DNA of 43,482 bases, from assembly GCA_001275005.1 (NCBI GenBank), contig JWZX01003312.1, positions 1 through 43,482 on the forward strand. Direction: 5' to 3'. Position numbers and translations under genes: made by a program. The notes below the pieces were generated by a model. The model did no database searches. It had not been told where the DNA came from and worked only from the letters and a program-made list of their open reading frames with translations. Source of the stretch: Chrysochromulina tobinii (Eukaryota > Haptophyta > Prymnesiales > Chrysochromulinaceae). How positions within the stretch are numbered: position 1 is the first letter of the stretch; the number at the start of each line of letters is the position of its first letter. Positions 1-43,482 of the stretch are shown piece by piece.

Positions 1-1555
1 GCCGCCATCGCCATTGCCTCCCCCCCCTTCCCCTTCGCCGCCGCCGCCGAGTGCACGCCGACTTATGCAGGTCGAAACTACCTCTTTGCCGCCGCCGAGT
101 GCACGCCGACTCATGCAGGTCGAAACTACCTCTTTGCCGCCGCCGAGTGCACGCCGACTCATGCAGGTCGAAAATACCCAGCTTGACATGACTAGAGTCA
201 CGACAGTTCGGCTGCCACGCCACCCTGGCGGAGGTCATTGTACCTACGACTACCAGTGCGGCACTACTTCGCGGGGCGTGGCGGTTGTCGGTCGCTGTAT
301 GAACAACCGCTGCACCTGTCCGATGCCATGGGCCGGATCGGCATGCAAGGAGACATCGCGCTGTGCAATGTGGTCCAGCACGACCAGCTGGTTGTACAAC
401 GTCTGCGAACTGGATCCGGATGCAAGCACCGACGACTTCGCGGTCTGCCACTGCAGAGTGGCGGGATCGTTTGACGTGGCAATCGTTGAGCAGAGGACAG
501 ATCCTCCCTTGGATACAACCGAACTCTTGCCGCCGGAGCAGAACCTCTCCTTGCAAGGGACGTGGTACGGCTCGCTCGCGATCTTTATGATCTTTGTGAC
601 GGGAGTACTCGTCGCATCGGCCATTGTCTTCCTCGCCCTCCGGCACGCCGCGAGCCGCAAAGGGCAGAGCATCCTCGAGTACACCCGCGAGAAGAGCAAC
701 AACGCGCGTGAGGGCTTGCGCAAGCTGCTCAACAATGCGCGTGAGGGCTTGCGCAAGCTGCTCAAGAATGCGCGTGAGGGCTTGCGCAAGCTGCTCAGCA
801 GGGCGCGCGAGGCCCTTCGCGAGCTGCGCAACAGCCTGCGCGAGCGGGCTTCCTCGCCACTGCGCGTGCTCGCAGTTCAGCCGAAATGGGATAAGATGGT
901 AAGGCCATCGGATGCAACGGCCGAGCCCGCAGACACGAGCACGGTGGTTTTCGCCCTCACTCACGTCATGGATGAAGCCGAGCGCCTGAAGCGCGAGGCC
1001 CTCGCTATGCGCTTGCACTTTAAGATCAATCGCGAAGCGGCACGCCAGATGTACACCACTGATGCGACTGAAGCTGATTTAGAGGAGGATGGTGTCAGGA
1101 CTCGGCTGGAAGGCCCGATGCCGAGTCCTGACGTCGAGGATGGCGTCAGGAATCGGATCGAGGCCCCGATGCCGAGTCCTGAGAGGGCTCGTACGGAAGT
1201 GCTGCAGAAGATGAACCCTTACGACGAGGATGGCGTCCGGGCTGGGATGGACGCCCCGAAGAGCTCAGTTGGGGGAGCGGATAAAGTTCCGGTCTTCGAT
1301 GTGAAAAAGCCGGTCATCCCCAGGGCGCCTGGCATCTCCAGCGATACGGGTAACTGGAAGGCACTACAAGCTTCGGCACTAGGCGCGCCAGGCGGGCAGG
1401 AGCTGCGCTTGGCAGAGCTCAAGGCAGCTGTGCGTCTCCAAATGCAAGAGCTGCGCTCCCGCCTGCAAGTGAGAGAGGCGATGGAGAACCCTACGTCCTA
1501 CCGGGCGACGATCCCCTCGATAAAAAGTGCATTTGAAGATCCCCAGCCTTTATAG
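1..1555 (+). CDS. Ser/Pro-rich, EGF-like single-pass membrane protein, 5' partial
   Basis: The reading frame is open to the left window edge (first full codon at base 2), so the true start lies upstream; at least 517 residues are visible, ending in TAG at 1553-1555. Numbering from base 14, the order is: a Ser/Pro-rich stretch; a 16-residue unit SARRLMQVETTSLPPP in three copies; a Cys-rich segment around residues 74-120 with an EGF-like pattern (GHCxxDxQC, GRCMNNRCTCPMPWAGSAC); a second Cys cluster; and one transmembrane helix at about 185-208. The cytosolic side carries 11-residue basic amphipathic repeats (NNAREGLRKLL) and an acidic EDGVR repeat tail. A type I surface protein with an extensin-like ectodomain is inferred. 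No enzyme motif is seen. The next gene on the same strand also encodes a Pro-rich membrane protein, but the two tails show no obvious similarity. Confidence 0.75.
   Translation, partial: PPSPLPPPPSPSPPPPSARRLMQVETTSLPPPSARRLMQVETTSLPPPSARRLMQVENTQLDMTRVTTVRLPRHPGGGHCTYDYQCGTTSRGVAVVGRCMNNRCTCPMPWAGSACKETSRCAMWSSTTSWLYNVCELDPDASTDDFAVCHCRVAGSFDVAIVEQRTDPPLDTTELLPPEQNLSLQGTWYGSLAIFMIFVTGVLVASAIVFLALRHAASRKGQSILEYTREKSNNAREGLRKLLNNAREGLRKLLKNAREGLRKLLSRAREALRELRNSLRERASSPLRVLAVQPKWDKMVRPSDATAEPADTSTVVFALTHVMDEAERLKREALAMRLHFKINREAARQMYTTDATEADLEEDGVRTRLEGPMPSPDVEDGVRNRIEAPMPSPERARTEVLQKMNPYDEDGVRAGMDAPKSSVGGADKVPVFDVKKPVIPRAPGISSDTGNWKALQASALGAPGGQELRLAELKAAVRLQMQELRSRLQVREAMENPTSYRATIPSIKSAFEDPQPL
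49..192 (+). repeat. 48-bp tandem repeat, three copies, in frame
   Basis: Copies start at 49, 97 and 145; the third diverges at its end. Each encodes 16 residues. Each unit contains ATGCAG followed by GTCGAAA, so the blocks 71-118 and 119-166 begin with GT, end with AG and are followed by GT again. They are multiples of three without stops, so they could be read as coding repeats or as tiny in-frame introns. Confidence 0.8.
698..829 (+). repeat. 33-bp tandem repeat (NNAREGLRKLL), three copies plus one degenerate
   Basis: Units at 698-730, 731-763 and 764-796 are nearly identical; 797-829 is a diverged fourth copy (SRAREALRELR). They encode a basic amphipathic helix just inside the membrane segment of the first gene. 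Confidence 0.8.
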
Positions 1556-1821
1556 TGGTCGCGAGAGACCAGAGGGGGTTTCGAGCGCGCGAAGAGATGT
1601 CCCATGCCATACCCAGGTAAGGTTGTACTCTTTCGATTCCGCCGTGGATTCGGAGCGTTCAGGTTGCATGTACATGTTCTCGGGCCGAATCAAACTGCAA
1701 TCTGCATGCATTGCAATCTTCCAAGTTCCTTTATCCAAACTTGATAAACCTACCGAAACACGATCTCGTCTGCACACACTCACCAACTCACACACCATCA
1801 TTTTAGCAACAAGCGCGTCAC

Positions 1822-3213
1822 ATGCAGGGTTTCATTCACATCCTGCTACTCACCGTGCCGACAATTACACGCCCGCCTTCGCCGCCGTCACCACCTCCGC
1901 CATCTCCACCACTCCCATCTCCTCCACCACCATCTCCACCGCCGCCATCTCCGCCGCCACCTTCTCCACCTCCACCCTCTCCGCCACCGCCCTCCCCTCC
2001 GCTGCCGTCGCCACCACCGCCGTCACCACCGCCCCCGACGCCCCCCCCTCCGCCCTCACCAGCTCCTCCACCTCCGTCACCATCTCCGAGACCATCACTG
2101 CCCCCGCCTCCGCTTCCGCCTCCACCTCCGGTTCCCTTCTCAGCCATGCTGGTTGAGGCGATGATTCTCGTGCCAAGCCGGACATTTGGTTCTTACTACT
2201 TGGTCCCTATCGTGAACGAGCTGCGAGTTCGCGTGGCGCAGGTACTGCAGATCTGGATGGTGCTCGTGTCGACCTCCCTCGATGTTCCCGATGACGCCAC
2301 CGTGCGCATCTGCATCCACATCCTCTGTGACAATCCATCGGACGGAATGACCACGATGCAAGGGCTGTCGCAGCTGCTCGCCAACCCAAGCCAAAGCCTG
2401 AATTCTGAGATGATCGATGTGCTGCGATTCTCACCGACGCCCGCACTGCGCCTGGTAGCTCTCTCTCCACCGCCACCGAGCCCAAGGCCGCCCCCGCCGA
2501 CGGCGCCACCCCCAACGCCATCTCCGATGCTCATCTACTTCTACACTCTCGTCGGCGTCACGGTCGCACTCATGCTCACGACGGCGCTCTTCTTTCGCCT
2601 CTACCTGCGCCATCGCAAGCTAGCGCGCCGCCTAGCGCGGGTCGGACCTGTGGGGTCTGTGCCCGTCCAGGTTGGACGGGTCGTGCAGCAGCACCCCCCG
2701 CAGCCTCCTGCGCCGCAGCAGCACCCCCCTCAAATCGGCATGATCCGTAGCGGGTATAGAGCGATCCTTGGCGGCTGCGGCAGCACGAGGCGCGTCGCTG
2801 CCATGCCCATCGCTACCGAAGACAGAAGCCGCTCGCTTGCCCTCCCAACAAGAGCTCCCGTGGTCGAGCACGTCTTTGTGTCGAACACCGAGCCGCGGAC
2901 CGCGGTCTTGCTGGAGCAGATGCAGGAGTCGTTCCGCAACCCGGAATCTGAAGAAGCTTCTGACGACTCCGCCAATGAGGCCTGGGCCGAGGGACAGCAC
3001 GACCTGGTCGTACAGGCTCCGGAGGATCTGGCAATTCTGGCGGCGACCACTGGGGAAGCTGTCTCAGTTCCCGCGGCCACGACGGCCGTCCTCGAGGAGC
3101 TTGATGCAGTTGGCCAGGCTCCTGTTTTCCCCGCCCGGGGCGTAATGTACCAGGATCTGGTCCCGGAGATGGATTGGCGCAGCGAGTCCGGGTTGGGTCA
3201 GGGAGCGTCATGA
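1822..3213 (+). CDS. Ser/Pro-rich (extensin/pherophorin-like) single-pass membrane protein
   Basis: 463 residues from ATG at 1822. A short hydrophobic N-terminus (MQGFIHILLLTVPTIT) could be a weak signal peptide. Residues about 17-105 are SPPPP/PPSPP repeats typical of hydroxyproline-rich wall glycoproteins. Then comes a globular segment of about 110 residues with two nearby cysteines (RICIHILCDN), a second Pro-rich linker, a transmembrane helix at about 235-257 (IYFYTLVGVTVALMLTTALF), a basic stop-transfer (RLYLRHRKLARRLAR) and an acidic cytosolic tail of about 200 residues. The order ectodomain, Pro-rich stalk, helix, tail resembles pherophorin-type algal surface proteins, but I cannot assign the globular part to a family. 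An overlapping frame (1527-2156) is low-complexity shadow. No intron is needed. Confidence 0.7.
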   Translation: MQGFIHILLLTVPTITRPPSPPSPPPPSPPLPSPPPPSPPPPSPPPPSPPPPSPPPPSPPLPSPPPPSPPPPTPPPPPSPAPPPPSPSPRPSLPPPPLPPPPPVPFSAMLVEAMILVPSRTFGSYYLVPIVNELRVRVAQVLQIWMVLVSTSLDVPDDATVRICIHILCDNPSDGMTTMQGLSQLLANPSQSLNSEMIDVLRFSPTPALRLVALSPPPPSPRPPPPTAPPPTPSPMLIYFYTLVGVTVALMLTTALFFRLYLRHRKLARRLARVGPVGSVPVQVGRVVQQHPPQPPAPQQHPPQIGMIRSGYRAILGGCGSTRRVAAMPIATEDRSRSLALPTRAPVVEHVFVSNTEPRTAVLLEQMQESFRNPESEEASDDSANEAWAEGQHDLVVQAPEDLAILAATTGEAVSVPAATTAVLEELDAVGQAPVFPARGVMYQDLVPEMDWRSESGLGQGAS

Positions 3214-3541
3214 AAAACGAAGCTAGTGCAGAAAATGAGACGCTCTCTCGCGCTCATTTATCTACGTACACGCTGTGGGTCCCTAGATATGACTCCCTCC
3301 AGTGAACCTCCAGCTTTACTGTTACAGTTCTCAGTTTCGGCCGCGCCTCGTTTACGCGTTTGACCGAGCGAGTGTAAGCGAGTGCGGAGGTCGGGAGACA
3401 ACTACGCTCGGATCTCCGGTAGAGCTCAGCAACCCCTCGTAACTCCCTCGTTCTGATGGATCTCCGTGCCCAGGCACCTGAAATACATGTTGTAGCCGTA
3501 GCATGCATTCGTATGTACAGTGAACTCTGCACATTTGCCAA
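3214..3541. other. Intergenic gap between the Ser/Pro-rich and filamin-repeat genes
   Basis: 328 bp, less GC-rich than the coding DNA on either side. No convincing ORF, RNA gene or repeat. It must hold the 3' end of one gene and the promoter of the next, but I see no recognisable core promoter or polyadenylation motif. Confidence 0.5.
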
Positions 3542-6500
3542 ATGTTTTGGTGGTTGGCATTTCTGATGGCTCCTCGAAAGCCGTCTTCGAAGGCACTAGC
3601 AGCTGAGGTTGTGCCCGTCATCATTGACGAGCCGCAGCTACAGGTACTGCCAGTCGCCAGTGACGATCGCCCCACGGTCGTGGAGAAATGCCGCCTGAAG
3701 GGCAAGTGTTTCGAGGAGCAGGTGACGGTGAGAAGCGAAGCGTCCTATGTAATTGAGGCCTGCAACGAGGATGGCGTCCAGCGCCCAGTGGGTGGCGACC
3801 CTTTCTTCGTGTACATTCGTGGACCGTCCATGATTCGTGCGAGGGTCACCGATAACAACGATGGGACGTACCTTGTGCAGTGGAAGCCGTCCACATCAGG
3901 CACGTACACAGTTGCCGTCTCGCTCCTCGGCGTGAACTTGCCCGGCTCGCCGGCTACGGTTCACGTGACCACGACGAAACCCTGTCCGATGAAGACGGTC
4001 GTGCGCGGTGAGCACCTTCATCACGCAGTCTCGCGCCAGCAACACAACTTCGACGTCCTCTTCAAGGATAAGTTGGGGAAAGTGGCACATGCGGTCGACC
4101 TCGACGTGTTCGTCGAGCCGCTCCCGCCAAACAGCCCGCGCTTCCGCCTTCACGAGACCTTGGTCGCCGCCAAAGAGGCCGCGGCCGCCGCCGTGGTTGC
4201 GACCCCCGCGCCCAAGGCCAAGAAGACCAAAGCGACAGGCGCTACAAAAGGTAAGGACGCGCAGCTCAAGGCGCAGCAGGAGCGCGAGAAGGAGGAAGCC
4301 GAGCAGGCTGAGAAGGAGTTGGAGGAGAAGCTCGTACGCGAGCGCAATGCAAACAAAAGAAACAAGAGACCTTCCAAAGAGTTCCCGCCCATGCCAGCCC
4401 TTCTCAATCTAGAGAAGCTGAGCAGTGGCGGTGGCGGCACCCCGCGCCGTGAGTACTCGGCCCAACGCGAGGCCGATCGGCAGGGCAGTTCCCGCACCGG
4501 CACGGCGCGAAGTGCTCGCCCGGACCGACGACCAGAGAAGCAGGTCACGGTGCGCCATCGGATGATGCGCGTGAAGGTGGGCGACAAGCCGTTGCTCGTG
4601 CGCGCTGAGGCACACAAGGGATCGGAGGAGGTAGGGCGCCTGTTGCCGGGGCAGGTGGTCACAATCATCGAGGAGCAGATCGACGAGGATGGGGAGGTGC
4701 GCGCATGCATCTCGCTCGATTCGATCGGCGATGCGGTTGACGACGCGGCCGCCTCCTACCGCTCGGAAGTCCCCGACGCTCACTACGACGCCGCGCTCGG
4801 CACGCTCACGACGACGCCCAATCCGTCGCATCGAGGGGTAGGGACCGTCCGTCCACTCGCGCCGCGCATCGGGATGGGCATGCTCAGCTCGGCTGCAGCC
4901 TCGCTCGGCCTCGGCGGGAAGCTCCTTGGCGCCGTGGACCCCGCCCTTGGCGCCAAGGACCCCGCCCTCACGGCCCCCACCGTCGCCATACGCAGCTCCG
5001 ACGGTGCGAATGCCGCGCCGGAGTCCGCCGTGGTGAGCGCGGGGGTGCCGACGGCGGCCGTTTTCGTGGACGCGTCAGACACCGCGCGGTCCCGAGAGGC
5101 CGCCAGCGAAGAGGGCGCCGATTTTCGCAGAGGCAGCAGCAGCAATAGGAGCCGACCCTCCAATCAAAACGCATCGTTCGTGCCGGTGAGTGGCGCCAAG
5201 GCGCGTGCGCCTAGCGCCGCCCAGCCCAGCGCAGCACGCACGACGGGATGGGTGACGCTAGTCAAGAACGGCCAGAAGCTCGTCTCGTCCCGTGTGCAGC
5301 TCGGCCCCGGCTCCCGCCGGCAGTACATGCAGCAATGGGCTCGTCGTAAGGCGAATGACCGCGCGATGTCCGCGCCCGTCGGCGCCGACGGGCGCCCAAC
5401 CGAGGCGCCCGCCGTGTTCAAGAATATGCCCACCCGCAACGAGATCGAGGCAGATCCATCGGGGATCGCGTTTGCCTTTGGGGGAGTCGAGCCCGGTACA
5501 CTGCATGCACGTGGCCAGTTGCTCGAGGTGCACAAGGCCGCGTACTCGGTCGGGCGTGCCGGCCAATACCTGCTGCACGTGCGCATGCGCCAAGCGGCGT
5601 GCTCCCTGCCAGGCTCGCCCTTTGTACTCACGGTCGTACCGGCAGGCGCGTATGCGAAATCCTCCAAGCTCCCTTCCCATCCGCTGAGTGGGATGGTGGG
5701 TACGGCGGAGAAGGACGGGTGCGAGTGCGAGCTGAAGACGTCGGATAAGATGGGGAATCCCTGCATCCTTGGCGGTGCCAAGGTCGAGATTCTCATCGTC
5801 GAGAAGGCGGGCGACCCGAACGGCCGCACCAAGCCCTCCAAGCCCGCCAAGGGCGGATCAGACCTTGCAGTGGGCTCGACCGAGGCACGCGAGAAGGCCA
5901 TCAACACTGTGGTGGTGGACAGGGGCGATGGCACGTACACGTTGCGCTGGACCTCGAAATTCTCGGGCACCTTCCGCACGCGCGTCGTGATCGACGGCGA
6001 GGACGTCGTCGGATCACCTACCATCTTCAAGCTCATCTCGTCCACACCGGACCTTACCAAGACCGTGCTCACCAGTGAGGGGCTCAAGAGCGCCATGGCG
6101 GGCCGCCCCTCGACGGTGCAGATCGCCTTCGTCGACCAGTTCCTCAACACGGCCTCCCCTAACTCAAAGTTCCAATTCGGCATCGCTCTCGTGCCGCGCC
6201 ATGGTGGCGAGCGTGATAAGGTGGCCAAGGTGCCCGAGCATAAGTTCCAAGGGTCGTGGACGGGCGGCGCGACGGGCATCTTTGAGCTCCAGTACGTGCC
6301 CACGCAGGCGGGCCAGGCGGATCTGCACGTGTGGTGCATCCCCGAGGGAAAGGGCGAGCGGCTCGCCCTTCCGGGCTCACCCTTCCATCTGCACATTGCC
6401 GAGGGCCCCGCGAGCGCCGTCGCATCGGTCGTCGAGGGCTGGACGAAGGTCATGAAGGACGATAAGAATGAAAAGTTCGCCAAGGACAAGAATGCGGACC

Positions 6501-7603
6501 TGTCAGTGCTGTATACGTCGGACACAATCTCCATCCGGCCGCTAATCTATGATGAGTTTGGGAACGGCGCCGCGCTGCCCGAGGATGCGCTTGTCATCGT
6601 GCACGACCTGCCGTCCGGCGTGAAGCATCCCCTAGGGTTCACTCAGACAACCAAGGGCGGTCTGACGACGTACGACATCCGGCACGACCTGACGAATGCA
6701 GGCGAACACGCGGTGCATATCTTGCTTCATGGGAAGCCCATCCGTGGTTCCCCCGTCACGTTCAGCGTCCAGCCGAGCAAGCCGGACCCGGGCTTTTGCA
6801 AGATCCTCTCTCCCGACGACACGACGTTCTGGACAAACCGCAGCTACTGCTTCACTCTGAAGACGTACGACCGCTTCGGCAATGAGTGCAAGCTGGGCGG
6901 TCTGGCCATCTCGAATCGTCTCGCGCTCGTCAAGCAGAATGCGCGCGATCAGACGTCCCTCGTCCCCTCGAACCATAAGCTCTCGTGGGACGATAACCAG
7001 GACGGCACGTATGAGATCCTCGTCATCCTCAACATCCCGTGCACGGTCCGGCTCATTGTCAACGTGGATAAGAACATGCAGGCTGGCATGGGCGAGCTGC
7101 CGGCGGTCTCGCTCGCGTTCCTCGACTCAAACACGGCCACCGAGGAGAACAACCCCGAGAAGAAGCTTACGCCGGCAGCCAAGAAGGCCTCGCTCACGAG
7201 GTCTAACACGAAAACACTGTCCACCAGCGCCGTTACGGGCGAATCAGCCACAGGCAGCATTGGCAGCGAGGTCACGGACGAGAACGAAGAGCGCCCTTCC
7301 CCCCAGCAGGGCTCGCCCACGGGCTCGCCCTCGGCGCAGCGGCGCACTATAGCGAGCAGCAACGGCACCAGCGAGAAGCGGCAGGGCGAGGCGGCGCTGG
7401 CCGAAGATGTGCCGTCCTTCAATAACTGGCTTGCTGGCCTTGTCGATGGCAGTGAGACAATCGCCGACAGACCTCCCTCGCCACCACCGTTCACGTCGAG
7501 CACGGGCAGCACCAGGAAGCTGGTCCAGGAAGCAAACATCACACCGCGCAATACCGCAGAGCTCGAGCAGTGGCGCCGTAAGCAGGCGTTGCAAGCCAAG
7601 TGA
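3542..7603 (+). CDS. Filamin-repeat (ABP280-type) protein with SH3b-like insert
   Basis: 1353 residues without introns. ATG 3542 opens the ORF; ATG 3566 (MAPRKPSSKA) is an equally good start and would remove a short hydrophobic leader. About six filamin-type Ig repeats can be recognised by their signatures DNNDGTYLVQW / GDGTYTLRW and the terminal GSP (LPGSPATVHV, LPGSPFVLTV, VVGSPTIFKL, LPGSPFHLHI, IRGSPVTFSV). The second repeat starts near residue 147 but its last strands (AGQYLLHVRM...LPGSPFVLTV) come only at about 675-700. The roughly 470 residues between hold a charged Lys/Glu coil, an SH3b-like segment (VKVGDKPLLVRAEAHKGSEE, split from GWVTLVKNGQKLV) and Ser-rich linkers. There is no calponin-homology actin-binding domain, unlike animal filamins. 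The C-terminus is Ser/Pro-rich and probably disordered. A cytosolic scaffold role is inferred. Confidence 0.85.
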   Translation: MFWWLAFLMAPRKPSSKALAAEVVPVIIDEPQLQVLPVASDDRPTVVEKCRLKGKCFEEQVTVRSEASYVIEACNEDGVQRPVGGDPFFVYIRGPSMIRARVTDNNDGTYLVQWKPSTSGTYTVAVSLLGVNLPGSPATVHVTTTKPCPMKTVVRGEHLHHAVSRQQHNFDVLFKDKLGKVAHAVDLDVFVEPLPPNSPRFRLHETLVAAKEAAAAAVVATPAPKAKKTKATGATKGKDAQLKAQQEREKEEAEQAEKELEEKLVRERNANKRNKRPSKEFPPMPALLNLEKLSSGGGGTPRREYSAQREADRQGSSRTGTARSARPDRRPEKQVTVRHRMMRVKVGDKPLLVRAEAHKGSEEVGRLLPGQVVTIIEEQIDEDGEVRACISLDSIGDAVDDAAASYRSEVPDAHYDAALGTLTTTPNPSHRGVGTVRPLAPRIGMGMLSSAAASLGLGGKLLGAVDPALGAKDPALTAPTVAIRSSDGANAAPESAVVSAGVPTAAVFVDASDTARSREAASEEGADFRRGSSSNRSRPSNQNASFVPVSGAKARAPSAAQPSAARTTGWVTLVKNGQKLVSSRVQLGPGSRRQYMQQWARRKANDRAMSAPVGADGRPTEAPAVFKNMPTRNEIEADPSGIAFAFGGVEPGTLHARGQLLEVHKAAYSVGRAGQYLLHVRMRQAACSLPGSPFVLTVVPAGAYAKSSKLPSHPLSGMVGTAEKDGCECELKTSDKMGNPCILGGAKVEILIVEKAGDPNGRTKPSKPAKGGSDLAVGSTEAREKAINTVVVDRGDGTYTLRWTSKFSGTFRTRVVIDGEDVVGSPTIFKLISSTPDLTKTVLTSEGLKSAMAGRPSTVQIAFVDQFLNTASPNSKFQFGIALVPRHGGERDKVAKVPEHKFQGSWTGGATGIFELQYVPTQAGQADLHVWCIPEGKGERLALPGSPFHLHIAEGPASAVASVVEGWTKVMKDDKNEKFAKDKNADLSVLYTSDTISIRPLIYDEFGNGAALPEDALVIVHDLPSGVKHPLGFTQTTKGGLTTYDIRHDLTNAGEHAVHILLHGKPIRGSPVTFSVQPSKPDPGFCKILSPDDTTFWTNRSYCFTLKTYDRFGNECKLGGLAISNRLALVKQNARDQTSLVPSNHKLSWDDNQDGTYEILVILNIPCTVRLIVNVDKNMQAGMGELPAVSLAFLDSNTATEENNPEKKLTPAAKKASLTRSNTKTLSTSAVTGESATGSIGSEVTDENEERPSPQQGSPTGSPSAQRRTIASSNGTSEKRQGEAALAEDVPSFNNWLAGLVDGSETIADRPPSPPPFTSSTGSTRKLVQEANITPRNTAELEQWRRKQALQAK

Positions 7604-7950
7604 AAATGTTACTGCTTCAGTAACGACTAACTCGTGTCCACACCGCGTCGTGTCACAAAGATGGTACATGTAGTGTACATGTACAAGCTGAAAGCAGCCA
7701 CTTACTACGCAGCCACTTACTACTAAAAACACAGTGCTGCTGATGCTGTTCAACACAACGCGCAAAACCTCCGGACTCCATACAGGGGCCCGCTATCGCA
7801 TGGACGCAGCGCGACGCTGCTACGCGCTCAACACAGCTCCGAAAGTTGACTCGCCTTACCGGTACCGTACTGCGGCGTTGGACGTCCCGGCCGAGAGGAG
7901 GAGGTGGTGCGCTGCGCGCCCCGGCACTCGAGGCCACCACCATATATTAA
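7604..7950. other. Intergenic gap with short repeats
   Basis: 347 bp with no convincing gene. It holds a GTACATGTA inverted-repeat cluster at about 7664-7684 and a 15-bp perfect tandem duplication (GCAGCCACTTACTAC) at 7694-7723. The AT-rich CATATATTAA lies directly before the next ATG (7941-7950), too close to act as a TATA box for a transcript starting upstream of that ATG. Confidence 0.5.
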
Positions 7951-10437
7951 ATGCGCCGCCGCCGCCATCGCGGCGGCCTCGCTCACGCCCTGATTATTGC
8001 CGTGTGCTGGCCAAGCGCACGTGGCCGAGATTCCACTCCATTCACTGTGGACGTCGTTGCCAACTGCACGCCATTTGCTGAGGAAGTGCTGCGCGCCCAC
8101 GCTGGATCGCCAATCATCCTGACCTACTGGACCAATGCGCCTACGGACACCTGGCTGCTCGGTCTCACAGCTGCAGCGCACGGCCTGCCGCTCGTTGTCG
8201 TGGGGCATGGTCGAGGCCGTTTTAACATAGCGAGTGGCACGGGAGCCAAGATCACTGGCTACCTACGAGCGTTGCAGATCGTTGAAGCCGTTGCACGGAG
8301 TGCTGCAGTCGTGGTGACAGACGCAACCGACACTGTCATCGTGAACGCGCCAAGCGGCCAAACTTCTGCCACTAAGGCGATCAAGCAAGCCTTGGAAACA
8401 TCAGCCGTGCTGACCTCTGCCGAGTGCGGCTCATGGCCAAAATGCTACGCCCCGCTGTATGCACATGATTTGGTGCACCAGCAGTGCCGCGCGGAAGGCA
8501 ATCCTACGTGCTTTGCCAACTCAGGCGCTTACCTTGGTTCCGCGGCCGCGCTCAAGGCTATGTTCGCGGAGCAGGTGCGAATGATGACCAGCTTTGCCGC
8601 TTTGCGGAAGAAGAGGCGGGGAACGCTCCGGAACATGAAAGTTGGCGAGGTGCACAACCATTCAATCGGTGGCGTGGAGCTTAACGACGATCAGGCTGTA
8701 CTGCACTACCTCTACCTCAACCAGTCACGAGACAACCTTGGCGTGACACTTCGGATGGACGTGCACAGCTCCTTCTTTCTCAGCACCTGGAGATGCCACG
8801 ACCGTGTCTGGCCACGTGTCCATACTGTCGTCGGTCCTTTTGAGCGGTGCCACGAGATGAAGCACGATCCCGCAGCGCGAATCATTCAGCCGCATCCAGG
8901 TTCGGCTTCTTCGCTGCGATACAACGCGAGTGACGGCAGTGAGCAGCAGCCCTTTCTTCTGCACGCCAATGGGAAAGATGGCTTCCTGCAACCAAGCCGC
9001 GTGCGAGCCAACCCGAGGCTGAAGCACCTCGCTGACACCCAGGAGCGCATGCGCAACGCCCCTGAAGCGCTTTTACGACACCCAGTGTTGTTCCTCGACT
9101 CGCACAGCCAGCCTTGCCATTCCATGAGCTTGGCGGACTTTCTTCGCACCGGGTCCTCCTCTATACTGAATCGTCGCGCGCGTGCCACGCGAGTTTCTGT
9201 ACCGCCTCCGGCTCCTTCTGCTCCGCTGTCTCTAATTACGAACTCCCCGGGCGCCACCGGCCGATCAGAGCACAGGTGTTGCGCATTCAGCGACCACCCG
9301 ATGGTGGGCCCGGCCTTGGGCTTCAACTGCGACGCCAAAGGAGGGGACGTGCATGGGGGGTGCCGCAATGCCTGTTGCGAGGGGAAGTGTTGTGTGCCGA
9401 TACTACAATGCCGATACTACAATGCTGGTGCACTCGGCGGAACAGTCTGCGCCGATACGGCCTCCAACCCAGAGCTCAAAGCGGGACGGGGTCCGAACTA
9501 TGCCCACTTCATGCTCGCACTGGTGTACCCGCTACTGACGGCCATGGACGCGGGCATGCTTCGCGATGGCTCCGCGAGCCAACTGATGCTCGTCTACGGC
9601 AGTCAGAACATGGTCCTAGTCGCACGCCATAAGCTGGAGCGCATCCTGGGCTCAAACGTGACGTGCAAGCGAGCACTCATCTCGGAGGACGAGCTTAAGG
9701 CAGCGTGCAGCAGGGAACGGGTCATCACGGTACGAGTGCCGGTCATGAGCTTCTACAACCGAACCTTTTACTCTCGCGCACGCCTCTTTGCGGATGTGGT
9801 GTCGAGCAGGCTGGGCCTCTATCGGCTGCCGTTGGTGCGGCCTGCACGGTCCGTGGGCCAAGTCACAGGCCTCGATCTGCGAATTGTGGTCCTCTTGCGT
9901 GCGAATAGCACCAACTCGAAATCGCTCGAGGTGCGCGAGCGGCAGGTGCACAATCTCTCTCTAGCGTGCGATCCGCAGTATGCACGTGCACTGGGAGAGC
10001 GCGCTGGTGTGCAGCTCGAGTGCGTCAGCCTGGGTGCGCAAAGTTCGATGGAGCAGAATGCGCGCGCGATTGGTGGCGAGAGAACCATCGGGCTCTTGGC
10101 CGGGCATGGCGCAGGGCTTGCAAACCTAATCTTCATGCGACCCGGCGCCGTGTTGGTCGAGATCGATTCGGTGGCGAACAAGGACACTGATCGCAACATG
10201 TATCAGATGCTTGCACACGCCGTCGGTGTGGTGCCGACGAAGTTGTGGCTCGACAACGCTGGGCGCCATTACCCCGGCTTGCAATCGCAGCCCGTGCGCC
10301 ATCGGATCTCGCCTAAACGGCCGGGCTCAACGGGAGGTTGGCTCAAGGGGAGATACTCGTCCAACGTGCTCCTCAAAGAGGCTGTCCTAGCAGCCACGGT
10401 ACACAACATCACCCGGCGTGTGATAGGAACACGTTAG
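7951..10437 (+). CDS. Two-domain glycosyltransferase: PLOD-like N-terminal domain plus GT61 (DUF563)
   Basis: 828 residues from ATG 7951, no intron. A short Arg-rich stretch and hydrophobic segment (LAHALIIAVCW) suggest a signal peptide or anchor, hence ER/Golgi location. Residues about 48-330 resemble the glycosyltransferase domain of procollagen lysyl hydroxylases/GT25: ILTYWTNAPTDTWLLGL, a DxxD-type metal site in VVVTDATDTVIV (about 119-130), SAECGSWPKCYA and CFANSGAYLGSA. A Cys-rich linker follows (about 447-490). The C-terminal half fits GT61: GRGPNYAHFMLALVYP near 511 and the family signature HGAGLANLIFMRPGAVLVEI at about 718-737, typical of O-GlcNAc/xylosyl-type transferases. Two active sites in one chain would let it build two linkages on a glycoprotein; acceptor and sugar are unknown. 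A 14-bp tandem duplication at 9397-9424 lies in the linker and keeps the frame open. Confidence 0.8.
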   Translation: MRRRRHRGGLAHALIIAVCWPSARGRDSTPFTVDVVANCTPFAEEVLRAHAGSPIILTYWTNAPTDTWLLGLTAAAHGLPLVVVGHGRGRFNIASGTGAKITGYLRALQIVEAVARSAAVVVTDATDTVIVNAPSGQTSATKAIKQALETSAVLTSAECGSWPKCYAPLYAHDLVHQQCRAEGNPTCFANSGAYLGSAAALKAMFAEQVRMMTSFAALRKKRRGTLRNMKVGEVHNHSIGGVELNDDQAVLHYLYLNQSRDNLGVTLRMDVHSSFFLSTWRCHDRVWPRVHTVVGPFERCHEMKHDPAARIIQPHPGSASSLRYNASDGSEQQPFLLHANGKDGFLQPSRVRANPRLKHLADTQERMRNAPEALLRHPVLFLDSHSQPCHSMSLADFLRTGSSSILNRRARATRVSVPPPAPSAPLSLITNSPGATGRSEHRCCAFSDHPMVGPALGFNCDAKGGDVHGGCRNACCEGKCCVPILQCRYYNAGALGGTVCADTASNPELKAGRGPNYAHFMLALVYPLLTAMDAGMLRDGSASQLMLVYGSQNMVLVARHKLERILGSNVTCKRALISEDELKAACSRERVITVRVPVMSFYNRTFYSRARLFADVVSSRLGLYRLPLVRPARSVGQVTGLDLRIVVLLRANSTNSKSLEVRERQVHNLSLACDPQYARALGERAGVQLECVSLGAQSSMEQNARAIGGERTIGLLAGHGAGLANLIFMRPGAVLVEIDSVANKDTDRNMYQMLAHAVGVVPTKLWLDNAGRHYPGLQSQPVRHRISPKRPGSTGGWLKGRYSSNVLLKEAVLAATVHNITRRVIGTR

Positions 10438-10852
10438 GCGTGCAGGTATCTTATAGTTGTTAGGTCACCACAGCTCCTGTGCAGTTACCGGTGTCCCGGC
10501 TCCCCCCGGTGTTTATTGAACCGGTGCCGGATGACGATTGACGTCATCCCTTTTGGATGTGTAAACTCAAGCTCGCATGCATTGTGTTCCATATCCATAT
10601 GCGTTCAAAGGGCGAACTCCGTCACGTCCGCCCGGTTGTCCGCTTCCCTACCCTGAGCGACGAGGCCCGCCTCCTACGCCAGCCAGCCATCGCGTGTTGT
10701 TGTTGTTGTCGTGTCCCACACTCCCTTCCCTGGGGGTTTCTGAGGAATTGGGGGGACGTCGTGTTCGTAACTCTTCACATCCCAAACAGAGCCCAAGGGC
10801 TGTTTAAATGCTGCAAAGTTGATGCGCTTTCCAAAACAAGAAGGTCCGCTGT
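10438..10852. promoter_or_regulatory. Intergenic gap with a CRE-like palindrome
   Basis: 415 bp between the two glycosyltransferase genes. A perfect TGACGTCA (bZIP/CRE-type site) lies at 10539-10546 inside a GGATGAC/GTCATCC inverted repeat. Two overlapping frames here have no recognisable product. Whether the site works is unknown. Confidence 0.3.
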
Positions 10853-13110
10853 ATGCTCGTCGGCGAGCTGGGAATGCCTCTCGGCGAGCTGGGAGTGCCT
10901 CTCAGCACTTTGGTCAAAGCGCGAGTCGGCGACGTCTACAGTGGTCAAAGCACGAGTCACGGGAGTGCATGTGTAGACGTCGCCGACTGGACTAATGGGC
11001 ACGGTAAGACGTGCACAGACTACGCCTTCGCGTGCGCCGACGGCGACTTCAAGCCCGAGTTCCGCTGGCTGGCTGGAATGGAGTTCCACTCGCCCGAGAC
11101 AGCGTGCTGCGCGTGCGGTCGGCAGACGCATGGACGGTCGCGGCCGCCGCCGCCGCCGGAAGTGCCCAAAACCGTGCACGGGTACTCTTTCCACATCTCG
11201 TCGTACTGCCGCGGCGCCGACCGCGAGGTGAAGAAGCCCACGTTCGCAGATTGCGAGTCGCACTGCGCGAGCAGGAAGTGCGCGTGCGCGCACTTTGGCA
11301 ACGGCCTGTGCCGCATGGGCTACACGTACCTCGGGCTGATCCACTCCAAAGGTGACTTCAGCGCGATGGTGCGGCCCGACGCGGTGTCGGACCCGGGTGC
11401 GCTCGCGGCGCAAGCACGCGAGGAGGCTACGCCAGCGGAGACGTGCAGAAGTTCGCTCGCGCGCCGCATGCCGCCGAAGTTCTACATGTACGACGGGCCC
11501 GAGTTCCTCTGGGGCGAGCGCCTTGCTGCGTGCTACCATCGCAAGTATGGGCACGCACCGTGGGCTATGGCCAAGTTCTTCAAGAACAACACGGGCTACA
11601 CCGAGGCGGGGCCGGCGCCGCAGGAGGATCTGTCACACGCGCTCTGGCTGCACACGAGCCTCGTGCGCCACCGGCATCGCACCAAGGACCCGTCCGCCGC
11701 CATGCTGTACGTCGTTCCAGCCTTCGGCTCCCTCTCGGAGGCGACCGGTACGTGTGAAGGGAAGACTCACACCGAGCGTCTGGCGGACGCTGCGGCGACG
11801 ATGAAGCGGAGTCCGTGGCTAGCCACGGCGGCCGCGCGGCACGTCGTGTACGCGGCCGCGGACCGGTCCGACCTGTCTCCCCTCGGCGAGCTGGGCATGC
11901 TGCTCAGCAAGGCTGGCGTGATGGCCTGGTGCACGAGCCCATCGCGCTGCTTCGGGCGCTTCACGAGGCGCGTCGAAATCCCTATGCTACCGTTGCTCTC
12001 GCTCATGCACCCCAGAGTGCACCCGCGCCTCGTCGGCGAGGCATGCCCGCGGGAGCGCGATGGGAGCGCGCGAAGCGGCGTGCCGCGCCGTCACACCACC
12101 GTCTTCTTTCGGGGCTCGCATTGCGATTCGGTCGCGGCCCAGCAGGTACGCGTCAAGCTCGCCGACCTTCGCTGCATGCAGGTGCTCACCACGGCGCCCT
12201 CTTTCCACAGGTACGCGTCAAGCTCGCCGACCTTCGCGACCTAGGCGAGGGCACGACAGTGGACGTCAAGTTCACGCGCGGTGGGCCCAAGCTCAGCTCG
12301 TCGGCGCGCACCGCGCTCGGAGGGAAGGACGTGCGGATGCCGTACAACACGGACCTGTACGCCCAAGGGATGCTCCTTCGCGGCATGCAAGTGCTCACCA
12401 CGGCGCCATCTCCCCACAGGTACGCCCAAGGGATGCTCCGCGCGGACTTTTGTGTGCTGCCGAGAGGGGACGAGGCCAACCCGGGTCGACGTCTTTTGGA
12501 CGCAGTCGCTGCTGGCTGCGTGCCGATGATCATTGGGGATACGATTCGGCTGCCTCTCGCGCCGCTCATCGCGTACAAGAACTTCACCGTTCGTGTGCCC
12601 GAGTCCGAGTTCCTGCGCGACCCGCACGCGGCCGTGAACGAGGTGCTCACGACGGCGCTCACACGCTGATGACCTCTGATTGCCTCTGATTGCCACTGAT
12701 TGCCTCCCTCATTGCATGCAGGTGCTCATGACGGCGCTCCCCACGCTGATGACCTCTGATTGCCTCTGATTGCCACTGATTGCCTCCCTCATTGCATGCA
12801 GGTGCTCCGGACGGCGCTACCCCACCTCGGGGCGCTGCGCCGAGCGCTCCTCGGGGCACGCGACCAGCTGCTGCTCGGCACGGGTACCGGCCCGCTCGCG
12901 GCCAACCACACGGCAACCGCGCACGGGTCCGACCTCGCACTCCTCGCGGCGGGGCGCACTTTCTGCCCGAGGGCGCCTGCCACATTTAAGGCGTGCGGCT
13001 TCGACGGCCTCGAGCAGGTGGTCCCGCGCTCAGCACCCGCCACCAGAGGCAGTACTGCACCCCGTCCCGCACACGGCACACCACGCGCAACAATCGTAAA
13101 GTATGTGTGA
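10853..13110 (+). CDS. Exostosin-like GT47 glycosyltransferase, four exons
   Basis: Exons 10853-12145, 12211-12356, 12420-12642 and 12802-13110 join in frame to 656 residues. N-terminal residues about 40-90 form a Cys module (CVDVADWTNGHGKTCTDY ... CCACG) of the CxDxxxWxNGxGxxCxDY type that I associate with algal and stramenopile surface proteins. A second Cys-rich segment of about 60 residues follows. The GT47 domain starts at about 205 (PPKFYMYDGPEF), continues through LYVVPAFGSL and TVFFRGSHC, and carries the hallmark RADFCVLPRGDEANPGRRLL with DAVAAGCVPMIIGD and VRVPESEF. This family transfers GlcA, Gal, Xyl or Ara in the Golgi. All three introns start with a copy of the next exon. The start is uncertain: no signal peptide is visible, and the first 35 residues contain a 21-bp duplication plus a fragment resembling 11882-11909, so an upstream exon may be missing. 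Confidence 0.8.
10924..10988. repeat. Perfect 17-bp inverted repeat with 31-bp loop
   Basis: Arms AGTCGGCGACGTCTACA (10924-10940) and its exact reverse complement (10972-10988). The loop repeats part of the sequence just upstream (GGTCAAAGC, then G/A, then CGAGTC). It lies at the uncertain 5' end of the GT47 gene and could fold in RNA or be a remnant of a small inverted-repeat element. Confidence 0.7.
12146..12210 (+). mobile_element. Introner-like intron 1 of the GT47 gene (family A)
   Basis: 65 bp, phase 0, GT...AG. Bases 12146-12172 are identical to the first 27 nt of the following exon (12211-12237). The last 40 nt (12171-12210) are the family A core, GCTGCATGCAGGTGCTCACC then ACGGCGCCCTCTTTCCACAG. 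Removing the intron restores the GT47 frame (QQ then VRVKLADLRD). Confidence 0.85.
12357..12419 (+). mobile_element. Introner-like intron 2 of the GT47 gene (family A)
   Basis: 63 bp, phase 2, GT...AG. Bases 12357-12376 are identical to the first 20 nt of the next exon (12420-12439). The core at 12380-12419 matches that of intron 1 with few differences. It is 3n long and has no stop, so retention would add 21 residues. The spliced form gives the conserved LYAQGMLRADFCVLPRG. Confidence 0.85.
12643..12801 (+). repeat. Tandemly duplicated intron 3 of the GT47 gene
   Basis: 159 bp made of two near-identical units, 12643-12721 (79 bp) and 12722-12801 (80 bp). Each begins with GTGCTC, resembles the start of exon 4 (GTGCTCCGGACGGCGCT) and ends in TTGCATGCAG. 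Each unit carries four CTGAT motifs in the series CTGATGACCTCTGATTGCC and CTGATTGCCACTGATTGCC; CTGAT fits a branch-point consensus. Splicing 12642 to 12802 is phase 0 and gives NEV then LRTALPHL. Using the inner acceptor at 12721 would run into a stop. Confidence 0.8.
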
Positions 13111-13305
13111 TCTTACCTTGTGTTCCTTTTACTCGAACGAGAGTGTCGACAAGACAAAAGTGTTTTTTAGTGTCAAGAAGTTCCGCCAAAGTATCCGGAT
13201 ACCGAAAGCGGCCGCTTTTAATTTGATTTTGGACCAAAATTGGAAAAAAAGGTACTTGAAGCGGCGTCTCGGTTCTCTCATTGCGCACGTCCATCAAGGC
13301 ACTCA

Positions 13306-16300
13306 ATGTCGAATCAGGCCTTCCTCGCACGGCAGCGTCGGATTGCCCAGGAAGCGCCCGAGGCTCTGTTTCTTGAATCTTTTACGACAAAGAAGCCACC
13401 AGTGCCAACAAACGTGTCGTCGGTGAAGACCCTTCGTCAGCCCAAAGAGCAAGAGCCGCCACCACCGCGAACCGCGATGCGTAGATTCGTAATCGAGCCG
13501 CTACAGGCACTCAACATGATGCTCAACTCGAAGACGGTTCAGACGCTGCTGTACGCAGCCTTCGTGTTCACCACGCAGTTAGTCATATACACGCTGCGTG
13601 CTCAGGAAGAGTACTACCTCGACAAGTTCTACACTGACACGCTCATGTGAGTGACGCGACCGCGACCGCGACCGCGACCGCGACCGCGACCGCACGCGCA
13701 CGCACACGCGCGTGGAGCCCCTCTTGCCCCCCCCCGCTGTTGCTGAGCTGCCGCCGCGTGCGTGAACAGCGCCAACGTCTTCGACGGAGATCTCAATAAA
13801 TTCTTCACCATCCGCCGCCCTGCGGACATCTGGCAGTGGGGCAATGCGGTGCTGTGGCCTGGCCTGCTCGGCAACCTCGGCCCCGAGAACTCACAGCAGC
13901 AGGACGAGGGCGGCCGCTTCCAGTCATGGCAGCCGGACATGGCTGGGACGACCAACTTGACTAGACCTGGAAGCCCCTTTTACAACAACGACCTTCTGCC
14001 CGATGGCGAGGGTTACCTGGGGACCGGTGGCGGAGGAACTCCTCCGACGGTGGCGGAGGTCGTCGACCGCATGAACCAATTCGATTGGACGGACGGCTTA
14101 CGCATCCTGCAGGTACGTGCCGCGCCAACGAGCGCGGAAAGCTGTGGTTCAGCGACCATCGGTGGCAAATGCTATCCAGAGATGGGCAGAGATGGGTACA
14201 ATGATGACACGGCGCCGTTTGGATTCAATTGGACTCACAAAGAAGGCAATGCGCCCCTGAGCTACCCATTCCTCTGGCACTCAGCGGTGGAGATGGGCTC
14301 GGCCCCGTTTATTAGCTCGTCAGCACCCTCGAGCCACCGCGAGTTCTCTGGCGACGGCTACGCCTCCTTCGTCATCCCCTTCTTCTCGGATGAGTACTTG
14401 CCAGATCAGCGGGGCAAACCTTGCGTGAGCGGACGCACGGCTTCCGGGCCCTGTGTGAGGGACTTCACGCCGCACCGCATCATGCGTGCGAAAGCTCTCA
14501 CGAGAGTGCCTCGCTACTTCTGTGTACGGCTCTCGTGGGATGCTGAGCACGTACACCAGCTGTGTGACCCGAACGATCCCAATAACAACAACCGGACCAC
14601 AGGCATCGTGCGTGGCGCGACTGTCGAGTTCTGGAACGATATGAGGCGCGCGCAGTACGTGGACCCGGCGACACGGATGCTCGAAGTTCGGGTCCCCCTA
14701 GCTTCGAATCCCGCGGGCGTGCGCTCCACCGCACGGCTGATGTTTGAGTTCACCTCGACAGGCGGGGTGCTGCCGTCGTATGACACGATGACGCGCGTCG
14801 CAAAGGACTCCTCGCTGGACGATCTGGAGTTTTTGGTCCTCATCGGCCTTGCATTCTGCATCTACTTCGGTGCGATGGAGATTTTTGAGATCATCTCAAT
14901 CGGCATCAGCAGGTACGCCGCTGCCGCCCCCCTCCTTCAAGCCCCATCAACCCCTTCTATCACCCTACCCCTGCTTCAACGACCTGCCTTGCCGATGCCT
15001 GAGGCCCCTCCACGCTACCGTCTATTCACAGCTACATCTCGGATATGTGGAACTTGATGGACTGGACGGTGTACAGCCTTTACGCCTTTGTCTTCCTCCG
15101 ATCGAAGACCTACGTCGAGCACGTGCGCAACCCGGTCTGCGGAGGGATCTGCACCACGATTGGCTTCCTCGACGACCATGTGCAGGTGGAAGATGCACGT
15201 TCGCTCAAGTTTTCCCTCGCGCTGTGCGTCTGCGTGCAGCTGCTCAAGATCATGAAGATCTCGGCGATCCTCGTCCCGAAAATGGGCTTGACGCCCTCGG
15301 TGCTCAAGAAGGCGCTTCCAGACATGATCTTCTTCTCGTTCGTCTTTGCTGTGTCGCTCTTCGCATTCTCCAACATGCTCTTCATCCAGCTCGGCACGGG
15401 CATGAAAGAGTTCTCCACGCAGTTCACTTCCTTAATCACCCTCGGGCGTGCCCTCTTTGGCGACTTCGACATGACCGAGGTCATCTCCAACTCGCCGAAT
15501 TGTGCGTCGTCACTCCATCTTGCCCTCCTTGGGCGCTCGTTGCGTCCGCCCGGACCTACCCAACGGCTAGCCAGCCCCCCTTCACCCTCCACAAACTAGC
15601 CCATCACCGCTGCTATTCATCGGAGTATAACGGGTTGTGGGGTCGAATCTCGTGACCGGGCAGACGGCAACACGATCCTCTTCCTGCTCTACCTCTTCTG
15701 CTCGATCTTCGTCCTGCTCTCCATGTTCCTCGCGATGCTCGGCGAGGCACAGGCCAACTTTCGTGACGACCAGCTCAACGCGCGCAAAGAGGCTGCCCGA
15801 AAAGGCGAGCAGCTGCCACCAGAGTACGGCATCCTCCACGAAGGCCAAAGGGCGATCGTGAAGGGTTTGATGCGAGTTCCAGTACTTAGGAAGCTTGTGA
15901 AGGATCCCGATGCCCACTTGGAAATGCACGAAAAGGGCACATTGATGTCCGTGTTCCAGGAGCAGATGGAGCAGATCGACCGCCTCGATGAGCGCTTGCT
16001 CGGTCTGAACGACAAAGTTGAAGACCTCATGGCCGCCTTCAAGGCTAGTATGAGGGGTGGCCCCTCCGCCTCGCTGCAGTCGCAGCAGTCCCAGGCGAAC
16101 TCACGAGGCAGTGACGGAACGCTCGAGCGCGTCGAGCGCCTGCTGCTCGAGATGCGGGAGATGCACGAGATGCGGTGGGAGAGCGACCCACGGAGACGGC
16201 ACAAGGCGAGCGGCAGGGAAAGTTCGTTAACGAGGTCCTTCAAGGAGATTAACGGACCGGGGGAAGAATCTCGGGGAGAATCTCGGAATGCCCGACCAGA

Positions 16301-16523
16301 CGATCGGAAGGCACCAGAAGCCACTCACACTCAGGGAGAATCTCGTCCGGGACATTCTCGTCGGAGAGACTCCTCCGGTGAACGCCGGGATCAACACCAC
16401 AGGCATGGCAGTAGAGAGCACCCGGGGAGGAGCACGTCAAGCATCACCAAGGAGCACACCTATACCAGGGAGCGTGCCCACAACGGATCGCCGGTTCTCG
16501 CCAGTCACAAGCTTCGAGCGTGA
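13306..16523 (+). CDS. Polycystin-2/TRPP-like cation channel, four exons
   Basis: Exons 13306-13646, 13770-14912, 15032-15501 and 15664-16523 join in frame (937 residues). I chose ATG 13306 (MSNQAFLARQRR). S1 lies at about 77-97; a large extracellular loop (about 115-460), as in the polycystin TOP domain, contains cysteines and NxT/NxS sites. S2 is at about 468-490 (LEFLVLIGLAFCIYFGAMEI), S3 at 499-519 (MWNLMDWTVYSLYAF), S4 at 553-572 (FSLALCVCVQLLKIMKI) and S5 at 590-615. The pore segment LITLGRALFGDFDMTEV (about 629-645) matches the polycystin filter region, and S6 is at 653-677 (ILFLLYLFCSIFVLLSMFLA). The cytosolic tail has a short predicted coil (LERVERLLLEMREMHEM) and an Arg/Ser-rich end with repeated GESR motifs; no EF-hand is seen. 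Related channels act in cilia, flagella or the plasma membrane; the location here is inferred. Confidence 0.9.
13647..13769 (+). other. Polycystin intron 1
   Basis: 123 bp, GTGAGT...ACAG, phase 2; joins TDTL to ANVFDGDL through an ATC codon. Contains a (GCGACC)n microsatellite at about 13654-13692. No copy of the next exon is seen. Confidence 0.8.
14913..15031 (+). other. Polycystin intron 2
   Basis: 119 bp, GTACGC...TTCACAG, phase 2, C-rich. Joins IISIGIS to SYISDMWNLMDW. No duplicated exon sequence. Confidence 0.8.
15502..15663 (+). other. Polycystin intron 3
   Basis: 162 bp, GTGCGT...GGGCAG, phase 1. Joins the pore-side ISNSPN to YGNTILFLLYLF of S6; unspliced reading ends at a stop before S6. 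Confidence 0.8.
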
Positions 16524-17577
16524 TGGAATAGGGCTACAAGGGCAAGGATACAATACGTTAATACAATACGGGGTTAAATACGGGGTACTGACATGCTGCA
16601 CTCGCGCCAGAACTCGCAATTTTCTTTGGGCTTTGAGTTGTGGCAGCGGAGCGCGGCCACGTTCGTCGTACTGAGCACCCTCCCGGACCCGTACTATCTC
16701 CAGAATAGGGGGATTCAGAGCTCGGCCCCTGGCCAGCTCTCGGGTATGAGTGTTTAATGAGTGTTGAGTCGACTAAAATCATCATACCTTCTAACTAGAA
16801 ACACGTGCGGTGATTGGACTGATTTCTGATCGTGCACAGACCACAGAAAGACCTAGCTCCTAGGCGGGAAACAATCATCATGAATCTAGCGAGCCATAAG
16901 CAATGTCGACGCGTGCGGCAAGAACGAAGAAGCCCCCGGACTTGAACGACGTAAAAAGGTCAGGGGCAGCGGGACCCACGCGCCTCCCCGTCCCCAAAAG
17001 GCGCGGCAAATTAGTAACACATGTAGTAACGTTTGGCTTTGGGCGCCCGGCCGGGCGCCCGCGCACAAACGTACAACCCGACCCGCGACCGCAGGTCACT
17101 GGTTACAGCACCGAGATCCGCGCGCACCATGTCCATGTGCTATGTTCAGTGCTATGTTCTCGGCTCAGCCTCATACTCACACAAGCCCCGCTGCTTTCCG
17201 ACACAGCCGCACCGCCCCCGGCCGCTCGGGGGCCCCGATGCAGGTTGCAGCCAGCGATCGATGGCAGCCGGCCTGCTTCGCGCCCGCATGCCGCATCTGT
17301 CTCCGACCTGCACACAAACGCCGTGCTAAACCGAACTGCGGTCCTTACGCCCACTCGAGGCACTCCCACTTTGTACCGGTACGCGTGCTCCATGCCTCAC
17401 CACATGCGCCGCCCCTTCCCCGGCTTCCATCTGCCCGACAGCGCGGTCGCTACGCCCACGACGGATGCCCGCGCCCTTCTCTGCTCTTCGAGAGAGCCCG
17501 TAAAGCGCCAGGGTAGGGGCGGAGCATCTCGTCCCCATCTCTTCAAATCTCGTCCTCATCTCCCCACTCGGCCCGTT
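16524..17577. other. Gap between convergent polycystin and myosin genes
   Basis: 1054 bp between two converging 3' ends. The first part (16540-16860) is relatively AT-rich with an ATACAATACG-type short repeat near 16549-16570. A long frame at 16903-18042 has no recognisable domain, runs opposite the myosin tail and looks like a GC-rich shadow. I see no gene I can support. Confidence 0.5.
17041..17060. repeat. Perfect 20-bp palindrome
   Basis: GGGCGCCCGG directly followed by its reverse complement, in the gap between convergent genes. It could form a hairpin in either transcript; a terminator or 3'-end role is only a guess. Confidence 0.7.
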
Positions 17578-20500
17578 TCAGATCGCGAGCATCTCGTCCT
17601 CACGACCTCTCGACTCGTCAAAGCGCGGCTGCGGCGGCAGCCCCGCCGTCGCGCGCTCTTGCGCAAGCGGCGCGGCCGTGAGGTCGGAGAAGATGGCCGC
17701 GGGGGGCGAGGCAAGCAGCCCGTGCGAGCCCGCGAGGGTGGAGGCGCGCGGCTTCATATTGGCCTCCACTTTGACCTGAGGCGCGCGCAGCCCCCGCGCA
17801 GCTGCCGGCACCGGCCCGGCGCTCGGCGAGGCGGTGGCTGGTCCCATGGCCGTGAGAGTCGCGGCCCACGAGCTCTTCGAGAGCATATCTCCGGGAGAGA
17901 GCCCGAGGAGATCGCCCTCGCGCGCTGTCTCCATCGGAGGGAAGTCCTCGAACTTCATCAGCATTGGCGACTCGGGCGGCGGCGCTGGCGGCGGCGGCGG
18001 CGCCCGTCGCTGGCTGAGCGGCGGCGACAGCAGCGAGGCTAGCGATAGCTTCTCCTCGGCCACGGGCGGCGCGGCTGCCTTGGCCTGCAAAGCAGCTGCC
18101 GCCATGCTGGACGTGGTCGGGGGCGGCGGCGGACCAGGCAGCTTCGGCACGGTCTGCTTCAGCATCGAGGCACGCCGGTGAACCGGCAGTTTCGAAGTGG
18201 CGGCGCCTGGTACAGCGGCGCTCGGCAGCAGCGACTGGCGACCTGCGAGCGACTGGCGACCGGCGAGCGACTGGCGACCGGGGTTTGGCAGCAACGACGG
18301 GCGCGGCAGCAGCGACTCGCGTACCTTTGCGGGCGGCTCCTCCGCCGGCGGCGGCGGCGGGGGCGGCGCCGGCGCCAGCGGTGGAGAAAGGAGCTCGCCG
18401 AGGGGGCTCAGCAGGCTCGAGCCCTCGACTGGGCTCCGCAGCTGTCCATAGGCGGCGGCGCTCACGGCGGCGCTCTCCATCCCGGACACGTGGCTCGCCG
18501 TCCTCAGAAGCCGCCCGGGCGTGTCGAGGAGCCGCCCGGGCGTGCTCACGACGGCGGAGACGGCATTCGAGAGCTCAAGGCGGCATGCTTCGAAGAAGCC
18601 GAACGGGGTGCGCGCCTTAGCCTTGCTATTGGGCGTCGGTTGCGGGCGCGCGTGTACCTTGCTGCTGGGCGTGGGTTTCGGCTCGGGCATGGCCTGCAGC
18701 ATCACGCCCCTTGGCTGCTGATACGGCGGCGCCTCGACCACAGGAGCCGCCTCCTTGTGCTTCGCGCCGCCGCCTTCGGCGCCGCCCTCGGCTTCACCCT
18801 CGCCGCCGTTGGCATTGGCCGCGGAGCCGAAGCCAGCAGGCGGGATGCTCACGCGAGGGGAGAGCGGCGCACGGCGTGCGGAGAAGGGCTGGCTAGACGG
18901 CGCTGTCGTGGGCGGCGGCCCTCCGTCTGTGGAAGGAGTCGTCGTCGGCTGCGCTTCGAGAGCGGCCTCCGGCGCGGGCGTCGCGGCCAGTCCCGCCGCC
19001 CACGACGGCGCCCCTGGGCTCGTGAGCGAGGCTGGGGGGGGCAGCGGGGCGAGGTCGTCCGCCCACGACGGCACCCTAGGGCTCGTCAGCGAGGCTGGGG
19101 GAGGCAGCGGGGCAAGGTCGTCGTCGTCGTCGATGTCTTTGTCAATGGCAGCAATGGCCGCCTCGGCGGCCGCCTTGGCCCGGGCCGCCGCCGCCACCTC
19201 CGCCGGCGACGCCGCCACCACCCCTCCCGTGGCCGTGAACTGCCGGCTGCCCAGCACGGCGCTGCCCAGCACGGCGCTGCCCAGCACGGCGCTGCCCGGC
19301 ACGCGCGGCGTCAGGGCCTCTCGGAGCTCACGGTCCTTGCGCATCGCCTCCTCCCGAGCAGCCAGCAGCTCGGCGTCCTTGCGCTGGGCCTCCTCCGCGA
19401 GCGACGAGAGCTCCGACTCGAACTCCATGAACAGCCCGTGCTTCTCCTCGCGCTCGGCCTGCGGGTCGGTCGGTGTCGAACGCGCAGAGCCGTCAGCGCA
19501 ATCACAGGGCCAACATAGAGGCCATCCGAGTGGCCATCAGAGGCCATCCGAGAGGCCATCAGAGAGGCCATCAGGGAGGCCATCAAGCGCACTTGTGCAC
19601 GCCGCTCCGCCTCGAGCATCTTCTCTTCCAACTCCAGCTTCTCCTGCTCCATCCTTTCCATCTTCTCGGCCATCATCACCTTCTCCTCGAGCTCGCGCAG
19701 CTCCACGCGTACCTGTGGGGAGAGGGCGCCGTGATGAGCACTTGCATGCAGCGCAGGGCACGGGCAGCTCGACGCGTACCGCGAGCAGCCGGCGCCAGCG
19801 CCCTTGCAGCCGCATCGCCGCCACCATCGCCGCCAGCTCGGCCGGCATCGCCGCGAAGTAGCCGCCAACGCGCATGCCGCTGCGCATGCCGCTGCCGCCC
19901 GTGCTGCCCGTGCCGCAGCCGCCCGCCCCCGCGTTCGTCGCGATAAGTGCAATCGTCGCGCGTGTGTGCCGGTCGTACGCCGCGCGCTCGCGCTCGCGCG
20001 TCTTGCGTCGCTCCTCGCGCAGCCGACGTGCGGACAGCCGAGCTTTGAGCCCTCGAGCGCCCGCCTCGAGCTTCGTCGCCGCGCCCGTCCGGTGCATTTG
20101 CGATGCGAGGGCACGGGCGGCCGCCTCGCGTTGCTTGACGGCTGCGTTCGTCCGTCCCTCGAGCGACGCACGCTTCATGGAGTAGTGCTTGCGAGCGAGC
20201 GCGCCGCGCACCGCCGTCTGCACCTTCACCACCGCGAGCAGACGATGGACCTGGCGTGCGCGTTCCTTGCGCGCCGCCGCCGCCGCCTCGCGCTTGCTAG
20301 CGGCCACCGCTCTGAGTGCCGAGAGGGCCTTGCGGGCGAGCGCCGCGCGCCACACGCACTGCAGGCGCACGCACGCCGCGCGCTCGGCCTTGGCTTGCCC
20401 TTTCGCCTCCCGCTGTGCCCGCGCCGCCACCAGCCGGCGCTGCTTCTCGGCCTTCTCGTCGGCCACCGCTGCGCGGCGCGTCGCCGCGACGCGACGACCG

Positions 20501-23500
20501 CCGAGGGCCCTCATGTGCGACTGCAGCACGATGGCACTGTCGGTAAGCGCCTCGGCACGGGATGCCTCAAGGCGCTTGAGCTCTGCCACACGCGCCACCT
20601 CGGCCGCCTGGTGCTCCGCCTCCGCGGCTGCTGCTGCCTCCGCCGCCAGCCGCTCCGCCTCTGCCTTTTCCTCCGCCACCCGCCGCTCCGCCTCTGCCTT
20701 TTCCTCGGCCAGCAGCCGCTCCGCCTCTGCCTTTTCCTCCGCCAGCTGCGCCGCCTCACGGCGAGCAGCGAGGGCGCGCGCGGCCGACTGAAGGACGAGC
20801 ACCGCGCTCGCTTCCGCCGCCCGACGCGCAACGAGCGCGCGTCGATGCGCCAGCAGCCTCGCGCGCGCCTGCAGCAGCCTGGCGGCAGCGCGCTCGCGTG
20901 AAAGCTGCGCACGCACCGAGCGACCACGCACGACCGACTGCATGGCGGCGGCCGCGTGCTTGGCCCGCACCGCCGCCATCGCCATTGGCGCCCAGCGGAA
21001 GCACACGGCCTCCCGTATGGCGATGAAGGCGCGCGCGCGCAGCGCAAGGCGTCCCAAGTGGCGCCGAGCGATGACGCGCCGGCCGATCTTGATGAGAGCG
21101 CGCACCGCGGCGACGGAGGCGCGCCAGCGGCGGCGTCGGACGTACGACATGACCTTGCCCACCACCTCTGCCAGCTCGTCCTCCGAGCCGTGCATCAGAC
21201 GGTCCAGCGTAGCCATCGCGCCCGCCGAGAAGAAGGCACGGCGCACGCCCAATGCAAAGTCCCCCGCGCCGCCGGTCTTGGCCTCGACCAGTCCGAGCGA
21301 TCCGAGTAGCGCCTGAGCAAACTCGCGAGGCGTGAGCGCCGCGTGCGCGAGCGCCGGCAGCCGCGGCTGGTACCGGCCAGCGAGCGCCTCGTACTCGACG
21401 CGCGTGGGGAAGCCACGCCCCATGAGCATGAGCAGCTGGGGTGTGCCGCCGCAGCGCAGCTGCTGAAGCGTGAGCGCAGCCTCGAAGCGAGCCGCCTGCT
21501 GCGTCGTGTTCGGCTTGATGCAGCGCACGTAGTGCGGCGTCGTCTGGCCCAGCATACTCATCAAGCTGTCGAGCTGGCGTGCGAAGCTGCCCGCCACGCC
21601 GCGCACCTTGCCGCTGGCCTTGCCCCGAGGCGCCGCGGTGCTGCCACGACGGCGCCCCTTGGGCGGCGGCGGCGGCGGCGGCGGCACGGCGTCGCCTCCT
21701 CGCGTCGGGGTTGGTGGGGGCGCGTTTTCGTCGGCGTCGGCCGCAGGCTCAGCGGCCTCGGTGTTGAAGAGCTTGGCGACCAGCGACACCCTAGACGCCG
21801 CGAGGAGTGCGGGGAGCTCCGGGTGGAGTGCGTCCGAGTTCTTCGAGATGAAGCCGGCGGAATCGTAATCGACGGTGCCTGCAAAGTGCGCGATCGCAAA
21901 GCGCGCCGAGGGCGCCACACCCGACGCGCGGGGGGTGGCGCCACCGGTGGCGCCGAGGCCGGCCGCCGCAGGCTGCTGCTTCCCGAGGGGCCGGGTCGGC
22001 TTCTGCAGGTTGGGGTGGCTTTCATGCGCCTTGAAGGCGCGTGCGACGAGGTTGGCATCCCCCGGATTGGCCGCATCGGGCTTGGCGCGACGCTGCAGAT
22101 CGCACTCATCTTCGAGGAGCCAGATGAGGCCCCCGGGCTTGCCTTCGACGAGAGCGACGCACTGCGCGTTGTCGCTCAGCGTGATGGCGGGCGCTGGAAC
22201 GGCCTCGGCCGCGTACAGCGCGAGCTCCGCGTGTAACGTCTGGTGGAGGAAGTAGAGCTGCAGCCGCTCGTTGGTATGGTTGATCAGCAGCTGCTCGAGG
22301 GAGTTGCACGCGAGCGACTCGAATCCAAAGATGTCGAGGATCGCAATCGAGCGCGCTCCGGCGGCGGCGCTCTCGGCCGCCCCTCCGCTCTCAGTGCCCG
22401 AGAGTGAGCGGTTGACCACCCCCACGACCCAGGTAAAGAGCCGGTCGTACAGCTCGTGGGCGAGGCCGTCGCGGCACGAGGCTGCCGCGCCGGCGGAGCG
22501 GTGGATCAGGTAGCTCGAGCCGCGAGGCGAAACGACGTTGCGCGTGAGCAGCCGCTGCTGCAGCGTCTCCACGCCGACGCCGAGGCACATTGCGCACGCG
22601 GCCAGCGCCGGCGCGCTGCCCGCGCGGATGGCTGCATGACCAGTAGCCTCGTTGTCGGCGGCCGCGTTGGTGCCGAGACTGCCCTTGTCCTCACCCTCGT
22701 CCTCGAAGAGGACCTCGCCGAGCGCGATCACGGCGCCCAGCACGGCCCACGCCTCGCGCACCTCGCCGTTGCTCGCGCCGAGGGCGCGCAGGGCCGCATC
22801 GACCGCACCCAGCTGCGACGCCCACGCTGCCGAGTGCTCACTGCCCGGGGAGAGCAGCCGCACCGTCGGCGCGTCGCCAGCCGTCGCGTCGTCCGCGGTA
22901 CTCGTCTCGAGGTAGCGGAAGGCGTGCCCACTCGCCGCGGCCTCGCGCAGCCATCCGAGGGCTTCACCGTCGATGGCTGCCGCAATCACATCGTTGATGG
23001 CTGCCGCACCCGCCGCGTCCGCGTTCGCGGCGCACGCCGCCGGCGCGGCGGCCGCCGCAGCGGCCGCCGCAGCCGCCAGGTAGTAGAAGGCGTGAAAGTT
23101 CTGCTCGTGGGCCCCGAGGTGCGAGACGCGCGCCTTCTCGAGCAGGTAGGTCACCACCGACGAGCCGTTGAGCGCTGACGAATCCTTGGCCGTCCAGATC
23201 TTCATCAGCTTGCCGAAGCGCGACGAGTTCGTGTTGCGCGTGGTCGCCGCACAACCAAAGGCCTCGAGCACGGGGTTGGCTGCGAGGAGGGCGGAGGCGA
23301 GTGAGCCCGCCTCGTGGCGCGAGTGGTGTGCGAGGTACTGCACGATCGCGCGGCACGACTCTGTCTTGCCCGCTCCACTCTCGCCGCTCACCACGATGGA
23401 CTGGTCCGTGTGATCGAGCGCCATCGCGCGGCGTGCGCGCTCCGCGATTGCAAAGACGTGCGGCGGGAGCACGCCGAGCGCACGACCACGGTACGCATCC

Positions 23501-23919
23501 ATCTGCGCCTCCTCGTACAGGCCATCGATGCGCTTGTACGGGTTGAGCGCGAGCAGCACCGTGCCTGTGTACGTGTAGATTGCATCGGATGCGTAGCGCG
23601 TGCGCAGGTTGTCGAGCAGGTTGGCCTCGTCGAGGTAGAATAGCTGTGCGTTGTCGGCGACGCCCGTCGGACCTACGTGGCGTCACGGGATGGGCGGCCG
23701 ACGGTGAGCACGCGGGTATGGTGGGCGCACAGCAGCAGGGCATGGAGGCTCACCGGCGGACGGCGACTTGAAGAAAACGGCGTCGCGCGGCAGCCAGAGC
23801 GACGGGGCATCGCCCGTCGGCTGCACGAGGGCGCGGCCGTCCGACTCCTCCACCAGCTCGCCCTCCAAGAAGGGCGTCGCCGCGTCCGTGGTCGTGGCGA
23901 AGAAGATCGTCTGCGTCAT
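17578..23919 (-). CDS. Myosin heavy chain with IQ neck and long disordered tail, four exons
   Basis: Minus-strand exons 23919-23754, 23672-19780, 19712-19593 and 19458-17578 join in frame to 2019 residues. The motor spans about 55-900: GVADNAQLFYLDEANLL, YTYTGTVLLALNPYKRI, P-loop GESGAGKTES (about 150), switch I NTNSSRFGKLM (about 200), switch II DIFGFES (about 500), HYVRCIKPN (about 770). Loop 2 before the actin-binding helix has a Pro-rich insert (PPPPPPPP) followed by basic residues. Residues about 900-1350 form a neck with several IQ-like motifs (VVRGRSVRAQL, CVWRAALARKAL, VRGALARKHY) broken by an (AEEKAEAER)n helix. A short coil follows (VRVELRELEEKVMMAEKMER). The last 620 residues are Pro/Ser/Ala-rich with repeats (SAVLG, RQSLAG, DDLAPLPPPASLTSP). 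No MyTH4, FERM, SH3 or cargo domain is seen, so the class is unassigned. It is an actin motor by family; cargo is unknown. Confidence 0.9.
19459..19592 (-). other. Myosin intron 3 with GATGGCC repeats
   Basis: 134 bp on the minus strand, GTGCGC...CCGCAG, phase 0, joining AERRAQ to AEREEKHGLF. It contains about six tandem 11-12-nt units of the type CTGATGGCCTCT, similar to the CTGATTGCC repeats in GT47 intron 3. No copy of the next exon is seen. Confidence 0.8.
19713..19779 (-). mobile_element. Introner-like intron 2 of the myosin gene (family A)
   Basis: 67 bp on the minus strand, phase 0. Read on that strand, its first 16 nt GTACGCGTCGAGCTGC match the next exon's GTACGCGTGGAGCTGC (15 of 16). 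The last 40 nt are the family A core GCTGCATGCAAGTGCTCATC then ACGGCGCCCTCTCCCCACAG, differing from the two GT47 copies at about 4 and 3 positions. Splicing gives WRRLLA then VRVELRELEEK. Confidence 0.85.
23673..23753 (-). other. Myosin intron 1
   Basis: 81 bp on the minus strand, GTGAGC...CACGTAG, phase 1. Splicing joins FFKSPSA to GPTGVADNAQLFYLDEA, as expected at the start of the motor domain. No repeat family recognised. Confidence 0.8.
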
Positions 23920-24108
23920 GACGGCTTGAACGTGGGCGGGACTGGTGATAATGGAGCTTTCATCAGAGATCGCTACGGGGCCGACACGTGGCTAACCGCG
24001 ATGAGACTCTTCAAGAGGAGAACATTGATGTGAAAACCCGTGAAGCGTGATTTCGCCCCCCTTTTCTGCTGCGGCTGCTGATCGTCGCGCTCCCACAGAA
24101 GAAGGAAA
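23920..24108. promoter_or_regulatory. Short divergent intergenic region (myosin / SPFH-like gene)
   Basis: 189 bp between two start codons on opposite strands, so it must contain both 5' ends and may be a shared promoter. I see no TATA box or other named site. Confidence 0.4.
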
Positions 24109-25177
24109 ATGGCTGGCGAAGAATGCATGGCGATTTCCGTCTTCATCTTTGTGCTCGTGCCCTCCATCTTGCTGATCGCGCTTTCCTTTGCCACGCTCGA
24201 GCCTATTGAATATGCACTGAACTTCAACGCGATCACAGTGAGAGACGAGATGCGAGTGCTGCTGCCTGCGCGCGGCGGCCGCGCCCTTGCCTGCGCTGCC
24301 TCTGTCCGCGCGCCTCGCTCAGCACTGCCTCTGTCACCGCACCCACCGCAGATGTCCCTCGAGAACGAGACGTATAGCGTCGCCGGCCTCTACTTCCTCG
24401 GCTTCGGCCACTGGTTCATCCGCTTCCCGCGCACCATCCAGACCATCGAGTTCTTGGCGACGGGCGAGAATTCGCTGCTGCATACGCGCACGTCTGACGG
24501 CTTGCCACTCACGCTCGGGCTCTCCTTCCAATACCGCTACCAGCCGCAGAACCTGTACAACCTCTACCTCGCGTACAAGGGCGAGCACCACCAGGTGTAC
24601 GTCAACACGGCGACCGCCAGCATCGCCACCATCGCGAGCAACTACTCGGCGTACACCGTTCTTCAACGACAAGCAGGGCATCGCGGCGTCGATGCAGATC
24701 AGCCTCAACGACATCTTTACCAAGCAGCTCTTCGCGTCGATCGACGCGCTGCAGATCAGCCAGGTCGAGCTGCCCGCGGTGTTCCAGGAGGCGATCCTCG
24801 AGTCCATCTCGACGAAGCAGAACATCACGCACTCGGAGCGGTACAAGGAGAATATGGAGGTGACCTTCACTACGCAGCGGATGGTCGCGCAGCAGGAGGC
24901 GAATATGACAGTCATCGCTGCGCGCGGCGTCGCCAACCAAAAGCTCCAGCAGGCGAATGCGAACGCGCAAATGACGGAGCAAACCGTCGCCGCCGAGATG
25001 GCGGCGTACACGGGCCTCTCGCGCAAGCTGACCTTTAGCTCCGCGGAGGGCCTCGACTACCTCTGGTGGGACACGCTGCAGAGCTCCGCCGGGCGCGGCC
25101 AGGCGGACGGCAAGGAGTTCCTGGTCGGGCTCGACCCGGCCGCGTACATCAGGGGCGACCGCGGGACGAGGTCATAG
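24109..25177 (+). CDS. SPFH/band-7-like single-pass membrane protein with apparent 1-base frameshift
   Basis: ATG 24109 (context GAAAATGG). Exon 1 ends at 24237, exon 2 starts at 24352. A hydrophobic segment lies at residues 7-28 (MAISVFIFVLVPSILLIAL), followed by EPIEYALNFNAIT, then SVAGLYFLGFGHWFIRFPRT, TIEF and a beta-rich region (TSDGLPLTLGLSFQYRY). This pattern matches the membrane-anchored PHB/SPFH-like proteins of several protists. The frame breaks at about 24657-24659: upstream reads NYSAYT, while the conserved continuation FFNDKQGIAASMQISLNDIF is one base over and runs to TAG 25175-25177, including an Ala/Gln-rich helix (NANAQMTEQTVAAEM) typical of SPFH C-termini. With one base fewer the product would be about 317 residues. 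Either the reference has an inserted base or the gene is broken; strong frame-level conservation after the break favours an error. Confidence 0.7.
24238..24351 (+). other. Stop-free 3n intron in the SPFH-like gene
   Basis: 114 bp, GTGAGA...CCGCAG, phase 0. It has no stop in frame, so unspliced reading adds 38 low-complexity residues between NFNAIT and MSLENETYSV. The uninterrupted family pattern supports removal. Confidence 0.7.
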
Positions 25178-25287
25178 CATGTCATTGAGAGGTGTTTTAC
25201 GTCGAAAAATTCGGCGCGCCGTATCAAGCGATCTTCGCGACACCCCACCCAAAAAGTGCACCGAAAGCCGACTCAGCGGATCGCCGA

Positions 25288-26631
25288 ATGCCGCCCAAGG
25301 CCGGCGGTGGGCAAAGGAGCGCTCAAAACTCGGCAAGGGGGCCTCCCATGCCTGGCAAGACGCCCGGCGCCAAGGCGGACGCCAAGGCGGACGCCAAGGC
25401 GGCCGGCAAGCCGGCCAGCCCGGAAAAACCGCCGCCGCCGCCGCCGCCGCCAATCGCACCGCCGAAGGAGGAGCCGTTCCTGCCAGCGACCGTGCTCATA
25501 TTGGGTGGCTATGGCACCGTGGGCAGCGCCATGTGCAGCGTACTCCTCGAGCAGAGCAGTACCGTCAAACTCTTAGTCGCCGGCCGCAGCATCGACAATG
25601 CTCAGGCGCTCGCTGATCAGCTGAACTCCGAGTACCCGCCTGCAAGTGCTAAGGATCCGCAGCGGGTCCGCGCCTACTGCATCGACGCCGAGAACACATC
25701 CAGCTTCGAACGCGTGCCGCGCTTTGACGTGCTCGTGAACGCCACCACCATGAGCGCCGTCGAGGGCCTCATCACACTCATGCGCTTCGCCGCCTCAAAG
25801 CGCTCCCATTACCTCGACCTCAAGGTCACGTTTGGGTTTGAGGAGGCCATGGCGAAGGCCGTGGGCGACGTGGGGCCGATCATCCTGATGGGCGGCGGCT
25901 ACTGCCCAGGCGCCATCGCGCCGCTCCTGCGCTCGACCGCCGGCAAGATGTACCAGTGCACACAAGCGCACATTTCGATCGCGGCCACCGCGCTCCCGTC
26001 TCAAGCGGAGGATGCCATCGAGGCGATGATCACGGGCACGCGGCTCGAGGACTGGCACGACGGGCGCTGGCAGCCCGCCAAGCCGTCGCAGCCCGACTTT
26101 GGTCGCCCTACCGACTTTTTCAACGACGGGCGGTTGCGGCAGACGACGCCGGTAGGTGTCGCGGAAGCTCGAAGCATACCCACGGACATGAAGATGGACA
26201 AGTGCTCGGTGCGCTTCGCATCGACGCAGGACGGCGGGCTGATGTGCGCCGCGTTTGCGGTCCTGTGCTGCGCGCCCTGCGTCGGGCTACGCGAGGGCAT
26301 CGCGAAGCACTTGCGCGCGGCTATGGAACGGGCGCGGGCAAGGGAGCCTCACCTGTGTGCATGCGTGTGCGAGGCAAGCGGCGTTGATGACAAGGGACGG
26401 GCACGCAAGGTGATCCTGCGCATGTCGCATCCGGGCGGGCCTGCGGCCATGGCGGCGCACTGCGCCGTCGCGCAGCTCACACAGATGCTCACGAAGGACG
26501 TGATCCCTAGTGGGCTGCCACCGAGGCTGTGTGGCACTGCTGTCAACCCAGATGTGTTGCTTCGCTCCCTCATCACGCAGGGGGTGCGCTGCGCGATTGA
26601 GACCGTCGAGGAAGACGTACCGAGCGCTTAA
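25288..26631 (+). CDS. Saccharopine dehydrogenase-like NAD(P)-binding protein
   Basis: 447 residues from ATG 25288 (MPPKAGGGQRS); the frame is open further upstream but without an earlier ATG. A disordered Ala/Lys/Pro-rich N-terminus of about 65 residues (KADAKADAKA, PPPPPPPP) precedes a Rossmann fold: VLILGGYGTVGSAMCSVLLE (GxGxxG-like, about 70-89), the second strand KLLVAGRS, then FDVLVNATTM and YLDLK as in the saccharopine dehydrogenase NADP-binding family. The C-terminal part (LMGGGYCPGAIAPLLR and onward) fits that superfamily loosely. The substrate cannot be read from sequence; relatives include lysine-pathway enzymes and uncharacterised oxidoreductases. It starts only 110 bp after the previous stop. 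Confidence 0.8.
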   Translation: MPPKAGGGQRSAQNSARGPPMPGKTPGAKADAKADAKAAGKPASPEKPPPPPPPPIAPPKEEPFLPATVLILGGYGTVGSAMCSVLLEQSSTVKLLVAGRSIDNAQALADQLNSEYPPASAKDPQRVRAYCIDAENTSSFERVPRFDVLVNATTMSAVEGLITLMRFAASKRSHYLDLKVTFGFEEAMAKAVGDVGPIILMGGGYCPGAIAPLLRSTAGKMYQCTQAHISIAATALPSQAEDAIEAMITGTRLEDWHDGRWQPAKPSQPDFGRPTDFFNDGRLRQTTPVGVAEARSIPTDMKMDKCSVRFASTQDGGLMCAAFAVLCCAPCVGLREGIAKHLRAAMERARAREPHLCACVCEASGVDDKGRARKVILRMSHPGGPAAMAAHCAVAQLTQMLTKDVIPSGLPPRLCGTAVNPDVLLRSLITQGVRCAIETVEEDVPSA

Positions 26632-27286
26632 GAGCCTCAGCGCGCGCGCTCACCGCGCCTCGTAGGCGCCGGCGGCCGGCATGCAACGCGGCCGACACAG
26701 GGCTGCTGCCCCTTCCTCTACTCATCGTGTACTTTTACTTCCTACTTTCCTTGGATCAGATCCGATCGCTTGTCCGCGAGCGAGCGAGTGCGGCCGGGTG
26801 CGGCACATTGTGCAGGCCAGCTTCTGCGCATGGGGCGTGAGCATCCGTCGGGAGCATGCAACAAAAGAGCATGCATAAGCTTGAAGGCTGTGTTGTGCCA
26901 GTGCTGTAGAGGTGACAAGTTTTGCGAGTCGGTATTGGCTACGTCCAGTACGGTACAACAAAGTAGCTGAAAGGGGCTGCATTTGGTTTTGGTCCCGTTC
27001 TGGGTGGGGAGGGAGAGTGAGAGAGGGGGATGGAGAGAGGCTCGACTTCGAATGTGTGCTGGGAGAGACCGACCTCACTAGCGAAATTGAGTAGCCCGAG
27101 CGAGCGAGTACTCAGTACTTGTGTTGACCGAGGGGAGCGGAGCCGTCCGTCGAGACGGTGGTGGAGTGAGCGTGGGGGGACCGCGAAGAAACTGAACTGA
27201 ACTGAACTGAACGCGGCGTAGTGAGCTGCTTCTGCGGAATGTGTCAGAGGAAGGGAGAGAGGCCTTGCTTCCGCCGGCCGCTGGTG
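26632..27286. promoter_or_regulatory. Intergenic region upstream of the giant TIG gene
   Basis: About 655 bp with no convincing gene. It contains a purine-rich GGGAGAGAG-type tract at about 26996-27045 and an (ACTGA)n pentamer repeat at about 27190-27211. The promoter of the TIG gene should be here; no core element is recognised. In-frame ATG 27239 may be the real start, which would shorten this gap. Confidence 0.4.
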
Positions 27287-30200
27287 ATGGCCCCCATCTC
27301 GCGCACAACAATACGGATTTCGTGGCTATTGGTCACCGCCGTGCGCCTAATGGCGCAGTACCAGCAGCTCACGAGCGAACTGGGTGCGCTTTCGGCAGGC
27401 GCGCAACTTCTCACCGGTACGTGTGCTCTCTCTATCTTTTTCTCTCTCTCTCTCTCTCTCTCTCGTTCCTGCCTCATCGCCCTGCATGCACCAAGAGCTG
27501 ACCCACGGGTTGGACCAATTCCCGGCTACGCGCAGCCTGCGAAAACGACTGCTCTTTCCACGGCGTGTGCATTGGCACTGAGTGCGAATGTGACATCGGC
27601 TGGTCGGGCACCGACTGCTCCTACCCGGTGATGGCATTCGTGAGCTTTGGCATCACCGGAATTCACCCGCCGTCGGGCTTGGCGCTCGGCGGCACCGAGG
27701 TGATGCTGCACGGCTACAATTTTGCCCAGACGCCGCGTCTATCGTGCCGCTTCGAGCCGGTCAACGAAAACAGCTCCGCGCCGCTGCCACCTCCGACGAT
27801 CGTACCCGCTCTGTACCATAACAGTTCTCTTCTCAGCTGCCAGGCGCCACCGAGCGCGCTGGCGCCACCCTGGAGCCCGCGCACCGATCCCGGCGCACCG
27901 GTATCGCCACCCGCAAATTCGTCCGTGCCGGCGCTGCGTGCGGCGCTGTCGACGCCCGACGCCACGTACGTGGTAGAGGTTGCCGAAGAGCCGCCGGCCT
28001 TTTCGAACAATGGACTACGCTTCTTCCAGTGGGATGCGGCCATATACTCGGCGCGGCCGGCGGGCGGCCCACTCGAGGGTAACACAACCATCACGCTGCG
28101 CGGGCGCGGGCTGCGCCGGCTCCCGACAGGCGAGGCTGCGCATTGTCGCTTCGGCTCGCGCCAAGTGCCCGCCTCGCTGCTTGAAGGCGGGCGTGTGGCA
28201 CGGTGCGTCTCGCCGTCCGCTCATGCGGCGGGCGCGGTGGCGCTCAGCGTGAGCCTCAACTCGGAGAACGTCTCCGTGTCCAAGGACTGGACGCAGCCAA
28301 TCCAGTTCACTTATTACGATTTGCATGTGCGGGCCGTCACTCCCTCGCGCGGTCACGCGCTGCATCCTCGACTCACGCTCGAGGCGACCGGTCTCGCGCA
28401 CGCGGTGAGCGCGGCCCGACAGACAGCGTACGGAGCGCCCATGACGGCGCTCAATCTGACGGCGCATGAGGCCACGTACGGTGCCACCTGGCTCGCCATC
28501 CAGCAACAGCAACAGCAGCAGCCGCAGCCGCAGCAGCCGCCGCCGCCGCAGCCTCAGCCGCAGCAGCAGCCGGGCTTGAGTCGAACGCCGGTGGCTGCCG
28601 GTGCCGCCGGTCTCCTCCCCTTGCTGCACGCGCTCAACACTTTGCCATCGCCGCTTGCGGCGGCGGTGCTACCGCACGTGACTACCACGGAGGAGGCCGC
28701 CATTAGGGCGCGTGCCACGAGCGCCGGCGGGAGCGTCGTCATGGGCGCCCTCTTGCTGTTGGCGGGCTCGGACTGCACCATCGCCGCGTTCCGTGTGGGC
28801 GCCGTCTCGGGCGCCGTCTCCTCGGGCGCCGTGTCGGGCGCGAGCGTGCCGAGTGCGGAGCCGCTTCCCGGGCACAGCGCGGTCGCCGTCGGTGTCGCAC
28901 TCAAGGCCGCCGGGGAGACGCGCTGCGTGCCCACGCTCGGCGACCTCGACGGCGATGGGCGTGCGGACTTGCTCGTGGGAGTGGCCTCGGGCGCGGTGCT
29001 CGCCTTTCGCAACCTCGCGAACGTGAGCACGCACGAGCCGACGGGCGCTCAGCACGGCGCGCTGTTCGCAGCCGTGTTTGTGCGCTGGGAGGAGCAGCCG
29101 GTAGGACCGTTAGGATCGACCTTGCTGATGCCCAACCCTGCGGCGGCGCTCGCGGCGGCGCTCACGGGCGGACTGGCGAATGGCACGCGCTCAGCACGGC
29201 GCGGCTTTGCCTACGGCCATGCACGCCCATATTTGATCGATGCAGACCTCGACGGCGATCTCGATCTCTTCGTGAGCTGCGGCGCATGCGAACCCTCCGA
29301 GGCCTCCCCGCTCTACTTTCGCAACGTGCGCTCCACCATACTCCCGGCATGGAGGACGCTCGTGCCCGTGCTCGACGGCGCTCACGACGGCGCTCACGAC
29401 GGCGCTCACGACGTCGCTCATGCGCTCTCGGAGGTCGCGTCGCTCGTGTCGCTCGCGCCCAATGCCTCTGTGGCCCTCGCCTTCGGCGATCCCGACGGCA
29501 GCGGTCGGCCAACCGGCGTCTTCGCAGGCATCGTGGTGCACCGGTCGGACAGCGGCGGTCATCTCGCTCACGACGGCGCTCATGACGGTCATCTCGCCGA
29601 GGGCGGCGTCGCCGACGGCATCCGATGGGATCCGAGCTTTCGCGTGCCCAGGCGACCGACCGACCTGCTCCCGCCCAACCCTCTTGCGGAGATGAGCTTT
29701 GCGCTCGATGAGACGGCCCTCATTGTCGACTTGGACGGCGATGGCGACAACGATCTGCTCGCGATCTCCCCAAACGGTCGGAGGCGCGTCTTCGTGAGCG
29801 CGGCGACAGAGGAACGGGCGCGCATGCTCAAGTGCAAGTTTGGCGGCAGCTTTGAGACCCGGCCTTGCTGGAGCTGTCCCGCGCCAGGCGACCCCCTGCC
29901 GCCGCCGCATCAAGTGCCAGCCACGGAGCTGTCCGACAGTGTCAGCTGCGTGCCACCGCGGATCGACGGTTATCCGGGCTTGCCACGTGCGTACGCGGGG
30001 CCGTATCGCATCGAGCTCACGGCCAACGATCAACAGTGGACGCAACGCGCGCTCACCTATGAGTATCTGCCGCCTTGGGACGTAACCTCCCTCTACCCGA
30101 GTTCCGGACCGAGCCTCGGGGGCACGTTCATCCAGGTGCGTGGAGTGGGCTTGTACGCGGCAGCCACGGGGGCGGTGCATCCGGTCGCGTGGCACGACGC

Positions 30201-32102
30201 CTTCATCACGCATGACGCGAACGCCAACGCGCAGCTCGAACCGCAAGAACTCGAGGGCGCGATCGCGCACGCGCGCGCGGCTGGCGCGTTGCCCGAGGCG
30301 ACCTTGGTGGATGAGGCGGCCGTGCGGCTCTTCGTCGCCACACACGACCTCAATTCGGATGGCTTGCTCTCCTTCGACGAGTTTCAGGCGGCGAGGCCGG
30401 GCGGCGGGAACGCGAGCGCCGAGTCGGGCGCCGGGTCGGGCGGCACACCCACGCTGCCCGGGGGTTGGTCGCCCGCCTGCCTCTTTGGGCGTGCGAAGCG
30501 CTCCGGCAAGGCAGGATGGACCGCCGACGGGCTCGGGGTCATCGCTCCTCACGACCCACTGGGGGAGTGGCTGGCATGCTATACGCCCTCCGCCACCGAG
30601 GCGGATGCGGACGCAACGGCTTCCTGGCACTTCACCACCGCGGCCCAAGGCGAACCCACAGAGCCTCATTTCCGCGTCCTCGCCGTCTCGCGACTTCACC
30701 CAACTCGCGGAGGCGTCACACCGCCGTACGAGGACGTGACGCGCGGTTGGAACTCTGTGGTGGAGTACGGCTACATCGAGCTCACGCGCAAGGAGCCGTA
30801 TACGGGTGCAACGGCACTCTTCGAGCTACCGCAGCCTCAGTGGCCCGCGCCCGTCTCACCCTACTTTGTGGCCACCTTCCGCTTCCTCCTCGGCGGCGGC
30901 TCGGGCGGCGACGGCATTAGCTTCTCGTACGGCGAGGTGCAGGACGGGTATGTGGACGAGTTGGGAGCTTGATTACCCCCGCTGAGTTTGATTGGGCATG
31001 ATTGATTGTGTGCCTCGTTAATTAGGTACGTGGACGAAATGGGAGCTGGGGACGGCCTGCGCCTTATGCTCCGGACCGCGGAGATCGAGCAGGCGCAGCT
31101 CATGTACGAGCGCGTCATGCTGGCCATCACCCCCTTACCGCGCACGAGCATCCGAGGAGAGTCATGGCGGACCGTCACCGTGCGCTACACGCCTCAGGGT
31201 GCCTCGGTGAGCCTTGACGAAACCCCGCTCTTCACGCACGTGCCGCTGCCTCACTTTGCGCCGACGCACCGCTGGCGGATCGCCATCGGTGCGCGATGCG
31301 GCCGTTTGGACGACCTTCAGCGCCTTGACGCGGTCACGTTCACGCGCGGTGCATCGCTCGAGCTGGCCTTCACAGCGGTTCGCCTCAGCGCCAACGGGCG
31401 CGACTTCTCGCCCAGCACGACGCTCTTCGAGTACTACGCGCCGCCCACGGTGCTCTCCGTCGAGCCACCATGCGGACCGCTCGACGGCGGCACGAGCGTT
31501 ACTATCCGTGGCCTCGGCTTGCAACGGCCCGCCGAGAGTGTGTCCAACGGCCGCTCCTCGGGCTATAAGTGCGGCTGGGGTGCGTGTGACTGTGCGCTGC
31601 GCACCGACTGTGTGTGCGCCAACGTGACGACCGCGCATTGGGACGTAGAGCTCGGCGCACTCGTGTGCACCTCACCACCATGGCTCGGCGACGCGCCAGC
31701 AGTGGGGAGTGGCCACGCGCCATCAGTGGGGGGGTCCTCGGATGCCTCGCTGCAGCTCGCGATCGGCACGACGCTGCGTAGCGCCATCGCGCCGGCGGCG
31801 CTGCACACGCGGCTCGAGGCCCCGCTCCTGATCGCGCTTAACGGCCAGAGCTTCACCTCCGCCTCGCATAACTTTTGGCGCTACGCCCACCCAGTGCCCG
31901 GTACGACGCTGCTCCAGCTTGAGCCGCTCTTCGGCCCGACACTCGGGGGCACGCTGCTTCGCATCCGCCCGTTGGGGGGGCTTCCGCACGGGAGCCGTTA
32001 CGTTTGCCGCTTTGGACGGGTAGAGGTGAACGCTAGCGCGGCGGACGAGAGGGTTCTTGAGCTGCGATGCCTCTCGCCGCCCTTCACTGCCTTCCACCAT
32101 CT

Positions 32103-32140
<38 letters not shown>

Positions 32141-35100
32141 CCAATCGCAGCAGCCACGGCCGCAACGCGAGCGCTTCTGCTTCCTTCTCCATGTCGTCGC
32201 TGCCTGCGCAGCCGCCCAGCGTCGTGGATCTCTTCCTCTCGCTCAACGGACAGCAATTCACACCGCTCGGCTTCGCAGGGGAGCGGTTCACATACTACAG
32301 CGAGCCGATGATCTCTGCAATCTCGCCCTCGGGGGGTGCCATCGAGGGCGGCACGCGTGTGACACTCTCTGGCTCCTGGCCAGTCGAGACCGACGAAGAG
32401 GGCGATTCGAGGCGCCTGCTTCGCTGCCGCTTTGGGCGCGAAGTGGTGCGTGCGCAGCGCTCGGCCCACGGCGACCTCGTGTGTGAGTCGCCGCGGTTGG
32501 CTCGAGTCTTCGAGGCGGAGCTCACGAGCGTCGCCGAGCAGATGGCGCCCGACCTGCGTAATGCGTCGGTGCTGCCGCTCACGCAATGGCAGCTGGGAGA
32601 GGCGACGCGCGCCGGTAATGCATTCTACGCGCAGGACACTGCCCTCGAGCTGAACGCTGTCGCAGACCATGGTGTGGCACAGCCTCTCAGGGTCAGCTTC
32701 AACGGGCTCGACTACACCCGTTCACAGTTGCCGTTCCGATGGCTACTCCCGCCGCGCCTCGTCGATGTGCGACCCATCCTTGGCCCTGCGGACGGCGAGA
32801 CGATCGTGAGGCTGCGTGGCGAAGGGCTATGGGACGTGCCGCACTTGCAATGTCGCTTCGGTCCCATCGCTGTAGATGCGACCGTCGTCTCCGAGTGGGT
32901 TCATGCCGACGGCACGCCACAACGCCAGCTCGAGGCAACCTGTATCTCGCCTCCAATGGTGACCTTTGCCAATGCCACCTCCACGGCCACCGTCTCCGTC
33001 CCCTTTCTCGTCTCTTCGAACGCGCAGCAGTTTGTGGGCGAAGGCTTGGCGTTCACGTACTACGCCCCCACGCCGCTCAGCCAGCCGATGCGCCCGACTC
33101 TCGGCCCCCACTTGGGCGGCACGTACATTGGCCTGCCCCACGTACCCATCATCCGTGGAGCACGCTACCTGTGTCGCATCGGCGGCCCTGAGGGGCAGCT
33201 GGTGCCCGCGCAGATCGGACGTAGGGCGGGCCTGCCGAGCGCCCAGTACAGCGCCTACTTCGGAGATGCCGAGGACGACAACAGCATCGCCGCCGGCCAG
33301 GGTGCCCAGTACAGCGCCTACTTCGGAGATGCCGAGGACGACAACAGCATCGCCGCCGGCCAGGGTGGCGGCGATGCCGAGGATGCGAGGAGCGACGATG
33401 GCGTGGCCGTGCGGCCGGAGTTGATGTGCGCGATGCCCTTCGTCCCCGTCATGGCCGACGTCGGCATCGAGGTCTCCATGAACGGACAGCAGTTCGCGAC
33501 CGTCGATGCCAACTTCAGCTACCACTCCCCGATGGTCACCGCGGGCCTCGCGCCGCTGAGCGGCCCTTCCGACGGCGAGACGGACGTCCTCGTCCGCCTG
33601 GTCCACGTGTCGCTCAGCCCGCGCCAGCTGCTCGCGACGGCGCCCCAGATGCCTCCCGAGTACGTCTGCCGCTTCGAGGACACGTGGCGAGCCGCCGCGT
33701 TGGCCGAGCCGCCGCCGCTGCTCCGCGCGGATGAGCAGCTCAGTCCGAATCGAGGCGAACTCGGAACGACCATCTCACATGAGAACCGCTCGTCGCACTA
33801 TGCTCTTGAGGCTTTGCGCGCCCTCGAGTGCACGAGCGGGGGAGCCGAGAGCGACGTGGCCGCATGCGCGGCGCCCTTGGGCATGCTCACGCTACGCTGC
33901 AGCACGCCGCCCATGAGGGCCGTGCGCACCTCTGGCGTCGGCCCAGTGGTGACCGTCCCAATCGTCTCCGCCTCGGTCAACGCTCAAGACTTTGCCGAGG
34001 CGCGCAGCGCCGCGTTCCATTACTATCCGCCACCGCACGTCTCGTCCGTCCATCCGACGCTGGGGCCGCGCGCGGGGCGTACCATGCTGACCGTTCGTGG
34101 TTCCGGCTTGTACGGGCGAGGTGAGCACCACCTGTGCCGCTTCGTGATGAGGGATGATGAGCCTTCGAACCCGCTGCGCGGTGTGCCTCGTAACGCCACC
34201 GAGCGCTCGCTCGTGGCGCTCTCTCAGCAGCCTCCTCCCCTGATGGATTCGGAACCGTTCTACCCTCTGGCTGGGGCGGACGCCCTTTATGAGCCGCTGC
34301 CGCTGCTCACGCCCGCCAGTTATGATGCGCCCAGCCGCACGCTGCGCTGCGTCACCCCCGCCATCTGGCCAGCCGAGAATGCTGCCCAAACGGACGCACC
34401 GTCGATTCGGTTACGTCTCGAAGTGAGCGCCAACGGGCAGCAGTACACCTCTGATGGCGTCGAGTTCCTCATGCATGCAAGCGCCGTCCTGAGCCAATTC
34501 ACACCCTCGGGTGGACCAGCGGCCGGCGGCACGGCCATCCGCATCAACGGCTTCGGGCTGGCCAACGGCTCCGAGTACGTCTGCCGCGCGGGCGCCGCGC
34601 GCGTCCTCATGGGCGGCCGAATGGACTATGGGACGGGCCAGCTGCACTGCACCATGCCGTCGCATGCAGCATGCGAGCTCGCGGGCACTGAGATCGGCAT
34701 GAGCGCCGTCGCGGTCTCCACCAACGGGCAGCAGTTCTCGGCCGACTTTTTCTTCGAGTTTGCCGCGCCGGCCGCGGTCTCCCGCATCACGCCCGCCGCC
34801 GGCCCGCAGCTGGGCGGCATCCTCGTTCAAGTCCAAGGCGCCAACTTGCGAGCAGGCCACGCCATCTCCGGCAGTGCGCTGCCTGCGCTCTCGTGCCGCT
34901 TCGGCGAGACTTCTGTGCCGGCCACCTTTGAGAATGCGAGCGCCTCCGTGCTCTGCACCTCGCCCGCGCGCCCGCCCGGCGCGCTCGCCTTTGAGCTGAC
35001 GAGCAACGGCCAAGACTACACGCGCTCATCGATGGTGTGGGTGCAATACGTCGCGCCGAGCCTCTCCGCGCTCCAGCCGCCCGCGGGCCCGCAGCGCGGT

Positions 35101-38100
35101 GGCACGAGGCTCACGATTGCGGGCACTCATCTGCGCGTCTCCGAACTTGCGACGGACGCGCGGTACGTCTGTGGCTTTGGCTCTGGCCCGCCAATGTACG
35201 TGTGGCCTGAGCCTGCGGTCGGGATGGTACCCTCGGAAGGTGCCCTCCCCCCCAACGGCACGAATGCGACTGAGACCGTGGCAACTGGCAACGTGACGAT
35301 GCCACCGACGAACCGTACAGCTGCTGCGAACGCCACTGAGACCTCGGCACCTCCAGGCTCGCCTTCCCCTCTCGCGCCGCCGTCGATACCGCCTGGACTC
35401 CCGCCATTCCCATCACCTCCGCCCGACCGATCGCTCGCCACCGTCATCATCTTGCCCGCCGCCATGAGCATTGCCACCTACGACCCCAGCACTGGACTCC
35501 TCAGATGCCGTTCCCCCTCCATCGACCTGGCCGTGCTAGCCGCTCAATACGGCGCCAACGTTTCTTCGGGCGGCGACGCTCAGTACGACGCGAACGCGAC
35601 CAACCCCCGCTCGCTGCCGCTGCAGGTGCCGGTGCGCGTCGCACTACATGACCCACCAGACCAGCACTGGTCACCCCTCGAGGGCGCACTGCAATTCGGC
35701 TACTATGAGGACGGCGCACTCAACGTCATGAGTCCGCGCACTGGACCGGTAGCCGGCGGCACGCGGCTCGTGATCACCGGTGGGCCATTCGCACGCTACC
35801 TGAGCAGCTCCTCCCCCTCTGGAGGATCGTCTGGAGGGTCGTCGATGCCGATCGGCGCGGAGGCCTCCCTGGAGGAGGGCGACACTGAGCTGCAACGGTG
35901 CATCCTAGGCGACCCGTCCTCGGTCCATTCGCTTGCCTTCCCTCGTATTGACTCGGGCAGCCATCTCGTGTGCACCACGACGGCGCTCGCACGGAGCGCG
36001 AACGGTGCCGAGCCGCTCCTCTCATTCACAGGTGAGTCGCTCCTCTCATTCACAGGTGGGCAGGAGGACGTGGGCGCTCTCTTGGGCGGCTCGGTGACGC
36101 TCCTCGGAGGTGGTCGGCTGTGGAATGGTCTGCTCGAGCTGCCCGAGGTGCGCCCGGGTGGCCTCGTCTATGGCGGCGCGATCGTGACGCACGGCCTGCA
36201 GGCTCCGCACGCCGCCGCGTTCGACGTCACGTTCGAGGTGGCACTGCATCGACCGACAAGTCCGGAGGGCACCGCCGTGAGCGGAGGTTCAGTGGCCGGT
36301 GGCGTCTCTTTCAACTTTGGCCCCATTCCAGACGACGCGATTTTGGACGACGGTGGTTACGAGCAAGGCTTTGTGCTCACGCTGCTGCCTGCGGATGGGC
36401 TGCGCGTGCGCTCGAACGGGATCGAAGTTGGCTTCGACCCGAGCGCGCGCAGCAACGGCTGGACTCTGATGCGCGTGCGCAGCAACGGCACGCATGTGAG
36501 CGTCGCCCAGGACGGCACGTGGGTGCCCAATCTCATCGACGTCGCCGTCGCCCTCCAACCCGCCACCACCCCCGACGGCTTCGCGACGCACGAACGCTGG
36601 CGCTTCGCCTTCGGTGGGCGCCCGTCGGGGGACGTCGCGCATCAAGTGACGCATTTCCACGTGCGCAGCGTGAGCTTGCTCTCTTCTCTCACTCTACCCG
36701 TCCTCCATGCCGCCAATGGACAGCAGTTTGGTCCCTCCTCGCTCAATTTCACCTGGCTGCTGCCTCCGGTCACCTCGCACGTCTACCCGAGCAGCGGCGC
36801 CCGATACGGCGCCACGACCGTGCACGTGTACGGTGCAAACCTGGCAGGCGGTGACGACTACCGATGCCGCTTCGATGCACCCATGCTGCGCTCGCGTCCT
36901 CTCATCATGCCGGCGATCGAGGTGCCCAGCACGACGTCCTCGGGTACGTCGGTGCGCTGCGTGACGCCCGAGCTCCTCTCGACCGGATGGGTGTTGCTCA
37001 CTCTGACACTCAACGGCCAGCAGTACAGCCACACGGCCGTCAACTTCACCGTGCTCGGCAACGGCGCCGTCGGCGCCTCGGCCGCCCCCAGTCCCGCCTG
37101 GGCCAACCTCTCGTTATCCAGCTACTCGTGGGGGGCGGCGCATCTGGAGACGCTGCAGCTCTGGCCCGTGCTCGGACCGACGGACGGTCAGACCACCATA
37201 CAGGTCTTCGGTGCGGGCTTCGACGGCGGCACCGAGTTCCGCTGCCGCTTCCTCTCGCACTCTGGAGAGGTGCTCGGCACGGTCAACGCGACGCTTGAGA
37301 GCCCCTCAGCTGTCGTCGCAGCGTACCATCGTCACGTCCTGGCCTCGAATCAGACCGTGGGCCGACCGGTGCAACCCAATGCCGCCGAGGGCAGCTTGGT
37401 GACGACCTCGCCGACTGGCGGTGTGGTCGAGTCCGGCGGCTGGCTGGACGCTGGTCAAGCGCATCTGCTCACCTGCACCACTCCAGCGCACAACCAGAGC
37501 GACTTTGACAATGCAGACCCGACCGCTGCAACGCGCGTCGCCATTTCGGTCAACGGCCAGCAGTATTACTCGTCCGAATCGATGCGCTTCCGATACCACA
37601 CGCCGTCGCTCTTGCGCGTGTCCAGCCCACAAACGGGCCCAACCGACGGCGGCACGCTGCTGACCATCGCCTTCGCCAACGGCACGCTACCCCGAGCTGG
37701 AGGGCCCGTGCTGTGCAGGCTGGACGGCGTGGCGGTCGACGGCACCATCGCGGGTGCCGCCAACGAGCTCATCCGGTGCACCACTCCCGCCGAGCTGCCT
37801 CTCGTGCTCAACGAGACCTACCCGCAGCGTCTCGCGCTGTCGGGCTCGGCGCACCTCGAGCAGCCGGGATGGGCAGGGCGGCACAGCCTGCTGCACCTGA
37901 CACGCACGACGAGCTCCTACGGGCAGGAGTCCGACAGCGGCAGCGCCTTTCTGCATGCCCAGATGCTTTGGACGGCGCCGCACACCGTCGACCAGCCCCC
38001 GCCGCGGATTCCGCCGTGGCTGCGCGCGACGCTGCGACTGCGGCTGCGTGGCACCGCCTCCGAGAGCTCTTTCTCCTTCTCATACGGACAGTTGCCCGGG

Positions 38101-41100
38101 GGGGATGGAGCGGGCCGCGGCTTGGGCTTCTTCGGCATCGGCAGCGGCCTTCGCGTCAACATGATCACCAGACGAAGCGCCGCAGTTCGCAGGCCCACAA
38201 TAGTCTCCCAGCTCCTATACGTTGTCTACGACGGCACGACGCTCTACGGCCCAATCAACATCACATCGCCCCTCAATGGTGATGTGGGCCGTATTTTCGA
38301 GGTGAAGTACGACGGCAGGGGGTTGCATGTGCTCGTCAACACGCAGCAGGCCGTGAGCAACGCGTCGGTTCCCGGCTGGGCACCACGGCCTGGCTGGGGT
38401 GTGGGAATAGGCAGCTACTCTCGGTGCGAGGGTGAGGGCTTCTCTGGCATCGATGAAGCCGACGTGCTCGAATGGGATGTTGAGCGTGGCGCGAATGTGG
38501 GGCCTATTTCGACGCGACTCGAGGTGCACTGCTTCCACGGATTGCACTGATTGCACTGATTGCACCGCTTGCCTATTTCGACGCGACTCGAAGTGCGCCT
38601 CAATGGGCAGCAGCGACGGATTCCACTGATTGCACTGACAACCTCCCTAATTTGGAACGTATTCTCCCTCGTCTGACAGGTGAGCCTCAATGGGCAGCAG
38701 ATTGCGGACCACGCGCTAAGCTTTGTACGGTACCACGGCGCCCATATCTCGACCGTCTTCCCCACCTCGGGCCCCGTAGCTGGTAACTCGGAGATCACGC
38801 TCATGGGCGCCAATCTGGCGGGAGGTGATAACTACACGTGCCGCTTTGGCACAGAGGTGTCGCTCGCCGCGCTCCGGCCTGACGGGTCGGTCACGTGCTA
38901 CTCGCCGCCCAATTGCGCCGGATCGATGTTGGCGCAGGTCGCCCTCAATGCGCAGCAATACGCGCCGGGGGTCCAATACACTTATACGGGCGGCACAGCG
39001 TGCACGGGCACAGGTGGCCTGGCAACGGGCGGCGCCGCTAGCGATAAGGAGGGCACGCGTATGTACAGCCTGAGCCCGAACAGTGGCCCGCAGCTCGGTC
39101 AGACGCGGATCGTTGTGAGCGGCCAGGCCTTCAGCTTCGGCTCCGAGTACGTGTGCCAGGTCAATCGCAGCGCCACGTTCCAGCCCGCCTCGTACATAAG
39201 TGACTCCGAACTGGCGTGCTTCACTCCGTCAAGCAACCTGGGTGCGGTGAGCGTGCGCGTGTCGCTGAACGCGCAGCAGTTCGTGGGTAATGCCTCGGTC
39301 GACTTTGTTTTCCACGAGCAGCCGAGCGTCGCCTCGATCAGCCCGAGGAGCGGCGCGTCCGTGGGCGGCACCCTCGTGAACGTGAGCGGCAGCGGCTTTG
39401 CCGACGGTTCGCAGTACACTTGCGCCTTCGGCTCGTCCGTGGTGGGCGCGACGTTTGTGCCGTCGCTGGGCGTGATTTCGTGCTATGCACCAGCGGGGCT
39501 GTACGGCAGCGCGGTGGCGCTGAAAGTGTCGCTGAACGCGCAGCAGTACAGCTCGGAGGTGCACACGTTCGGGTACCACGGGGTGACGACGGTTGGGACG
39601 TACAGCCCGAGCTCTGGTCCGAGCGCGGGCGGCACGCGCGTGGTGGTGCGCGGCGCCGAGCTGTACGGCGGGAGCGACTACCGGTGTCGTTTCGGCGCGT
39701 GCGGCGCGTGCGAGGCAGCATGGAGCTGCGGCGCTTGCGTGGTGAACGCAACGTACGTGGCCGAGTCTGCGTTGGGTTTGGGCGACGACGCGATCGAGTG
39801 CGTGTCACCGTCTGGGAGCGCGGCCGGGGTCGCGTTGGAGGTGTCGCTCAACTCGCAGCAGTACACTCGTACGAACTTGAGCACGCTGGCGTTCACCTAC
39901 TACGAGGCGGCGGTGGTGTCGAGCGTGAGCCCGAGCCTGGGCCCTCGCGACGGCGCCACGCTCGTCACCATCCTGGGCAGCGGGCTGAACAGCGTGGCCA
40001 CCAACCTGAAGTGCCGCTTTGCAGTATCGGCCGGCGCGACGTCGTTCTCTTCCACGGCCGACGCGACGTACGACAGCTCAACAAACGGAATCCTTTGTCG
40101 CGCAACCTCTTCGGCCACCATTGGCTCCGCAGGGCTGCAGATCTCCTTGAACGGGCAGCAGTTCGGTCCATCGGCGCTCTCGTATCGCTATTACGCTCGG
40201 CCGCGCGTCTCGTCGCTTATGCCTGGGGCTGGGCCAATAGGAGGCAACACGACGGTGCAAGTCAGAGGCTTTGGCTTGGCCGGGGGCGACGGCGCCAGCC
40301 CGCACTACGTATGTCGCTTCGGCCTCTTGTCTGTTTCGGCGACCATGACGCTTTCAACTCCAGGTGAAGGCAAATTGACCTGCCTGTCACCCGCGAACAC
40401 TGCCTCTTCTCGTGCGCTCGAGGTGTCCATCAACGGCCAAGACTTCTCGGCCGACGGTGTCCTGTTCCGATGGGTGCCTCCGATTACTCTTGATGGTGGA
40501 AGTTCAAGCGGTACCTCCTCAAGTGGCACTTCTTCTGGTGGTATCTCCTCTGGCGGAAGCTCTGGAGGCCCCTCGCCTGGTTCAAACAGTACAGGTGTGC
40601 CGGTGCCACCAGGGTACCTCGCCCCTCCGTCGCCACCCTCCATCGACGAGGTGACCTTGCGCGAGGCCGCTTCGATCCGTAGCTTTGGGTTGTGCCCACT
40701 CTCCGGTCCGGATTTGGGTGGGACGCTCGTGCGTATCTTTGCGCCGAGCTTCCAAGGGGGCACGGACTACCGCTGCCGTTTTGGGGAGGGGCCGTCCGCG
40801 CTTGTCGAGGCGAGTTACTTTGCTCCTACTGAGATCCTTCGCTGCGTGACGAGCCCTCTGACGGCCGATGGCGCAAAGACGGTGGCCATCTCGCTCAACG
40901 CTCAAGACTTTGCGACGTACCCGGTCGCTTTCGCCGTCTTCCCACATCCACAACTCTTGACCTTTGTGCCCATGTCGGGTCCGCGTGCTGGAAACACGAG
41001 CGTGCTCATCAGCGGCTCTGACTTTCTCATCCCGGCGACGCCCACCGCGGCGCTTGTGGCGGCCGTTGCTAGCCACGGCCTCGACTTTCGTTGCCGATTC

Positions 41101-43482
41101 GGCCGCACCGCCGCGTTCCACATTGCACCGGCTACCTACTTGAACGCGAGCACGCTGCTATGCGCGTCGCCCGCGCGCGAGTGGCTCTTCGAGGAGACTG
41201 TTCTACCCATGACGGAAGACCTCTATCTCGGCTTCGACCCGGCGTTGCTAGTGCCGCTGCCGCACGTGGCGACGGGCCCGCTTGAGCTCTATGGGAACGC
41301 CTTTTGGGGGCCGACCTCCCTCGTGCTCACCCCGAGCGCACCCGGCAAGGCGGGTGGCCTGTCCATTGGGCTGCCAAACCCGGAGATGCCCATCACCTCG
41401 ATCAGGCTCCACTACCATGCTGTATTTGGAGGCGACGAGCTGCGGCTTGTAGAGGAAACACTGACCAGCAGCAACAGCAGCAGCGCTGTTGGTGCCACCG
41501 CCCTGGACGCGGTCCTTGCGCAGAATGTCACAAGCGGCGGGCGCGGGATCCACTTCTTCTACGGAGCTGGTGACCTCGAGGTCTTCGACAAGCCGCTCAG
41601 CCACGGCCTTTCACTCATCATGCACACGCGCGCGCCCGATTTGGAACACTCCACGCACAGCCGGCAGCTCTACATGCAGCACGCGACGCTTTACTACGAC
41701 GGGGCGCAGCTGTGGCAGCGGCGCATGAGCGTGCGGCTTCGTACGAACCTGCCCCGCGACCTCATCATTGAGGTGCTCAGGAGTGGGGACAGCCACGGGG
41801 TGACGGTGCGACACGGGGTGACGGTGCGATTTGATGACGAGGCACTTGTGAGCAACCTGGCCGTACCTGGCTGGCTGCCGCAGCCCAGGTGGCGCGTGGG
41901 CGCCACGGCCGCCACTGGGGAGCGCGAGGGCGACCTCCACTCGCTGCGCACGCTCTCCATCATGACGAGGCGCTTGCCGTCAGTGGTACCGGTAGCTCTC
42001 GCCATCTCAACCAACGCGCAGCAGTATACGCACGAGGTGCGCGGCTTCACGTACTTTGGCGGCAGTTACATGGAGGGCCAGGAGCGCTCGCCGCATGCGG
42101 CGCCACTCCACCTGTCGGCTGTCAGCCCATCCTCGGGGCCGATTGCGGGCGCGACCGCCCTCACGGTCACCGGCCAAAACTTCGCGGGCGGCAGCGCGTA
42201 CGTCTGCCGCGTTGGCGCGCAAGAGGTGGCTGCCGAGTTTGTGCCAGCCGCCGGCGAGGAGGCTTGGACTGGCCCCTCGGGCAGCACAGCCCACCCAGCG
42301 GGGAAAATGCTCTGCACCCTGCCCTCAACGTACGGTCCTGGGCAACGTCACGCTGCAGATCGCGCTGGTGTCCGAGCAGTACACGCCCCCCCGTCAATTT
42401 CACTTACCATGGGGAGTCGAGCATCGAGCGCCTCGTGCCAGGTAGCGGGCCCCGGCACGGCGGCACACGGGTGCAGATCAGCGGCGAGATGCTCGAGCTC
42501 GGCTCGCACTACGTGTGCGAGTTCAATGGCTCGCACGTGCCGGCTGCCCTCGCGCCGTCGACAGTGACTGAGTACTTGGACTTCACCCGTTCCAGGTCCG
42601 ACTTCCATCTGTCGCAGGCACTGCGACGGGTGGGCGCACCTCCGCACGACTGCCAACTGTATCACTCGAATGACCGCAGCCAGACTCCGAGCGCTCTACC
42701 AGCCATCGGAGAGAGTCGCGAGCAGCAGAGGGTCGGCGCGGCGCTCGAGGAGTGCCGCAACTCCCCTAATTGCGAGTCCGTCTACTACAACGAGTGCGAC
42801 GTCAGCCCGCATCCACTCTATTTGTGCAGCCGCGCCCTCGGCTTCGAGATGCGCGGACCCCCGCACAATGAGACTCACTGTGCGTTCCACAGACTCGGCT
42901 ACTACCACCGGGCCTACGGCATGCATTGCCTCGGTGCTTACTACGGCGCTTACCCAAGCGTCGAGGCGGCAGTGCAAGCATGCAGCATCGACCCAGGGTG
43001 TGGCGCCGTGTACGACCACCAGTGCGATTCCAGTGCCGGTGACGTCTACCTGTGTCCCAAGGAGACCATGTACGCATACGAGCACGAAGCCTCCCTGGCG
43101 TACACGCCGCCACACCAAGACCGATCGATGCGCGGGTCGTGCCTCTACCTGCGCCCACCCTGGCGCAGCACGCTCACGTGCACGACGCCCGCGGTCGAGA
43201 CAAACTCGACGGGTGCGGTTAGCGTGCGCGTGTCCCTGAACGCGCAGCAGTTCGTGGGCAATGCCTCGGTCGACTTTGTTTTCCACGAGCAGCCGAGCGT
43301 CGCCTCGATCAGCCCGAGGAGCGGCGCGTCCGTGGGCGGCACCCTCGTGAACGTGAGCGGCAGCGGCTTTGCCGACGGCTCGCAGTACACTTGTGCCTTC
43401 GGCTCGTCCGTGGTGGGCGCGACGTTTGTGCCGTCGCTGGGCGTGATTTCGTGCTATGCACCAGCGGGGCTGTACGGCAGCG
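27287..43482 (+). CDS. Giant secreted/surface protein with about 30 TIG (IPT) repeats and nested modules, 3' partial
   Basis: Exons 27287-27416, 27536-30947, 31026-38523 and 38680 to the edge, about 5280 residues so far. ATG 27287 has a good context and starts a signal-peptide-like segment (ISWLLVTAVRLMA); ATG 27239 is an alternative. After an EGF-like unit (CENDCSFHGVC, CECDIGWSGTDC) come TIG/IPT domains marked by PxxGPxxGGTxVxxxG, a Cys pair and (S/A)LNGQQF...FxYY. Other modules sit inside TIG domains: FG-GAP/VCBS repeats (DLDGDGRADLLVG, DADLDGDLDLFVS, DLDGDGDNDLLAI), two EF-hand loops (DANANAQLEPQEL, DLNSDGLLSFDEF), four concanavalin/LamG-like segments and a PAN-like Cys region (about 42640-43160). 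Poly-Gln, poly-Ser and Pro-rich spacers occur. The frame shifts by one base at 42340-42342 (GGG) and again at 42386-42392 (seven C); TIG and Cys motifs continue in the shifted frames. Adhesion or coat function is inferred; no transmembrane end is seen yet. Confidence 0.85.
27417..27535 (+). other. TIG gene intron 1 with (TC)n microsatellite
   Basis: 119 bp, GTACGT...CGCAG, phase 1, joining the signal-peptide exon to the EGF-like unit (LLT then ACENDCSFHG). It carries a CT-rich run at about 27422-27464. No duplicated exon sequence. Confidence 0.8.
28500..28572 (+). repeat. CAG/CCG-rich tract encoding Gln/Pro
   Basis: Encodes an uninterrupted Q/P stretch (QQQQQQPQPQQPPPPQPQPQ) inside the first FG-GAP insertion of the TIG protein; a likely polymorphic linker. 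Confidence 0.8.
29374..29421 (+). repeat. 12-bp tandem repeat, four copies (DGAH)
   Basis: GACGGCGCTCAC three times, then GACGTCGCTCAT, encoding DGAHDGAHDGAHDVAH. Similar units recur at about 29568-29592. Confidence 0.8.
30948..31025 (+). other. TIG gene intron 2, starts with a copy of the next exon
   Basis: 78 bp, GTATGT...TTAG, phase 2. Its first 22 nt match the first 22 nt of the next exon (31026-31047) except at three positions. The rest is relatively AT-rich with TGATTG repeats. Unspliced reading hits TGA at once; splicing gives GEVQDG then YVDEMGAGDGLRLML. Confidence 0.85.
32104..32139 (+). repeat. (AGC)12 microsatellite encoding poly-Ser
   Basis: Twelve perfect AGC codons within a TIG domain loop, followed by a Ser/Asn-rich stretch. 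Confidence 0.9.
33241..33366 (+). repeat. 63-bp perfect tandem duplication
   Basis: 33241-33303 and 33304-33366 are identical; each encodes 21 residues starting AQYSAYFGDAEDD. The lack of any difference shows a very recent event, or an assembly artefact. Confidence 0.9.
36014..36058 (+). repeat. 24-bp tandem duplication containing AG|GT (embryonic intron)
   Basis: CGCTCCTCTCATTCACAGGT recurs 24 bp on. The block 36031-36054 begins GGTGAGTCGC and is bounded by CACAG on both sides, so it looks like a 5' and 3' splice site 24 nt apart. It is in frame and is probably translated (ESLLSFTGESLLSFTGG), since 24 nt is too short for normal splicing. Confidence 0.8.
38524..38679 (+). mobile_element. Composite introner-like intron 3 of the TIG gene
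   Basis: 156 bp, phase 0, GTGCAC...GACAG. Inside it (38572-38613) lies a nearly intact copy of the spliced exon junction: its left half repeats the end of the upstream exon (38502-38522), its right half GTGCGCCTCAATGGGCAGCA repeats the start of the downstream exon with one mismatch. The two remaining parts share ACGGATT, one variable base, then CACTGATTGCACTGA. This reads as two related insertions, each with its own direct repeats. Splicing gives STRLE then VSLNGQQ, the normal TIG strand. Confidence 0.8.
39240..39511 (+). repeat. TIG-domain duplication, copy 1
   Basis: 272 bp that recur at 43211-43482 with about five differences (about 98% identity). All the differences I see are synonymous (for example GTG/GTT, TCG/TCC, GGT/GGC). 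Confidence 0.9.
41794..41829 (+). repeat. 18-bp perfect tandem duplication (HGVTVR)
   Basis: CACGGGGTGACGGTGCGA twice in a row inside a concanavalin-like segment, adding six residues. Confidence 0.9.
43211..43482 (+). repeat. TIG-domain duplication, copy 2, cut by the window edge
   Basis: Second copy of 39240-39511, 3971 bp downstream. The match runs to the last base, so the duplicated block extends beyond the window. Confidence 0.9.

What the first reader, a model, noticed from the sequence alone, without database searches (positions are those of the whole stretch)
12146..19779. Family A introners: one 40-nt core ends three introns in two unrelated genes
The last 40 nt of the introns at 12146-12210, 12357-12419 (GT47, plus strand) and 19713-19779 (myosin, minus strand) are almost the same: TGCATGCA(A/G)GTGCTCA(C/T)C, ACGGCGCC, then a pyrimidine-rich CCACAG. 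The host genes share no ancestry and the introns are only 63-67 bp, so ordinary descent cannot explain it. Introner elements are known from Micromonas, Aureococcus and other algae; this looks like an unusually compact family.
Basis: partly seen in the sequence, partly recalled or inferred. Interest (0 to 1): 0.88.

Follow-up and report, generated by a model that had tools for sequence, protein, structure and literature searches.

The report
New introns that duplicate their target
In an unnamed microbial eukaryote, very short new introns appear to have been pasted into many genes, and most of the copies examined also double a 10 to 48 letter piece of the host gene, which then supplies the splice signal that the pasted piece lacks; this gives an unusually readable record of how new introns can arise.

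Summary
Observation confirmed. The three introns lie at the stated coordinates and share a 24-nt core plus a CACAG end. In the host genome (53.15 Mb) 2,241 places match the core pattern within 3 mismatches; the reversed control has none. Splicing restores the GT47 and myosin frames. 7 of 9 aligned GT47 relatives read through all three GT47 intron sites.

The rest repeats the start of the following exon (27, 20 and 22 nt). In 124 of 177 testable copies the intron is [host repeat, mostly starting GT][element ending AG], followed by the exon's own copy of the repeat; repeats are 10-48 nt. A second class brings its own 5' splice site and usually takes AG from the repeat. No terminal inverted repeats were found. 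A few copies carry host sequence from another intron, so existing introns seem to be the templates.

Best reading: introners of an unusual variant, perhaps spread by reverse transcription of excised introns at staggered nicks. The RNA step is inferred; DNA template switching is not excluded.

The parts
12146..12172 (+). GT47 intron 1, left host repeat (27 nt); supplies the 5' splice site GT
   Evidence: identical to 12211-12237
12173..12210 (+). GT47 intron 1, element: core, pyrimidine tract and CACAG 3' splice site
   Evidence: core from 12174; frame restored by splicing
12211..12237 (+). Exon copy of the intron 1 repeat
12357..12376 (+). GT47 intron 2, left host repeat (20 nt)
   Evidence: identical to 12420-12439
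12377..12419 (+). GT47 intron 2, element with core and CACAG
12420..12439 (+). Exon copy of the intron 2 repeat
19758..19779 (-). Myosin intron, left host repeat (22 nt)
   Evidence: 19 of 22 identical to 19691-19712
19713..19757 (-). Myosin intron, element with core and CACAG
   Evidence: also carried by relatives P0001-P0003
19691..19712 (-). Exon copy of the myosin repeat
12643..12801 (+). Third GT47 intron: two tandem family B units (79 and 80 nt), each a GTGCTC... host repeat plus an element ending TTGCATGCAG
   Evidence: frame restored when all of it is removed

Best explanation
These are introners (mobile elements whose insertions become spliceosomal introns) of an unusual kind. SHOWN: (1) a 24-nt core recurs in about 540 exact and about 2,200 near copies. 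(2) Class 1: in 124 of 177 testable copies the intron is a 10-48 nt duplicated piece of target, mostly beginning GT, then a 5'-variable element ending in pyrimidines and AG, then the exon copy of the target piece; removal restores the exon. (3) Class 2: an element of about 54 nt beginning GTACGTTGATTGCC and ending near the core's end, beside a duplicated target piece that usually ends AG; the element brings the 5' splice site and the target the 3' one. (4) A few copies carry host-derived sequence from another intron's duplication, so existing introns served as templates. INFERRED: an excised intron, whose 3' end is set by splicing, is reverse transcribed at a staggered nick beside an AG|GT-like site (target-primed reverse transcription or partial reverse splicing). 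Truncation of the cDNA loses the intron's 5' part, and fill-in of the stagger makes the duplication that replaces the lost splice site. Selection keeps mostly spliceable products.
For: Copy number and control. Repeat beside 124 of 177 copies above the 99th percentile of a flank-swapped control. In 67 clean repeats (at most 1 mismatch, at least 14 nt) 61 begin GT, against 4.2% GT inside the repeats. Repeats anchored at AG|GT: 29 of 1,468 sites against 53 of 19,565 at other NN|GT sites. Class 2: 13 of 31 with a clean repeat, 11 of 13 ending AG. No terminal inverted repeat better than shuffles. Frames restored; frame continues after splicing in 55 of 79 copies called sense. Donor carry-over in hand-checked cases. 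Reverse transcriptase genes in the genome, one non-LTR by eye.
Against: 53 of 177 copies show no repeat. Frame mismatch in 24 of 79, and 12 of 124 called antisense. No RNA step is shown: precision at AG could come from selection alone. No poly(A) or other tail and no enzyme linked to the element. Core-only copies without CACAG exist. Class 2 copies end at the core and not at an AG, which excised-intron copying does not predict directly. The pair count behind the donor claim has an uneven control: 18 pairs adjacent to the core, 1-4 at six control offsets but 13 at one.
Confidence: 0.5

Rival explanations
1. DNA template switching or repair of staggered breaks: a copying strand jumps by microhomology to an existing intron, copies a few tens of bases and returns behind the point where it left, duplicating the target. 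No RNA is involved; the fit to splice sites comes from selection.
For: Variable repeats; donor introns as templates; 5-6 nt overlap between core end and repeat start in class 2 copies L107, L109 and L122; Daphnia intron gains with 4-12 bp repeats are ascribed to staggered breaks (PMC4202315, passages).
Against: Such repair has no reason to pick one core about 2,200 times unless selection or local copying does it; core-only, unspliced copies still carry the same core.
Confidence: 0.3
2. A non-autonomous DNA transposon like other introners, but with unusually long target duplications.
For: Recruiting a splice site from a target duplication is known in introners (PMC9860276, section 4). High copy number.
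Against: Duplication length varies from 10 to 48 nt, whereas transposases usually give a fixed length (general knowledge); no inverted ends; element ends vary and donor host sequence is carried along.
Confidence: 0.15
3. Plain tandem duplication of AGGT-containing exon pieces (Rogers model) making introns without any mobile element.
For: The host repeat alone supplies one splice site; the model is described in PMC4974935 (passages).
Against: Each intron also holds a non-host insert shared across unrelated genes.
Confidence: 0.03
4. Assembly or bin artefact.
For: The genome is in 2,253 contigs and short repeats can mis-assemble.
Against: Frame and GT47 motifs return only when the segments are removed; proteins from other public contigs carry the same insertions, P0001-P0003 and P0122.
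Confidence: 0.02

Closest known systems
Introners surveyed by Gozashti et al. 2022 (PMC9860276; sections 4, 15 and 23 read)
   Same: Repeated new introns in unrelated genes; target duplication can supply the missing splice site, either 5' or 3'.
   Different: Earlier families are given 3-9 bp duplications there, many with inverted ends. Here 10-48 nt, no inverted ends, and one core found in both splice-site arrangements. Their rule that similarity starts within 5 exonic or 10 intronic bases at both ends would, as I read it, pass over most class 1 copies.
Micromonas introner elements (PMC3879977, passages)
   Same: Authors proposed copying through RNA (reverse splicing, reverse transcription, recombination).
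   Different: No target duplication is mentioned there ('direct repeat' and 'target site' have 0 occurrences); their route would not make one.
Amoebophrya introners (PMC7789003, passages)
   Same: Many repeated introns with direct repeats at the borders.
   Different: Direct repeats of 3-5 nt and inverted repeats of 8-20 nt, non-canonical splice sites.
Daphnia intron gains (PMC4202315, abstract and passages)
   Same: Direct repeats between new intron and one adjacent exon.
   Different: 4-12 bp repeats, ascribed to break repair, not to one repeated insert.
Non-LTR retroposons using target-primed reverse transcription (recalled, no call)
   Same: Variable target duplications, 5' truncation, precise 3' junction.
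   Different: No tail and no linked enzyme here; the template looks like a spliceosomal intron.

Membership tests
Introner | Near-identical introns at unrelated positions | tested here: met
Introner | Intron recently gained (relatives lack it) | tested here: met
   7 of 9 aligned GT47 relatives read through all three sites; protein level only, DNA not seen
Introner | Spliced out of RNA | not testable with these tools
   only reading-frame evidence
Introner | Similarity reaching near both intron borders (survey rule of PMC9860276) | tested here: not met
   class 1: host repeat of 10-48 nt precedes the shared part; a survey rule, not a property of every introner
DNA transposon / MITE | Terminal inverted repeats | tested here: not met
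   three typed element versions, no better than shuffles
DNA transposon / MITE | Fixed duplication length | tested here: not met
   10-48 nt in 124 copies; 14-47 in 67 clean ones
Non-LTR (TPRT) retroposon | Variable target duplications | tested here: met
Non-LTR (TPRT) retroposon | Variable 5' ends with a fixed 3' end | tested here: inconclusive
   class 1 ends at AG with filler of 0-36 nt 5' of the core, but anchoring at AG was part of the test; class 2 ends near the core instead; copies cut inside the core look rare
Non-LTR (TPRT) retroposon | Enzyme source shown to act on it | not testable with these tools
   26 RVT_1 matches in the genome, 3 read, one non-LTR by eye; no link shown
Tandem-duplication intron (Rogers) | Intron made of duplicated exon alone | tested here: not met
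   shared insert in every copy listed

The most novel reading that the evidence does not exclude
Spliceosomal introns in this lineage multiply as introns: an excised intron is reverse transcribed straight into a staggered nick in another gene, and the target duplication rebuilds the splice site lost by truncation. Any intron could then seed new ones, and the host-derived scraps carried from donor to recipient would give some new introns a traceable parent.
Probability: 0.38. Interest if true: 0.92.

Novelty: new variant of a known kind. Interest (0 to 1): 0.73.

Why it matters
How new introns arise is an old open question. Here many copies keep the duplicated target beside the insert, so target, insert, orientation and in some cases the donor can be read from DNA, and divergence between the two repeats gives an age. 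Because a large part of each intron is host sequence, surveys that ask for similarity at both intron borders would tend to miss such families, so this kind of intron gain may be under-counted.

Tried and rejected
Chance and artefact: rejected. Terminal inverted repeats: sought, not found. Relatives of the core elsewhere: the exact pattern gave no match in genome contigs or viral contigs; the first holds bacteria and archaea only, so this says little about eukaryotes. Rfam: no family in the window at the gathering score.

Lineage: three protein searches gave close hits only from unnamed metagenome sources. In the 120 of 2,068 myosin hits shown, named algae (Closterium, Diacronema lutheri) stand at 36% identity, too far to name the organism. 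HSP90 was located but not cut out.

An unanchored repeat search drowned in simple repeats of the CTGATTGCC type and was replaced by anchored searches with controls. Of the 6 'other' cases, two are family A read on the opposite strand and two are one locus on both strands.

I first took the core-only copies in L027 for antisense insertions. The codon model does not bear this out: of the 8 plus-strand L027 copies without acceptor, 4 were called sense, 1 antisense and 3 unclear, so I leave their orientation open.

Microhomology at the 3' junction as a general rule: dropped. Overlaps of 5-6 nt were seen in L107, L109 and L122; L112 and L119 are tandem arrays, where overlap is expected; most of the other clean copies have none.

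Sample bias: each genome search lists only the first 100 places, and the copies fetched were mostly zero-mismatch cores on low-numbered contigs, so well-preserved copies are over-represented.

In print: the searches 'introner' with 'target site duplication', with 'target-primed reverse transcription' and with 'microhomology', and one with 'long target site duplications', showed no introner with duplications this long in the listings or in the passages I opened. Most subscription papers are not held; Huff et al. 2016 is not.

Full report
Observation. The genes are an exostosin-type GT47 gene and a myosin. Splicing restores frame: the unspliced GT47 frame meets a stop after intron 1, while the spliced one runs LADLRDLGEG...MPYNTDLYAQGMLRADFCVLPRGDEANPGRRLLDAVAAGCVPMIIGDT and on past the third site, and the myosin reads LLAVRVELRELEEKV. 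In the own genome 2,241 places match the 25-mer pattern within 3 mismatches, 0 for the reversed control; 542 are exact 24-mers, and in 349 places CACAGG follows within 30 nt.

In each window intron the first 20-27 nt repeat the start of the following exon (27 of 27, 20 of 20 and 19 of 22 identical). I collected copies from the window and 100 stretches of the own genome: 281,364 nt, 233 distinct copies, 180 with an acceptor, 177 testable. In 124 of 177 the sequence right after AG is repeated upstream of the core with a score above the 99th percentile of a control that uses other copies' right flanks; 34 have no mismatch and 38 have one. The repeats are 10-48 nt long and the introns 57-99 nt. 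The left repeat begins GT in 93 of 124, GC in 11 and GA in 4. In 67 clean cases it begins GT in 61, while GT makes up 4.2% of repeat interiors. In 53 of 177 no repeat was found; some of these may be old, since the repeats that are found differ by 6.6% on average.

Two complementary classes. Class 1 brings the core, the pyrimidine tract and AG and takes GT from the duplication. The core holds CTCAC, which would suit a branch point (recalled consensus, not tested); its A lies a median of 27 nt from the end of the intron. Class 2 begins GTACGTTGATTGCC and ends near the core's end. In a first list 26 of 41 candidates exceeded the 99th control percentile, but at least five of the 26 are not true copies (three simple-repeat rows of L020, and rows of L019 and L109 without the core). 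In a stricter list 13 of 31 have a clean duplication (at least 14 nt, at most 2 mismatches), and 11 of the 13 end AG. Two of the 13 (L112 268, L119 257) sit in tandem arrays.

Core-only copies. 53 of 233 copies have no acceptor by the rule. With a slightly different rule, one search lists 67 copies without CACAG, 45 of them with a repeat of score 12 or more; in 24 of the 45 the unit is a multiple of 3. In L027 this holds for all 9 core-only units (8, one), which suggests in-frame insertions into coding sequence. Their orientation is not settled.

Other families. In window plus 19 long stretches, repeats anchored at AG|GT occur at 29 of 1,468 sites, against 53 of 19,565 at other NN|GT sites. 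Of the 29, 15 hold family A, 8 family B (CTGATTGCC-rich, most ending ATCAG) and 6 others, two of which are family A read on the other strand and two one locus read on both strands. The 3' end of family B has 1,697 places within 1 mismatch.

Sense and frame. A codon model trained on window genes got the strand right in 163 of 183 held-out pieces, and strand plus frame in 160. It called 79 of 124 duplicated class 1 copies sense, 12 antisense and 27 unclear; 6 were too short. The frame continues after splicing in 55 of the 79 and does not in 24.

Gain polarity. Of 17 GT47 relatives found, 9 were aligned with the query: 7 read through all three sites, P0122 contains the translated intron 1, and P0127 ends before the sites. 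The relatives' DNA was not seen. Myosin relatives P0001-P0003 (99, 97 and 91% identity) contain the translated intron, so that insertion is older than their split.

Templates are existing introns. In some copies the filler between repeat and core is host sequence of another copy's repeat: L048 to L058, L076 copy 763 to 304, L026 copy 4299 to 3238, L103 to L066 and, less cleanly, L022 copy 4017 to 5240 (polarity judged by eye from the printed flanks). In class 2, L110 carries GCCTCGCCATCATTCCA, which stands at the ends of the L119 and L120 introns and not in the exon flanks printed for L110. The pair count has an uneven control: 18 pairs adjacent to the core, 1-4 at six control offsets but 13 at offset 60/60, perhaps from tandem arrays and paralogues. 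I therefore claim only the hand-checked cases.

Mechanism. Long, variable repeats, no inverted ends, shifting element ends and donor carry-over do not fit a transposase with fixed ends. They fit either reverse transcription of excised introns at staggered nicks or DNA template switching. I lean to the first: in class 1 the right end coincides with AG, one family recurs about 2,200 times, and the genome encodes reverse transcriptases (26 RVT_1 matches), one of the three read being non-LTR by eye. But my search anchored at AG, selection for splicing alone could give that precision, and class 2 ends near the core rather than at an AG. Repeat length and filler length trade off (r = -0.70), which suggests that intron-size limits shape what survives.

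Known ground. Introners that recruit a splice site from a target duplication are known, with duplications given as 3-9 bp (PMC9860276, sections 4, 15 and 23 read). Its rule that similarity must start within 5 exonic or 10 intronic bases at both ends would, as I read it, exclude most class 1 copies. An RNA route was proposed for Micromonas (PMC3879977, passages). Daphnia gains show 4-12 bp repeats (PMC4202315), and a manual survey of 213 introns found 4-30 bp repeats near splice sites, mean 11.4 bp (PMC11782384, abstract and passages). I call this a new variant of a known kind.

Possible birthplace. The core's second half (GTGCTCACCACGGCGC) matches the GT47 exon beside the family B units at 13 of 16 bases, and the first duplicated copy there at 15 of 16; family B units end TTGCATGCAG, like the core's start. 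Family A may have arisen when a family B intron picked up exon sequence at such a site. This is a lead only: the pattern was written from the window, so the window's exact match there is by construction.

Noticed in passing
window 12641-12825: Two 80-nt tandem family B intron units; their end plus the next exon bases resemble the family A core, a possible birthplace of family A.
   Followed up: partly
L027 1900-3100 (G000 contig C343): Core-only copies as units whose lengths are multiples of 3 (9 of 9), so apparently kept in coding sequence and not spliced; orientation unsettled.
   Followed up: partly
L091 333-483, L019 5614-5833, L024 1513-1586, L013 7024-7243: Tandem arrays of whole units (about 71-75 nt): each insertion recreates an AG|GT site next to itself, so repeated insertion or unequal exchange at one site looks easy.
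   Followed up: no
L014 6254-6328: A third family (CTTGACTTG-rich) between perfect 17-nt repeats starting GT.
   Followed up: no
class 1 copies, 124 with repeats: Left repeat starts GC in 11 and GA in 4, so GC or GA 5' splice sites may be used.
   Followed up: no
window 19446-19590, minus strand: A likely second myosin intron built of GATGGCCTCT-type repeats; no host repeat seen by eye.
   Followed up: no
window 33241-33366: A perfect 63-nt in-frame tandem duplication inside the long TIG-domain reading frame.
   Followed up: no
L126, L127, L128: Reverse transcriptase stretches that read by eye as Ty3-like, non-LTR and possibly DIRS-like.
   Followed up: partly
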